From positions 1 to 64,000 of the forward strand of contig JAURAI010000007.1 of assembly GCA_030829545.1 (NCBI GenBank): a stretch of 64,000 nt of DNA, written 5' to 3'. The notes beneath the pieces are model-generated. The model had not been told where the DNA came from and did not search any database. It worked only from the letters and a program-made list of their open reading frames with translations. Made by a program: the position numbers and the translations under genes. This document shows, piece after piece, positions 1-64,000 of the stretch. The DNA comes from Candidatus Poseidonia sp. (lineage in GTDB: Archaea > Thermoplasmatota > Poseidoniia > Poseidoniales > Poseidoniaceae). Each line of letters starts with the position of its first letter. The stretch's first letter is position 1.

Positions 1-2
1 CG

Positions 3-722
3 ACCGCCCAACTCGTTCAAGCAATTTGTGAACAAGGAGGAAAAATTCTCTGCCAAACCTCGCTCATTCAGAAGGAGTTGGCCCACCTCTCTGGCATGCC
101 AGACCATCAATTTGTGGAACTGCCACCGATGATACCTGACGAGGCCCCTGAACCGTTGAGCGGCGGTGTTCAAGATGACAAAGTGAACATCGTTTATGCT
201 GGAAAAATGGCTCCCTTATGGGGGGTTGAACCTCTGCTTGACGTTGCCACTTCAGATATTGCCGTCAAGGTCATCGGCGATAAGATTCACAACGGTCCAG
301 CCGACGATGCAACCTTCCGTCGTCGCATGACCTCAAAATTGGAGACCAACGAGCACATTGACTGGATCCACCGTCTGCCTCGGGAAGAAGTCCTCAAGCA
401 TGTGGCCTTGGCCGATCTAGCATGGTGTGCCCGAGATGCGTATTTCGAGAGTCAAACTCGTGAACTGTCCACAAAAGTGTTGGAATGCATTTTTGTGGGT
501 ACGCCTCCTGTTCTGACCCGCTCCGTGTTGCACGAGGAATTGTTGGGTTCGGACTGGCCGTTCTTTGTCGATGGTCCCGATGACGATTCATGGACTGTTG
601 ACCTTCGAGTGAAACTTGAAACGGTCAATGAGAGGATCTCAAAACTCAAACCTCGACTTGAGAAGCACAACATTTTGACGGTATCTCAAACCTTTCGAAG
701 TACTCTGGGGGTGGGGGAATGA
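3..722 (+). CDS. Glycosyltransferase, C-terminal part (continues upstream of window)
   Basis: Frame is open to the window edge (TAQLVQAICEQGGKILCQTSLIQKELAHLSG...); GT-B style 'VNIVYAGKMAPLWGVEPLLD' region; inside a polysaccharide locus. Confidence 0.55.
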   Translation, partial: TAQLVQAICEQGGKILCQTSLIQKELAHLSGMPDHQFVELPPMIPDEAPEPLSGGVQDDKVNIVYAGKMAPLWGVEPLLDVATSDIAVKVIGDKIHNGPADDATFRRRMTSKLETNEHIDWIHRLPREEVLKHVALADLAWCARDAYFESQTRELSTKVLECIFVGTPPVLTRSVLHEELLGSDWPFFVDGPDDDSWTVDLRVKLETVNERISKLKPRLEKHNILTVSQTFRSTLGVGE

Positions 723-2122
723 ATGGACGAATTGACGTGGGCGATTGGGGGTCAGTCGTCAATTCAGGAAGTCCGGAGGAGTTGCTTCAAACCAATCTTG
801 AGGACGGTGTCTTCGAGGTTGTTTTCGGTAATAACATATTGTACATGAAAATAAGCAACACTCGGTTTTTAGATTCTCACCAAAGCCTTCTTGTTTGTTT
901 GAATGCGGCCATCAGCAGTAAAAGCAACAAGTCCCCTCCTTTTTTTTCTGGAGAAGGCATTGCTGCTTCGTTGCAATCCTGCCTTATCTCCATCTCCGAC
1001 CCCTCGACTCACATTGACGGGGTAAATTTAGGGTGGTACATCGGAAATGAAGAGTGGTTCTCTTTACAGGCAGATTTGTGTGCACTGCTTGACAGGTTAT
1101 CGGCTCATTTTTCCAAGCGATTGGTCTTTTTTGGTGGGTCAGGCGGAGGGTTTGCCTCCTTCGCCATCAGTCTTGGGCTGACTGTACCCTCAACGATCAT
1201 CGGCATGAATCCACAACTCGACATCACCCTGTATCCTACCGCCAATGTTTTTGCAACGAAGGCTTTCCCATCAATGGGGATTTCAAACAAAGAAAATTTC
1301 ATTGAAAACCGCGGCGCATGGGTAACTTTCTTTCAATCACAAGGGCTCGTGACAAAGGTAACGAAGGACTTGTTGAATCCTCTTTGCGATTACATTTTGT
1401 TGCAAAATTGGAACGATACGCATCACCTTCATCTTCATACGCCTTTTCTCTTGCCGAACATTGCGGAAAAGTCTCTCTCTGATTGGTTTGGCCACACCGA
1501 TGATCTTGGTTATGTCATTGGCCCTTGGGGTGACACCCACTCTGTTGTGTGGAAAGAACACATCTTGTTGTGTTTGTCAATGGCCTTGGATGGACAATCG
1601 TCCAGAGAAATCATTGAGGCTGTGGCGGACGAGTTCCTCCCTCGGCCAGTTAACAAAGCTCAAGACGAATCGCAGTTGTCTTTCCCTCCAATACATCCTA
1701 TCGGGTCCAACAAAGCCCCTCTTAACTTGGTTCGTTTTGATAGGGCCTTTTTTGAAAAACACAACATCGAAGAAAATATCTTTGATCTCTCTTTCTTGCA
1801 AAACTATCTCGTTGCGGGCCAAACAAATTTGGACATTTATGCTGTTCTCTGGGGCTTACAATGCTGGTTTTCTATGACAAAACCACATCTTGAAACCGAG
1901 GAAGAAGGTTGGAAAAAGGTTGATTTAGAATCGTTAGCGAAAATTCTCCGTGCTCTTAGCAATGAATTCAAACAGCGCAAGGCAATGAGTCATCATCGTG
2001 ATTTTTTGAGTCAGGTTGTGTCGTGTTTCATCGAGGCTACGGAACAGAATAGAGACTCACTTGATGCCACTTTGTGGAGTGAAATCATCACATTTCATTC
2101 TATCTTGAGCAATTCAGAATAA
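719..2122 (+). CDS. Hypothetical protein, possible alpha/beta-hydrolase-like fold
   Basis: 467 aa ORF overlapping the upstream stop by 4 nt; 'FFGGSGGGFASFAISLGL' resembles a nucleophile-elbow motif. Confidence 0.55.
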   Translation: MNGRIDVGDWGSVVNSGSPEELLQTNLEDGVFEVVFGNNILYMKISNTRFLDSHQSLLVCLNAAISSKSNKSPPFFSGEGIAASLQSCLISISDPSTHIDGVNLGWYIGNEEWFSLQADLCALLDRLSAHFSKRLVFFGGSGGGFASFAISLGLTVPSTIIGMNPQLDITLYPTANVFATKAFPSMGISNKENFIENRGAWVTFFQSQGLVTKVTKDLLNPLCDYILLQNWNDTHHLHLHTPFLLPNIAEKSLSDWFGHTDDLGYVIGPWGDTHSVVWKEHILLCLSMALDGQSSREIIEAVADEFLPRPVNKAQDESQLSFPPIHPIGSNKAPLNLVRFDRAFFEKHNIEENIFDLSFLQNYLVAGQTNLDIYAVLWGLQCWFSMTKPHLETEEEGWKKVDLESLAKILRALSNEFKQRKAMSHHRDFLSQVVSCFIEATEQNRDSLDATLWSEIITFHSILSNSE

Positions 2123-2214
2123 GCCTTGAGCGTGTCTTGAGGTGGGCCGATGGAAACGATGTTTCCGTTTTCAACCAAAGCAATTCGCGTACAAATGGAA
2201 CTCATGAGCCCCAT

Positions 2215-2793
2215 CTAATGGGAAACGATGACCACCGCACCCGAATCTTGAATCAATTGCTTGACCCGATCCTCACTCTTTTTTCGGAACGACGCATCCC
2301 CTACTCCAAGGACCTCGTCGATCAACAACAAATCTGGCCTAAAGGCCGTTGCAACTGAAATACCCAATCGGGATTTCATACCCGACGAGTAGGTTCGAAT
2401 TGGGCGGTCGAAGTGATGGTCAAGCTCGGCAAAGGATTGGATTTCCTCAATCAGGCCGTCAATTTGTTCTGTCGTTCGGCCCATCAATGCACCGTAGAGG
2501 TAGGCGTTCTCACATCCCGTCAGTTCTTTGTGAAACCCGACCCCAACGCCTGCAAGGAGTGAAACACTACCTCGAGCGGAGATGGTTCCAGAATCAGGGG
2601 GGAAAACACCAGCCATCATCTTCAGCAGCGTGCTTTTACCAGAGCCGTTGCGTCCGATAATGCCCAAGACCTCGCCCTGGTTCACTTCCAATGAAATGTT
2701 TCGAACGCCTGAAGGTTGAATGTCTTCTTTGCGATATTGCCGCGGCACTGGGTATTCCAGCGTTACATCCTCAAGCCGCATCACGACTGTCAT
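2215..2793 (-). CDS. ABC transporter ATP-binding protein, polysaccharide exporter (Wzt/TagH-like); apparently truncated by in-frame TAG
   Basis: Walker A GRNGSGKST, signature YSSGMKSRL, Walker B LLLIDEVLGVGD, H-loop VIVSH. Translation continues in frame after TAG as MGLMSSICTRIALVENGNIVSIGPPQDTLKAYSELLKIE to a TGA at 2095-2097. Confidence 0.85.
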   Translation of the reverse strand: MTVVMRLEDVTLEYPVPRQYRKEDIQPSGVRNISLEVNQGEVLGIIGRNGSGKSTLLKMMAGVFPPDSGTISARGSVSLLAGVGVGFHKELTGCENAYLYGALMGRTTEQIDGLIEEIQSFAELDHHFDRPIRTYSSGMKSRLGISVATAFRPDLLLIDEVLGVGDASFRKKSEDRVKQLIQDSGAVVIVSH

Positions 2794-3650
2794 ACGTTCA
2801 CCACCGCCCGGTGTGCTTTCCTCTCAAAGACCATAGCGCCGAAAACATACCCTAGAAGCGCAATGGTGAGGCACATGGCATATCCATATCCGGGAATAGC
2901 AGACGACTCTCCCAGAACGACGTCCCGCATGCCTGTGATGGGTACGACGGTGGGATTCAAGTGCGCCACGATGGCGTGCCACCCATCTCCAAAGCGTGAG
3001 TTGAACATGTCATAGGTCCACATGACTGGGGAGAGAAAGAAGCCAGCTCTGACCAGGAAATTGATGAGATTGAGGATGTCAGGAATCTTGCAAGCGAGCG
3101 GAGCCAACAGCAAACCAATCCCCCAGCCAGTGAAGGAAAGCAGCAACAACCAAACGGGCAGCATCAGCAGGTTTGCTGTTATTGGTAGGTCATGAATGAA
3201 GTAAAACGGAATCAGACACGTGAGGGATATGACGGCCAGGACGGCGTTTGTCAGCGTGCCGCTTGTTGCAAAGACCGTTTTTGGCACCCGTGCAAATTGA
3301 AAGAGGTTGATTGAACTGCTCAATGATTTCGTCGAAGTGGTGAGTGACCTTGCAAACATCGTCCAACCGATGATGCCGATGATGATTTTCACCGGGTAGA
3401 GCGGGTCGGATGAACCAACCAGAATGGTGAAGATAAATGTGTAAACCACAGCAAGGAGTAGAGGCTCAAGAACAGCCCAAGTATAACCAAGATAAGCGCG
3501 GCGATAGCGTGCGTTGAGGTCACGTTTGATGAGCAGGCGTAGCAGGTGTCTGGAACGAAATAAATCGGTGAGCACAATGAACGGAAGACGATGAAGACTT
3601 CGTTTTCCCCACAATGGGATGAGCGTAGATCCCTTGTCGCTTGCATTCAT
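2790..3650 (-). CDS. ABC-2 type polysaccharide export permease (Wzm-like)
   Basis: Multi-TM; 'KRDLNARYRRAYLGYTWAVLEPLLLAVVYTFIF' is typical of O-antigen/teichoic acid permeases; overlaps the ATPase gene by 4 nt. Confidence 0.88.
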   Translation of the reverse strand: MNASDKGSTLIPLWGKRSLHRLPFIVLTDLFRSRHLLRLLIKRDLNARYRRAYLGYTWAVLEPLLLAVVYTFIFTILVGSSDPLYPVKIIIGIIGWTMFARSLTTSTKSLSSSINLFQFARVPKTVFATSGTLTNAVLAVISLTCLIPFYFIHDLPITANLLMLPVWLLLLSFTGWGIGLLLAPLACKIPDILNLINFLVRAGFFLSPVMWTYDMFNSRFGDGWHAIVAHLNPTVVPITGMRDVVLGESSAIPGYGYAMCLTIALLGYVFGAMVFERKAHRAVVNV

Positions 3651-3783
3651 GCTTCGGGGTTTCTCCGTTCACACATAAAGGCGACGACCCTTGAAACGGG
3701 CACCCCCCGTTTCTTTATCCTATGGCGAACACTCCAACCAGAAACTGATCAACCGCTATCTTCAATGCTTGAGGGCGGCAGGG

Positions 3784-5139
3784 ATGCCTATGGCCCTAAC
3801 AGCCGCGTTTGCGACGAAGATTTCCGATAACACACTCTCAGTCGGCATCATCGGCTTGGGCTATGTGGGCCTGCCAACCGCCATCGGCTTCCACGACGCG
3901 GGCTTCGAAGTCTGGGGCGTTGACGTATCGCAGCGCACCGTTGACATGGTGATGGCCGGGAAAAACCCCACTGGCGACCCAGACGTGGACGACATCGTTC
4001 CAGCACCAGGCACCGAACGCTGGCACATCACCACCTCCACGGCCGAAGCCGTTCCTCATTGCGATGTGGTTTTGGTCACTGTTCCAACCCCCATCACGCA
4101 CGATCTCAAGCCCGACCTCTCCTATGTGGAAGCAGCGGGGCGCGCTGTTTTCGAGGCGATTCCAAAAGGTTCGAACACCATCGTGGTACTCGAGTCCACG
4201 GTCTACCCCGGTGTCACCGCCCAAACGTGGATGCCCATCGTGGAGGAACTGGGTCTCATCATTGGCGAAGATCTCGAAATCGCCTACTGCCCTGAGCGTT
4301 TCAACCCCGGCGACCCTGCACACGGTGTCCGTCAAGTTGCACGCGTCATCGGCTGCTCAAACCCCGAGGTTGGTGAAGCATTGGTTACCCTGTATTCCAA
4401 ACTGACCAGCGAAGACGTTCGCTACGTCGGCAAACTCGAAGTCGCAGAAGCCGCCAAAGTCATCGAAAACGTCCAACGTGACATCAACATCGCTCTGGTC
4501 AACGAGTTGGCTCGCATTTTCCCTGCGCTCGACGTTGATGTGGAAGACGTGTTGTCCGCAGCGGCGACCAAATGGAACTTCCATCGCTACACGCCTGGTG
4601 TTGGCGTGGGTGGACACTGCATCCCCGTTGACCCGTACTACATGATTCAGCGCGCAGCCGATGTTGGCGTGCCAGCCGGCCTCATTACGGCAGCACGCGC
4701 TGTGAACCGGACCATGCCGAACCACGTCGCTCAAGTTTTGGTCAACATTCTCTGGAAAGCAGGCCTCTCGGCTGAGAACACGAAGATTCTCTTGCTTGGT
4801 TGGTCCTACAAAGCAGAAGTGGGCGACCCGCGAGAAACGCCCGCCGAACCATTGGCTGAAGCCCTTCATGAGAAGGGCATTGCAGTTGCCGTTTACGACC
4901 CACACCTCAGTTCGGAGGAGATGCCAGACCATGTCGAGTGGGTTGATTCGCTGGACATGGCAGAGGGTTACGATATGGCCGTCCTCGTTACCGCCCACAA
5001 GGCCTGTGTTGAGTTGGACTGGGCATCTCTCCTCCAGCAAATGAAGACACCTCTTCTGTACGACGGGCGACGCGTGCTCGATCTCTCAAGATTGGAAGCC
5101 ATAGGTTGGGACGTCCATGCGGTCGGTCGCCCAAACTAG
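3784..5139 (+). CDS. UDP-N-acetyl-D-mannosamine dehydrogenase-type nucleotide sugar dehydrogenase
   Basis: GLGYVGLPTAIGF Rossmann motif; CPERFNPGD; GVGVGGHCIPVDPYYM catalytic Cys motif. Start placed at internal Met of the listed ORF. Confidence 0.9.
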   Translation: MPMALTAAFATKISDNTLSVGIIGLGYVGLPTAIGFHDAGFEVWGVDVSQRTVDMVMAGKNPTGDPDVDDIVPAPGTERWHITTSTAEAVPHCDVVLVTVPTPITHDLKPDLSYVEAAGRAVFEAIPKGSNTIVVLESTVYPGVTAQTWMPIVEELGLIIGEDLEIAYCPERFNPGDPAHGVRQVARVIGCSNPEVGEALVTLYSKLTSEDVRYVGKLEVAEAAKVIENVQRDINIALVNELARIFPALDVDVEDVLSAAATKWNFHRYTPGVGVGGHCIPVDPYYMIQRAADVGVPAGLITAARAVNRTMPNHVAQVLVNILWKAGLSAENTKILLLGWSYKAEVGDPRETPAEPLAEALHEKGIAVAVYDPHLSSEEMPDHVEWVDSLDMAEGYDMAVLVTAHKACVELDWASLLQQMKTPLLYDGRRVLDLSRLEAIGWDVHAVGRPN

Positions 5140-5445
5140 GGCATTGAGTGTGGTGGGACTATCTTAATTCAACCATTGAGACTTACTCAGAACGATACGA
5201 TCTTGATATCGTGGATTATATGTGGTCCAATAACATGATCGATGATGATTTCAATGATTAAACGCATGCAGCGAGAACAGGTGAAGTAAAATTTGCTGAA
5301 CTTATAGGGCCGGAAATTGACGAATTTCTCCGATGAGGCTGTAAAATTCTCGCTTTGACCACAGGATTTCGGCCGAATATGAACCAAGTGTTATACATCG
5401 GGCCCATGACGAACCGTCATAGCCAACTTTTGGCATGGTGAAAGA

Positions 5446-6696
5446 ATGAAGTATCAACTCAAATGCTTGAAGACTGGAGATCTCATCGACGACAACTACA
5501 CCCTCCACTACACCAAAAATGCGCTGCTCCGTGCAGAATACAACGAACCCTTTCAACTTCAGGAAAGCGCTCAGGGCGTCTGGAAGTATATTTCTTGGCT
5601 CCCTGTTTCAAATGCCAACGAGTACGTTGCAGGAACGGTGACCTACAAGGCCGATGCGCTTGGAAAAGCCATGGGCCTCTCCAACCTATGGGTCACCTTC
5701 CACGGCTATTGGCCTGAAAAAGGCGGTTTGTGTCCTACGGGCAGTTTCAAGGACATGGAAGCCGTTCCAACCATTCAACGTCTACGAGATCACGGTGCAA
5801 AAGGGCTGATATGTGCCAGTGCAGGCAATACAGCACGTGCCTTTTCGCATTTTTGTGGACTCGACGGAATCCCTCTCATCGTCGTGGTCGGTAAAGATCA
5901 CGCCGACCGTCTTTGGGCGAGGCCCGAAAACTCCGCTGAAAGCGTTCGCTTGGTCGTTGTTGAAGACGGCGATTATTACGATGCGAAGACTGTAGCAAAA
6001 GGGATTGCTGCTCAACTTCCCGGGTGGCAAATGGAGGGCAGTGTTCACAACGTTGCACGTCGCGACGGGATTGGGAGTCTCATGATCGATGCAGCCTTCA
6101 CCATCGGACACCTTCCCGACCATTACTTCCAAGGCATTGGTGGTGGACCCGGGCCGATTGGCATTCATGAAATGGCAGTTCGTCTTATTGAAGAGGGGCT
6201 CTTTGAAGGCCCAGCCCCCCGTCAGCACCTTTCTCAAAATGTAGAACATCACCCCATTCACAAAGCGTGGCAGGATGATCGCGACCATTTGATTGAGTCA
6301 GATTTCCCTTCTGAGGACGTCGAAGTTTATTCGGATTATTTGATGAACAAAGGCCCTGCCTACGGACAGGTGGGTGCAGTTCATGATATTCTCGCGTCCT
6401 CGCAGGGCCAAACTTACATCGTTGAGCGTGAAGATGCGATGGCTGCTCGTGAACTGATTGAATCCACCAAAGGAATAGACATCATGACGCCGGGGGGCGT
6501 AGCGGCAGCAAGCCTTCAGCAGGCTTTGGCTTCGGGCGACGTGCAGGCTGATGATTGCATCCTTCTCAACATCAGCGGAGGAGGCTCGAAACGCCTCAAA
6601 GAAGATATTGAAACGCATTTGATTGAACCTTGGAAGACGGTCAAGAAAGCAACGGGTGTTGCCTCCATTCTGACGGCCCTTGAGAGCGAATCCTGA
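5446..6696 (+). CDS. Cysteate synthase / threonine-synthase-like PLP enzyme
   Basis: Collinear with Methanosarcina-type cysteate synthase as recalled: CLK..., SWLPV, TYK.AL...GLSNL...GYWPEKG, SFKDMEA.PT, ASAGNTARAF, NVARRDGIG..M.DAA.TIG.LPDHYFQ, LLNISGGG.KRLKED. Confidence 0.85.
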   Translation: MKYQLKCLKTGDLIDDNYTLHYTKNALLRAEYNEPFQLQESAQGVWKYISWLPVSNANEYVAGTVTYKADALGKAMGLSNLWVTFHGYWPEKGGLCPTGSFKDMEAVPTIQRLRDHGAKGLICASAGNTARAFSHFCGLDGIPLIVVVGKDHADRLWARPENSAESVRLVVVEDGDYYDAKTVAKGIAAQLPGWQMEGSVHNVARRDGIGSLMIDAAFTIGHLPDHYFQGIGGGPGPIGIHEMAVRLIEEGLFEGPAPRQHLSQNVEHHPIHKAWQDDRDHLIESDFPSEDVEVYSDYLMNKGPAYGQVGAVHDILASSQGQTYIVEREDAMAARELIESTKGIDIMTPGGVAAASLQQALASGDVQADDCILLNISGGGSKRLKEDIETHLIEPWKTVKKATGVASILTALESES

Positions 6697-6755
6697 GATT
6701 TGTCAAAGCGCAGGTTCAAAGATGGAGCGTCTGCTCAGGGAAACGAGGCGAGCAT

Positions 6756-7067
6756 ATGGTCGAGGCTGCGTGGGTTGAAGCGGAAGTGCTCAAAGCAGTC
6801 CCTGACGCCGTCGTTGAAGTTGTTGACCTGCATAATTCTGGCGACCACTTCCACGTCCGAATCATCTCCGATTCCTTTGATGGAATGCGCCCCCTTCAAC
6901 GCCAAAAGCAAGTTTTGGCCGTGATGAAGGCCCACATCCCTCATCCCATTCATGCGCTTGACCTCAAGTGCATGACGCCCGCTCAAGCAGCCACCGCTGG
7001 TGACACAGCGTTTGACCCCCACGGCGGAGGTCAAGGCGTGCATATCCGCCGTCTGAAAAAGGAATGA
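6756..7067 (+). CDS. BolA-like protein
   Basis: 'VVDLHNSGDHFHVRIISDSFDGMRPLQRQKQVLAVMKAHIPHPIHALDLKCMTPAQA' matches the BolA fold motif pattern; directly precedes a CGFS glutaredoxin. Confidence 0.82.
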   Translation: MVEAAWVEAEVLKAVPDAVVEVVDLHNSGDHFHVRIISDSFDGMRPLQRQKQVLAVMKAHIPHPIHALDLKCMTPAQAATAGDTAFDPHGGGQGVHIRRLKKE

Positions 7068-7390
7068 TAACCATGAATTGGACCCCAGAAGAACTGCAAA
7101 GCCTCGTGACCGACCACCCGATTGTCCTCTTCATGAAGGGCAGTCCTAACGAGCCACAGTGCGGCTTCTCGAACCGTGCAGCCCAGGTCTTGCAGCAACT
7201 CGGAGAAGAATTCGCTTCCGTGGACGTCCTCAGCGACCGCCTTGCTATTCCATCGATTTGTGCTTGGTCGGATTTCCCAACCATGCCTCAAATCTATGTC
7301 CACGGTGAACTCATTGGCGGATCAGATATCGCTCTTGAGATGCTTCAGGACGGTAGCCTGCGTGAAATGTACGACGCCGGCCGTCAGTGA
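7064..7390 (+). CDS. Monothiol (CGFS) glutaredoxin, Grx4/Grx5 family
   Basis: 'VLFMKGSPNEPQCGFSNRAAQVL' and 'WSDFPTMPQIYVHGELIGGSDI'; overlaps the BolA stop by 4 nt. Confidence 0.93.
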   Translation: MITMNWTPEELQSLVTDHPIVLFMKGSPNEPQCGFSNRAAQVLQQLGEEFASVDVLSDRLAIPSICAWSDFPTMPQIYVHGELIGGSDIALEMLQDGSLREMYDAGRQ

Positions 7391-8379
7391 TGAGTACGCT
7401 TAGAAAGCGCTTCATCCACCACGCTGTTTTGTTCTGCGTTAGGTGGAACCCCTCTCGCTTCCCGCCATAATTTCCCAGCAAGCGATTCCCACACAAGACC
7501 TTGAGGCTGACCTGAACGGGGGTAATTGGTGAATTCTCCATAGTATACCACACCACCGATGAGAAACAAGTCCACGCGAACATAGTCCATCTCATGACTC
7601 AGCTGTTCGGCGACCTCAATCATCCTTGAAATCTGCTGTTCTCCAAGATGAGTTCGCAGGTTGCCCACTGAGGTATCATTGAACCATTTAGTAGCCTCGG
7701 CAAGAGTGTCAACAAGCGACCCGTCGGGAAGGTGGATGTTCTGTTTGATTTCTTTTCCAAACCTCCCGGATTCGATTTGAATGAAACCGACTTTGCCGCC
7801 AAAACAATGGAATTTAATGTCGGTGGGAGCACCACCATCATCGCCTTCAAGGAATTCTTCGATCATGATGCCTCGTTCTTTGATGTTAAACGCGCCCCAT
7901 TCCAAGGACACGGGAAAATCCTTCTTGAGCACACGTCGAAACTTGCTCTCAATACGCCAACGAGGCCATGGCCTTCCGTATTGGTCACGACCTTTGCGAA
8001 TTACATAGTAACCGTGCTGCTTCCGTGAACGTAATTTTGGAAATCGGGCACGTGGGAGGTGGGGGAGAGGCTCTTTGGCATTGTCAATAATGAAGACGGA
8101 ATCGCCAGACCAGTGATTTGATTTGAGAACGCACCGCTCCGGTAAATCGTCCCATGGAATATGAAAATCATCGGCGCGAATAAAATGGTACAGTTCAGGG
8201 AGTTGACAATGTGAGTGCTCTTCAACATAAGCACGGCTTGCAAATTTGTCTTCTAATGTAATCAAGAGGGGATTGCGGTTGTGATGCATTCGGTGCACGA
8301 GATGCTCGGACAATGTGACGGGGTCATCCACGATATTTAGATGCCAAGGCATGACATTGTCCTTCTGTCCCAATTGCAC
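7384..8379 (-). CDS. TupA-like ATP-grasp protein, polysaccharide/peptide modification
   Basis: 'MHHNRNPLLITLEDKFASRAYVEEH', 'CVLKSNHWSGDSVFI', 'IMIEEFLEGDDGGAPTDIKFHCFGGKVGFIQ', 'YVRVDLFLIGGVVYYGEFTNYPRSG'. Confidence 0.8.
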   Translation of the reverse strand: MQLGQKDNVMPWHLNIVDDPVTLSEHLVHRMHHNRNPLLITLEDKFASRAYVEEHSHCQLPELYHFIRADDFHIPWDDLPERCVLKSNHWSGDSVFIIDNAKEPLPHLPRARFPKLRSRKQHGYYVIRKGRDQYGRPWPRWRIESKFRRVLKKDFPVSLEWGAFNIKERGIMIEEFLEGDDGGAPTDIKFHCFGGKVGFIQIESGRFGKEIKQNIHLPDGSLVDTLAEATKWFNDTSVGNLRTHLGEQQISRMIEVAEQLSHEMDYVRVDLFLIGGVVYYGEFTNYPRSGQPQGLVWESLAGKLWREARGVPPNAEQNSVVDEALSKRTHH

Positions 8380-8438
8380 CCATCCCTGTTTTGTTTCTCG
8401 GGAGATGTTGATTTAAACATGTTGCGACAGCGGGAACC

Positions 8439-9635
8439 ATGAACGAGCCGAAGGTGTTTTCAATTCCACTTACGGATGTGGCTCCACTGCCACAGAAATC
8501 GATCGATAATGCGAAGATTGTCCTCGCTTCAGGACAACTCTTCCGTTACGGTGAAACACGTGCAGACGGTCAATTTGTAGCGCAATTAGAAACAGCCTTT
8601 GCCGCCTACCATGATAAAAAATATGCCATTTGTGTGAATTCTGGAGGAGGGGCCATCACCCTTGCACTGCGTTGTGCAGGGGTTTCCTCTGAGGACACGG
8701 TGTTGCTCAATGCCTTCACACTGGCGCCTGTGCCGGGAAGTTTAGCGAACATTGGTTGTTCGATTGAATTGGTAGAAATCACGGAGAACCTCATAGTTGA
8801 CCTTGAACACCTGGCCTCTCAAATCAAGACCCATCGCCCTAAGGCCTTCCTTCTCTCCCACATGAGAGGGCATTTCGGAAACATGGAAGAGGTCGCTCTT
8901 CTCTGCCGGGAAAATGATGTATTGCTCATCGAAGACTGCGCCCACACCTTAGGGGCGCGTTGGAATGGTCAACTTCTCGGTACGTTCGGTATTGCTGGCT
9001 GTTTTTCGCTTCAAACATACAAACAGATCAACGCAGGTGAAGGAGGCGTTATCATTACCGACGACGACCACCTCGCAGCCAAGGCTGTGTTGATGAGCGG
9101 TTCTTACGAACTTCACCAACAGCAGGGATGTATTCCCCCCATCGACCTTTTGAATCAATATTCACCAACAACGCCAAATTTCAGCATGCGCCTCAACGAG
9201 TTATCAGCTGCAGTTGCCCTGCCACAGTTGGAGAACCTTGAGGAACGAAACGCTATTTGGAGAACCGTTTATGATACCATTGAATCTGAACTTCGCGGTG
9301 TTTCATGTCTGCTTTTGCCCTCTCACCCTCATGCCGTTGAGCTGGCACCGACGTCGATACAGTTCATCGTCAAGAAGCCTCGAGAACAGATCAAAAAATT
9401 CATCGCAAATAGCGCCCAGAGGGGTGTGACAGTGAAGTGGTTTGGCGCCTCTTCACCCAAAGGATTCACCAGTGTTCACCACCATTGGAAATATATTGAA
9501 CCGCAATCCCTTGAGTCCACTAACCAAACGTTGTCTGGCCTCTGTGACCTTCGATTACCCAGCACCCTCACCTTTGATGATTGCCGTTTACTTTGCAATA
9601 TTTTGATTGAGGAACTTGAAGCACTTGGTGGTTGA
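8439..9635 (+). CDS. DegT/DnrJ/EryC1/StrS-family aminotransferase
   Basis: 'CVNSGGGAITLALRCAGV', 'LLIEDCAHTLGARWNGQLLGTFG', 'SLQTYKQINAGEGGVI' PLP-lysine motif. Confidence 0.88.
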   Translation: MNEPKVFSIPLTDVAPLPQKSIDNAKIVLASGQLFRYGETRADGQFVAQLETAFAAYHDKKYAICVNSGGGAITLALRCAGVSSEDTVLLNAFTLAPVPGSLANIGCSIELVEITENLIVDLEHLASQIKTHRPKAFLLSHMRGHFGNMEEVALLCRENDVLLIEDCAHTLGARWNGQLLGTFGIAGCFSLQTYKQINAGEGGVIITDDDHLAAKAVLMSGSYELHQQQGCIPPIDLLNQYSPTTPNFSMRLNELSAAVALPQLENLEERNAIWRTVYDTIESELRGVSCLLLPSHPHAVELAPTSIQFIVKKPREQIKKFIANSAQRGVTVKWFGASSPKGFTSVHHHWKYIEPQSLESTNQTLSGLCDLRLPSTLTFDDCRLLCNILIEELEALGG

Positions 9636-9704
9636 AGAGGACATGAATATTCAATTCAATACATTGAAAATAGACAGCGATGCCAGAACATTGAGGGGGA
9701 TGGC

Positions 9705-10940
9705 ATGGAATCGACCAAGCATCAACGAAAACTTGTAGTCGATGGCGGTCCATCGATTGTAGGTTTCGACAATAAGGCGTTCAAACCCATTCCTCAAGCT
9801 GGCATCGACCTCGCTGTGGAGGCCATGCAGGCTGGTGTCATGTACCGCTATCAGCCAAAATCCAAGGAAATGTCCATCACGGCCAACCTCGAACAGGCCT
9901 TTGCCAATTACATGGGCGTGAAGCACACGATTGGAACCAATTCCTGCGGATCAGCCATGTTCATCGCCCTCAACATCGCTGGTGTCCAACCCGGCGATAA
10001 GATCCTCACCAACGCCTTCACTTTCCACGCCGTTCCAAGCGTGATCCAACACGCTCGCGCCTCCCCCGTCCTCGTTGAAAGCAATCGCGAATGGGGCATG
10101 GACGCTGAGGACCTGGACCGAAAAGCCGCATCCTCGGGTGCGAAGGTGTTGTTGATGTCCTACATGCGCGGCCATGTTCCTGACATGGACGCCGTGATGG
10201 ATGTGGTTCGCAAGCACGACCTCCTCTTCATCGAAGATTGTGCCCACGCCTACGAAACACGATGGAAGGGTCAATTGCTCGGAACTTTTGGCGAAATCGG
10301 GTGTTTCTCGACCCAGTCCTCCAAGGGATTGAGTGCGGGTGAGGGCGGCTTGTTCATCACGAACAACGATGAATTTGCGGCCAAAGCCGTTCTTTACGCT
10401 GGGTCTTACGAGCGGTTGTGGTTGAAGCACTTTGACCTCGACCACGCCATGATGGACATGTTGCAAAACCAGATTCCTGGCTATTCAATGCGCATGCAGG
10501 AGGTCACTGCGGCTATGCTGACGCCTCAAATTGAACGACTTCCCGTCATCAAAGACATTCACGTCCGAAATTGGAACCTGCTCTATTCGCTGGTAAACGA
10601 TCATCCCAACATTGAGATCCCCATCCCGCTACCTCAAGTCGACAGTTTCTGCGATACGATGCAATTTCACCTTGTTGGACTGTCTCGTGACGATGCTGAC
10701 CGCTTCATTGAGGTCATGAAGAAAGAAGGGATTCCAATGCAAATCTTTGGCGCCAAGCGCAATGCTCGTGATTTCCGTCAGTGGGAGTACATCGAGGCAC
10801 ACAAAGATGAACTCAAGGACACCATTGCTAATATTGAATTCGCATGCGACCTCTCGCTCCAACCTCACTTGACCGAGGACAACATCCGGGTCATTGCTCA
10901 AGTCTTGCACGAGGTGCTGGCTTACATCAACGATGCATGA
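9705..10940 (+). CDS. DegT/DnrJ/EryC1/StrS-family aminotransferase (tandem paralog)
   Basis: 'GTNSCGSAMFIALNIAGVQPGDKILTNAFTF', 'FIEDCAHAYETRWKGQLLGTFGEIGCFSTQSSKGLSAGEGG'. Confidence 0.9.
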   Translation: MESTKHQRKLVVDGGPSIVGFDNKAFKPIPQAGIDLAVEAMQAGVMYRYQPKSKEMSITANLEQAFANYMGVKHTIGTNSCGSAMFIALNIAGVQPGDKILTNAFTFHAVPSVIQHARASPVLVESNREWGMDAEDLDRKAASSGAKVLLMSYMRGHVPDMDAVMDVVRKHDLLFIEDCAHAYETRWKGQLLGTFGEIGCFSTQSSKGLSAGEGGLFITNNDEFAAKAVLYAGSYERLWLKHFDLDHAMMDMLQNQIPGYSMRMQEVTAAMLTPQIERLPVIKDIHVRNWNLLYSLVNDHPNIEIPIPLPQVDSFCDTMQFHLVGLSRDDADRFIEVMKKEGIPMQIFGAKRNARDFRQWEYIEAHKDELKDTIANIEFACDLSLQPHLTEDNIRVIAQVLHEVLAYINDA

Positions 10941-11022
10941 ACCGGCTCGGTTGAAACAGCACTCAAGGGTGTCTGTAAGGGGGTGCCTTGTTAAGTGAGG
11001 ATTTTCTCGTCTTGGCATACAC

Positions 11023-11619
11023 ATGACCGAATCTACCCCGCCTTCCCTGTTTCGTAAGTGGGCCATGCGCCAGTACTGGCGTATGCAGCAATCGCAAGCT
11101 GTGGTTGGTCTCTTGCTTTGGGGCACGACCATCACCTTGCTGGTATGGCCCTATGTCCGCTGGCGTTTTGGTGAAACGTGCACCGACGCCCTTTGTTTCA
11201 ACGACTCCTTTTTGGGTATTCCAGCGACCTACTTAGGTCTTCTAGCCATCTTCTTGACGGTCATGCTCGGTGTATTGACCATTGGTTATCTCTACGACCA
11301 AGTCTTCTCATTGTGGACCGAATGGCGCAGTGTTGACATGGAACGAAACCCCTATGTTACCTATGCCTTGACGCCTAACTGGATGATGATGACGGCCCTG
11401 CAAGCAGAAATGCTTCGCCGCCAATCAGAGGGGGACGAGGCCATGCAAGCCCAAGCAGAGTGGTTCTTGAAGTGGTGCAAGCACTACGCCGAAGGAGAAA
11501 TGTTTGCCAGAGCAGTCCAGCGATGGGACATGGATATGGGAGAAACGCCCACCTTCTGGTTTACCGATGAAGAGGCCATGCAACGCGCACGCGACCTCAA
11601 ATTCGACGACGAAACGTGA
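11023..11619 (+). CDS. Hypothetical membrane protein
   Basis: 198 aa ORF with two hydrophobic segments; no family recognised. Confidence 0.6.
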   Translation: MTESTPPSLFRKWAMRQYWRMQQSQAVVGLLLWGTTITLLVWPYVRWRFGETCTDALCFNDSFLGIPATYLGLLAIFLTVMLGVLTIGYLYDQVFSLWTEWRSVDMERNPYVTYALTPNWMMMTALQAEMLRRQSEGDEAMQAQAEWFLKWCKHYAEGEMFARAVQRWDMDMGETPTFWFTDEEAMQRARDLKFDDET

Positions 11620-11655
11620 ACAAATCTTCATCTTCATGCGGCATCAGTCTCGTGC

Positions 11656-11910
11656 ATGGCCCGCCCGTCCCGCTGGAGTGGTGAGCGCAAAGCAAATCGA
11701 GAACAAGCTGAATGGATCGTCCGCTGGTTAAGGGAAAACGGGCCAGCAACAACTCCTGAGATCATCACCGCTCTCCAAGATGCAGGCAGAGATGTCAGGG
11801 CGCACATCCTGCAGCGTGCTTTACGGCGCTCACCCTTTGTTCACCAAGAAGGCCGTGAAGCAGGTGAGCGCGGTTCGGTCAGCGTTTGGTCGTGGCGTGT
11901 TGAACCTTGA
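11656..11910 (+). CDS. Small hypothetical protein, HTH-like
   Basis: 84 aa, 'WIVRWLRENGPATTPEIITALQDAGRDVRAHILQRALRRSPFV' resembles a winged-helix. Confidence 0.5.
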   Translation: MARPSRWSGERKANREQAEWIVRWLRENGPATTPEIITALQDAGRDVRAHILQRALRRSPFVHQEGREAGERGSVSVWSWRVEP

Positions 11911-11965
11911 TTTCAACGGTGTTAAACGGGCAAGGTCTTGAAAGCGGTTCTACCTAGCCGTCGGC

Positions 11966-13423
11966 ATGGTCACCGCACCAACGCCCCGCCGCCCCTCAAG
12001 CGGCCGTGATGCGGGTTGGTTGGCGGGCGCCGATTTGATAGCCGTCGTTCTTGCGTTTTTTGGACAAATCCTCCTTGCCAACGCTCTTCTGGCCCAACAT
12101 TACGGTTGGATGGTCCTGGCTATTGACCTCTATGCCTCGCTCTTTTTGATCATTGACCTCGGGCTACCTACTCTGTTGGCAAGAGACGGAGCAAAAGCAC
12201 CTGACATGGTTCGCCCCGCAGTTTGGAGAATTTACCGTTGGCAATTGGCTCTCGCATTGCCCTTCCTTTTCCTCGCCTTATTGCTCAAACCTGACCGCCT
12301 TCTCAACATAGCGCCACCCTCAGAACTCCTTGTGTTAGCAGCCTTGATCGGTCTTGCACACATTGCATCTTATGCCCCACGCTCAGGATTGCGAGTTCTC
12401 GGTGAGGCTCGCCTCGAAGCAGTTTCAAAATTGATAGAGCGCATTGTAACGGTTCTCGGCTACGCCCTTCTTTACAACATGGGCAGCACCTCTGTCACCG
12501 GTTTTGCGGCCGTATTTCTGTTGGGGGCAACGGTGGGATGGATTGTATCCCTCGCCTTTTTGCTACAACGAACTTCTTCCTACCCCCCAAGTCAAGAATG
12601 GTCCCGCATGGACCAGTGTTGGGCTTCACCTCGTGCACTGATATGGTCAGCACTTCCCTTCGCCATCACGCTCGGTATTCTTCCCTATGTGATTCGCATT
12701 GAGAAATTCATGGTGGCGGCGAGCGGTGGCTCGGAACTCGCTGCTGTGTTCCATGTTGCTCAACTCGCATGGCTCGCAGGCCTTGTGGTTCCTGCCGCCT
12801 TACGTTCGGCTCTCTTGCCAGTGCTGGGTGAGTCTCGCGCTCAGAAGTTGACAAAACATCGCGAAATGAATGCATCACTTGACATGTGCTTTGCCCTTCT
12901 TCCCTACGGCTTATTTGGCGGTTATGTCATCGTTGCCGTCTTTGCCCCCATAGCCTTCCCTGCAAATTATTTTGATGGTACCTACGGGGCATCTGCTGTT
13001 GATATCTTCGCCCTCTTATTGCTGGGATGGGGGTGCACGTTGTTGGCCACTCCCACCTATACCTCATTGGTGGCAGGGAAGAACCCGTGGCGCTTCACTC
13101 AGTTCATCGTTATTGTATTGATCTTCGCTTTTTTCTTGGGTTGGTCGATGGTACTCAATGGGCCGCAGCGCCCCGGTGATCGGTTGATGGTTGCTGCTCT
13201 GGCCAGCAGCCTTTCAGCAGCTGGTATGCTCTTCTTATCGTGGATTCTAAGCGAAGACATGGACTTCATCAAGGCCCGGCGTGACGACTGGGCACTGGCA
13301 TTGCTGTGCAGCCTTTTTATCGTCATAGGGCTGATGACACAGACGGCTTGGTGGATTCTCGGATTGCCTTTGTTCCTGTTTACGAAACAAGGTCTGACAG
13401 CAATGCGCTCCACGCTTCGGTAA
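11966..13423 (+). CDS. Polysaccharide flippase / MATE-like membrane protein (Wzx-type)
   Basis: About 12 hydrophobic segments in 485 aa; position in polysaccharide locus. Confidence 0.7.
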   Translation: MVTAPTPRRPSSGRDAGWLAGADLIAVVLAFFGQILLANALLAQHYGWMVLAIDLYASLFLIIDLGLPTLLARDGAKAPDMVRPAVWRIYRWQLALALPFLFLALLLKPDRLLNIAPPSELLVLAALIGLAHIASYAPRSGLRVLGEARLEAVSKLIERIVTVLGYALLYNMGSTSVTGFAAVFLLGATVGWIVSLAFLLQRTSSYPPSQEWSRMDQCWASPRALIWSALPFAITLGILPYVIRIEKFMVAASGGSELAAVFHVAQLAWLAGLVVPAALRSALLPVLGESRAQKLTKHREMNASLDMCFALLPYGLFGGYVIVAVFAPIAFPANYFDGTYGASAVDIFALLLLGWGCTLLATPTYTSLVAGKNPWRFTQFIVIVLIFAFFLGWSMVLNGPQRPGDRLMVAALASSLSAAGMLFLSWILSEDMDFIKARRDDWALALLCSLFIVIGLMTQTAWWILGLPLFLFTKQGLTAMRSTLR

Positions 13424-14462
13424 CCTGTTCACGACTTGAAAAAGCGAGTTTCTCCTCCACAGAGGTCTCATCAGTCCACCCGTGATAGAGCGCATGCTCA
13501 ATTCCATCAGCGAGCGCAGAAGGCGTGGCTTCAGTCACCCATTCTTTGGGCAGGTAATCGTTCACCTCCCCGACGTTGACACTGACTACCGGTGTACCAC
13601 AGAGCAAGGATTCTCGAGCCACCAAAGGCCCCGCTTCTCGTTTGGATGTGACCAGGGTGACATCTGCCACCAGCATGCGGTCAAAGACGATGTCCCGAGG
13701 TTGATGTCGAAGGGTGGTGATGCCAACAATCCATCCGCGCCGCTCCAATTCTTCTCCCGTCTGAAGGGCGAGCAGGTGTCTTTTTTCAGGCCTCCGAGGG
13801 TCAGCTGGAAAGAGAATATCAATGGCTTCCTTCTTCCATGTCTTCGAAAGCGGTTTCACATCTCGACGCCATTCTTTACCAATCTCAGTCAGGCAGGGGA
13901 TGGCCAAGACGGGTCGGTCTGAATGCTCCAATTGCGACGCGATGGAAGCGAGCCTTGTTGACGCGCACACCAAGGCATCACAGCCACGTGAAAACTCTGC
14001 TACATGCTTGCTCAAACTCTGTTGATTGAGTGCCACATCAAAATCGTAACCGTGAACAACCCCTACCCAAGGAATCTTCCAGCGAGTTGCGAGGCATTGT
14101 GCTATTTCTGCCACAGGCCATAGGGTGTGGCAAATAATCACCTCAGGGCGCCAACCATTGAGTTGATTCTCGACTTTTTTGGCTTGCCTCCGTAGACTCC
14201 ATCTTGTCAGACGAGGATAAGGGTGTTCGGGGAGTGCGAAAAACCGAGGTGAAAGGATGTCATCTCCATCTTTCATCCATCGCTTTGGTACTTTGGCCAC
14301 TCCCATCATCGTCGACCGCCTTGCTTCGGCAAATCTTGGCATTCTCGGCAATGGATTGACCACTTTGACATCGTGGCCCATTGAACGAAGCAAATGGACA
14401 TGGTCGTCAACGAAGATCCCTCGACTTCCGTTTGTCGGAAGCGGGTGGAGCAGCGTCACCAC
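13380..14462 (-). CDS. Glycosyltransferase family 4-like
   Basis: 'LHPLPTNGSRGIFVDDHVHLLRSMGHDVKVVNPLPR' N-domain; 'VTLVTSKREAGPLVARESLLCGTPVVSVNVGEVNDYL' C-domain. Confidence 0.85.
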   Translation of the reverse strand: MVTLLHPLPTNGSRGIFVDDHVHLLRSMGHDVKVVNPLPRMPRFAEARRSTMMGVAKVPKRWMKDGDDILSPRFFALPEHPYPRLTRWSLRRQAKKVENQLNGWRPEVIICHTLWPVAEIAQCLATRWKIPWVGVVHGYDFDVALNQQSLSKHVAEFSRGCDALVCASTRLASIASQLEHSDRPVLAIPCLTEIGKEWRRDVKPLSKTWKKEAIDILFPADPRRPEKRHLLALQTGEELERRGWIVGITTLRHQPRDIVFDRMLVADVTLVTSKREAGPLVARESLLCGTPVVSVNVGEVNDYLPKEWVTEATPSALADGIEHALYHGWTDETSVEEKLAFSSREQVTEAWSALLSDLVS

Positions 14463-14487
14463 GAGGATTTGGATGGTGACTCCTCCA

Positions 14488-15162
14488 TCATGCGCTCAAG
14501 GCTTGGTGAATAACATCAAGGTTGTCAGTAACATTTGCTTTGTCATTAAACAGGCCTGATCCGACCACGCAATTTGTAACTCCCCATTCACGAAGCATAG
14601 CGATATTGTGCGCCTTGACGCCCCCATCGACCTGAATTTGGACTGGGCGGCCGCCGTTGGCGACTTGAGCATCAATGGCTTTGGCCAACTGCCGAATTTT
14701 TGTTTCAACTTGTGGGATAAAGGATTGGCCTCCAAATCCAGGGTTGACGCTCATCACCAGTACGAGGTCGATCTCTGAAAGGACCTCAAGAGCAGCCTCA
14801 ACAGGGGTGCCAGGGTTGAGGACGACACCGACCGATGCTCCTCCTTCACGAATGGCTGTGACCGCTCGGTGAAGGTGCTTGACCGCTTCTACGTGAATGG
14901 AAATATGATTGCAACCAGCGTCAATGTAGTCTTGGTAGCATTGCTCAGCATTTTCAATCATCAAATGGGCATCGAATACAGGCTCGGGGCCCAGCGCTGA
15001 GCGAAGGCTACGAATCACGGGTGGACCGAAGGTGAGGTTGGGTACGAAGTTACCATCCATGACGTCCAAATGAAGCCAATCAAGTCCGGCGTCAAGGGCT
15101 TCACGGCAGTCATCTGCAAGTGCTGCAAGGTCGGCTGTCAGGACACTTGGTGCGATGATCAT
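14488..15162 (-). CDS. rpe: Ribulose-phosphate 3-epimerase
   Basis: 'MIIAPSVLTADLAAL', 'LHLDVMDGNFVPNLTFGPPVI', 'VLVMSVNPGFGGQSFI', 'IQVDGGVKAHNI'. Start placed at internal Met of the longer listed ORF. Confidence 0.93.
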   Translation of the reverse strand: MIIAPSVLTADLAALADDCREALDAGLDWLHLDVMDGNFVPNLTFGPPVIRSLRSALGPEPVFDAHLMIENAEQCYQDYIDAGCNHISIHVEAVKHLHRAVTAIREGGASVGVVLNPGTPVEAALEVLSEIDLVLVMSVNPGFGGQSFIPQVETKIRQLAKAIDAQVANGGRPVQIQVDGGVKAHNIAMLREWGVTNCVVGSGLFNDKANVTDNLDVIHQALSA

Positions 15163-15280
15163 GGTTTCCCTCATGCCCTTGCAAGGGTCGGTGTTTGAAG
15201 AGGGTTGCCATTCCTGAAGTCCATCGTCAAGAGTACAAAGCATCTTAATGCCCCTTCCCAACCGATGAAATGGTGAAGAT

Positions 15281-15610
15281 ATGGGCGAAGTAAGGAACAT
15301 TACCGACGGCGAATTTAATGAAACCATCAACGGAAACGAATGGGTCATTGTTGACTTTTGGGCGCCATGGTGTGCTCCCTGCAAGGCGATTGGACCAGTT
15401 TTGGAAGCCGTTGCAGCCGAGCGCGAAGTGCTCATTGCAAAAGTCGACACGGATACGAACCCCTCCACTGCGGGGCAACTTGGGGTACGAAGCATTCCTG
15501 CTCTGTTCATTTACCGTAACGGCGCCATGGTCAGCAACAAGACCGGAGGCATGCCAAAACCGAAGCTTTTGGCATGGATTGATGAAGTCATGTCTGCTGA
15601 CGATTTCTGA
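15281..15610 (+). CDS. trxA: Thioredoxin
   Basis: 'VIVDFWAPWCAPCKAIGPVLE' active site, '...LGVRSIPALFIYRNG'. Confidence 0.93.
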   Translation: MGEVRNITDGEFNETINGNEWVIVDFWAPWCAPCKAIGPVLEAVAAEREVLIAKVDTDTNPSTAGQLGVRSIPALFIYRNGAMVSNKTGGMPKPKLLAWIDEVMSADDF

Positions 15611-17185
15611 TCAGTTCAGACGCTCTTCTCGTTCGCGCTTCTTCGCACCTACCTCGCGCAGGAGTCGTTCTCGAAGCGCTTCGTGCAACCACATGCCATC
15701 CTCCAGTTCGAGCAAGAGGCCGTGCTTGAGCATGTTTTCGGGCGGAGGTCCGTCCCATCCAACACTCGTAGCGAGCGTCTCCCACGGAACAGGGGCTTGA
15801 GATACGGCGAGAGTCGCTAAGAGTTCCCGCTCCCCATCAGGCAAACGGAGTAAGATTTCCTCGTCGAGAAAGCGCAACCAATCTTTGTGTGTTGGTTGCC
15901 CGTACAATTCCAGCAATTCCAATGCCAGCGGGTGGCCGCCCGTGGCTGCGTGAACTTCCTTCGCAGAGGGTTTGCCGTCATCTTCAATGGTGGAGAGCCA
16001 TGTTTCAGTTGCCTTCAACGACAGGCCAGTGAGGGGCAATTCTCGGACTCTGTCACGGATGTGGACATCCCTTCGGTCGTATACATCCATTTCTGTTCGG
16101 GAAACGAAGACCACTCGAAGCGGGGCTTTTTGCGCAACCTGTAGCAAGGAGCCGAGAAGATGGCGTGCCTGTTCACTGATGTGATGGATGTCGTCAAGTA
16201 CGATGAGCCAATATGGAGGGGGTCCGCCAGCCTGGTCTTTGAAACGTTCTCGGATGGTGTTGGCATCGGTCATGTATGCAAGCAATCGACGCCTCCATGC
16301 ATCGACATCCATTTCCGCACCAGGAGATAGGGGCAGCGTCTCGATGATGTGGTAGGGGTCATGGTATTCGTCGATACCGAAACGATGCAGAAGACTGGTC
16401 GCAAGCCCCAGTGCTCGATCCCAAGGTTGGCATGTATACCAGCACACCGAAAGGTAAGGGTCGTCTTTCATGTGTTCATGGAGCCAATGTGCCACGAGTG
16501 TTGACTTCCCGATTCCCGCAATACCGTGAATGACCATGCAAGGATGTCGGTCTGAAAACCATGTCCTGAGTGTGTCAAGTTCGCTATCCCGCCCGTAGAC
16601 AGGGCGCGTTGCCGGTGGTGCATTGGCATAGGTAGCGTGAACGCCGACGAGTGGAGTCAGACGACCAGGGGGAGGAGTTTGGTCTGCAGTCCCATGTTTG
16701 CGAATGTTACCGAAGCGAATATCTCCATAGGTGAGCACGCCTTCATGTTGGGCGTGGAGGAGAATTTGGAGCAAGGTAAGTTCAGTTTTGAGAACTCCCG
16801 AGGCTTCCGATGCTTTGACTTCGAGGAGGTCGCCATCGACATTACGCAAGAGAATTTTCGTATCTGATAATTCACTGTGACGTCGTTTTGAAGCCTCGCG
16901 TCCTTCGTCGGTCAGCTGCCACGTTTTTTGTCGTCGTTCATCACCTTGCACGGCGCGTGTGTGTTCTTCTACCAACTCTTCCTTGAGCAATTGCCGCATC
17001 GTTCGACTCACGTTAGGAGGGTGCTGGGCGCAGGCTTCCGCAATACCGGGGCGCGTCATCGCAGCGGGAACGAGGTAGCGATCGGCCCATTCAACATTGG
17101 CCAACAAGTGAAGGAGGATTCTGTCGCGGGCAGCGACATTCACCTTTGGTATGTCTCCCCCCATGGTTACCGCTAGTCCGTCCAT
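15611..17185 (-). CDS. wHTH plus STAND/archaeal-type P-loop ATPase
   Basis: N-terminal MarR-like wHTH ('PPNVSRTMRQLLKEELVEEHTR...'); 'YGRDSELDTLRTWF', Walker A 'IHGIAGIGKSTLV', Walker B 'WLIVLDDIHHI', 'GGHPLALELL'. Confidence 0.78.
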   Translation of the reverse strand: MDGLAVTMGGDIPKVNVAARDRILLHLLANVEWADRYLVPAAMTRPGIAEACAQHPPNVSRTMRQLLKEELVEEHTRAVQGDERRQKTWQLTDEGREASKRRHSELSDTKILLRNVDGDLLEVKASEASGVLKTELTLLQILLHAQHEGVLTYGDIRFGNIRKHGTADQTPPPGRLTPLVGVHATYANAPPATRPVYGRDSELDTLRTWFSDRHPCMVIHGIAGIGKSTLVAHWLHEHMKDDPYLSVCWYTCQPWDRALGLATSLLHRFGIDEYHDPYHIIETLPLSPGAEMDVDAWRRRLLAYMTDANTIRERFKDQAGGPPPYWLIVLDDIHHISEQARHLLGSLLQVAQKAPLRVVFVSRTEMDVYDRRDVHIRDRVRELPLTGLSLKATETWLSTIEDDGKPSAKEVHAATGGHPLALELLELYGQPTHKDWLRFLDEEILLRLPDGERELLATLAVSQAPVPWETLATSVGWDGPPPENMLKHGLLLELEDGMWLHEALRERLLREVGAKKREREERLN

Positions 17186-17276
17186 GTGTTCAAGACTTCG
17201 TGTTTTCCAAGAACCGTGATGTTTTGTTTGAACATATCTCCAACAACCCCTTTAAACTGACAACGAGTCGGGAATC

Positions 17277-20200
17277 ATGGCATGGGCAAAACCGTCAATT
17301 TCGGTTGTGAAAACAAAATCCACCCTCCTAATATTTTTGTTCCTTGTTTCGTTGTTTAGTCTCGCAGCACAGGCCGCGGATTCGGACGGCGATGGCGTCC
17401 TCGATTCCGCCGACGATTGCCCTTGGGCTGCAGGAGATTCATCGGTCGATAAGGATGGCTGCCCCGATCGCGATGGCGATGGAACTTCGGATTACAACGA
17501 CGGGTGGGCAATCGGTAACCCGAACTACCAAAACGAATTCACTACCAGTTCAAGCAGTGATTATTACGGCGTCGAGTACTCTCCGGACGGCGAATTCATT
17601 GTCACCGGTTCAGAAGACGGCTTCGTTCGTATTTGGAACGCCAGCACGTGGACCAATGTCCGCTCGGTAAATACGGGAACCGATGTCAACGGCGTGGACT
17701 TTTCTCCTGATGGTCAATACGTAGCCGCAGCGCGTAATGACGACAGCATTGACATCTACTACAGCAGCAATCTGACCTCCATCCACGGCAGCATCAGCGT
17801 CGATGTTGGAGGCGGGGACCAAGTGAACGCTGTCGAATTCTCTCCCGACAGTTCGAGCGTGGCCGTCGCTATCGGCCGCTCAGGAAATGGAGGCACCAAT
17901 GGGGAAGTCGCCGTCATTTCGGTGGGGACAGGCGCTGAATTGTACGCCGTTAATCCAAACGGTGAGGACCGCTTTTACGACGTAACTCACTCGCCTGATG
18001 GCCGTTATCTGGCTCTTGCTGCAGAAGGCGAGATTTACATCGTCAACACCACCTCCCGAGCAACGACATGGACGTTCACAAATCCACCAGACACAGTCAA
18101 CTCACTCGCATGGTCACCCGATGGCAATTACATTTCGATGTGCGGCGGTTGGGAAGGCTCCTCCGCAAGTTTCGACATGTACCAATACGCCAACGGAGCA
18201 TGGTCTCGGATATGGGAAAAGACCACCACGACCTCATGCGCTTCCACCACATTTTCCAGCGACGGCTCCCAAGTGATTGCGGGCATGCATTGGTATCAAG
18301 CAGACGGAGCTACGGCTCGAGTGTACGAGTCCAACACTGGCACACAGGTGGACTCCTTTAGCGGCCCTCGCCCCGGAGGTTGCACTTCTGGCAACAACAA
18401 CAATTGCGGCACCATCTACGGCGTAACGTGGAGCCCAGACGGCACTCATATTGTTACAGCACACGGACGCAACGACGAAGGCGTCTACTATTGGTTTGCA
18501 GACATCGATGAGGACAACGACGGCTACAACACCACGGACCAAGGAGACGGCATTGTTGACGCGTTCCCATCGGAAGGGACTCAATGGGATGATACGGATG
18601 GCGATGGCTATGGCGATAACCCAGCCCCTGCTTACCAACCCGATGCTTGCCCATCCGTTCCAGGGACCTCCACAGAAGATCGTTATGGCTGCGTTGATAC
18701 CGATGCCGATGGATGGTCTGATGCAGGTGATTGGGCACCAAATAATCCCGACCAATGGGTCGATGCAGACGGAGATGGTCGAGGCGACAACTACCTTTTC
18801 GAGTTGAATGAGTACCAAATCCACGTCAATCAGAGTGGTGACGCCTTCCCAACAGATTCCAGTCAATGGAACGACACCGACGGCGACGGATTTGGCGATA
18901 ACTTCGACAATGCATCGTGGCAAACCGATCGGCCTGCCGCATGGCCTGGTGAATTGCTTTCCCTTACCAACCTCACCGACGCCTTCCCGCTTGACCGAAC
19001 CCAATACCTCGATTCGGACGGCGATTGGGTGGGTGACAACCAAAACAGCGACCGACCAGACGGATGTCCCAACCATTGGGGTGATTCACAATACGACCGT
19101 CTTGGCTGCCCCGACAGCGACGGCGATGGATATTCAGACCCGACGCCAGGATGGCCATCAACTGGCGATTGTTTTGGCGCAGATGCCTTCCCGGATGACC
19201 CGACACAATGGTGTGATGAAGACGGTGATGGTTTGGGTAGCAATGCCAGCGGTACAAATGCCGACGATTGTCCCTCAACAGCCGGAACTTCCTACGTTGA
19301 CAGGAAAGGCTGTGCTGACCGCGACGGAGACGGTTACTCCAATGCAGGTGACCCCTTCCCAGATGACGCTACTCAATGGGCTGACCGTGACGGTGATAAC
19401 CGTGGTGACAATCCAAACGGAACCAATCCAGACGCCTTCCCTGACGACACCAGTCAATGGAAGGATTCGGATGGAGACGGCTACGGTGACAATCCCGGAG
19501 GTACCAACGGAGATAGCTTCCCGAGCGACTCAACTCAATGGAGCGATGAAGACGGTGACGGCTACGGCGACAACCTCGATGGCATCAACGGTGATGTGTG
19601 CCCGATGGAATACGGCGAGTCCTTTGAAGAGGTCACACGCGGTTGCCCTGACTCAGATCTCGACGGCGTCACAGACCCCGTTGATGCATTCCCCGACGAC
19701 CCATTCCAATGGGCTGACGCTGATGGCGATGGCTATGGGGACAACACGCTTGTGCCGAGCGGTGATGACTGTGTGGATGTATTCGGGAAGTCGTTTGAAA
19801 AGGGGCGGCAAGGTTGTCCTGACGCAGATTTAGACGGGTATGCAGACGTGGATGATGCCTTCCCTGAAGACTTTGAACAATGGATTGACACCGATGGCGA
19901 CGGATGGGGTGACAATTATTTCTTTACCAACACAACCGTTGCAGATGAAGAAAATACGCTTTTGAGCCTCACCCTGCGTGAACAGCGCGGTGATGCCTTC
20001 CCCGAAATCATCACCCAGTGGTCAGACGTCGATGGAGATGGCTGGGGTGATAATTTAAGCAGTTTCAATCGAGTTGATAATTTCCCACTCCGTGTCTCCC
20101 AATGGAATGATTTTGACGGTGATGGCTACGGCGATAATGCAGTCTACACGCCCTTGGGCGCTGAAGAAGGGGCTCTCCCTCTTGCTGCCTACCAACCGGA

Positions 20201-20732
20201 TGAATGTCCAAAGGTACCGGGAACTTCGACCATTGACGTCTTTGGCTGCCTTGATTCCGACGGGGATGGCGTTTCAGACCTGAACGACCCGTGTATTTGG
20301 GATCCAGAAGTCTCCGAAGGCGCACGAACTGTTGTCACATGCAACATCAAGGCCGATCCTTCTCTACAAGCAACAGAGGATGAAGGAGAGTCGTTGCTCT
20401 CTTCAAACGTGAGCACGCTCCAGTTCATGGGTGGAGCTATTATCTTCCTCTTGGCTCTCATCTTCGTCGCTCAAATATCAAAGGCTGCAAGCCGCAGAAA
20501 GGCCGTTCAAGCCAAACGCCAAGAGCAAATGGTGCAGGAATCCTTCGGTGAGGAAGAAGAACGCCGTCAGGCATGGATCCAACACTATGTCGCACAGGGG
20601 AATTATGCCGAAGCCAGATCACTTGGCTGGGAAGGAACCGAAGGGTTGCCTGAATGGAAGCAACATGAATTGCAACAAAAGGCCGCACAAGAAGCAGCAA
20701 TTCCAACCATGTTTGACCTTGAAAATCTGTGA
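17277..20732 (+). CDS. Secreted/membrane-anchored protein: N-terminal WD40-like propeller, many TSP3-type Ca-binding repeats, C-terminal TM and cytosolic tail
   Basis: Signal-like N-terminus; repeated 'SPDG.Y(I/V)' propeller motifs; about ten 'D.DGDGYGDN' units; C-terminal TM 'GGAIIFLLALIFVAQI'. Confidence 0.85.
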   Translation: MAWAKPSISVVKTKSTLLIFLFLVSLFSLAAQAADSDGDGVLDSADDCPWAAGDSSVDKDGCPDRDGDGTSDYNDGWAIGNPNYQNEFTTSSSSDYYGVEYSPDGEFIVTGSEDGFVRIWNASTWTNVRSVNTGTDVNGVDFSPDGQYVAAARNDDSIDIYYSSNLTSIHGSISVDVGGGDQVNAVEFSPDSSSVAVAIGRSGNGGTNGEVAVISVGTGAELYAVNPNGEDRFYDVTHSPDGRYLALAAEGEIYIVNTTSRATTWTFTNPPDTVNSLAWSPDGNYISMCGGWEGSSASFDMYQYANGAWSRIWEKTTTTSCASTTFSSDGSQVIAGMHWYQADGATARVYESNTGTQVDSFSGPRPGGCTSGNNNNCGTIYGVTWSPDGTHIVTAHGRNDEGVYYWFADIDEDNDGYNTTDQGDGIVDAFPSEGTQWDDTDGDGYGDNPAPAYQPDACPSVPGTSTEDRYGCVDTDADGWSDAGDWAPNNPDQWVDADGDGRGDNYLFELNEYQIHVNQSGDAFPTDSSQWNDTDGDGFGDNFDNASWQTDRPAAWPGELLSLTNLTDAFPLDRTQYLDSDGDWVGDNQNSDRPDGCPNHWGDSQYDRLGCPDSDGDGYSDPTPGWPSTGDCFGADAFPDDPTQWCDEDGDGLGSNASGTNADDCPSTAGTSYVDRKGCADRDGDGYSNAGDPFPDDATQWADRDGDNRGDNPNGTNPDAFPDDTSQWKDSDGDGYGDNPGGTNGDSFPSDSTQWSDEDGDGYGDNLDGINGDVCPMEYGESFEEVTRGCPDSDLDGVTDPVDAFPDDPFQWADADGDGYGDNTLVPSGDDCVDVFGKSFEKGRQGCPDADLDGYADVDDAFPEDFEQWIDTDGDGWGDNYFFTNTTVADEENTLLSLTLREQRGDAFPEIITQWSDVDGDGWGDNLSSFNRVDNFPLRVSQWNDFDGDGYGDNAVYTPLGAEEGALPLAAYQPDECPKVPGTSTIDVFGCLDSDGDGVSDLNDPCIWDPEVSEGARTVVTCNIKADPSLQATEDEGESLLSSNVSTLQFMGGAIIFLLALIFVAQISKAASRRKAVQAKRQEQMVQESFGEEEERRQAWIQHYVAQGNYAEARSLGWEGTEGLPEWKQHELQQKAAQEAAIPTMFDLENL

Positions 20733-20790
20733 GGTTTCACACACCGATTGTACCGCTGCCCTTTCAAGGGAGAACAGGCTATGACATCAC

Positions 20791-23355
20791 ATGGACGAGA
20801 AGCCGACAGGCCGCATGTTAGTGATAGCGGGTCTTCTGCTCGCATCGCTATTTGTTGGTGTAGCCCACGCAGAAACCGGCGACCTGCGTCTTGAAATCAA
20901 TTATGAAAACCCTCCTAACCAAGCATGGTTTGACCTTGACAACCAGCTGGTCATCACACCGTCCTTTGTCAATGATGGTGGAGATGTGGCAGTGGATAAC
21001 GACCCCTCTTGCGATGTGGTCCTCAATGTCTACAACAGCACTGGAGTACAACTTATTGATGGTTCAGAGGCATGCTTGGAAAAATCCCGTGCCATTGACC
21101 TTTTCTCCGGAGAAACACACACCTTTGACGCCCTTACATGGTCGATGAAAGATGCAGAGGGCGATTGGTTGGAATCGGGCACCTACACGGTCGAAGCCTA
21201 CCATTCTGTAACAGGTCTCTCGCAATCTCTTTCAGCACTGATTCAGACTCCTGTTGCGCTGCCCGCTGAAGTAGAATACTCTGTTCAAATTGCTCACAGA
21301 AATGATTCTCAGAGTGGACCAGCCATCTACCAAATCAGTGCACTCAATCCCACCACTTCGAAGGTGTCACTCGCAGAGTTGCCCCCATGTTTCCTTGAAA
21401 TCCAAATCGGGCCAACCTCTGAACTCGGACCTGCATGTTTTGCAGACGTTGTTGACCTTTTGCCAGGTGAAATGCTTCAAGTAAGCCATGTCCTCGTTCA
21501 TGAAGACGTTAACACCAGTCTTCGTGTTTCCTCACCCGGTGATGATTTCGTCTACACCACCGAGGTTGAAGGGCAGTCTTTTTCCTCAACATCACTCGAT
21601 GCCACGTTGACGTTGGAAGTCAGCGACCGTGACCTGCTCGTCTACGGTCAAGGTGAAACCTTCGTGAGTGAATTGATCTTAGAAAACACTGCTTCAACTT
21701 CTCAGCGTATTGATTTTACATCATCCTGTAAAGCAGAATATTGGGTATTGAATGATTTTGGCGAAGTGGTCTACGACAGCCGTGAAACCAAACCGTGTCA
21801 AACGATTGATTTGGAACTCGAACTGGTGGATGAAGAACGCTTCACACTCTCTCAATGGGCCTTTGACCAAAGCGATGCTTGTTTGGTGACGCCGGGAATC
21901 TACACCGTCGTTGCCGAACTCCCTGAGTACGGCCTCTCGGACAGCGCAACGCTCCGCTTTGCCGACATCATGGACAATCCCTGCTCAACCAACGACGGCC
22001 TCAACATTGATTCGACTCTAACTTGGACAGGTGATGACCAGTTTGAGGTAGAAATTGCTCTTGACAATACCGGGCAAGAGCGCTACATTCGCATGGTAAA
22101 TCCGTGTTCGTTTGAGGTTGATTTCACCGATCAGGAACAGACTTCCCTCCATCGCTTCCAAACCTTGTGCGGGGATTATGACGGTCGCAAAATCTTGGTT
22201 CCGACGGGCGAGCGCGTTGTTGAATTTGAAACCCTTTCAGTGCAGATGACTCAGGAAGGCCAAGCCATTTTGCCGGAAGGCGACTATATCCTTGACATTC
22301 ACCTTACATCATCTCCTCGAACCACCACCTCCTTTGACTTCACTTGGTCAACCGCAGACAAAGAGGTGACAGAAGAAAATGAAATTGACCAGGTCGTAGA
22401 AACCTATCAAATCACAGGCCAGTGGATTGGTTTGCTCACAGAGTTCGGAACCTGCTGGATGCTTGAGGACGCTGATGAGACTTACTTGCTTGCCAACGCT
22501 CGTACACTTCCTTCATGGACACCACAATCGTCCATGGAAGGCCTCTATGTCGTCCATGACGAGGTATCAGCACCAGCGTGTCAAGGATTCAACGCTCCGT
22601 CAGTCGCTTTGGTTGAGGTTCAGCTCGAGCGCAACATCGTTACAGAATCTACTGACGAATCTGTTCAGGAGAATGAAGTGGTTCCAGCAGTTGTCCAAAA
22701 CGAGCAAGATGTCATCGTTCCTGCCGTATCTGCAATTGTCACCGTTTCTCTTCTCTCCATGCTCTTTGCAGTAGCAGCGACCAATGAAAGCCTCCGCATT
22801 CCCTCAACACTTGCTGGCTTGTGGTTCCTTGGCTTGATGGGGAAGACACACGAAACCACCGACGGACGTTATCAGCGCGGACGATTGATGGGATACCTCA
22901 CTGCAAACCCTGGATGTCATTTCAGAGCCTTGATGAGTGCGCTTGAGATGAGCAATGGACAAATCACCCACCATCTCCGAATTCTGGAAGCTGAAGAAAA
23001 CATTTGGCGTAAAAAAGACGGTCGTTTGGTGCGCTATTACCCGTTGACCAATCAGTTGCATCCGAACACCAATGAAGACGATTTACCGGTCCCAGCACTC
23101 TCCCCAGACCCGAACAGCCTGCAGGGGAAAATCCTCGGCCTTCTTGATCGAGACGGCGACCTCGGTCAATTCCCGACCCAAGCCGAACTGGCAAAACGCC
23201 TTGAAAAAAGCCAACAGTTGATTTCTCACCACTTACGAACACTGCAGAAGTATGGACTTGTAGAGCGCCGAAAGATGGGCGTTAAAAACCGATACAAACT
23301 CACAAGAGAGGCCATTTTCCTCTTGGAAACGAGCGAAGATTTCCCTCGCGATTAA
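20791..23355 (+). CDS. Membrane-anchored regulator: signal peptide, repeated BsuPI-like ectodomains, TM, two cytosolic winged-helix domains
   Basis: 'SSCKAEYWVLNDFGEVVYDS...FTLSQWAFDQ' style repeats; TM 'VSAIVTVSLLSMLFAVAA'; wHTHs 'GQITHHLRILEAEENIWRKKDGRLVRYY' and 'QQLISHHLRTLQKYGLVERRKMGVKNRYKLT'. Confidence 0.78.
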   Translation: MDEKPTGRMLVIAGLLLASLFVGVAHAETGDLRLEINYENPPNQAWFDLDNQLVITPSFVNDGGDVAVDNDPSCDVVLNVYNSTGVQLIDGSEACLEKSRAIDLFSGETHTFDALTWSMKDAEGDWLESGTYTVEAYHSVTGLSQSLSALIQTPVALPAEVEYSVQIAHRNDSQSGPAIYQISALNPTTSKVSLAELPPCFLEIQIGPTSELGPACFADVVDLLPGEMLQVSHVLVHEDVNTSLRVSSPGDDFVYTTEVEGQSFSSTSLDATLTLEVSDRDLLVYGQGETFVSELILENTASTSQRIDFTSSCKAEYWVLNDFGEVVYDSRETKPCQTIDLELELVDEERFTLSQWAFDQSDACLVTPGIYTVVAELPEYGLSDSATLRFADIMDNPCSTNDGLNIDSTLTWTGDDQFEVEIALDNTGQERYIRMVNPCSFEVDFTDQEQTSLHRFQTLCGDYDGRKILVPTGERVVEFETLSVQMTQEGQAILPEGDYILDIHLTSSPRTTTSFDFTWSTADKEVTEENEIDQVVETYQITGQWIGLLTEFGTCWMLEDADETYLLANARTLPSWTPQSSMEGLYVVHDEVSAPACQGFNAPSVALVEVQLERNIVTESTDESVQENEVVPAVVQNEQDVIVPAVSAIVTVSLLSMLFAVAATNESLRIPSTLAGLWFLGLMGKTHETTDGRYQRGRLMGYLTANPGCHFRALMSALEMSNGQITHHLRILEAEENIWRKKDGRLVRYYPLTNQLHPNTNEDDLPVPALSPDPNSLQGKILGLLDRDGDLGQFPTQAELAKRLEKSQQLISHHLRTLQKYGLVERRKMGVKNRYKLTREAIFLLETSEDFPRD

Positions 23356-23448
23356 CCCTTGAGTTCCATCGCACTTGGGCGGCATGAGGCGGGGATTTCA
23401 TAGCGTATTGGCCACTGGGCGAAGTTGTCCAGTGGGCGGTGAAGGCTG

Positions 23449-26280
23449 ATGTCAAGCGAATTAACACCCGTCGATGAAGTCGCTTGGCAAAAAAAATGGT
23501 CGGATGCATCCATCTTTGAAGCCGTCATAACGGAGGGTAAACCCTCCTTTTACTGTCTTGAAATGTATCCCTATCCGTCGGGAAAAATGCATATGGGTCA
23601 CGTGAGAAATTACTCCATTGGTGACGCAGTAGCTCGGTTCAAGCGACTTATGGGCTTTGATGTACTGTATCCAATGGGCTTTGACTCCTTTGGGATGCCT
23701 GCTGAAAATGCAGCCATCGCAGAAGGCGGTCATCCGCACGACATCACGGAGCGGAACATGGCCTCAATCACCGAGCAAATCAAACGAATGGGGTTCTCCT
23801 ATGACTGGGGACGCCTGCTCAAAAGCCACGATCCAAACTACTACAAGTGGAATCAATGGTTCTTCACCAAATTCATGGAGCATGGACTTGCACGCCGTGA
23901 ACACGCACCTGTGAATTGGTGTAGTGCCTGCAATACTGTTCTTGCCAACGAGCAAGTCAAAGCAGGTCGTTGCTGGCGATGCAACGGTCCGGTTGAACAA
24001 AAAGAAATGAATCAATGGTTCCTTGACACCCCTGCTTACTGTCAAGAATTGCTTGACGGTTTGGACACCATCGATTTCCCCGAGAATGTCAAATCCCTTC
24101 AGCGAGATTGGTTGGGTCGCTCTGAGGGTGCTAACATTCAATTTGGTTTGGAAGGGCGAGACGAGACCATCGAAGTGTTCACCACGCGACCGGATACACT
24201 CTTTGGCGTCACCTTCGTGACTTTAGCACCTGAACACCCGCTGGCTGAAACAATCGTCAAGGGGACTGACCGCGAAGCAGAATGGAAGGATTTGTACGAC
24301 GAAGTATCCATTATGACTGAATTTGACCGCATCAAGAACATGAAGAAGAAGAAAGGTATGTTTTCTGGATGCTATGCAATTCACCCTCTTACCAACGAAC
24401 GAGTGCCTATTTGGATTGGCAATTTCGTTATCGCAAGTTACGGAACTGGAGCAGTGATGGCCGTCCCTGCTCACGACGAGCGTGACTTTGAATTTGCATC
24501 CCAGTACGACATCCCCATCCGCCGAGTATTGGTGATGGAGGAAGGTGCACAGCATGATGGCGAACTCAAAAAGGCCGAAACTGATGACGGATGGATGGTT
24601 AACAGCCCTATCGATGGTTTTGACGGACGTTACGGACAGGAAGCGCGAAATGCTGTTTGTGAAGCCCTTGAAGCAGCCGGTTGCGGACACCGATTGGTGA
24701 ATTGGAAATTACGCCCTTGGCTTATTTCCCGCCAACGTTACTGGGGTACACCCATCCCTGTGATTTATTGTGAGGACTGTGGAACCGTGCCCGTTCCCGA
24801 TGAAGACCTGCCAGTGGTCTTGCCACGCGACGTCGTCTTTAGCGGTGAAGGTAATCCGCTTGAAACCTCAGCCAGCTTCCTTCACGTAGCATGTCCTACA
24901 TGCGGTAAGGATGCCCGAAGGGAAACCGATACGATGGACACCTTCATCGATTCTTCATGGTACTTTTTGCGCTATACAGACCCTGGCAATGATACGCAAG
25001 CCTTTGCAAAAGCAATTGCAGACCACTGGATGCAGGTCGATTTCTACTGTGGCGGCATTGAGCATGCACAAATGCACCTCATTTACGCCAGGTTCATGAC
25101 CAAAGCACTTCGCGACATGGGTCTCACGACGATTGATGAGCCGTTCAATGAATTGCTTTGCCAAGGGATGGTCAACAAAGCAGCACCGTTTTGTTCAGAT
25201 TGCGGTGTAACGCTCACGGTCGACCATGCCATCGGCTCACCATGCCCTCATTGCAGTAAGGAACTGGGCTCACGCTCAGCAAAGATGAGTAAATCGACCG
25301 GCAACACCGTCTCTCCAGAGGACATGATTGAGCGTTATGGGGCAGATACCGTCCGCCTCTTCATTCTCTTCGCTGCGAATCCAACTGCAGGTATGGATTG
25401 GTCAGATACAGCACTCGAAGCGAACCATCGCGTCGTGTTGCAACTGCAAGGTATTCCTGATTACATGAACGAGTGGAACGGTGGCGAAGGGCCAATGGAT
25501 GCATGGCTTGAAGCACGGTTCGAACAGCGCCGCCTTGAATTCATTGCAGCAATGGACGAATACGATCTTCGCAGAGCCGTTGAAGTTTCACACTTTGAGA
25601 TTATCAAAGACATCAACTGGTACACGCGACGGGGTGGCCTCAACGGTGAAATGGCGAACAAGATGCTTCCAGTTTGGGCTCAAATGGTTTCTACATCTAC
25701 GCCCCACCTTGCCGAAGAATGGTGGGAAGGTATGGCTTCAACAGAGGGCTTTGTTTCCTCAAGTCTCATGCCGCTTCCCATTGAATCAACCACAACGGCA
25801 CTTGTCAACCTCGCTGGGGAACAGTACATTCGAGATTTCCTTGAACAAGCCCGCAAGATCAAGGGTGTTGCAGAACGTCATCTCGGGCAACCGGCCTCCG
25901 AAGCAACCATTGTGGTGAGTCCATCGTGGAAGCGAACGCTTGCTCAAGCCGCACTGAATTTTGTTATTGAAGGGGGTCATCCAAAACAATTCATGCCACT
26001 GCTCAAAGAAATGCCAATAGCTCAAGGTGACCGCATGGGTGAAATCATGGGCTTCTGGGGCAAGAAAATGCTCCCTCAAGTTTTCAAGTGGGACGATGCC
26101 TCACGGGAAATCATCTGTTCAACGCTTGATGAAGAAGCCGTGCTGGCTGCAGCGAGTGATTTCATCGCCACAGAACTCAATCTCAAAACAGTCCTCATTG
26201 TTGAAGGCGAGTCGGAAAGCGATACGACCGGGCGAGCAGGCTCAGCAATGCCGCTTTCACCTGCCGTCGTCTATGTGTGA
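23449..26280 (+). CDS. leuS: Leucyl-tRNA synthetase
   Basis: 'YPYPSGKMHMGHVRNY' (HIGH-type), 'KMSKSTGNTV' (KMSKS), CP1 editing region, Zn-binding CxxC pairs. Confidence 0.95.
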   Translation: MSSELTPVDEVAWQKKWSDASIFEAVITEGKPSFYCLEMYPYPSGKMHMGHVRNYSIGDAVARFKRLMGFDVLYPMGFDSFGMPAENAAIAEGGHPHDITERNMASITEQIKRMGFSYDWGRLLKSHDPNYYKWNQWFFTKFMEHGLARREHAPVNWCSACNTVLANEQVKAGRCWRCNGPVEQKEMNQWFLDTPAYCQELLDGLDTIDFPENVKSLQRDWLGRSEGANIQFGLEGRDETIEVFTTRPDTLFGVTFVTLAPEHPLAETIVKGTDREAEWKDLYDEVSIMTEFDRIKNMKKKKGMFSGCYAIHPLTNERVPIWIGNFVIASYGTGAVMAVPAHDERDFEFASQYDIPIRRVLVMEEGAQHDGELKKAETDDGWMVNSPIDGFDGRYGQEARNAVCEALEAAGCGHRLVNWKLRPWLISRQRYWGTPIPVIYCEDCGTVPVPDEDLPVVLPRDVVFSGEGNPLETSASFLHVACPTCGKDARRETDTMDTFIDSSWYFLRYTDPGNDTQAFAKAIADHWMQVDFYCGGIEHAQMHLIYARFMTKALRDMGLTTIDEPFNELLCQGMVNKAAPFCSDCGVTLTVDHAIGSPCPHCSKELGSRSAKMSKSTGNTVSPEDMIERYGADTVRLFILFAANPTAGMDWSDTALEANHRVVLQLQGIPDYMNEWNGGEGPMDAWLEARFEQRRLEFIAAMDEYDLRRAVEVSHFEIIKDINWYTRRGGLNGEMANKMLPVWAQMVSTSTPHLAEEWWEGMASTEGFVSSSLMPLPIESTTTALVNLAGEQYIRDFLEQARKIKGVAERHLGQPASEATIVVSPSWKRTLAQAALNFVIEGGHPKQFMPLLKEMPIAQGDRMGEIMGFWGKKMLPQVFKWDDASREIICSTLDEEAVLAAASDFIATELNLKTVLIVEGESESDTTGRAGSAMPLSPAVVYV

Positions 26281-26282
26281 GG

Positions 26283-28988
26283 TTATTCTTCGCCTTGTGG
26301 AATCGCTATCATGTTCTTCCCGGTAACGCTTCCTTGGCTTGAAGGCGGCAGGCGTGGTCCTACTCGTTGATTGCTGCTGATGAAGGCCCAGATGAGAATC
26401 AGTCCAGCGAAGATGAAGATATAGCCTGCAAGACCGATTCCTCCGTCATCGTCTTCACTGGAAGGGGTGATTGTACCTGTTTGACAACCTTGCTGGTCAA
26501 CAACGGCATTACCCGGCGTGTTGAGGCAGAAATCAAAGGCATTGGACACACCATCTCCGTCGCCATCAAGTTGGAATTGACTGCACCCGTTCAAATTAAT
26601 TTGATTGGCAGGGTCTGAATTTGGACAGGTATCGAGTGGATCAAGCACACCGTCTTGGTCATCATCATCGTCTTCAACAGCGTCAATGCACCCGTCGGCG
26701 TCAGCATCCTGGCCGACCTGTGCCACACCGATCAACCCTCGTGGGCAGCGATCGTTGGTGTCTAGAACTCCGTCTGCATCATCGTCGTTATCTTCGGTTT
26801 CATCAAGGCAACCATCCCCATCGTGGTCCACGTCAGCCGCATTGACGGCCCACCCTTTCTCGCCCAAGAGGCAAGCATCGACAGCGTCATCCACGCCGTC
26901 ACCATCATCGTCTTCATCCATGGTTGCATCCAAGCAACCATCTTGGTCGTAATCGTTGTTCACGTCAGATTGCCAGGGGTTGAAATCACGAGGGCACAGG
27001 TCATCGGGGACGTTGATGCCATCGCCGTCGATGTCGAGGTCACACGCATCCCCAACTCCATCTCCGTCGAGGTCGGTTTGTGTTGGATTGGCAATCTCCG
27101 GGCAGTTGTCTTGCTGGTCAACAAACCCATCCCCGTCGTTGTCTTCATCGGAACATCCATCTCCTTCTACATCATTTTCAGGGGTGGAAACCCATCCAAG
27201 TGGGCCACGTGGGCACAGATCGTCGGTATCGAAGATTCCGTCTTCATCATCGTCAAAATCTTCCGTAAGGTCGCGACAGCCATCCCCATCATGGTCGCTA
27301 AGAGGGTTCGCACTCCATCCGATGTCTCCGTAGGGACAATCATCGGAATTATCCATGACGCCGTCCTCATCGTCATCGTCATCACAAATGTCTCCGAACG
27401 GATCATTGTCAAAATTCAATTGATCGGTATTGGGTATCCGCGGACAATTGTCAATTCCATCAAGAATCCCGTCAGCATCAAGATCGGTTTCATACATCCA
27501 AATCCCGATATCGTAGTTGTTACGCTGGTCAAAGTGATGGCTGCCATAGGTTGCGTCAGCATTTGATTTGAAACCAACAACGGGCGAGCCGTTTCCACTC
27601 ATTGAGAGGACACTAGGGAGATCATTTCCGCTTCCACCTGCAGATATAGCCCAGTCCCAAGCCCCATCAGGCTGGTGTTTGGCGAGGAAGATATCGTAGT
27701 GATTTCCATCGTTAATTCCGTCAATATCAGAGAGTACAAATTCACCAAGGGTGATGCTTCCCGTTGTTTTTCCGAGGAGAAGAGATTCGCCTTGTGCAGA
27801 GATTTGGACCGCCGTCACGTGGTCGGCGCCGTCACCTCCGTATCCATTCACTTCAATCCAAGAACCCGTAGGAGAAAGATGGGCTTCAAAGAAGTCAACC
27901 CACAAAGCTGCTTGAAGTTCAAGTTCACCAAAGGTCATGTTGCCAAGATAATCTCCTACGACGACCATTCCACCTGCTTGATGCCCTTTACAGTCTGTGA
28001 CCATGCCATCGGAAGGTCCGGTGGCAGCACTCGCCCAGACCCATCCGTCGTTGTCGTATTGACCAATGCCAATGTTTGCTCCATCGTTGGGATTCATTTG
28101 TAGTTCATTCGAACCAAAGACAACGGTTTCAAGGAAGGTAACGGCGATGTAGTGATTGCCAATTCCGTCTTCACATAGTGCCGTAGCATCTTCAATCGGT
28201 TGAGGTGAAAACACGCTGTGCATGAAGATGTGTTGTCCCGAAGAATCCATCCCAATGATAGCAATCTGTTCTTCGGTTAGACTGCCAGCTGAACTTTCAT
28301 TCCCAGAAATTAATTCTCCCCGGTGGAGGATAGCGAGATGGATTTCGTCCATTTCTGTGACCATCAAGTCTGTCACGGTCATCTGAAATTCATTTGAAAA
28401 TTCTTTGGCCCACATCCAAGTACCATCGGGGTGGAGGGCGGCAATAAAGAGAGCATCTTCATGGTCTTGTTGGGATTTGTTGAGTGGGTCCAATTCTCCC
28501 AAGGTGAGGTTGCACGAATCGCCGAGTGTCATGCCACAGAAGATACCAGCCACGATGATACTTCCATCGGAAAGCTGGGCAGCATGTGTGATCCGATCAA
28601 GTCCAATGCTGCTTTCAGATGAGGTTTGAACCCAACTACCGTTTTCAGCAATCCATCCGAGAAACATATCTTCTCCAAATGAAGAATCATTGCTTGAATA
28701 ACCTACGACATCGCCATCAAAAGCAATGGTCTGCTCAAAAGAGCCAACCACCATCATGCCTCCGTTATCGAGGGGCATCAAGCCACTGATTGTTTCGCCA
28801 TTTGAACCTCCAGCAACGGCTAACCATCCGGTCGTGTTGCTTTCCGTACTTTCCATAACCGATTGCTCAACCAACATGTTTTCTTGAGCAGCCCATGCAG
28901 GTAGATGAGTAAAACTCAAACAGAGCATGAGGCCGGTGAGCAGAGTGCATGCGATGATGCGCATGGTTGGATGAGAATGTCCTTGCAT
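26283..28988 (-). CDS. Secreted/membrane-anchored TSP3-type Ca-binding repeat protein
   Basis: Signal peptide; 'DNCPRIPNTDQLNFDNDPFGDICDDDDDEDGV' TSP3 units; C-terminal TM 'IGLAGYIFIFAGLILIWAFI'. Confidence 0.85.
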   Translation of the reverse strand: MQGHSHPTMRIIACTLLTGLMLCLSFTHLPAWAAQENMLVEQSVMESTESNTTGWLAVAGGSNGETISGLMPLDNGGMMVVGSFEQTIAFDGDVVGYSSNDSSFGEDMFLGWIAENGSWVQTSSESSIGLDRITHAAQLSDGSIIVAGIFCGMTLGDSCNLTLGELDPLNKSQQDHEDALFIAALHPDGTWMWAKEFSNEFQMTVTDLMVTEMDEIHLAILHRGELISGNESSAGSLTEEQIAIIGMDSSGQHIFMHSVFSPQPIEDATALCEDGIGNHYIAVTFLETVVFGSNELQMNPNDGANIGIGQYDNDGWVWASAATGPSDGMVTDCKGHQAGGMVVVGDYLGNMTFGELELQAALWVDFFEAHLSPTGSWIEVNGYGGDGADHVTAVQISAQGESLLLGKTTGSITLGEFVLSDIDGINDGNHYDIFLAKHQPDGAWDWAISAGGSGNDLPSVLSMSGNGSPVVGFKSNADATYGSHHFDQRNNYDIGIWMYETDLDADGILDGIDNCPRIPNTDQLNFDNDPFGDICDDDDDEDGVMDNSDDCPYGDIGWSANPLSDHDGDGCRDLTEDFDDDEDGIFDTDDLCPRGPLGWVSTPENDVEGDGCSDEDNDGDGFVDQQDNCPEIANPTQTDLDGDGVGDACDLDIDGDGINVPDDLCPRDFNPWQSDVNNDYDQDGCLDATMDEDDDGDGVDDAVDACLLGEKGWAVNAADVDHDGDGCLDETEDNDDDADGVLDTNDRCPRGLIGVAQVGQDADADGCIDAVEDDDDDQDGVLDPLDTCPNSDPANQINLNGCSQFQLDGDGDGVSNAFDFCLNTPGNAVVDQQGCQTGTITPSSEDDDGGIGLAGYIFIFAGLILIWAFISSNQRVGPRLPPSSQGSVTGKNMIAIPQGEE

Positions 28989-29060
28989 AATAATTGCTTG
29001 CGGGTATAATCTTTGTAATTGAAGCGAGGTTTCATTGGGTGTCGCCTCCAGTAGGCTACC

Positions 29061-30095
29061 ATGGGTCGTCCCTCTAACAACAATAATTCCTCCCGACGGC
29101 GTTCATCAAGACCAAAACGATACGGGGGACCCTCTCGCTCGCATCTCATTGAGCGGTCAGCAGCAGAAGCCAAAACGATGAATGAACGGGCTGAAGCACG
29201 TTTCGAACGCTCACCCCCGCCCATGGCCTTCCCCGAACCCTTGGATTCTCCGCAACGCTTTGATTTTGAATGGGAATTAAATCCAGTTCCTTTGTCTACC
29301 GAAGAGAAAGTCGCTGCAGAGGTGGTTCAACGAGGCCATTTCGGGTGGCTCGAGGATGACCGCGTTGATGAAATTGCAAACTTTGTAGATTCAGAAAACA
29401 TGACACTTGACCAGGCTCTCTCACTCCGTTCAGCCCTGCTCCAGCAAAAAACAGTATATTCTCACGGGCGTTTGAAATCAAAAAGTAGGGAACTCGCGAA
29501 ACACTACCGGGCAGGGACGTCGATCATCGAATTGTCACAAAAGTATGACTTTCCTCCAATGAATATTTTCCGTGTGGTCCTCGAGGCCATGGGGTGGTCA
29601 AAGAAGAAGATCAAAGAGAGCCTTCGGGACCCCTCTTCGATGAAGTCCAGAGAACGAGAAGAGTTTGAGGCAGCAGAGGCGGCAGATCGCGTTTCAAATG
29701 TTGACCAGTCGGAAGTCCAAGTACGCGCCGACCTGTTTGAAGACATCCTCGCAGATTGGTTTGAGGAAAAAGGAGTCCGCCTCCGCCGCCAACCGGAAAT
29801 GGTCAAGCAACAAATGACCGATCATGGCCGTCCAATCCGTACGCCAGATTTGCTTTTCCTTGACCATGTATACATCAACGGCGAGCCCATTGCTTGGATT
29901 GATGCAAAACATTTCTACGGGGCCGACGTGGACTTCCAACGCAAAAAAATGCGCAAACAAATGAATCGTTATATCGACGAATGGGGGAGTGGAGCCATCG
30001 TATTCCGCCACGGCTTCAGTGAAAACCTGTACATGCCTGGCGTGCTCATGCTCGATTCGAGTCAAGTCGATTTGACTCGTCTCGATTCGGATTGA
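29061..30095 (+). CDS. TPD-domain (CDIN1/C15orf41-like) putative PD-(D/E)XK nuclease
   Basis: 'HGRPIRTPDLLFLDHVYINGEPIAWIDAKHFYGADVDFQRKKMRKQMNRYIDEWGSGAIVFRHGF': TPD motif and IDAKHFYG typical of the family. Confidence 0.75.
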   Translation: MGRPSNNNNSSRRRSSRPKRYGGPSRSHLIERSAAEAKTMNERAEARFERSPPPMAFPEPLDSPQRFDFEWELNPVPLSTEEKVAAEVVQRGHFGWLEDDRVDEIANFVDSENMTLDQALSLRSALLQQKTVYSHGRLKSKSRELAKHYRAGTSIIELSQKYDFPPMNIFRVVLEAMGWSKKKIKESLRDPSSMKSREREEFEAAEAADRVSNVDQSEVQVRADLFEDILADWFEEKGVRLRRQPEMVKQQMTDHGRPIRTPDLLFLDHVYINGEPIAWIDAKHFYGADVDFQRKKMRKQMNRYIDEWGSGAIVFRHGFSENLYMPGVLMLDSSQVDLTRLDSD

Positions 30096-31122
30096 CTGCT
30101 GGTGAAATTGACGACATCAATACATGCAATCCACGTGCTTTGATGGCATCTGCTAAGTTTGAGAAGGCATCCAAATCAAGGGGTTCATCCAAGCGCCGTG
30201 GCAATACCACAACAGAGTTTCCAAGCATGCATAAGCGGCCTGCTAAGGAGCCCTGAACATTGAGGTTGAGCATGCAGTCGACCACCGTTTGATAGACCAA
30301 GGCACGAACTGGCTCGTCAAAAAGTCCCGATGATTCGGCAAAGAACCGAGACTGTTTCAAGAGTTCAGGCCATTGTTGTGCAGACCAAGGTCGCTGTGCC
30401 AGTACCTCTACACATGCATCTCCTGCTTGAGTGATGGACGCTTGCCATGTTTCGTCATCGATGTAAATGGAGGTGTGTCGAGCCTCCGCTTCTTCCCAGA
30501 CCAACAGGACGGAAGTTGGAGCATCAAAACTGAGGGCATGTCCCGGCCAACCAGGTGCTCCTGGCTGAATTCGTAACTCAACTCCGCCTACTGAACAGCC
30601 GAGCACATCGCCGAGGCCAGATCCGTGCTGGCGTTCAATGCGATGAGCGATTTTCAGGTACTGTGATGCGGTACCTCGCCCCGTCAATCCTTCAATGGCT
30701 TGTCCTAAGGCCATGAGACCGGAAGCGGACATACCAAATCCTTGACTTCTTGGACATTCAAGGTGGATGTTGAGGTCAAGTGATTCATGTTCTCGTAGAA
30801 GACGAGCATGGCGGCAGGCTTCAATCATGTCCTCGTAGAGTGATTTTTCTTCGATGAGAGTTCCATGACGGTCGGTGATGGTGATCGTACTTTCCTCTGG
30901 CCGTTTCGCCTCCAATCGGGCATCTGGCAAAATACCGTTCATTTTTACGAGGGAATCCACATCTTCGTTGTTGATGAGGTGAGCCTTGATTTTTACACCG
31001 TGTTCGATGGTAAAACCCGCACCTCTGCTTCCTTGATTACGAGGCAAACGAGCAGAGGTATCAATGGAGAACAACAAGGTGATGTGCCCGCCGACGCTGA
31101 CCTCAATCATGTTGCTCATCAT
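30046..31122 (-). CDS. Pantoate kinase (archaeal CoA pathway, GHMP kinase)
   Basis: 'VGGHITLLFSI', 'GSRGAGFTIEHGV', 'PRSQGFGMSASGLMALGQAI', 'GSGLGDVLGCSVGGVELR'. Confidence 0.85.
   Translation of the reverse strand: MMSNMIEVSVGGHITLLFSIDTSARLPRNQGSRGAGFTIEHGVKIKAHLINNEDVDSLVKMNGILPDARLEAKRPEESTITITDRHGTLIEEKSLYEDMIEACRHARLLREHESLDLNIHLECPRSQGFGMSASGLMALGQAIEGLTGRGTASQYLKIAHRIERQHGSGLGDVLGCSVGGVELRIQPGAPGWPGHALSFDAPTSVLLVWEEAEARHTSIYIDDETWQASITQAGDACVEVLAQRPWSAQQWPELLKQSRFFAESSGLFDEPVRALVYQTVVDCMLNLNVQGSLAGRLCMLGNSVVVLPRRLDEPLDLDAFSNLADAIKARGLHVLMSSISPAVNPNRDESNRLDSNRA
30058..30079. repeat. Perfect 8-bp inverted repeat with 6-nt loop in convergent gene overlap
   Basis: CGAGTCAA-GTCGAT-TTGACTCG read directly. 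Confidence 0.6.
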
Positions 31123-31167
31123 GCCCGAAGAGCAGGTCCTTGCTCAAGAAGACTGCGTGCTTGGCAA

Positions 31168-32109
31168 TCAAGCCAGCGCAGATGCGAGGTCTTCGTTGAG
31201 GTTGTCGAATCGAGTGCTCAATTCGTCAAGAGCCATGTTGAAGGCGGTCACTGGGTCAAGACTGCCATCGGTTTCGAATGAGAACACAAAGGCTCCATCG
31301 ACCGTCTCCATCGTAATGGCCTCGTCGAAATCACCGTCACGTCCTGTGCCGGCACCGACTTGGTGAAGTGCCTTCTCAAGGTCCATCACGTGGTTGATGT
31401 TGGTGATTTTCTTGTCCTTGCCAAACAACTTAGGGTCAATAGGGGTTCCGTCGGTTGTTGTCAAACCGAGGTCAAAGAGTACCTTGGCCTTCTTTGGCTT
31501 CTCAAGGACTGCGATTTGCTGTGGGCGGAAACCAACGGCAGCAACGGGTGACCACTTGGCGTGGTCACGGCCTCGTCCGAGAACAGCGAATGCATAGAAT
31601 TCAAGGAATTGACCCTTCGATAGGACCGTCAGCGGAATTTGCTTGTGCTCTTCACGGATGTCAAAGACAGGGTCTGAGATGGTCGTAATGTCTCCAGCGA
31701 ACACTGTTTTGAGTTCTTCTTCCGAATCGGACGATGGTCCTCGTGCGGAAAGGGTGTAGAGGACTTGGCACATTGGGCAACCCTTGTCCTTTTCAACAAC
31801 ATCTCGGCAGTTTTCACAGGCTTCTGGGAACACAAGTCCCTCATCAAGGTTGGTTGGGATGGGGATCATGGCCAATCGGTGAGCGATGACTTCATCGGGA
31901 AGTGCGTTGACAGATTCGACGACTTCGCCTTTGTTATCTTGGGTCACTCCTTGGGAGAAGTCAACACGGGTGATGGCCAACTTTGGGACATCTGCGATGA
32001 GTGCTCGGCGGATAGCGTTCACTTGGGATGAATCAGTATCACTGACGAGAATTCGAATTTCGTGACCCTGTGGCCATCCTTCTATAATTTCGGTCTTCAT
32101 CTTCTTCAC
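31168..32109 (-). CDS. rpoD: DNA-directed RNA polymerase subunit D
   Basis: 'INAIRRALIADVPKLAI'-type motif (VNAIRRALIADVPKLAITRVDF), 'DEVIAHRLAMIPI', Cys-rich 'CENCRDVVEKDKGCPMC'; linked to S11/S4/S13. Confidence 0.95.
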   Translation of the reverse strand: MKKMKTEIIEGWPQGHEIRILVSDTDSSQVNAIRRALIADVPKLAITRVDFSQGVTQDNKGEVVESVNALPDEVIAHRLAMIPIPTNLDEGLVFPEACENCRDVVEKDKGCPMCQVLYTLSARGPSSDSEEELKTVFAGDITTISDPVFDIREEHKQIPLTVLSKGQFLEFYAFAVLGRGRDHAKWSPVAAVGFRPQQIAVLEKPKKAKVLFDLGLTTTDGTPIDPKLFGKDKKITNINHVMDLEKALHQVGAGTGRDGDFDEAITMETVDGAFVFSFETDGSLDPVTAFNMALDELSTRFDNLNEDLASALA

Positions 32110-32115
32110 CTGTTA

Positions 32116-32502
32116 TCAGACACGTCGTCCACGTCGTCCACCTTTCTTCTTGGTGCCGTCGTGTGCGATGGGTGTTACATCTTCAATTCGTGTAATGGTC
32201 ATGCCAGCACGAGTCAGAGCGCGAATTGCAGCTTGGGCTCCAGGCCCAGTATTGTTGGATTGGTTGCCACCTGGGGCACGGTACTTGACGATGAGTTCGT
32301 TGAACTCTTTGTCACGAAGTGCGTCAGCCATGCGTTCTGCGGCTCGAGTGGCAGCGAATTGACCGCCCTTGTCCTTTCCAGCCTTGACCACTTCGCCACC
32401 GTTACAGGTGGTGATGGTTTCGGCGCCGGTTAGGTCGGTAGCCGTCATCAGAATGTTGTTGTAGGAACTGAAGATGTTGACGATAGCCTTACGGGACATC
32501 AT
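32116..32502 (-). CDS. rps11: 30S ribosomal protein S11
   Basis: '[22 protein letters not shown]', '[43 protein letters not shown]'. Confidence 0.97.
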
Positions 32503-33152
32503 TCGCCACCTCCTTCTTTGATTGCTTCGTTGGATGCCTCTGCCGCTTCTTTCACTTCTTCAGCGAACTCAGGGGTAGCGACTGGATCAACTTCATCATC
32601 AGCATATTGTGCCATCTCACGGCGTCCTTCAATGGCCTTACGGATGGCGTGTTCTGGGTTGTTGAGGTCTGAGGAAGGGTGGTAGCGAAGTTCGTTTTCT
32701 TCATCACGAGATACCGGGTAGGAAGGAATCGTCACCTTTTGTTCGCCGATGCAGATTTGACCGTGAACGACCAGTTGGCGAGCTTGCTTCATGGTGCAGG
32801 CAAGTCCCTTGTAGTACACTTGGGCTTGCAGGCGGCGGGAAAGTACGTCTTCGGTGGAGAGCGAAAGAATATCGCCGAGTTCAGCGTTGGATTCGATGAA
32901 TCCTTTGCTGTAGAGTGAGTGAAGGAGGTCTTCCATCTCTCGCTTGCCGTGACCTTCGGTTGTGTCAACCATACCGATGAGGCGCATGGCTTGGCGTCGA
33001 TGGCGTCGGAGTTGAGACTTGGCCTTCCAGATTTCTTTCATGTTCTTGAGGCCATGATTGTCGCGCATTGCATGTTCTTCTTCGATGCGCTGTGCCTTCC
33101 AAGGATGGGATGGCGTGTCGTATTTAGGTCGTGAAAACTTTGGTTCTCCCAT
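32499..33152 (-). CDS. rps4: 30S ribosomal protein S4
   Basis: '[20 protein letters not shown]', S4 domain '[30 protein letters not shown]'. Confidence 0.96.
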
Positions 33153-33164
33153 GATTTAGCCCCC

Positions 33165-33635
33165 TCATTCTTTCTTTCGGCTCACACCGAGTGTCAGGCC
33201 ACCACGGCCGTTGGATCGTCCACGTTGTCCACGGACCTTGTTGCCCGAGGCGTGTCGGACACCACGGTAGCATTTCATGGTACGAAGACGGTTGATATCG
33301 TCATTAAGTGTAAAGCGGACTTGTTGTCCTGTGAGGTGAATTTCGTTGCCGGTTTCAAGGTCACGCTGTCGGTTGAGCATCCACACTGGTACTGTTTCTG
33401 CGTAGGATTCAATGGCCAAACGCAACTCCTCTTGCTGCTCGAGGTTGAGGAATCCTGCGAGGCGGAAGGGGTCAAAGCCTGTGTTCTTGCAAATTTGAAC
33501 CGCCGTACGTTGCCCGACACCCTTCACGGATGTGAGCGCAGTTGCTAGTGGTTTCAAGCCGTCCATGTCGGTGTCAGCCATACGCAAAATGTATGAAAAA
33601 TCATCACCAAGGTCCTCATCCTTCGGTCGTGCCAT
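33165..33635 (-). CDS. rps13: 30S ribosomal protein S13
   Basis: 'TALTSVKGVGQRTAVQICKNTGF', 'RTMKCYRGVRHASGNKVRGQRGRSNGR'; start placed at MARPKDED rather than the listed ORF start. Confidence 0.95.
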   Translation of the reverse strand: MARPKDEDLGDDFSYILRMADTDMDGLKPLATALTSVKGVGQRTAVQICKNTGFDPFRLAGFLNLEQQEELRLAIESYAETVPVWMLNRQRDLETGNEIHLTGQQVRFTLNDDINRLRTMKCYRGVRHASGNKVRGQRGRSNGRGGLTLGVSRKKE

Positions 33636-33760
33636 ATCGTTCAACTCAAGGTTAACACTTACAGTGTCAAGCATCCCTCCGACCAACCTCCCATATATCA
33701 AGACCGCGATGATGACTTTCGCGCCACTGAGCCACGAAAGGAGGCAGAATACGAGGTGTT

Positions 33761-35038
33761 CTAGGAACTTTCGGAATGGCAAACGCACAACAGAAGCACA
33801 TCTCCACCGGGATGACGAACCAAGAAGCCTTCTTTCGTGCCGTGCCGCCGGGCCAATTGCCGGTCGAGCGAACCTTGCCACCGTGGCTGTTTTTCTGGCG
33901 GCGTGTCCATGCGGATTTTGACCGAAGCCATGTTGTTTTCAAGAGCGGCCTCAACAACCCGGTCCACGGTCGCATCGTCCAAGTCAAAAGGAAGGAGTTC
34001 AACCACCTTTCCGGTCGCTTGAACAAGCAAATTGTCCGCTTTATCCAAACGCAGTGGAGCCTTGTGGTGCAGTTGCGGACGGCGCCCTTCAATGACAGCC
34101 CAACGCGTCATGATTTCTGCGGAAACTTCCGAAAGCCAGGATACGGCTAAACCGCTTTCGATGAGGGCTGCATCGAGAATGCTGACAAATTCTCCACGGT
34201 GAGGTGGGTGAAAGAGGCACTCGAGTGGAGGGGTGTGACGGGTCGATGAGATGATGAGCGCTCCATCACCAAGTTGTGGGGGAACACGGACAAACCGACG
34301 CTTGTCCGGCCCAAGTGCCGCCGCTCCGAGCCATAGCGCCAAGCGATCCACGCGGCCGCGTCCCCGAGAGGTCCACACCCAGGTGCGCTCAATTTGAGGC
34401 CAGACAGCATCCACCAACGCCTCAACCTCCATCCGTTGTTTCTCGGTCAGTCGTGGTGAAAGGTCCAACAAGAGTGCAGGGCCCTTGGGATGTTCAGAAA
34501 AATAAGGCGCCCAGGAGCGAAAGACCTCGTCAAGGGGTGGTTGCATCTCACTCAGGTCGTGGGTGCGACTGTTGCGAGGGCGAGCCGGGTCAAGGTGCAA
34601 CAGAGCGATGCCTTCTTTGTGACCTCCTAAGGCTTCCATGGCTCCAGCAGCATCCGTCCCATCGCCAACCAAAATTCGACTCTCGCCATACCACGGGAGG
34701 CCCTCAGCGTCCTGATGCTGTGCAACGGTCAAGAAATTCATCGCACTCGCCATCGCTCGTTCTTCATCGAGTTCAATCCCGACGGCCCGACGGTTCAGCA
34801 CTGAGGCATGGGCGATGAGTTGAATCCCGCTTCCACAGGCACAATCAAGAAGCCAACCATCGGCAAGATTTGTTTCAGTCAGCATAAATGAACGGATGGT
34901 GGCGACTTGCCACGGCGTTGAAAGGGGCCGTCCTTGCTTGGCATGGTGAAATTCCATTCCTTTTGGGGCCGTAGGGTCTTGGCTACGCTCGGTGAGCGTC
35001 GCACCTCCTGCCTCATCTTGAGAAATAATACGATGCAT
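33761..35038 (-). CDS. THUMP-like SAM-dependent methyltransferase
   Basis: 'LLDCACGSGIQLIAHA', 'ALLHLDPARPRNSRTHDLSEMQPPL'; C-terminal THUMP-like region. Confidence 0.7.
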   Translation of the reverse strand: MHRIISQDEAGGATLTERSQDPTAPKGMEFHHAKQGRPLSTPWQVATIRSFMLTETNLADGWLLDCACGSGIQLIAHASVLNRRAVGIELDEERAMASAMNFLTVAQHQDAEGLPWYGESRILVGDGTDAAGAMEALGGHKEGIALLHLDPARPRNSRTHDLSEMQPPLDEVFRSWAPYFSEHPKGPALLLDLSPRLTEKQRMEVEALVDAVWPQIERTWVWTSRGRGRVDRLALWLGAAALGPDKRRFVRVPPQLGDGALIISSTRHTPPLECLFHPPHRGEFVSILDAALIESGLAVSWLSEVSAEIMTRWAVIEGRRPQLHHKAPLRLDKADNLLVQATGKVVELLPFDLDDATVDRVVEAALENNMASVKIRMDTPPEKQPRWQGSLDRQLARRHGTKEGFLVRHPGGDVLLLCVCHSESS

Positions 35039-35047
35039 GTCATCGCC

Positions 35048-35647
35048 TCAAAGGTCTACGATATCAGAGCGTGTCAACAGGCTCTCAAAATGAAGGCCTG
35101 CTTCGTTAAAAGCATCCTCAGCACCTTCTTCACGATCCAAGATACTGATGACTGCTACAACGGTGCAATTTGTATCTGCGTGGATGCGTTCAACGGCCTT
35201 GATCGATGACCCACCAGTTGTTGTGACGTCTTCAACGATAACAACGGGCCCTCCCTGTTGCAATGATGCGCCTTCAATGCCGGCTGGATTGTTCGTTTTA
35301 CGCCCGCCGCGTCCTTTCGGATTTTTGCGAACCATGAAACCGCGAAGATGAGGGGAGGCCTCCGATGAACCGATGACCAATGCGGTCAACGGCACGGCGC
35401 CGAGTTCCAATCCACCAACAAAGTGAGCCCCGAGTTCGTTGATTCTCATGTTGAGCATTGAACCGAGAATGGACCCCGCTTCTGGATGCATCATGACGGG
35501 TTTAGTGTCAAAAAACCAACGCGATTGGCGACCGCTTGCAAGTGTGAACGCAGCATCGTCTCCTCCGTCGAGGAAGGCCAACTCATGAACCAACGCCGCT
35601 AAGCGGTCCCACTTGGGATGATTTCGCACATTCACGTGAACAGCCAT
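35048..35647 (-). CDS. pyrE: Orotate phosphoribosyltransferase
   Basis: 'FTLASGRQSRWFFDTKPVMM', PRPP motif 'VVIVEDVTTTGGSSIKAVE'. Confidence 0.93.
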   Translation of the reverse strand: MAVHVNVRNHPKWDRLAALVHELAFLDGGDDAAFTLASGRQSRWFFDTKPVMMHPEAGSILGSMLNMRINELGAHFVGGLELGAVPLTALVIGSSEASPHLRGFMVRKNPKGRGGRKTNNPAGIEGASLQQGGPVVIVEDVTTTGGSSIKAVERIHADTNCTVVAVISILDREEGAEDAFNEAGLHFESLLTRSDIVDL

Positions 35648-35773
35648 ACGAAATCCTTAGGCTCTCATGACATGAACTTTCCTTAACCTTCCAATCGTTT
35701 TGTCACAAAGCACTTCCAAGAAGGCTTACCGCTTTCATGATAAAGGGTCGCTCCTAAGAACTCGTGAAGCAGC

Positions 35774-38700
35774 ATGACCGATGGGAAGGCAGGAACGCTA
35801 TTGGCCGAGCACAACCCTTTGCTTGGCCTTGATATTCCCCGTCTTGAAAAGGAAATGGAATCCTATCATCAGTGGCTAGACGAGCACGCAGATGACGCTT
35901 ACCGAATCGCAGAACAGGCCCGTTCGCTTGGGTACGACCCCCGAGATTATGTCGAAATCCCTCGTGCATCAGACCTCGCTGGGCGAACTGAAAAACTCCT
36001 GGTTGAACATTTAGAAGGCTACGAAGTTGCTGATGACATACGGAACTTGCTGCAAGAACATGATCGTGAAACGACCTCAATTCTGATTGCTCAGTCTGTC
36101 TCAAGAGGCTTTCGTGAGCAAGGTTATGATTTGGAAAAATCGATTGATGTCGGCCTTCGGGTCGGCCTTGCAGTGTTGACAGAGGCCGTTCTTGTGGCTC
36201 CTCTGGAAGGAATCAGTGAGGTACGCTTGCTCAACAATATCGATGGCTCACAATTTGTTTCTGTTCACTTTGCAGGTCCGATTCGGGCTGCAGGGGGAAC
36301 TGCCCAAGCTCTAGCGGTTCTGATCGCGGATATGATACGCCGCGAATTGAATGTAGGACACTATCAACCAACTGACCCGGAAGTAGAACGTGTCAAAGAA
36401 GAATTTGGACTCTACCGAGGCAACCTGCAATACCGCCCACCGCCTCATGAAATCGATGAAATTGTTCGCGCTTGCCCGGTCATGATCAACGGTGAATCCA
36501 CCGAGCGCATTGAATGTGCAGGTTATGGTAACGTTCGTAATATCGATGAAGCCCGTATTCGAGGCGGTGTATTGCTCGTTATTGGAGAAGGGATGTGTCT
36601 AAAGGCTCCAAAAATTCAGAAACACACCGAACGACTTCAAGTGCCTGGATGGGATTTCATCACCAAATTTGCTCTTCGAGGCAAAGAATCAGATGATGCA
36701 TCTGAGACCGCATTCAAGAGCAAGCAAGTGGAACCAATCACGAAGTTCATGAAAGACATTATCGCAGGCCGACCGGTCTTCGGTGGGCCACTTCAAGCAG
36801 GTGGATTCCGCCTTCGCTACGGACGCGCTCGACCCTCGGGTCTCGCGGCGGCATCCTGCAATACCGCATCGATGCTGGCCTTGGATGACTTCATCACCAT
36901 CGGGACTCAGATGAAAATCGAACGTCCCGGTAAAGCCTGCGCCATCACGCCGTGTGATGAAGCAGAAGGCCCGTGGGTTATTTTGGACGATGGGCATTTC
37001 GTCCGTATCGACGACCCTGCAAGTTATTCCAAGTTGAAAAGCCGCGTCAAACAAGTGTGGGACAACGGCGAATTGGTGATTGGTTACGGCGAATTCATGG
37101 AGAATAACAAGCGGTTGGTACCAGCGGGTTATTCAGTGGATTGGTGGGCCAGTGACGTTCTTGAGAATCTCGATACCGAAGCAGAAGTAGAGGCATTCAT
37201 CGACATCTTGGGAGAATCACGTTCAACATGGCCGTCAGGTGCTCCGGGATTACGCCCGGAAGAGGTGGACGATAGCAACCAGCAATTTCTGGTTCGGTGC
37301 GCATGGCATCAGCAACTCCGGACCAAACGATTGGATTGGTCAACCGCTCAAATCATAGCGAAAAAATACGCCACATCACTGACATCACCTCATAATCCTT
37401 GGTTCAGAGATTTACCCATTGAATGGCTTCCACCTCTTCTTGATTTGCTGGAATCAGCCACCATCGAGCAAGGGCAAGCACCTTCATTGGATGACGGTAT
37501 TCGGGTTGAACCTCGCCGCTGTGCCCGCCAAATGCGTCTACGAGACGCAGTGAAAGGATGGCAGGCAAGTGCCTTGGACGAACTTGCACCTGAAGTCCTT
37601 CCGGATTTTGATTCCGTTGACATTCCAGGGCCTCAACTGCGACCACTGCCAGCGATTTTTTCATCATCATTCCCTGAAGGTTGGAGTCTTATCCAGCATG
37701 GATTCCCGAAAGCGGCCATGATGTTGCTTGGATTACCGCATGTGCAAGAGGGTGACGATCTCGTTGTTCTTTCAGGTTGGGAAGCACTGCTCGAAGCCTT
37801 TGGTTTTGGGGCCGAAGGGGAAGAACCTCTTCGTAAGAAGGATGCAAAGAAAGTGGTCAACGACCGAATTGCGACACTGCGCGATGCCAAAGAACTTCTT
37901 GACGAAGAGCGAGAGCGCCTCAGCATCCTCGAGAAAGAACGAGCGACCATCCGAATCGCATCGGAGACAGGTGCGCGCCAGCGCGGACTTGGCATTACCG
38001 AAACCGATCAGGTGGGGCGTGATGCTGCGGCTTCCGTCATCAACGAAGGTCCAAGAGATCCGCAAGGCTACCTCGCTGCTCAACGAATGGAGGACGAATT
38101 GGCTGTTGATGGTATTCTTCCCTTGGTCCGTACACTGTCTGATTTCCGCTGGGAACACAGCGCTCCGGTTCGAGTTGGATGCCGGATGGGGCGGCCAGAA
38201 AAGGCGGCTGCTCGTGTCATGAATCCAATGACACATTCGCTTTTCCCGATTGAATTGAACGGAGGTAATCAACGTCTGTTGAACAATGCACTCGACAATG
38301 GCACCATCCGTGTTCAAGTTGGACGTCGCGTGTGCAGCGTATGCGACAAGGAATCACCGTTCATTCGTTGCCATCATCGTGCGCTGAATGATTTCGGAGA
38401 AGAGAAAGCTGGTGAAGCATGCGAAGGACGAACTCATCCAAAAGCAGCACACTCAAAGGCCCGGCGACGCGGTGAAGTACAGAGCATAAGGATGGCTGAA
38501 ATGGTTGAGGATGCCAGAATCCGTTTGGGAATTGACCGGCTGCCAAATCAAGTCAAATGCATGAAGAAACTCAACAGCAAAGAGCAAACACCCGAGCCCA
38601 TTGAGAAAGGAATTCTAAGGGCAAAACATCAACTTCCTGTCTTCCGTGACGGTACGGTACGATACGATATGAGCGATGTGCCAGTCACGCATTTCAGGCC

Positions 38701-39874
38701 TCGTGAAATCGACGTCCCTTGGAAGACGCTTCACGGGCTCGGATATACCCATGATTACACCGGCAAGCCACTCGAAGATGACGAACAGGTGCTCGAATTG
38801 TTCCCTCAAGACTTCATTGCGGCTCGTGACGCAGGTGATTTCTTTTTGCGTGCGGCGAATTATATTGATGAATTATTGACCCGATACTACGGCATGGAGC
38901 CGTATTATAATGCCGACAAACCATCAGATTTGGTGGGCCATCTCATCTGCGCTCTTGCCCCTCACACAAGTGGAGGTGTTTTGTCACGCATCATCGGTTG
39001 GGCAGATTGTTCAGGAGGCTATGCCCACCCGCTCTTCCACGCAGCCAAGCGAAGAAATTGTGATGGCGATGAAGACGCCATCATGTTGCTCATGGATGGC
39101 TTGCTTAATTTTAGCAGAGAAATTCTGCCCGCAAATCGTGGCGGTCAAATGGATGCACCTCTGGTGTTGACCACGCGTCTGAACCCCACTGAGGTGGATA
39201 AAGAAGCACTGAACGTGGATTCTGCATGGTTCTATGAACGGGATTTCTATGAAGCCACCCTGCAACAACCGCATCCCAAAGACATTGCACACCGCATGGA
39301 TTTCGTTGAAAGGCGGTTGGGGAGCGTCGCAGCAGTACGCGGCTATGGCTTCACTCACGACTGCCATGCTCTTGACCAGGGCCCGGCCCTATCTGCCTAC
39401 AAAACACTGGATACGATGATTGACAAAATGAACGGGCAACTCGCCCTCGGTCACCGCCTGAGGGGCGTTGACGTCCGACAAGTCGCATCGAGTGTTGTGC
39501 GCTCTCACTTCCTACCCGATTTGCGTGGAAACCTCAATGCCTACGGTCGGCAGAAAGTCCGCTGCCTCAAATGCGGACATTCCTATCGTAGGATGCCTTT
39601 GGCTGCCCATTGCATTCAACCCAAGAAAGAGACGGGGCGGGGACTTTCAAGCATGGGCGTTGCAAAATCAGAAGGCGGCCAATGCAACGGCAACCTTGCG
39701 CTCACTGTATCGGAAGGTGCGGTTCGAAAATACATTGCAGTGATGCAGTTCGTTATGGACCATTACGGGGTGGATTTGTACACCCGACAAAATGCAAATT
39801 GGCTCGCTGATAGCGCTGATTCACTGTTTAACAACGATCGAGCCAAACAACTCTCCCTCTCAGATTTCCTCTGA
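35774..39874 (+). CDS. polC: DNA polymerase II (family D) large subunit DP2, intein-free
   Basis: 'FAGPIRAAGGTAQALAVLIADMIR', 'PLQAGGFRLRYGRARPSGLAAASCNTASM', 'HPLFHAAKRRNCDGDEDAIMLLMDGLLNFS'. Confidence 0.96.
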   Translation: MTDGKAGTLLAEHNPLLGLDIPRLEKEMESYHQWLDEHADDAYRIAEQARSLGYDPRDYVEIPRASDLAGRTEKLLVEHLEGYEVADDIRNLLQEHDRETTSILIAQSVSRGFREQGYDLEKSIDVGLRVGLAVLTEAVLVAPLEGISEVRLLNNIDGSQFVSVHFAGPIRAAGGTAQALAVLIADMIRRELNVGHYQPTDPEVERVKEEFGLYRGNLQYRPPPHEIDEIVRACPVMINGESTERIECAGYGNVRNIDEARIRGGVLLVIGEGMCLKAPKIQKHTERLQVPGWDFITKFALRGKESDDASETAFKSKQVEPITKFMKDIIAGRPVFGGPLQAGGFRLRYGRARPSGLAAASCNTASMLALDDFITIGTQMKIERPGKACAITPCDEAEGPWVILDDGHFVRIDDPASYSKLKSRVKQVWDNGELVIGYGEFMENNKRLVPAGYSVDWWASDVLENLDTEAEVEAFIDILGESRSTWPSGAPGLRPEEVDDSNQQFLVRCAWHQQLRTKRLDWSTAQIIAKKYATSLTSPHNPWFRDLPIEWLPPLLDLLESATIEQGQAPSLDDGIRVEPRRCARQMRLRDAVKGWQASALDELAPEVLPDFDSVDIPGPQLRPLPAIFSSSFPEGWSLIQHGFPKAAMMLLGLPHVQEGDDLVVLSGWEALLEAFGFGAEGEEPLRKKDAKKVVNDRIATLRDAKELLDEERERLSILEKERATIRIASETGARQRGLGITETDQVGRDAAASVINEGPRDPQGYLAAQRMEDELAVDGILPLVRTLSDFRWEHSAPVRVGCRMGRPEKAAARVMNPMTHSLFPIELNGGNQRLLNNALDNGTIRVQVGRRVCSVCDKESPFIRCHHRALNDFGEEKAGEACEGRTHPKAAHSKARRRGEVQSIRMAEMVEDARIRLGIDRLPNQVKCMKKLNSKEQTPEPIEKGILRAKHQLPVFRDGTVRYDMSDVPVTHFRPREIDVPWKTLHGLGYTHDYTGKPLEDDEQVLELFPQDFIAARDAGDFFLRAANYIDELLTRYYGMEPYYNADKPSDLVGHLICALAPHTSGGVLSRIIGWADCSGGYAHPLFHAAKRRNCDGDEDAIMLLMDGLLNFSREILPANRGGQMDAPLVLTTRLNPTEVDKEALNVDSAWFYERDFYEATLQQPHPKDIAHRMDFVERRLGSVAAVRGYGFTHDCHALDQGPALSAYKTLDTMIDKMNGQLALGHRLRGVDVRQVASSVVRSHFLPDLRGNLNAYGRQKVRCLKCGHSYRRMPLAAHCIQPKKETGRGLSSMGVAKSEGGQCNGNLALTVSEGAVRKYIAVMQFVMDHYGVDLYTRQNANWLADSADSLFNNDRAKQLSLSDFL

Positions 39875-39875
39875 T

Positions 39876-40490
39876 CTAGCGAAGAGGTTCGCGCCAAATG
39901 ACATCTTCTCCTTCGGGCATGATGACGTCTGGCATGCCTTGCTGAATGCTCTTGAAGGGCGATTTTTCGGGCTTTGAAACATCATCAGTGCTCCCTCGTT
40001 GGGCGAGGCGTCGGAGCCCTTGTTCAAGGAAGGCCGTAGCGACCAGCAGCGTGCTGAGAAGTACATGGCCGTAGATTTGGAAGGGGGCAAAGGGCTGAAT
40101 CCAAATGTACTGCTCAACGGTGACACCTTCCTCCAATTGCGTTTCCATCACATAGGTTCCGGGTTCCAAATCTCCTTCCCAACTGGGGAGGGCCTCACCG
40201 AGTTGACCGCTCCATGAAGCCACCACCGTTTCATTGTCGAGTCGAAGCGTGTAGCTCAGGTTCGCTTGGTCAACGGTTGAACTCGCAAAGGAGACAGTGA
40301 GTCTGGAAGGCATGGCTGCATCTGAATTGAGGAAGGGGGCAATCTCAACTTCTCGGAAGTGTTCGAAATTTAATTCAGTGTTGACCTCATTGGGGGCTTC
40401 TTGCTGAGCGACCCCCGTCCAGAGTGCATTGACGACCAATAATGCGATGACCCAGAGCAAAGGATTGACCCATCCCGCTCGCTTTGCCAT
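39876..40490 (-). CDS. Hypothetical membrane/secreted protein
   Basis: 204 aa with N-terminal hydrophobic helix and an internal TM 'IYGHVLLSTLLVATAFL'. Confidence 0.6.
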   Translation of the reverse strand: MAKRAGWVNPLLWVIALLVVNALWTGVAQQEAPNEVNTELNFEHFREVEIAPFLNSDAAMPSRLTVSFASSTVDQANLSYTLRLDNETVVASWSGQLGEALPSWEGDLEPGTYVMETQLEEGVTVEQYIWIQPFAPFQIYGHVLLSTLLVATAFLEQGLRRLAQRGSTDDVSKPEKSPFKSIQQGMPDVIMPEGEDVIWREPLR

Positions 40491-40557
40491 GGATATTTTT
40501 AAGGCCCCGCCTTCTTATGCTTATGTTCAATTCCACGGTAACATTCTAACAGGGTAT

Positions 40558-41277
40558 TCACGCCTTCCACGAAGAATGGAAGTTGTCAAGAATCGTTGCC
40601 ATCCACTCCAATTTCCGTAATTTCTGCGCCGGGTCAGTCACTCCAGACCATTCCCCTACCTGTTCAGTTGAATATCCTAAGAAGGTGAATTTGTCCTCAT
40701 CCCCTCCCAAAAACGAAACCAAACAAACGGCCCTGTCTCCATCGGTAAATCCACCGACATTGAGCATACCATCGTAGATTTCATCGGTTTGATGTGTCAA
40801 CATCACTGGAGGTTGGTACTTTGCCCATTGCGGGAGAAGTGTTTCCAAACGACTTTTGTTGTCTCCGTGTGCGTGAACCACCATCGGCGTACCTCGTACA
40901 GCGGCTTCCTGAAGATGAACACCGCCATCCAGGTCGGTGACGACAACGAGGACATCAACGAGCCCTGCACAGGCGCCGACAGAGCCGTCCGCTGCGACAA
41001 AAACAGTCCCCTGGCTCCAGTCACGGTCAAGCATACTTCGTTTAGTGGCAGCGCCAACAAATACGATTTTCTCTGCCGCCTTGAGTGCTGCCGTTAACGA
41101 TTCCAAAGCGGCTTGCCTGCCCTGTCGGTTCCATGAGGATAGGCCAAAAGGTGCTTCAGAATTGAACCGTTGCAAGAGCCCTTCAGCGCTCTCCTGATCG
41201 TCACGATAGTCCCATCCAAAATCCTCTCGAATTTCATGCTGGATGGCGATGCGTTCGCTCAACTTCAGCGCATCCAT
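40558..41277 (-). CDS. mptE: 6-hydroxymethylpterin pyrophosphokinase MptE-like (DUF115)
   Basis: 'REDFGWDYRDDQESAEGL', 'IVFVGAATKRSML', 'FVAADGSVGACAGLVDVLVVVTDLDG', 'VVHAHGDNKSRLE'. Confidence 0.85.
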   Translation of the reverse strand: MDALKLSERIAIQHEIREDFGWDYRDDQESAEGLLQRFNSEAPFGLSSWNRQGRQAALESLTAALKAAEKIVFVGAATKRSMLDRDWSQGTVFVAADGSVGACAGLVDVLVVVTDLDGGVHLQEAAVRGTPMVVHAHGDNKSRLETLLPQWAKYQPPVMLTHQTDEIYDGMLNVGGFTDGDRAVCLVSFLGGDEDKFTFLGYSTEQVGEWSGVTDPAQKLRKLEWMATILDNFHSSWKA

Positions 41278-41355
41278 GCCCTTGCGAATCCCCTAGAGGT
41301 CAAGAATCCACCTCCGAGGTTGAACTTCATAATCTGTGGCCGATGTCGTCCCCTT

Positions 41356-42621
41356 ATGCCGGTCCCCACGACGCCTCCGACGCTCGTGGACGAGGTGACC
41401 TTTGCACGCTATCCTTTCTTGCCCCAAGCCGGAGATTGGATACGGAGCATGGCCCAACGGCACACTATTGACCTCAACGAATTACTTGACGGCCCTTGGA
41501 TGGAAAAAGCCCGCCAAAGGGCGCGTATTCGACTGGTTGACTCCATTCAATCCAAAGAAGGAGTACAGGTCGTAGGGGGGGATATTCACACCGAAGAAGG
41601 GCGTTTGATCGAGGCGTTTTCATTCTATTATGCTCGCCTGGTGATGTGCGCGAGTGAGGACGAGCGACTCATTGCACGTTGGGCTCAAGCAGAAGCCGCA
41701 AGGGCCGAACAGTTGCTCATTCAAGATACCGCCAATCTCGCTCCAATCGCACATACATACCTCTCCGAAGTGGAATTACTGGAGGAAACTCAAGCGGTTG
41801 GCTTGGTCGCAAACCAAGGCATGAGCATGCGGCAACTCCGTCAACAATCATCGTCGGTTTGGCGGGTTGGGCTTTCGGATTTCATTGAAATATGCCCGAA
41901 GATAACCGGACACCGCTGGCGTTTGCCGAACGTTGATATCGAAAATGGATGGGTCAAACTTCACAATGAGCGGCAGTATGCCTCGTCCGCCAAACTCGCA
42001 CGACTCCTGAGGGAACGAATGAAGGCAGGTATTGAAGCTGAGGCACTTGAGAAAATGAGCGAGGTCACCACCGACCTTGCAGTTCGTTTGGCTGAACCAG
42101 TTGGTATGATTCGTAACTTGATGGCGAACAAAACGAGTGAAGCCATTGCATTGGTCGGGGCAGAGGAAAGCGATTGGCCTCCTTGCATGCAAAAAACGCT
42201 TGGAGATCTATCCAACGGCATCAACGTCAACCACTTTGGCCGTCTCTTCCTCGCTTCAATGGCGGCCACCTTGGCCCTCCCGCAAGAGTCGTGCGTGGGC
42301 TTTTTCCGCGGCGCTCCAGATTTCAGTGAGGCAACGACATCATACCAGGTTGCGCACGTCTACCAGAACGAATACACCCCCGCGGGATGCGGGAAACTCA
42401 AAGTGAACCACAATTGCCCCGTTTTGCCGGGCGATAACAGGACCTGTGACCAGCCTTGGATGGACCACCCACTCAAATACATCAGAGCAACACAACGGTG
42501 GAAACGACTGACAGGACGCCAAGAAACCTCAACAAAGAGCGAGGATGTCAATACCGCCGGTCCGTCGAAATCAAACGATGAATCACAACCATCAACATCG
42601 GATAAGGCAGATTCTGATTGA
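41356..42621 (+). CDS. priL: DNA primase large subunit PriL (Fe-S)
   Basis: 'FARYPFLPQAGDWI' N-terminus; C-terminal Cys set 'QESCVGFFRGAPDF...TPAGCGKLKVNHNCP...RTCDQPWMDHPLKYI'. Start set at internal Met. Confidence 0.88.
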   Translation: MPVPTTPPTLVDEVTFARYPFLPQAGDWIRSMAQRHTIDLNELLDGPWMEKARQRARIRLVDSIQSKEGVQVVGGDIHTEEGRLIEAFSFYYARLVMCASEDERLIARWAQAEAARAEQLLIQDTANLAPIAHTYLSEVELLEETQAVGLVANQGMSMRQLRQQSSSVWRVGLSDFIEICPKITGHRWRLPNVDIENGWVKLHNERQYASSAKLARLLRERMKAGIEAEALEKMSEVTTDLAVRLAEPVGMIRNLMANKTSEAIALVGAEESDWPPCMQKTLGDLSNGINVNHFGRLFLASMAATLALPQESCVGFFRGAPDFSEATTSYQVAHVYQNEYTPAGCGKLKVNHNCPVLPGDNRTCDQPWMDHPLKYIRATQRWKRLTGRQETSTKSEDVNTAGPSKSNDESQPSTSDKADSD

Positions 42622-42639
42622 GTTCGGAGATTTCTCTAA

Positions 42640-44256
42640 ATGCTAGGAAATGAACATCCTCCCATGCGCTGGCTACGCGACCCTGCACGTGATGGTGCTG
42701 GGCGTCTCCCACTTTCGTACCGAATCAAGCGCAGATTTTTCAGATTTCTAACAAAAATCTGGTTCAGAGAAATCAACATCGTCGATGATGAAAACCTTCC
42801 TCCAGAAGGCGGTGTTCTCTTCATCACGTGGCATCCGAGTGGATTGATTGACTCGATGCTTATGGTGGCCACCTTGCCCGGGGAATTGACCACTGTAGCG
42901 AAGCATACGCTGTTTAGACTCCCTGTCCTTTCACACATGTTACGTGCCTCAGGCGTCGTTCCCATCGAACGCCCACAAGATTCTGCTGACAAAGATGCCT
43001 CGAGAGCAAGGAACAAAGCCACGCTAGGTGGCTTGGCCAACCGTTTGGGTGAAGGGGGGCGCGTTTTGATCTTCCCTGAAGGGGTAACGCACGCAGATTC
43101 AGAGGTCAAGCGGGTACGTTCAGGCGCTGCTCGCATGCTGCTCGCAGCGCGCAGAAAAGCAGCGGCTGAAGGAATGGCTGAGCCACAACTTGTCCCGATC
43201 GGCCTGCACTATTCAGAATCTCAAACCTTCCGTGAACGCGCAGCAGTGGTCATTGAGCGTGCCATGCACTTACCTCCCATTCCATCATTCGTGGAACATG
43301 AAAGCGAACAAGAGGACCTCGACCGGCAATGGGTCGATGAGGTAACTGAAGCCATTGAAGTGGAACTCAGGCGAGCCAATCTTTCGACGACATCGTGGCT
43401 CGAACGCACCATGATTTGGAAAGGCCGTAGTTTGGCTTATGCTGAAAAACAGAGGTTGGCGGGTGGTTCACTGGTCAAACCAAGTTATGCTGAATCGGTT
43501 CTTGGTGCCCGTAGATTGAGGGCAGGATGGGAATACATGGCCAAGGAAGAACCACAACGTACCCAACAATTAGCGGATGATTGCGAATCCCACTTTGCAG
43601 AATTAACACGTCGGGGCATGACTCCCTACGATATTGATGCACGCCCGGAGAAAATCAATTTGTTTGGCTATTGTAAGGCCCTTACGATTTGGCTTTGGGC
43701 GTTGGTTTGGATGTTCGGCCTTGTGACATGGGGTGCCATTGCGGGAAATTATGTGCCCTACAAATGCAATGGTTTGCTCAGTAGGTTGATGAAAAAGCGC
43801 AACATTGATTCCTCTGTTTTAGGTTCGATCAAAGTTCTCTCTGCCGTTGTCTTTTTCCCTCTGTGGTGGATGCTCGCCTCTGCGTTTATGACTTGGTCGC
43901 TTCTTGATGCCACCAGTCCAGTCAACGCCTTGCTCCTCAGCCATTGGTTGTTGGAAAGCATCACTCGCTTGCCCTCGGTTCTCGTCTTCACGGTCTTCTT
44001 GTTGTGGTGGCCTATTTCTGCCCGCATCCATCTCAAATTGTACGCTCGTTTGGTACGCGGATGGCGTGACGTCAAGCGCTGGAATATTTGGAAGGACGAG
44101 GAAACGGATTGGTCCTCGTTGGTCGAGCGGCAACGTGAACTCGCCGCTCGATTGGTGGAGACCGGTTCTGGGTTGGTTTTGCCCGGCGATGAGGACTGGG
44201 TTGACCCACCAACAGGCATGGACGACTCAAGCGTCGTCAAATTGCGTTCAGCGTGA
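42640..44256 (+). CDS. PlsC-like 1-acylglycerol-3-phosphate acyltransferase-family membrane protein
   Basis: 'GGVLFITWHPSGLIDSML' (a variant of NHxxxxD), 'VLIFPEGVTHADSEVKRVRSGAARML', C-terminal TMs. Confidence 0.82.
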   Translation: MLGNEHPPMRWLRDPARDGAGRLPLSYRIKRRFFRFLTKIWFREINIVDDENLPPEGGVLFITWHPSGLIDSMLMVATLPGELTTVAKHTLFRLPVLSHMLRASGVVPIERPQDSADKDASRARNKATLGGLANRLGEGGRVLIFPEGVTHADSEVKRVRSGAARMLLAARRKAAAEGMAEPQLVPIGLHYSESQTFRERAAVVIERAMHLPPIPSFVEHESEQEDLDRQWVDEVTEAIEVELRRANLSTTSWLERTMIWKGRSLAYAEKQRLAGGSLVKPSYAESVLGARRLRAGWEYMAKEEPQRTQQLADDCESHFAELTRRGMTPYDIDARPEKINLFGYCKALTIWLWALVWMFGLVTWGAIAGNYVPYKCNGLLSRLMKKRNIDSSVLGSIKVLSAVVFFPLWWMLASAFMTWSLLDATSPVNALLLSHWLLESITRLPSVLVFTVFLLWWPISARIHLKLYARLVRGWRDVKRWNIWKDEETDWSSLVERQRELAARLVETGSGLVLPGDEDWVDPPTGMDDSSVVKLRSA

Positions 44257-44340
44257 TGAAACGAAGGGATTCATTGACTTCAAAGCACAAGGGTTTGAAA
44301 GAAAGAAGGTCAGTGGGCCTGCCAAGGAGGAGAGACGAGC

Positions 44341-45462
44341 ATGACGCGCACGCTGGTGTTAACCGTAGATAGAGACAACGACTTGGGGATTAAAACCTCC
44401 ATTCGTGGGCCTGTTGTCGGCCGACGCAACGTCCTCACTGCTGCCCTCAAGTTGGGTATTGCAGACCCCGAAGAAAGCGATACCAATGCCATTTTGGGCG
44501 CGCTATCAAAAAATGACGAACTCGTAGAAGCCAAAGGCGAGGACGATGAGATTGAGATTGCCATCCTAACGGGCGATGAAAAAGTTGGCATGCGTTCAGA
44601 CCGAGCGGTAGCAGCTCAATTGGAAGAAGTCGTCTCAGCGTTCCAACCCGACCAGGCCATCTTGGTGACGGACGGCGCGGAAGATGAAAGCGTGCTTCCC
44701 ATCATACAATCGCAAGTCCGAATTGATCACGTGAAAAAGATCATTGTTAAGCAATCCAAGGGGATTGAAGGGACCTATTATTACATCGTCAAAGCCCTTG
44801 AGGACCCCAAATGGCGCTCGAAAATCATGATTCCTTTCGGAGTCGTCATGGCCATCATGGGACTTGGCATCATGCTGCCCAATGAGATTGGCGGCGTGGT
44901 CATTGGCGCCCTCCCCCTCGTTGTTGGTCTTTACATCTTCAGCAAGGGTGCTGGTATTGAATCAACCGTGAACAGAGTCATCCACGAGATGAGAGAAAAC
45001 GCGGACGCTGCCATGTTTTCTTCCCTGCTCTGGACTGCGACGCTCTTCAGCGCTATTTTCGCAGTTGCAGAGGGATGGCGCGCCTTTGGTGTGCAAGACG
45101 GCCTCGCAGAGACGCAATCTGTCCTTTGGCTCACCGTGATACATTCTTCCCTCGCATGGACGGTGATCGCTTTCCTTACCTCCACTGCTGGGTTCATGCT
45201 CTTGCGCCTCAAGCGAGGTTCGTTCTCAGGGAGTTTGATCGTTCTCAGCGTATTTGGCATGGTCGTCTACTCATTCCTCAACACTGCCCTCGACATCGCT
45301 ATTCGAGTTCTCGATGGAACGTCCTATGTGTTCAGTGTTGAAATGATTCTCAACGACCTCACGACTCCTCTTATCTGGGTCGTGGTTCTTTGGATGGTCA
45401 CTACGATTGTGCGTACCCTGCAGGCCAAACAGGCTCAAGCAGACCGTTATTGGGGAATTTAA
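44341..45462 (+). CDS. DUF373 family membrane protein
   Basis: 'LVLTVDRDNDLGIKTSIRGPVVGRRNVLTAALKLGIADPEESDTNAI' characteristic start; C-terminal TMs. Confidence 0.9.
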   Translation: MTRTLVLTVDRDNDLGIKTSIRGPVVGRRNVLTAALKLGIADPEESDTNAILGALSKNDELVEAKGEDDEIEIAILTGDEKVGMRSDRAVAAQLEEVVSAFQPDQAILVTDGAEDESVLPIIQSQVRIDHVKKIIVKQSKGIEGTYYYIVKALEDPKWRSKIMIPFGVVMAIMGLGIMLPNEIGGVVIGALPLVVGLYIFSKGAGIESTVNRVIHEMRENADAAMFSSLLWTATLFSAIFAVAEGWRAFGVQDGLAETQSVLWLTVIHSSLAWTVIAFLTSTAGFMLLRLKRGSFSGSLIVLSVFGMVVYSFLNTALDIAIRVLDGTSYVFSVEMILNDLTTPLIWVVVLWMVTTIVRTLQAKQAQADRYWGI

Positions 45463-45522
45463 GCAATCACTGGATTTCTGGCTTAGAATACCAGAACAGC
45501 CACCCTCAAGGGCTAAAGCATC

Positions 45523-45963
45523 TTGGACCCTACCATCATCATGGTGGAGATTCCGCAGCACGAATTGAACAACCTTGCATCCATGGACGGTTACGAAAAG
45601 ATGCTTGAGATGGACCGTCTTTGCAGGGTCTACCAAATAGACGAGGCCTCGATTCAAGCCGCACTCGCTCATCTAGCAACTCCTCAGCCCGCATCAACAG
45701 TAGCGCCCTCAGACTCTGCTTCCTGGGATACCTCCTACAAAGAAATCCCAGATGTCGCGCCTTCTCCTTCAAGGCCAACACTGGTTGACAAGCAACAATT
45801 CCGATTCGAGTATGATCCCAGCCGTGATGCAGCAGACCGCCGAGAGCAAGTTGCCCAGGCCATTCTTTGTTCAGCTTGCGGCGTCGCCCTTGGCATTCCC
45901 GACATTCGCCCCATCAAAGTAACATGTCCTTCATGCATGTTTGAAGCGACCTACACGGATTAA
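45523..45963 (+). CDS. Small zinc-ribbon-like hypothetical protein
   Basis: C-terminal 'CSACGVALGIPDIRPIKVTCPSC' CxxC pairs. Confidence 0.6.
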   Translation: MDPTIIMVEIPQHELNNLASMDGYEKMLEMDRLCRVYQIDEASIQAALAHLATPQPASTVAPSDSASWDTSYKEIPDVAPSPSRPTLVDKQQFRFEYDPSRDAADRREQVAQAILCSACGVALGIPDIRPIKVTCPSCMFEATYTD

Positions 45964-46819
45964 GAGGGGGCTTCTTGAGGGATGGATAAGAGGGATGGAC
46001 ATGAAGGACATATCACCTCGCCTCTGGCCTTATTCACCAGCTAATTCACCCATCCCCTTGCCGGACCGCCCTCTTTTGTTCACACCCGGAACCGTCATTT
46101 CGTTGTCCTCATTTTCATCCAACTGCTCACATGATGAGACGTTGAACCGCGAGGGAGTGCAAACTTATGTCGCTGGTTTTGGAAGCGAGTCAACCTCTCT
46201 TAGCGATCTCCTCCTTGCTCATGATGCACCTCCGTTAGCTGAACGAAAGGCGGTGTTACTTCTTGGAGAACTCGCCAACCCCTACCGCCTTCAAGATATG
46301 GGGATGGGCGCCCTCCCTCTTCTTCCAGTTCGCTTGGAAGGCCTTTGCAGGACATGGGCTGACGCTCTTGATCCACGTGAAAGTTATCCAGGCGTTCACC
46401 ATGTTACGCTTGCACGAACCCCTGGCTGGTGGGAACTCGCCTACATTGGCATGGCCTCAAAAGACCAATTGATGCTCATCAAGGAATGGCTCGAAAACGG
46501 CGTTCGTGGCTCATGGCGACCAGTGAAGCTCGGTGAAGGCAATCTCCGTTTTGAACACGATATGGCCCTGCAACCACCTCACGAAGGCGATGTTCAATGG
46601 GACGGGACAGAAGAACACGTAAGCATTCCAATTCCAGAAGCGACGGGGCCTTCTCTTGATTTGAACGACATCATGGTGCTGGTGCACGCTCGACAAGGGT
46701 GCTATAACCACCGTGGGCGCCTCGCTCGATGCGCTCATATCAATCAGCGAAGTTTCCACGAGAATTTGTTTCGAAAAGGGTCATCACATCGCTGGGATGC
46801 AATCCTAACGCTTCGCTGA
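45941..46819 (+). CDS. Hypothetical protein
   Basis: 292 aa ORF filling the space between neighbours, overlaps the upstream stop; no family recognised; start uncertain. Confidence 0.5.
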   Translation: MKRPTRIKRGLLEGWIRGMDMKDISPRLWPYSPANSPIPLPDRPLLFTPGTVISLSSFSSNCSHDETLNREGVQTYVAGFGSESTSLSDLLLAHDAPPLAERKAVLLLGELANPYRLQDMGMGALPLLPVRLEGLCRTWADALDPRESYPGVHHVTLARTPGWWELAYIGMASKDQLMLIKEWLENGVRGSWRPVKLGEGNLRFEHDMALQPPHEGDVQWDGTEEHVSIPIPEATGPSLDLNDIMVLVHARQGCYNHRGRLARCAHINQRSFHENLFRKGSSHRWDAILTLR

Positions 46820-47944
46820 GGCTGATCTGACGTAGTGCACAACGCGCTCCTCTCCCCAGACCAATTCTGCGCATTGAGTCAAGCCAGAACCTTCCAATAT
46901 AGCGGGGGTAATTCCAGAAGGAACAGGTTCTTGATGCAAACAATCCGCATGTACCAAGAACAATTCGTCAACCAAGCCTGCTTTGAGGAAGTGATGGATG
47001 GTTGTGGGACCTCCTTCAACAAGCACCCGCTGAATCTCTCGGTCACCAAGTTGATTCAGCAAGGATTCAAGGGTTGAAAAATCATTTTGGAGGACCATTG
47101 ATTCTCCACCATCAGTGAACAAGGTCGCTTTCTCATTGACGCGCCCGCTTGGGTCAATGACCACTCGCAGTGGCTGGCGTGTTGAAGGAACCATGCGGAC
47201 GTTGAGCTGAGGATTATCCCGGTTCACAGTTTCAACTCCGACAAGAACGGCATCACAATCTCTGCGTAATTCATGTACTTTCTCGAGACAACCTTGTGAT
47301 GTGAATCGTGCCGACCCCCCCGACCGGTCGTCAACAGATCCCGTACTGTCAATGGCCAATTTAACAGTGATGAGCGGTCTGCGATACTTGCACCAGTGCA
47401 TGAAAGCGTGCATTTGTTCCGCAGCCTGTTCATGCATGAGTCCAATTCGCGTGGTGATTCCCGCATCCCCGAGGACGCTTTGTCCGTTCCCTCGTACGGT
47501 TGGATTAGGATCTTCATGAGCAATGATCACTTCCTTAACACCCGCCCACATAAGTGCCTCAGTGCAAGGAGGGGTGCGTCCGTAGTGATTGCATGGCTCA
47601 AGTGTCACATAGGCCGTGGCGCCATTGGGTGAATGTCCTTTTTCTTCGGCATCATGGAGTGCCATTTGTTCAGCATGCAGGCCGCCGAGGTGATCGTGCC
47701 ATCCTTCAGCGATGACCTTGCCTCCTTTGACGAGTACGCAGCCGACCAATGGATTGGGGCTGACTTGTCCTCTGCCACGTTCAGCGACCAAGAGAGCATG
47801 CTCCATGAACATGCGATCTTCATCACTCCATGTATCCTGCACAATCTTTCCACCATGCACCAGTTCAAGACTTCTTGTATTGGAAAATCTTGAGGATGAG
47901 CAGGAATTGCGCCATATATGCATAATGAATGAATAGTTATTCAT
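46805..47944 (-). CDS. ribD: Bifunctional riboflavin biosynthesis deaminase/reductase RibD
   Basis: 'VSPNPLVGCVLVKGGKVIAEGWH...GLHAEQMAL', 'YVTLEPCNHYGRTPPCTEAL', 'VDDRSGGSARFTSQ', reductase 'VLVEGGPTTIHHFL'. True start probably internal. Confidence 0.92.
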   Translation of the reverse strand: MNNYSFIMHIWRNSCSSSRFSNTRSLELVHGGKIVQDTWSDEDRMFMEHALLVAERGRGQVSPNPLVGCVLVKGGKVIAEGWHDHLGGLHAEQMALHDAEEKGHSPNGATAYVTLEPCNHYGRTPPCTEALMWAGVKEVIIAHEDPNPTVRGNGQSVLGDAGITTRIGLMHEQAAEQMHAFMHWCKYRRPLITVKLAIDSTGSVDDRSGGSARFTSQGCLEKVHELRRDCDAVLVGVETVNRDNPQLNVRMVPSTRQPLRVVIDPSGRVNEKATLFTDGGESMVLQNDFSTLESLLNQLGDREIQRVLVEGGPTTIHHFLKAGLVDELFLVHADCLHQEPVPSGITPAILEGSGLTQCAELVWGEERVVHYVRSASAKR

Positions 47945-48004
47945 GACGAGTTATCGGTCAATAAACCCATTCGGAGAAGACTTGAAGCACCAAGAGGGCC
48001 TGTC

Positions 48005-49069
48005 ATGACCATGCCAAGCAACGATGTTGACTTTCCAGAAACGCTTTCGTTCCAAGCAGATGAAGGCACCCGTCGCAAGAAAGGAGCACACCGTCCTCAC
48101 TTTGCAACAGTCTTTACCAAGAAGGCAACGAAGGGGAAAACACCCAAACGAGTTCATTTGCTGGTCAATCCCTTTGCTGGGAAGCAAAAAGGTCGAGTAC
48201 GAGCAGGTGAAGCCAGAGAACTTCTCGAACAAGCAGGCGTTGAGGTGGTGGTTGCGTATTCTGCTTACAGTGGCCATTTGACATCAATAGCAGCAGATAT
48301 CGAGGTCAAGCCTGGGGACGTGATCGCTGTGGTAGGTGGAGATGGAAGCCTTTCAGAAGCGATCACTGGTCGACTCGGTAAGGGGGCCAAGGAAAAGGAG
48401 ACGTTCGCTATTATCCCAGCAGGAACTGGAAATTCACAGGCGCACGACCTTGGTATTGGTTCTGTATCCGAGGCGGTTAAGGCCATTTTAGATTCTAAAC
48501 ATCAAGGATTGGACATTGCAGAAGTCAACTTGGTCAAGGGTTTGCCTGGTAGCGAAGATGGAACAATGACGCATTATAGCCACAACCTCGTCACATGGGG
48601 GTTGGGTGTTGATTCAACGATTCAAGCTGAGAAAATGCGGTGGATGGGTCCAGCGAGGTACGATATTGGTATTCTTCTGGCCATCGCAGCCAACAAACGT
48701 CGAACAGCAACCCTCACACTCGACGGTCAATCAATCACCAATGACTTCACCCTCTTTTTGGTTCAAAACAGTCAAACCGGCGGCTCAAAACTTCCTCTCG
48801 CCCCTGGAGCATCATTGGACGATGGATGGATGGATATTGGTATTTTGAAGAAAATGACCCGTCGTGACGTCTTGAAAGCGTTTGGAATGCTGAAGAAAGA
48901 GGGACGTCATGTATTCCACCCGCGTGTTGATTATCACCGTTTCAAGTCGCTGGGAATTGAAACATCGACCCCCACGGCGATCAACATCGACGGAGAAAAC
49001 ATCGGCTCAACTCCCCTTTCAATGAAGGTGCTTTCTCAAGCGGTGAGAATCATTGTACCATCAGAATGA
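48005..49069 (+). CDS. Diacylglycerol/sphingosine kinase-family lipid kinase (DAGK catalytic domain)
   Basis: 'HLLVNPFAGKQKGR', 'VIAVVGGDGSLSEAITG', 'FAIIPAGTGNSQAHDLGI'. Confidence 0.9.
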   Translation: MTMPSNDVDFPETLSFQADEGTRRKKGAHRPHFATVFTKKATKGKTPKRVHLLVNPFAGKQKGRVRAGEARELLEQAGVEVVVAYSAYSGHLTSIAADIEVKPGDVIAVVGGDGSLSEAITGRLGKGAKEKETFAIIPAGTGNSQAHDLGIGSVSEAVKAILDSKHQGLDIAEVNLVKGLPGSEDGTMTHYSHNLVTWGLGVDSTIQAEKMRWMGPARYDIGILLAIAANKRRTATLTLDGQSITNDFTLFLVQNSQTGGSKLPLAPGASLDDGWMDIGILKKMTRRDVLKAFGMLKKEGRHVFHPRVDYHRFKSLGIETSTPTAINIDGENIGSTPLSMKVLSQAVRIIVPSE

Positions 49070-50551
49070 GAAATCTGAGAAATCATCATCTTCCTCATAG
49101 GTTTCACGAGGTGTTGCTTGAGGCTCGGGCTCTGCTTCTGGAGCTTTCTTGACCGCTCTTCGTCGCTTCACAGGAGGTTTGCGCTCCGCCACTTTTTCAG
49201 TCCTTGGCGGTGAACGGGTTGTTGAAGATGGGCTTGAAGATGGGCTTGAAGATACGCTGGGGACGGAGGACACATTTGGTACAGAACTTGGGACAGAGGA
49301 AGTGGCGCTATCCTGAACGTTCATTCGTTCCATTTCTTGAGCAGCGTCAGTGACGACAACCGAGCTCTTTCTCGCAGACGGACCTGATTTACTCTGTGAC
49401 GGAATTCCAGTCCTAGCAAGAACGCTGTCGAGATCAAATCCGCCAAGAGCGTCACCTTTTTCTTTCTTAATTTCTCTCTCAGGCTGTGATTTAGGGGATT
49501 TCTTCTCCTCAGCCTTCCGCTGCTTGTCCATTCGTGCCTGTCGTTCGGTGGGAGATTCCATTCCTGCTTTCTTGGCCGCCTTTGCTTCGGCTTTGACACT
49601 GGCCGCCTTTTTCATTCCTTCATCACCGATCAAGGTCTTCATGGTGTTCTTTGCTGATTTCATGACCAATTGCTTGGAGAAAATGAATGCACCAAACGAA
49701 CCTCCAATCCCAAAGACGAGGAAGAACAAAACAAAGCCAGACCTTCCTAAGAGTGGGATGTCTCCTTGGACCCATTCGTCCTTGGCCTCTCCACTTTGGG
49801 AAACAGTTGCAGTCTCGAGGGTTATCCCAGTTACGAATACATAGGCATCTGCTCGGTTCACATCTCCAATCATCATTGAACAGTCATCACGTGTCCTGTG
49901 CCACGTGCTGTTGTAACCATACGGGACTTGGCCGTCACCAGCAGCATCGACAAGATACCCTTCAATGGAAACTGCTTGATGCCACTCATCAAGGGCCATA
50001 AAACCGTAAAGAATTGATTCTGAGGAGGGGACCAGCCCGAGAACATACCACTCCGTATCTGAATCAGAATCCAGATCATCGATGTCAACGCTACCAGCTC
50101 CAGTCTTCGGGGTCAACGGGACGACCCATTCCTTGACATCAATTCGGGCACCTTCTCCATCGGTAACCTCGGCGGCTTGGTTGAAGCTCATCGATTGTAT
50201 GGCTACAGCAGTTGTCACTCCGAAATCGAGACCTCTGGCTCCCAAGATGGCATTGTGTTCGGTGTAAAATTGACTGGCTGCGAGATATCCAGTAAAGGTC
50301 ACAGGCGCTCCTCCCTGCATCAGTTGATTTCCTTCCTTTGGTGCCTCTGTAGTTGGATCACAGCCCACCGGAATCAAATCAGAGGTTTCGGTTGACGAAC
50401 CCGAAAGGGTGCTCTTCACTTTAGCGGACGTGGTGGTGAAATCTACATCAACACTTGAACTTCCATCTCCCCATGAGGCACTTGATGGTCCAAAGCATCC
50501 TGCAAGCATCATGCTTGCGACGAAACAAAGTGCGAGCAGACCTCTGCGCAT
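49061..50551 (-). CDS. Lipoprotein-like membrane protein with Ser/Pro-rich cytosolic tail
   Basis: 'LCFVASMMLAGCFG' lipobox-like start; TM 'GFVLFFLVFGIGGSFGAFIF'; low-complexity 'SSVPSSVPNVSSVPSVSSSPSSSPSS' tail. Confidence 0.7.
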   Translation of the reverse strand: MRRGLLALCFVASMMLAGCFGPSSASWGDGSSSVDVDFTTTSAKVKSTLSGSSTETSDLIPVGCDPTTEAPKEGNQLMQGGAPVTFTGYLAASQFYTEHNAILGARGLDFGVTTAVAIQSMSFNQAAEVTDGEGARIDVKEWVVPLTPKTGAGSVDIDDLDSDSDTEWYVLGLVPSSESILYGFMALDEWHQAVSIEGYLVDAAGDGQVPYGYNSTWHRTRDDCSMMIGDVNRADAYVFVTGITLETATVSQSGEAKDEWVQGDIPLLGRSGFVLFFLVFGIGGSFGAFIFSKQLVMKSAKNTMKTLIGDEGMKKAASVKAEAKAAKKAGMESPTERQARMDKQRKAEEKKSPKSQPEREIKKEKGDALGGFDLDSVLARTGIPSQSKSGPSARKSSVVVTDAAQEMERMNVQDSATSSVPSSVPNVSSVPSVSSSPSSSPSSTTRSPPRTEKVAERKPPVKRRRAVKKAPEAEPEPQATPRETYEEDDDFSDFSF

Positions 50552-50620
50552 GATGTTATGAGAGCGGGCGGAGTTTGAGAAGTCTTCCCTGCTTGACTAA
50601 GGTGAATTGAGCGAAGGGTG

Positions 50621-50706
50621 TGGCGCAGTCGGAGAGATTTGAACTCCCGAGTCACGGGGACACCGGATTTCAAATCCGGCGCAATACCAGGCTATGCGAC
50701 GACTGC
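50621..50706 (-). tRNA. tRNA-Ser(UGA), CCA encoded
   Basis: Minus strand GCAGTCG...CCGGA-TTTGAAA-TCCGG...long variable arm...AGTTCAAAT...CGACTGC-G-CCA; acceptor stem pairs perfectly, anticodon TGA. Confidence 0.93.
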
Positions 50707-50707
50707 T

Positions 50708-52273
50708 TTAGTTGACGGGAGGGGCTTCCATTTTTCCCCCTTTCCCTTCATTCTCATCGTCGCTGGCTTCACGACGGGGTAGAAAAATCACGGCACAGGC
50801 AACGCTCAAGGAGGTTAAAAGAAGCGATAGAGAGGGTGTGTTTTCATCCGAAAAACCTCCCAGGTTTTCGCGGTCCAATAACTCACGCAGGTCTGCTGTA
50901 AAATCATCAACGAGCCAACGGTCTCCAGTCCAAGCGACTGCAGGCTCTCTGTCGGAGTTGAGAATGTAGGTGATGGTTGAGTGGCCCACAGTGTAATCTT
51001 CTATTGTCTCTGAGATGCAGGATAGACGGTCATTTCCATCCCACCCATAGCCAGTATCACACATACAGTGCATCGAATCTCCGCTGCCCATCAGCCAGCC
51101 ATGATCGTTGCATACGCCCGTATCGTTGTGGTTTTGGACTGGCGGAGGGATCTCACTGATATTGATATCAGAAGGTGCCCATGCGATGTGGTTCGGTTCA
51201 AGGACCTCATCCATACCATAATCCGAGCTTTCCCATGTTTCGGCTGTTCCATTCCACAAGTAGAGATTCCACCACCACTCATAGGTTGAGGGTGCGGTTT
51301 CATTGTTCATCGATGACATATAGTGACCCCATGTTGACATTTCGATGGTAGCATTCAATCCAGCAGCATCCAAGCCTCCACGTGTTGCATGATAGGCGTT
51401 AAAGGTACTGATGTTGCTCTGAACGGTCGTTCCATTGGGCCACATGAATGTCATGCTTGCTTCTGCAGTCGCATTGGGGGCAGGGAGTTCACTTCGATTT
51501 GATGTCGATGGCATCCATGCGAGGGACGAGTTTTCAAAACCATCAATGCTGTCAACCCCAACATTTGCCATTTCCCATGCCAATGCGCTTTCGTTCCATG
51601 TATTCAATTCCCAATACCACGACCAGTCAGAGGGGGAATCAACGCCATTGAGGCCGTGAATCATGTGCCCATAGGTCGAGAGTGAGGCATTAACTGAGAT
51701 ATTTGCTTGTTCTGCCATCAGTTGTGTGAGCGTCCATCCTGAGAATTCAACCATGTGATTGGATGCATTACCGCTCGTGTTGACGATGGTTAACGAAGTC
51801 TCAGCGGGTTGGTAGTCCATCACATGAGCCTCGATGACGTTTTGTTGGACGACCAATCCGAAATTATCCCAAACGGGCCTCATTTCTTCAACAGTCCCAG
51901 TGAGATGAGGCCATTCAACTCCGTGCAAGGTCGTGAATTCTGTAAGGCGCTCTGGAGTGTCGTATTCTGGGTCAACGGTAATGGAAATGAACGTGATATC
52001 TTGGCGTTCCCGTTCAGTCAATTCTCCTTCAACACCTTTGAGCAATTGTGTGATTGCGGGGCAAACATCCGGGCAGCGTGTGAACATGAAAGCCACCACT
52101 GTGACCCCCTCGCTGTCAGCATCAGAGTTGTAGACGGCATCATCTTGTGTTGTGAGGCTGAAATCCTCCACAGGTCCACGAGCAAGCTTGCTGCCCTTGT
52201 AGGCAGCAGCCACGGAAGTCATAAGGAGCAATGTACAAACAAAGACAACCAAAAACCGTGTGCGTTGATTCAT
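50708..52273 (-). CDS. SCO1/SenC-family copper chaperone with large internal insertion
   Basis: 'FMFTRCPDVCPAITQLL', 'ISITVDPEYDTPERL', distal 'YTVGHSTITYILNSD'; C-terminal TM. Confidence 0.85.
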   Translation of the reverse strand: MNQRTRFLVVFVCTLLLMTSVAAAYKGSKLARGPVEDFSLTTQDDAVYNSDADSEGVTVVAFMFTRCPDVCPAITQLLKGVEGELTERERQDITFISITVDPEYDTPERLTEFTTLHGVEWPHLTGTVEEMRPVWDNFGLVVQQNVIEAHVMDYQPAETSLTIVNTSGNASNHMVEFSGWTLTQLMAEQANISVNASLSTYGHMIHGLNGVDSPSDWSWYWELNTWNESALAWEMANVGVDSIDGFENSSLAWMPSTSNRSELPAPNATAEASMTFMWPNGTTVQSNISTFNAYHATRGGLDAAGLNATIEMSTWGHYMSSMNNETAPSTYEWWWNLYLWNGTAETWESSDYGMDEVLEPNHIAWAPSDINISEIPPPVQNHNDTGVCNDHGWLMGSGDSMHCMCDTGYGWDGNDRLSCISETIEDYTVGHSTITYILNSDREPAVAWTGDRWLVDDFTADLRELLDRENLGGFSDENTPSLSLLLTSLSVACAVIFLPRREASDDENEGKGGKMEAPPVN

Positions 52274-52284
52274 ACCACGTAGCC

Positions 52285-52680
52285 TCAGCGTTCTACGGCA
52301 AAATCCCAGTTAGGAGTACACCAGTCAGGTAGATTTTGCACTGCACCGGGGTTTGACAGTCCAATGCCCCAAAGCATGAGCAATACAAAGAGGACGGGGA
52401 ACAGGGCCGTTCGGGTGTAGATACGAGGGTCGCCCTTCAAGTGCATGAAATAGGCTGCAATACCGTAGCCTTTGACAATACCAACGCCAATGAGGATGGC
52501 CCAAACAGCGTAGAGTGTGATCTCGATGTTGGTACCAGGTATGGTCTCGAAGAAAACAGCAGCGACCTCAAACAGTGTGAACACCATCAAGATGATGAAG
52601 TTCCAAAAGTAAATGTCGTAGTTCCCAGGTAGTTTTTCAACAATTGATTCAAAGATTCCGGTTGTTTCGTGTTCTCCCAT
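52285..52680 (-). CDS. Cytochrome c oxidase subunit IV-like membrane protein
   Basis: Three hydrophobic helices with 'VKGYGIAAYFMHLKGDPR'; adjacent to subunit III. Confidence 0.82.
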   Translation of the reverse strand: MGEHETTGIFESIVEKLPGNYDIYFWNFIILMVFTLFEVAAVFFETIPGTNIEITLYAVWAILIGVGIVKGYGIAAYFMHLKGDPRIYTRTALFPVLFVLLMLWGIGLSNPGAVQNLPDWCTPNWDFAVER

Positions 52681-52689
52681 GTTTTCACC

Positions 52690-54036
52690 TCAATACAGAT
52701 AGAAGGCTGGGAAGATAACAACCCAAGCCAAGTCAACAAAGTGCCAGTACAGGCCAAAGTATTCAATGCCTTGACCGTTCTTTTCATCGTAGCCAACGGT
52801 GTCAGCCTTGAAAATCAGGTAAAGCATCACGAGCAGCCCAATGAAGACGTGAAGTCCGTGCGCACCCGTGGAAATGTAGAAGATAGAACCAGCTTGTGTA
52901 CCAATGGTGAATCCTTCTGCAACCAAATGGCTCCATTCAATCAACTTGAGGACGATAAACATCGAACCGAGCAGGAAGGTAGCAATGAGGTAGTTTCGAA
53001 CAGCCGCTTTCTGGGTGGGCATGATCTTACCCATGAAACCAGTCGGAGCAGTCCAATCCTTGGCTTTGGCAGTCTTGAGAGCCAAGACGATGGTGTAGGA
53101 TGAGATGATAAGAGCAAAGGTGTTGATAGCACCAGGCAAGAGCGTCATGAAGTCTCCTTGTCCACCCAAACCATCGAGTGTACCTCCGTTCGGGCGAAGG
53201 AAATCAGATGCTGTCAACATGTTAACTTCCTGACAATTTCCAGCCTGGACTTGCCAGTCCGTACACCATTCGGTTCGCATACGGAGGTAGGACGAAAAGA
53301 AGGTGGCGAACACCATCACTTCAGACATGATGAATACCCACAATCCAGCCTTGCGGATGTGTTGGCCTTCAAAGGGAGCTGAAGTCGCGATTTGCTCACC
53401 ATTTCCAATGAACGGAAGGTCTTCTCTCCACCAGTTTGCCACACCGGCTGTTACAATGACGAGGCCGAGCATGCTGACTCCAAGGTCTCCAAGAGCGAAA
53501 TCTGTACCAGACAGCATGTTGCCCAATACGCCCTGGAACGATGGGAAGCCCATGAGGAAGAGCATGATACCGAGTGCGAAGATGATCGGAGATCCTGACC
53601 CGTGGTGTTCGTGGTCGTCTCCACCATATCCGTGATTGTCATGAGCATCGTCTCCATTGGGTGCGATTGAATTGAGGAATCCACCCAATCCGATGAATGC
53701 AGCGTAAGTAATACACATCAGGAGGATGGTGATTCCTGCTGTTCTCCATGTCAGGTAGGAGAGGTGAGCCTCCACTTCGTGGTGATGAGCGGCTTCTTTC
53801 TCTGCTTTGAGCGTTGCAATTTCGTCTGCACTGGCGTTTGTAGCCTTTGCATCCTCGTAGGCATACTTTGCTTCCTCATATTCACTCATCGCAATTTCGT
53901 AATCGTGATGCTTGAGGTTGGCAGCGCCTACGCCCATTGTGGCAAAGGCAAGAATACCGATGGCGAGGAAAACGCCTCCAATCAAGACGGCGCGCATCCA
54001 GATGCTGTTTTCGACATGGGCCTCTCCTCCGCTCAT
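52690..54036 (-). CDS. Cytochrome c oxidase subunit III
   Basis: 'GLWVFIMSEVMVFATFFSSYLRMR', 'FYISTGAHGLHVFIGLLVMLY', 'YWHFVDLAWVVIFPAFYLY'. Confidence 0.93.
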   Translation of the reverse strand: MSGGEAHVENSIWMRAVLIGGVFLAIGILAFATMGVGAANLKHHDYEIAMSEYEEAKYAYEDAKATNASADEIATLKAEKEAAHHHEVEAHLSYLTWRTAGITILLMCITYAAFIGLGGFLNSIAPNGDDAHDNHGYGGDDHEHHGSGSPIIFALGIMLFLMGFPSFQGVLGNMLSGTDFALGDLGVSMLGLVIVTAGVANWWREDLPFIGNGEQIATSAPFEGQHIRKAGLWVFIMSEVMVFATFFSSYLRMRTEWCTDWQVQAGNCQEVNMLTASDFLRPNGGTLDGLGGQGDFMTLLPGAINTFALIISSYTIVLALKTAKAKDWTAPTGFMGKIMPTQKAAVRNYLIATFLLGSMFIVLKLIEWSHLVAEGFTIGTQAGSIFYISTGAHGLHVFIGLLVMLYLIFKADTVGYDEKNGQGIEYFGLYWHFVDLAWVVIFPAFYLY

Positions 54037-56366
54037 TCTTCTCCCTCCAGTTGACCTACGATCACCGCTTTCGGTTCGGCTTTCAGGTATTTATCGACAA
54101 GCGATTCAGATTTCTCAGCATGGTGTCCGTAGAGTTCGTTCATATCGCCCTGCGTTGGGATGTCGTGGAACGAAGGTGTTGGAGGCGGAGAGGTTGTGGA
54201 CCATTCCAATGACCAGCCACCCCAAGGGTCGTTATCAGCAGGTTCGCCGCGTCGGGCCGAGTAAATGATGTTCCATACCAAGAGGAGTTGGCTGATTCCG
54301 AAGATGAAAGCAAAGGTGGAGACTGCCATGTTGTATTCTGCAAAACCAGATTCGATGGTATAGGTATGTGTCCGTCGAGGCATGCCCATGATACCGAGGG
54401 CATGCATGGGCCAAAATGCTGCATTGTAGGAGGCAAAGCCGATGAGGAAATGCCACAGTCCAAGCGTCTCGTTGAGTTTACGTCCGGTTGCCTTTGGATA
54501 CCAGTAGTACACTGCAGAGAACAAAGCGAAGACAGTTCCGCCAATGAATACATAGTGGAAGTGGGCCACAACGAAGTAGGAATCATGGAAGTGAATGTCA
54601 AGCCCCGCAACGGGGAAGAACATACCTGAAATACCACCGAGGGTGAAGGTAACGAGGAAACCGAGTGACCAAAGCGTATGGGTCTTCATGACCAATGAGC
54701 CGCCCCATAGGGTTGCTAGCCAGTTGAAGATCTTGGCACCCGTCGGAATAGCGACGAGCATGGTCATCACCATGAAGGCTGCTCGCCAGAACGGGTCCAT
54801 ACCCGATGTGAGCATGTGGTGCCCCCATACGACGAAGCCGACAACACCGATACCAGCCATGGCGAGAACCATTGACTTGTATCCAAAGATGGAGCGTCGG
54901 GCTGAGGTTGCCAGTACCTCCGATACGATACCGAAAGCAGGAACGATGACCACGTAGACTTCTGGATGGCCAAAGAACCAGAACAGGTGCTGGAACAAGA
55001 GCGGGTCGCCACCGGCGACGAAGAATTGCGTTCCAATCGTGTGGTCAAAGAGCAAGAAGGCCACGCCGATGATGAGAGCAGGCAGGGACATGAAGAGCAT
55101 GAACACGCTGATGAATACAGACCAAGAGAAGAGGGGCATCTTCATCCAGGTGACGCCTGGTGCACGCATGGTGAACACGGTGGTGATGAAATTCACGCCA
55201 CCCAGTGTCGATGAAGCACCCAGCATGAGCATGCCCGAAATGAAGGCAGTCGTTCCTGGGTTTGAACCGTAATCTGCAAGCGTTGAACCGAGATTGGCTT
55301 CGGTCAGCGATGAATAGGGCGGGTACATGACCCAGGTGATATCAGCGCCTTCACCGGACCAAATGCCCGTGAAGATGAGAGGTGCAGAGAACACGAGAAG
55401 CCAAAGACCCATGGCATTGATTCGAGGGAAGGCCAGGTCTTTAGCACCGATTTGCAACGGCAAGACGTAATTCATGAAACCAGCGATCATCGGCATGGCT
55501 GCAAGGAAAATCATGGTCGTACCGTGAAGGGTGAAGAATGAATTGTATTCGTCATAGGTGAGGAAATCGTTCTCAGGAAGTGATAGCTGAATGCGGAATA
55601 ACAATGCGAGCAATCCACCGACGAGGAAGAAGAAGAATCCGAACAGGAAGTACATGATTCCGACTTCTTTGTGGTCGGTTGTAGTCAACCAAGGCTTGAG
55701 GAAGCCCCAGAAACGCTCCATGGTAAAGGTGTCAGGTGAATTCCGGTAAAAGACCCACAAGACGCCAACAAAGATGAGTCCTGCCGCTAGTCCAATGGAA
55801 GTGAGGAAGATAATGAGTGCACTCGCGCTCGGGGCGGTAACACCTGCATTGATACCGGAGATAGCAAGATTGGCTTGATTCCACATGTCACCGCCAGAAC
55901 CTGCTCCACCATTGACTGCGTTTCCATAAACGGTCATTTCCACGTTGAGGTCGTCAGCAGCGGGTGCTGTCCATTCAAAGGTCCACGAGCGAACGGTATT
56001 TGCTTCGTCTGTGTGAGTGAGTCCTCCGTCCATGGTTTGACTGAGAGTTTCGGGGACGGCAGTGACGCTTCCGTGGGAAACGAGGATTCTGAAACCACCT
56101 GCACGGCCGTTCCATTCGTCGCCACCATCGTCGTAAATCTCCATCACATCGTTCACAACGGTAACGGTGAAGGTGTAAGTTTCGCTTGCGTTGTAGGTAT
56201 CGGGTAAACCAACGACAACGACGCTTGTGTCAGCGGATGCACCGCCGTGGCATGAACAACCTTGGTCTCCTGCGGAGCCGATTCCGCCGGGGGCTGCAGT
56301 GAATTGAGGTGCTGCCATCAAAGCAACGAGAACGACACCGAGCAGTGCAATGGCGCGAGTTCGCAT
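54033..56366 (-). CDS. Cytochrome c oxidase subunit I with secreted N-terminal domain fusion
   Basis: 'LTTTDHKEVGIMYFLFG', 'FWFFGHPEVYVVIVPAFG', 'HFHDSYFVVAHFHYVF'; about 175 aa extra N-terminal domain with signal peptide and 'GCSCHGG'. Confidence 0.95.
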   Translation of the reverse strand: MRTRAIALLGVVLVALMAAPQFTAAPGGIGSAGDQGCSCHGGASADTSVVVVGLPDTYNASETYTFTVTVVNDVMEIYDDGGDEWNGRAGGFRILVSHGSVTAVPETLSQTMDGGLTHTDEANTVRSWTFEWTAPAADDLNVEMTVYGNAVNGGAGSGGDMWNQANLAISGINAGVTAPSASALIIFLTSIGLAAGLIFVGVLWVFYRNSPDTFTMERFWGFLKPWLTTTDHKEVGIMYFLFGFFFFLVGGLLALLFRIQLSLPENDFLTYDEYNSFFTLHGTTMIFLAAMPMIAGFMNYVLPLQIGAKDLAFPRINAMGLWLLVFSAPLIFTGIWSGEGADITWVMYPPYSSLTEANLGSTLADYGSNPGTTAFISGMLMLGASSTLGGVNFITTVFTMRAPGVTWMKMPLFSWSVFISVFMLFMSLPALIIGVAFLLFDHTIGTQFFVAGGDPLLFQHLFWFFGHPEVYVVIVPAFGIVSEVLATSARRSIFGYKSMVLAMAGIGVVGFVVWGHHMLTSGMDPFWRAAFMVMTMLVAIPTGAKIFNWLATLWGGSLVMKTHTLWSLGFLVTFTLGGISGMFFPVAGLDIHFHDSYFVVAHFHYVFIGGTVFALFSAVYYWYPKATGRKLNETLGLWHFLIGFASYNAAFWPMHALGIMGMPRRTHTYTIESGFAEYNMAVSTFAFIFGISQLLLVWNIIYSARRGEPADNDPWGGWSLEWSTTSPPPTPSFHDIPTQGDMNELYGHHAEKSESLVDKYLKAEPKAVIVGQLEGEE

Positions 56367-57373
56367 CAGTAATCGCCTCCACTGCTTTCGCCGTCAGATG
56401 TTTTCTTCACGCCTGTATCAATCGAACAATCTGTTCCTTCTGCAGCGACGATTTTGACTTGGCCGTACATCATGGAGTGTTGGTTGCCACAGTATTCAGC
56501 ACAACGAATTGGGAATGTTCCGGGGTCATCGGCCATGATGGTCATGTAGGTGCCTCCTTCGAGACCAGGCACCAAATCTTCTTTGACGCCCCATTCTGGA
56601 AGCCAGAAGGAATGTTGGACGCCGACATAATTTGGGTTGGAGTCGTCAGAAGGTTTGGAGTGCATCTCAAAGACAACATCTTCATCACACGGCAAAATCA
56701 TGTCTTCGCTCAGTGCTGAGGAGAAGATGTGGCCTTCGGGAATGTGCATCCAGGTGTGAAGAACTGCGCCTTCAGCGTCGATGACTTCTACAACGGCCAG
56801 TTCTCGAGTTTGGATGACAACCTCTTCGGTGCCCATCCCGGTCAATTGGTCAAGGGCAACGAATCCATCTTTGCCGGCGTTATCGTAGGTGGCATTGACT
56901 GCTCCGCTGGACCCAGCGTTGATGACCAGTGTTGTGCCTGACCAGTTGACATCAATGCCGGTCATGGACGGATCGTCTTCCCAAGTGAGCGAGTCTGCGT
57001 ATTCGAATTCCCAGAACCACTGCTTGCCGTAAATTTTCATGTCATGAGCTTCGGCTTCGTCAGGGATGACCCAGACAGCAGTGTTTGAGGAGAGTGCAAG
57101 GACAAGCAGCCAGGCAATAATAATGGTTGGAAGGACATAAAACAATGTTTCCACCGCAGTATTGTGGCGGTCAACTGGAAATGAACCCACTTCAATATGG
57201 TCAATGTGCGTAGTATCCGGCTCAACACCATCACGGTATCGCAAGATCGCCAAAAAGAGCCAACCGAAGGTGAAAATACCTACGATAATGGACCAGAACA
57301 TGAATTTATCATAGAGAACAGTGAATACCGTATCTTCAGCGACCACACAACCACCCTGTCTTATGGGCAACAT
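56366..57373 (-). CDS. Cytochrome c oxidase subunit II (CuA)
   Basis: 'YGKQWFWEFEYADSLTW', 'FPIRCAEYCGNQHSMMYGQVKIV' CuA motif. Start may be internal. Confidence 0.93.
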   Translation of the reverse strand: MLPIRQGGCVVAEDTVFTVLYDKFMFWSIIVGIFTFGWLFLAILRYRDGVEPDTTHIDHIEVGSFPVDRHNTAVETLFYVLPTIIIAWLLVLALSSNTAVWVIPDEAEAHDMKIYGKQWFWEFEYADSLTWEDDPSMTGIDVNWSGTTLVINAGSSGAVNATYDNAGKDGFVALDQLTGMGTEEVVIQTRELAVVEVIDAEGAVLHTWMHIPEGHIFSSALSEDMILPCDEDVVFEMHSKPSDDSNPNYVGVQHSFWLPEWGVKEDLVPGLEGGTYMTIMADDPGTFPIRCAEYCGNQHSMMYGQVKIVAAEGTDCSIDTGVKKTSDGESSGGDY

Positions 57374-57559
57374 AGCCCCCCCTTAAGCGTTTGTCGGGAA
57401 GGGCTAGAATCGCCCCTCCTTTCCTCATTCACCCTACTTCTCAGCAGCCCCCTTTTTCGCGCACGGATTGATACAAAAAGGCCCTATTCACGCACAGATT
57501 TTTCTCTTCGGCGAAAAGAAGCGGGCGATGCTAAAGAACCTCCTCTTCTTCATCCCATC

Positions 57560-57883
57560 ATGGACCTTGGCGGATGTCTGACTTCAACCCTCGACGGGGC
57601 TGTCGTGTTGGATGTCGAAGTTCAACCCGGTTCAACCCGTCAAGGCGTGACTGGTTACAACGAATGGCGTTCACGTCTTTGCGTAGCGGTGCGGGCTGAA
57701 GCCAAACAAGGCAGAGCCAACAAGGCTCTCGTCCATGTCCTCGCAACCCAATTGGGACTTGAAACCGAACATATTGAGGTCAGTTCAGGTCTTCGCTCCA
57801 AGCAAAAATCAGTACGAATCACCGTCTCAACGCATAGCGAATTACTTGAGCGAATCAGGTCATTGTTGGAGGCGCTCCAATGA
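57560..57883 (+). CDS. DUF167 (YggU-like) family protein
   Basis: 'LDVEVQPGSTRQGVTGYNEWRSRLCVAVRAEAKQGRANKALVHVLA'; start at internal Met. Confidence 0.85.
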   Translation: MDLGGCLTSTLDGAVVLDVEVQPGSTRQGVTGYNEWRSRLCVAVRAEAKQGRANKALVHVLATQLGLETEHIEVSSGLRSKQKSVRITVSTHSELLERIRSLLEALQ

Positions 57884-58374
57884 CGGCATCCTTTCATGGG
57901 CCCGGACGTGGCTCCGCCAATGCAGAAGAACGCTGGTTGAAAGCAGCCTTCTCATTGGCCGAGTGCCGTCACCGAAATCGCGAGCATCCCTGCGCCATCC
58001 TCGTCGAAGGCCGTCGTGACCGTGAGGCCCTCGAACGCCTCGGCTTTTCTGGCCCTATTGAGGTATTGAATCGTGGATGGCGAGTTGATGATGTGTTGGT
58101 GTACTTGGTGGACACCTACGGTCGGCGCAGTTCAACGGATGGCGGCGCAACCCTCGTCTTACTGATGGATTGGGACCGGACAGGAGGGCGCTTGCAGAGC
58201 ACATGCCGAAGAAATTTGGAATCTCTTGACGTTCGTTTTGATGAAGACCTTCGTCGAACGCTCATGAAATGTCTCAAACCTGAAACCACGGTTGTTGAAG
58301 GGCTCTCTGGCTTGGCTGAAGTTCTCAGGCCACTCATCGATGGCTACGATAGGTTCGAGGATGGCGCAGGCTGA
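57880..58374 (+). CDS. Small Toprim-domain protein
   Basis: 'CAILVEGRRDREALERLGFSGPIEVLNRG' and 'LVLLMDWDRTGGRL' (Toprim E and DxD motifs). Confidence 0.75.
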   Translation: MTASFHGPGRGSANAEERWLKAAFSLAECRHRNREHPCAILVEGRRDREALERLGFSGPIEVLNRGWRVDDVLVYLVDTYGRRSSTDGGATLVLLMDWDRTGGRLQSTCRRNLESLDVRFDEDLRRTLMKCLKPETTVVEGLSGLAEVLRPLIDGYDRFEDGAG

Positions 58375-58856
58375 GGCAAAGCGTCTTCTTTGACCGTGTT
58401 TAGAACCACGTGGGTGTACGAGCGCTCAACACCTTCCAGCGTGAAGACCGTTTTCGTGAGATTATCGAGGTCCTCTCGGTTTTGAACGCGTGCGAGAACG
58501 ATGGAATCCCAGTCTCCAGTGACGTCGTATACGGCAAAGACACGCGGGTCCGCTGCAATCTTTTGCTGCACATCGATCATCTTCCCTTTGAAAATACGCA
58601 GCCCGGCCATGACCGTCATCGACCAGCCAACATAGGCTGGGTTGAGTACGGCACTGTAGCCCTGAATTACTCCAGCCTCCTCAAGCCGCTTCAAGCGATT
58701 GGTCACCGTTCCTTGTGCAACCCCCATGTCGCGGGCAAGTTGCCGATGACTGGCCCGAGCATCTGTTTGAAGAAGCGCCAAAAGTTTGCGATCGGTATCG
58801 TCCAGTAGCATGGTACTCATACTTGCCTCAAGTCTATTGGACTTCAACGCTTTCAC
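58344..58856 (-). CDS. Lrp/AsnC family transcriptional regulator
   Basis: 'LDDTDRKLLALLQTDARASHRQLARDMGVAQGTVTNRLKRLEEAGVIQGYSAVLNP'; RAM-like C-terminus. Confidence 0.93.
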   Translation of the reverse strand: MKALKSNRLEASMSTMLLDDTDRKLLALLQTDARASHRQLARDMGVAQGTVTNRLKRLEEAGVIQGYSAVLNPAYVGWSMTVMAGLRIFKGKMIDVQQKIAADPRVFAVYDVTGDWDSIVLARVQNREDLDNLTKTVFTLEGVERSYTHVVLNTVKEDALPQPAPSSNLS

Positions 58857-58869
58857 GCGTCAGTTTCGC

Positions 58870-60027
58870 TTACGAATCCTTGTTCGGGATGTTGGGATTG
58901 GGCAGCCAAATGTGCTGGCGCCACGCCCCGAGTTCTTCAAGGTCAAGACCCACTTCCACATGGCAATCCTCTTCTTCGGCCTGCCGCAATGAGAGGGTGA
59001 ATACCTTCTCTTCGTTGGGAAGGAGATTCGTTTTCGGAGGCCGACCCCGTAATGCCCATGGCTCCAAAACCTTCCAATCGGTGATGGAAAAGCCAGTGGC
59101 GCCTGCGTGAATTCGGACGGTAATGGTCGAGAGGTCATCGGTTTTCCATGCAGTGGTGATGTGAGGAATCATCAATTCCCTTTTACGGGCATTTGAAACA
59201 ACCGTAGCAGCGATAATGATGGCAATGGCAGAAAATGCAAGGGGCATCCATTGCTGACTCGGTGTGGTATGGAGGTAAGGGGTTGGCAGGTGACCGTGAC
59301 GCAACACCAGAAGTTCATGTTGCATGGTGGCATTGTCAACATCACCGAACAGTGCGATGGTGTATGACCATCCCGCAGGTTCGTCCTCGAGGTCAACGCC
59401 TGCTGCCTCCAAATGGTCAGCCGGCCATTCATAAACCACGCTTGAGGAGTTGAATGCCTGCAAGGAAAAGCCCACCTCAGGACGCATTTCCCGGACCAAT
59501 TGCATTGCTTCACGCCCGTGATGGTCCCTTGCGATATCCTCTGTGAGAACAATGTAGAGGAGGGCTTGATTGGAGAGGTTCACCATCGGGGTGATGTCAA
59601 GATGGAATTGGACAAAACGAATGTTTTCTTCTCCCATGACCACTTTGACTTCTCCTTCCATTTCAACATCGACCCTATCCGGGTTGACTCGATGCTCCAC
59701 AAGGTTGCTTTCGACATCAGTACTGATGTTCACACCGAGATAATCTCGCCGGTAAATGCCGTCATCATCGGGCCAATTTGAACCCGTTTCTTCGCTCCAA
59801 CACCACCAATTCCAACGGACGGAATCAGAAGAAGATGCTGGGATGGCGCGGTTGTCTTCCGAAATAAAGAACTCCTCGAGAAGCGGTTGAGATGCATCAT
59901 CAAGTGGCGCTTTTGCATAGACGGTAAGGCCTTGAGCAGAGGTGATGGGGAGCATAAGTGCCAAAAGAGCGCATGCGACAACGAATCCAAATATCTTGGA
60001 TTGCATGACATTACTCCTCCTCATCAC
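58870..60027 (-). CDS. Secreted/membrane hypothetical protein
   Basis: Signal peptide 'FGFVVACALLALMLPITSAQG', TM 'WMPLAFSAIAIIIAATVVSNARKRE'. Confidence 0.65.
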   Translation of the reverse strand: MMRRSNVMQSKIFGFVVACALLALMLPITSAQGLTVYAKAPLDDASQPLLEEFFISEDNRAIPASSSDSVRWNWWCWSEETGSNWPDDDGIYRRDYLGVNISTDVESNLVEHRVNPDRVDVEMEGEVKVVMGEENIRFVQFHLDITPMVNLSNQALLYIVLTEDIARDHHGREAMQLVREMRPEVGFSLQAFNSSSVVYEWPADHLEAAGVDLEDEPAGWSYTIALFGDVDNATMQHELLVLRHGHLPTPYLHTTPSQQWMPLAFSAIAIIIAATVVSNARKRELMIPHITTAWKTDDLSTITVRIHAGATGFSITDWKVLEPWALRGRPPKTNLLPNEEKVFTLSLRQAEEEDCHVEVGLDLEELGAWRQHIWLPNPNIPNKDS

Positions 60028-61768
60028 GCCACGGTAGCGAGCCTTTGTGACGCAGAATGTTCTGCTCGTTGGTGTCGATCATTAAGGTGATTCGGGCACC
60101 AACCCAAACAGAAATAATTTCTTCTTCTCCTGCAAAAGACGCACGAATGAGGTAGGCTCCAGCAGGAGGGGGAGCCTTGCCGCTGACGGAAGAAAATTCC
60201 TCCAACAAGGGCGCCCATCCTCTCAATAATTTGATGAACACCTCTTCTGGAACATCCAAAACGTTGTGTTTCATGTCTTTTCCGTACATGTAAAGGGCTT
60301 CCTGGCGAGAACGCCATGAGTCCTTTTTGAGCGTGAATGCTGGAATTCCAACGTGAACAACACGCATTGGGTGGAAGGTACCAGCTGGCCAACGTTCTCC
60401 CTTGTTCGTCGGTACGGTTTGGTCGTACAACCGGGTCTTGACCATGGGCGGTGCGAGGTTCATCCGTTTGCCACGCTGCCAAATTGAGTAGGGCGCAGCA
60501 TCCATTCCATAGAGATCCATAACATGTTCCTTGATGGCGTCCTCAGCAAGGACGACTGAATTGACCGTTGGTTTTGGTGCGACTCGCATCTTTGGCTCCC
60601 AACCGGGTTCTCGTTCCCGTTTGGAATGATATGCTTGTGCAATACCTTCGGGTGATGCCTCAGGTCGATGTTGAAAGAGCGCTAGGAAAAATCCACCTGT
60701 GTCGTTATCCATGGGCCATAAGCGACGGCAATTCTTCAACGCCGCAGCGATCACTTGCTCAGTTTCGGAATCATCACTCGACTGAAGAGCGGGTGGAAGA
60801 TGGGCATTTGAGAAAAACGGTAGGGCATGGATTGCCTCATCATCGTCCACTACAGCGCCGTTTTCATCCAATAACGGCCACGAATCAAGTCCAGGGTGCA
60901 TCACGAGTCCCGGGTAGACGGCATCATCAATTGGAAGGAGTTCAAGGTAGGGGCAGCGACGTAGGAGTTCGGCTACAACGGCTTCATTCTCAATGGGGTC
61001 AATGCTGCATGTTGAGTAGACCATGTGTCCGCCTGCTGCCAGCAGTGCTGCCCCTCGCATGGCAATATCCACCTGCATTTTGAACATCCTTCGTCCTTCT
61101 TTGGGTGTCCAATCCCACCAGACGTCCCGATTTTTACGCGTCGTTGCTGAACCGGTACACGGGACATCGGCAACAATTGCATCAAAACCGGGTGGAGGCA
61201 GGCGGCCAAAATGCCGACCATCGTGTTGCGTTACCACCATGTTGGCCAAGCCCAAACGGCTTCGGTTGCTCACCAGCATATTGAGCCGCCCAGAGACAGG
61301 TTCGTTGGCGACAACCACGCCTTGGGGGTGAAGTTCCTCTGCCAGTTGCGTCGCCTTTGAGCCAGGGGCAGCACACATGTCCAAAGCGAGGGTTTCCTGT
61401 GTTAGGTTGAGCAACCGTACGGGAAGCATGCTCGCCGCTTCTTGCCGTGTGATTCGTCCAGTTTCGTGCAGCAGGGCCATCATTCGTTGAGCCAAATCAT
61501 CGGGTGCTCGACCTCGTGCAAAAGGCATGACGAAGGCCGTTTCATCCGGCATCCAAGACAGTGGTTCTGCACCTAAGGCTTTGACCTGCTCAACGGTCCA
61601 ATCACGGTCGCGACGGTGCAAACTTATTCGAAAGGTCTCGGGAAGTGGCTCAAGGGCATAGTGGAGCCAAGATTCGGGATCTTTTCCAAGATGAGTCGTC
61701 AAGGCGGTGAGCGATGATGAACCTGCATAGGTTCGTCGCTCCTCGGTCCTGTCGGTTGCTCCCCTCAC
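60011..61768 (-). CDS. NOL1/NOP2/Sun-family RNA m5C methyltransferase
   Basis: 'LDMCAAPGSKATQLAEEL', 'DAIVADVPCTGSATTRKN', 'MVYSTCSIDPIENEAVV'. Confidence 0.93.
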   Translation of the reverse strand: MRGATDRTEERRTYAGSSSLTALTTHLGKDPESWLHYALEPLPETFRISLHRRDRDWTVEQVKALGAEPLSWMPDETAFVMPFARGRAPDDLAQRMMALLHETGRITRQEAASMLPVRLLNLTQETLALDMCAAPGSKATQLAEELHPQGVVVANEPVSGRLNMLVSNRSRLGLANMVVTQHDGRHFGRLPPPGFDAIVADVPCTGSATTRKNRDVWWDWTPKEGRRMFKMQVDIAMRGAALLAAGGHMVYSTCSIDPIENEAVVAELLRRCPYLELLPIDDAVYPGLVMHPGLDSWPLLDENGAVVDDDEAIHALPFFSNAHLPPALQSSDDSETEQVIAAALKNCRRLWPMDNDTGGFFLALFQHRPEASPEGIAQAYHSKREREPGWEPKMRVAPKPTVNSVVLAEDAIKEHVMDLYGMDAAPYSIWQRGKRMNLAPPMVKTRLYDQTVPTNKGERWPAGTFHPMRVVHVGIPAFTLKKDSWRSRQEALYMYGKDMKHNVLDVPEEVFIKLLRGWAPLLEEFSSVSGKAPPPAGAYLIRASFAGEEEIISVWVGARITLMIDTNEQNILRHKGSLPWRDEEE

Positions 61769-61809
61769 ACCGAGGCCTCATCAAAGGCCTCTTTGGGTCT
61801 TCCGCCACG

Positions 61810-63192
61810 ATGAAAGGGTGCCGCTCACCGTTCCAACTCATGCTGACAGACGGGGCGCCATGGTACCTGCCTGTTTTGTTTGGCTCCTGTTTGCTATGGG
61901 TGGTCAATATGAGCCTTCGCGACGGTCTTTATCAGCGGCCCCGCCTGATGCAAACGCTTCGGTATACACCCGTCGGCCTGGTGGTTGGCCTTCTTCTCTA
62001 TCGCGTACAGGGATTGGTTGACCTCGACCCAATGCACAATGAAATCGTCATGGTGCTCGGCGATGAAGCCACCTTGGGTGAACGTTTTCAATTGCTCATG
62101 ACCGGGCAAGGGGGAATTGAAGGCGCCTTCCTTTCATTGCTCCTTTTTTCCTTATGGTGCTCTCGATTACCGAGTTTAAACAACGCATCTCCCGCAACAA
62201 AAGAATTTGTTCGGGAACGAATGATGGTTCACACAGGTTTGTGGTCGGTGCTTATCTTGACCCTGCTTTTTTCAGAAGAGTCGTATTCGTCACTCACCAG
62301 TCTCCCACAAAGCCCGACCATCGCCCTCTCCACGTGGAGTGTTTTTGGGGCAATAGCGCTGTTTACCCTCCTGCTCATGATGAGTGGAGAGTTGATTGTT
62401 GCAAGCGCTCACAGTTCGCGAAGCGACGAGTGCCATCTTCTTGCTAAACGGGCGACATTGAAAATGATACTAGCCCTCCCAGTAGGCTGGTTTTTGGTCG
62501 TTCAACACGGAGTTTTTGAGCCATTGTGGTGGAGTCGGCCGGGTCACGATCCGTGGCTCCAATTTGCATTCATTGTTCTTGTTTATGCGACCATGGTGAC
62601 CTTTTATCACGGCCCAGCAACAATGCTTGAAGGACATCTTTCACAAAATTCTCGGCAAAGTATCACCCTTGGGGCGACACTGGCTATGACGGGAATTATT
62701 TGTCTCCTCGCCGCCTACATGATGGCTTCAAAGGTTGAACTCTTCAGCCAAGGTACCGGCTCTTTTTTCATTGCGTGGAGAGTCGTTTCAGTGATGTTCT
62801 TGGCCATTTGCTTGGGTCTTTTGCTTCCTGCCATTGGATATGATTCTGCTCACCGACCCGAACAATGGTGGCTTCGTCTTTCGCTTCTCTTGATCTTGAT
62901 TCTCGGAACATTTTACGACGTCATGTTTTGGCTTCTTCTCCCCGGTCTTGCGATGTCAGGGACCCTCTACCTCCTGCTTCCTTGGTGCCTCGAGTCATTG
63001 AATTCAGGGCTACGTCAACGTGCTATCTTCCTGTTGATAGGATTCCTCATGGTCAGTTTGCTCATCGGTGTTTGGGTTGATTCGGCTTTGCTAACCATGC
63101 TTTTGTTGTTGGTCATGATGCCCCTTTCAGGGATGTTAAGCCACTATGTACTTCTCCCCATGGAGCGCCGTAACGCCTCTCAAACTGCGTGA
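61810..63192 (+). CDS. Polytopic membrane protein, unknown function
   Basis: Many hydrophobic segments; start chosen downstream of the overlap with the divergent methyltransferase. Confidence 0.55.
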   Translation: MKGCRSPFQLMLTDGAPWYLPVLFGSCLLWVVNMSLRDGLYQRPRLMQTLRYTPVGLVVGLLLYRVQGLVDLDPMHNEIVMVLGDEATLGERFQLLMTGQGGIEGAFLSLLLFSLWCSRLPSLNNASPATKEFVRERMMVHTGLWSVLILTLLFSEESYSSLTSLPQSPTIALSTWSVFGAIALFTLLLMMSGELIVASAHSSRSDECHLLAKRATLKMILALPVGWFLVVQHGVFEPLWWSRPGHDPWLQFAFIVLVYATMVTFYHGPATMLEGHLSQNSRQSITLGATLAMTGIICLLAAYMMASKVELFSQGTGSFFIAWRVVSVMFLAICLGLLLPAIGYDSAHRPEQWWLRLSLLLILILGTFYDVMFWLLLPGLAMSGTLYLLLPWCLESLNSGLRQRAIFLLIGFLMVSLLIGVWVDSALLTMLLLLVMMPLSGMLSHYVLLPMERRNASQTA

Positions 63193-63278
63193 TTTCGCAT
63201 TGCAACCATCGCGGTTCTTATTAGCGGAAGAAGGAAGCCACGGAATGAAATCTTCCAGATTTCAGGGATGGGACCCTT

Positions 63279-63635
63279 ATGGCACGAGCTTTCCGCGCAG
63301 GCGTAGAATCAAAAAATAAAGTAAGAATGCCACTTCGTCGAAGAATTTGGCAACCAGTTCGTGACCTTCAATCGTTGACATCCAGGGCCAAGCGTTCTGT
63401 TCAAACAATGGGTCCTTCAGTTGAGGTACCATCATTGGTGCGGATTGAAAATGAACATTGGGTTTTCGAGCGTATTGATGAAGAAACCCTTCGCGGCCTG
63501 TCCCACCAATTGGTGGTTCAAGGTGAAAGCAGCAGTACGGTCATCGGTGTTACAGAAAATTTCTCAACCGCCGTTGAAGTTGCAAAATGCATGGCCGAAT
63601 ACGACCAACGTGTAATTCTCATTCAACCTCTCTGA
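63279..63635 (+). CDS. Small hypothetical protein
   Basis: 118 aa ORF; no family recognised. Confidence 0.5.
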   Translation: MARAFRAGVESKNKVRMPLRRRIWQPVRDLQSLTSRAKRSVQTMGPSVEVPSLVRIENEHWVFERIDEETLRGLSHQLVVQGESSSTVIGVTENFSTAVEVAKCMAEYDQRVILIQPL

Positions 63636-63637
63636 AA

Positions 63638-63829
63638 TCAGAAGAGATTCCAAATGGCTTGGACAACGCCTTGATTGACGAGGTAAAAGAACCCAGAAAG
63701 GAAAATACAGGCGAAGTACACTTGCCCTGGTGTAATCTTCCATGAGTCTTCTGATTCCTCATCGAAATAACGAATCAATCCAGCTGCTTGCTGGATACCA
63801 CTGCCGTCGTTTTTCTTCTTTGCTGCCAT
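63638..63829 (-). CDS. Preprotein translocase Sec61-beta (SecG) subunit
   Basis: 'GLIRYFDEESEDSWKITPGQVYFACIFLSGFFYLV' matches the archaeal Sec61-beta pattern (GL.RYF.EE, single TM). Confidence 0.8.
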   Translation of the reverse strand: MAAKKKNDGSGIQQAAGLIRYFDEESEDSWKITPGQVYFACIFLSGFFYLVNQGVVQAIWNLF

Positions 63830-63879
63830 GTGGACCGTTCTGTGCGAGAGCCCACCCCCTTATGAACGCGACGCGCGGT

Positions 63880-64000
63880 TTACTGCTCTTCTTCTTCGGC
63901 CCCGGAAGAGGACAGGTCAACAAATGGAATGCTTTCATCATCGCCCAAATCAGTGATGGATGCTGCTATGGCAGCACGGTTGTTTTCATCTTTCAAATCG
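63880..64000 (-). CDS. Partial CDS, C-terminus only (continues beyond window)
   Basis: Minus-strand frame ...DLKDENNRAAIAASITDLGDDESIPFVDLSSSGAEEEQ* open to window end. Confidence 0.5.
   Translation of the reverse strand, partial: DLKDENNRAAIAASITDLGDDESIPFVDLSSSGAEEEEQ

Follow-up and report, generated by a model that had tools for sequence, protein, structure and literature searches.

The SCO-A gene and its oxidase locus

On the minus strand of the window, by which we mean the whole stretch of 64,000 nucleotides of Candidatus Poseidonia sp. DNA that was analyzed, the gene at 50708-52273, here termed SCO-A, is a single open frame with an ATG start that encodes 521 amino acids, at the coordinates given by the first-pass annotation. 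It directly follows coxII, coxI, coxIII, and coxIV (52285-57373, minus strand), which encode a putative client oxidase already recognized in that annotation as a neighbor. As coxII, coxI, coxIII, coxIV, and SCO-A are separated by intergenic gaps of about ten bases or show small overlaps, SCO-A is probably the final gene of a coxII-I-III-IV operon. The CuA site of CoxII is a known client of SCO proteins, and the CuA motif of the CoxII encoded here is intact (H-X36-CAEYC-X3-H-X2-M).

Further features of the locus were seen in the neighboring gene products. The spacing in the window CoxII (56366-57373, minus strand) is H-X36-CXEXC, and X34 has been quoted for bacteria (PMC9145763). CoxI (54033-56366, minus strand) has an N-terminal choice-of-anchor V domain (residues 17-167, NF041895, E 5.8e-25) with a GCSCHGG motif; an extracellular domain fused to subunit I in this way is unusual. 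CoxIII (52690-54036, minus strand) has 448 residues with long non-conserved N-terminal parts, and its best Pfam COX3 match spans residues 341-447 only. A syntenic gene for a membrane protein or lipoprotein at 49061-50551 (minus strand), the product of which is a possible partner of SCO-A, is kept beside SCO-A in the window's own family (f1) and in genus g17 of the sister family (f2).

The assignment to the SCO family, originally based on a CPDVC motif and a distal His, is well founded, as Pfam SCO1-SenC matched residues 36-157 with an E-value of 5.8e-25 (88.2 bits, cut-off 22.8). The nearest solved relatives are the SCO proteins of Thermus, Bacillus, and human, with human SCO1 also aligning at residues 424-443, a second stretch that is not significant by itself. 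The N-terminal part of the SCO core, delimited by Pfam and alignment, comprises residues 27-152 (51818-52195, minus strand) and includes the CPDVC copper/thiol motif (residues 67-71; 52061-52075, minus strand). The C-terminal part (residues 425-470; 50864-51001, minus strand) matches the C-termini of ordinary SCO proteins and includes the predicted copper-ligand His431 in the sequence YTVGHSTITY (50981-50983, minus strand). When SCO-A is aligned with ordinary SCO proteins, no variation is seen at C67, C71, or H431, and all SCO-A rows listed have the CxxxC motif and the distal His. The distance between these Cys and His residues is about 360 residues in the window SCO-A versus roughly 85-135 in insert-free SCO proteins, in agreement with the proposed insertion. 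The insertion of 270 residues sits in the loop preceding the copper-ligand His, the "Sco loop" (PMC6696091).

Both termini carry potential membrane anchors, as read from the sequence: an N-terminal signal peptide or anchor (residues 1-24; 52202-52273, minus strand), which is helical at residues 2-18 in the structural model, and a C-terminal hydrophobic helix (residues 482-497; 50783-50830, minus strand), also helical in the model and probably a membrane anchor. The anchor type varies: a signal peptide plus a C-terminal hydrophobic helix was read from the sequences of the window's genus, and an N-terminal lipobox from those of f2, the third family (f3), and genera g6 and g10 (L129, L130, L082, L085).

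The AlphaFold model, computed from a 14-row alignment that contained the window protein, L036, L037, and ordinary SCO proteins and was thin for the insert, reached pLDDT values of 74-93 at residues 31-140 and 75-87 in blocks of residues 431-470, but mostly below 50 in the insert, with a pTM of 0.41. A Foldseek search with this model returned SCO proteins first (best 2k6v, E 3.4e-9), and these matches comprised 106 to 137 aligned columns, which do not alone show that the C-terminal part packs on the N-terminal part. As the model gives no inter-part confidence and closure is thus outside its reach, and as the copper ligands are so far apart, one could argue that the halves have ceased to make up a copper-binding SCO, with a broken thioredoxin fold now serving as the base of a surface receptor. 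We regard this as highly improbable, since the CxxxC and the His are conserved in the SCO-A rows surveyed, and the C-terminal part is well predicted and conserved with ordinary SCO proteins. Sequence conservation rather favors the view that the N- and C-terminal parts would form one closed SCO fold.

Distribution and copy number of the insert

The inserted architecture is also present in relatives of the window gene. Other assemblies contain full-length orthologs with 85% and 83% identity, independent assemblies from across the genus and the family yield full-length relatives, and dozens of independent Poseidoniales genomes contain the inserted SCO form, mostly at the same syntenic place. It had been considered that orthologs without the insert would point to an assembly chimera. 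Such insertless orthologs do exist, but the inserted form recurs in so many independent assemblies that an assembly or annotation chimera is excluded.

Of the own-family members that were read, most keep the gene order coxII-I-III-IV-SCO-p49061, as does one sister-family genus. In the other sister-family genera and in the third family, SCO-A keeps its insert away from cox genes, none of which were found beside SCO-A in the 18 kb around the gene, and several of these SCO-A genes without cox neighbors adjoin an ordinary SCO paralog. No relatives were found in viral contigs.

When the inserted units were counted with a profile built from 34 of them, a series from zero to three became apparent. 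Genus g6, in which SCO-A occupies the same syntenic and cox-linked place, has no unit; most of the sister family, the third family, and some genera of the own family have one; most of the own family has two; and part of genus g4 has three. By eye, CoxII length showed no pattern with unit number. In a tree of the SCO core, the SCO-A genes were set apart from ordinary paralogs with 98/98 support. The insertless g6 genes had no firm position in this tree, and therefore loss and ancestral absence of the insert are both possible. Both units and the Cys-containing module that follows them are under purifying selection in close pairs, with dN/dS values of about 0.03-0.16 that are similar to those of the core (codon comparison with two close relatives).

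DUF4430-like units and the Cys/Met/His module

The two units of the window protein, unit 1 at residues 157-256 (51506-51805, minus strand; unit profile E 1.4e-35) and unit 2 at residues 268-368 (51170-51472, minus strand; E 3.5e-33), are homologous from end to end (conditional E 5e-13 in a phmmer search of the SCO-A protein with one of the units). The duplication suggested by the first-pass annotation is thus real, and the resemblance to DUF4430 that it had pointed out is correct, albeit remote. Pfam DUF4430 did not directly match a unit in the window's own genome, and the model matched 5 of the 34 units only weakly (best E 0.014), not reaching the cut-off. The unit profile found other Thermoplasmatota proteins, however, and among these L133, L145, and L146 pass the Pfam DUF4430 cut-off. 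A profile-profile comparison of the units with a DUF4430 alignment by hhalign gave a probability of 99.5 and an E-value of 1.8e-22, a score that is somewhat favored by the inclusion of L133, L145, and L146 in the target alignment, which was built from matches of the same unit profile. Judged by these profiles, the units are divergent DUF4430/transcobalamin-like domains that are related via intermediates. Their fold is probably a beta-grasp: the predicted order in unit 2 (two strands, helix, hairpin, two strands; pLDDT 64) agrees at modest confidence with the description of the beta-grasp superfamily. Foldseek with the unit model gave no match at E<=0.001 and returned chiefly antibody-fold noise.

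Metal ligands inside the units were considered as well, but this idea was dropped: the units contain no invariant His, Met, or Cys, and we therefore propose no metal role for them. The same type of unit is also inserted in ZnuA-like proteins and fused to cupredoxin (blue-copper) proteins, and it therefore recurs in metal-handling surface proteins of the class Poseidoniia. Other Thermoplasmatota have the same domain in beta-propeller proteins and as stand-alone proteins, and the copy number of zero to three demonstrates tolerance. Both would be expected if the units were generic extracellular domains that have spread through Poseidoniia proteins and were accommodated in a permissive loop with no specific copper role. 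This is quite unlikely in our opinion, as the units have been retained under purifying selection across three families of the class, and as the module that follows them is exclusive to SCO-A.

Some of these other proteins have peculiarities of their own. In the ZnuA-like zinc-binding lipoproteins at L142:1069-4530, L144:411-2492, and L092:4574-7249, the unit is inserted beside very long His-rich runs, and the L142 protein also has EF-hands. The proteins at L139:931-2496 and L141:242-2080 combine a plastocyanin-like domain with one or two DUF4430-like units; they are anchored at the C-terminus and carry the motif GCMDSTATNFNxxATxDDxSCTY in repeats. The genus from which L139 comes is the one with the insertless SCO.

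The module, which we term HCMC module, covers residues 388-419 (51017-51112, minus strand; profile E 8.7e-19) with the sequence CNDHGWLMGSGDSMHCMCDTGYGWDGNDRLSC and the pattern C...MG...HCMC...C, and its last Cys lies 12 residues ahead of His431. The residues C3, M10, G11, H17, C18, M19, C20, and C34 are invariant among 25 diverse rows. When 243 genomes of the phylum were searched with its profile, the module was detected in 48 Poseidoniia genomes from three families, in one copy each and in open reading frames of SCO-A length. Within this sample it is confined to SCO-A genes, apart from a single weak match of 19 residues.

The description of this stretch as EGF-like was justified insofar as EGF-clan models do match, although weakly: the best scores for the window module were E 0.019 (ADGRF3_N) and E 0.067 (EGF), both below the cut-offs, and the best of any module member was E 0.002. 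With its four Cys residues, the module lacks the six-Cys EGF pattern, and no match exceeded the Pfam cut-off. The conserved Cys residues, together with the weak EGF-clan scores, can be read as purely structural disulfides. An EGF-like spacer would be compatible with an insert that serves as a docking arm, recognizing the extracellular parts of CoxII or CoxI without any role in metal handling, and the position of SCO-A in the operon with coxII-I-III-IV as well as the suitability of aromatic-rich repeated domains for protein or ligand binding are in line with this explanation. On the other hand, the insert is kept in f2 and f3 genomes in which no cox genes were found in the 18 kb around SCO-A, the cox-linked g6 ortholog has no insert, and the invariant Met and His of the module are not part of the Cys/Gly pattern of EGF folds. 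We therefore consider a docking arm of this kind, with no role in metal handling, possible but unlikely. A metal-handling role of the Cys/Met/His module would fit its conservation at least as well as oxidase docking.

The distribution of His-rich stretches in the Sco loop is relevant in this respect. With a loop boundary that was adjusted after a first look, such a stretch was present in 28 of 31 SCO-A genes without the module, versus 3 of 59 with it. The first boundary, which started later, gave 14 of 34 versus 3 of 56, with a p-value of 4e-5 that treats related genes as independent and a search pattern that missed some module variants. In a tree-based pairs test, supported branches supplied just three pairs; most of these agreed with the expectation, and with so few independent events the sign test was not significant. 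This complementarity hints that the module and the His-rich run may do the same job, most simply the binding of Cu(I) next to His431.

A proposed CuA chaperone and its relation to known systems

We propose that SCO-A is a SCO copper chaperone or thiol reductase that serves the CuA site of the oxidase whose genes lie immediately upstream. The Sco loop before the copper-ligand His has been expanded by a modular arm, consisting of one to three DUF4430-like domains followed by the HCMC module. The module, or the His/Met-rich run that takes its place in other lineages, would hold Cu(I) near the CxxxC/His site and feed that site, whereas the DUF4430-like domains would project outward as arms and bind either a partner or a soluble ligand. 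For a CuA chaperone of this kind, with an accessory Cu(I) site in the Sco loop and ligand- or partner-binding arms, we see an even chance. A bolder version would be a self-contained CuA metallochaperone, whose own second Cu(I) site (HCMC, replaceable by His/Met-rich runs) does the job of PCuAC or Cox17 within one chain and whose transcobalamin-like arms either dock the oxidase or take up ligands that carry copper from the surrounding seawater. This version is speculative and, in our estimate, rather improbable.

In the plankton of the surface ocean, the uncultured Poseidoniales rank among the most abundant archaea, and the findings bear on the question of how copper is loaded into cytochrome oxidase in archaea without PCuAC. 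A SCO protein that occurs class-wide, with the number of inserted domains ranging from zero to three and with a Cys/Met/His module that is near-invariant and exclusive to it, represents a natural series for the control of copper transfer by the Sco loop. SCO and DUF4430 are each already known. A literature search, which left subscription papers and annotated protein databases aside, found no paper on a combination of SLBB and Sco1, and judging by titles and abstracts, none of the six papers found to name DUF4430 deals with SCO.

With the SCO1/SenC family (PF02630), SCO-A has in common the CxxxC motif, the distal His, the predicted thioredoxin-like core, and the linkage to cytochrome c oxidase genes, but it differs in that the loop ahead of the His is longer by 270 residues and by its C-terminal hydrophobic anchor, as SCO1/SenC proteins are anchored only N-terminally. 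We take DUF4430 (PF14478) to correspond to the transcobalamin-like beta-grasp superfamily. The units resemble these domains in sequence pattern, in their profile match to members above the cut-off, and in a predicted succession of strands and helix in which a hairpin follows the helix, whereas they themselves remain below the Pfam cut-off and occur in tandem inside another fold. The transcobalamin-like SLBB beta-grasp superfamily binds small soluble ligands (PMC1796856). The HCMC module is similar to EGF-like modules in its CxC..GY pattern and its weak Pfam scores but differs by having only four Cys and the invariant Met and His.

PCuAC is the usual partner of SCO in bacteria, and mitochondria use Cox17. 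The PCuAC family (PF04314) was absent from all 60 Poseidoniales genomes searched (60/60), but it was not detected either in Haloferax, a control with an ordinary SCO. The absence of PCuAC is therefore background and not evidence, and we dropped it as a specific correlate of SCO-A. The relation to PCuAC is one of functional analogy only, in that the Met/His Cu(I) site of PCuAC acts alongside SCO. SCO-A points to a pathway in which a single protein could take the place of the two used by bacteria.
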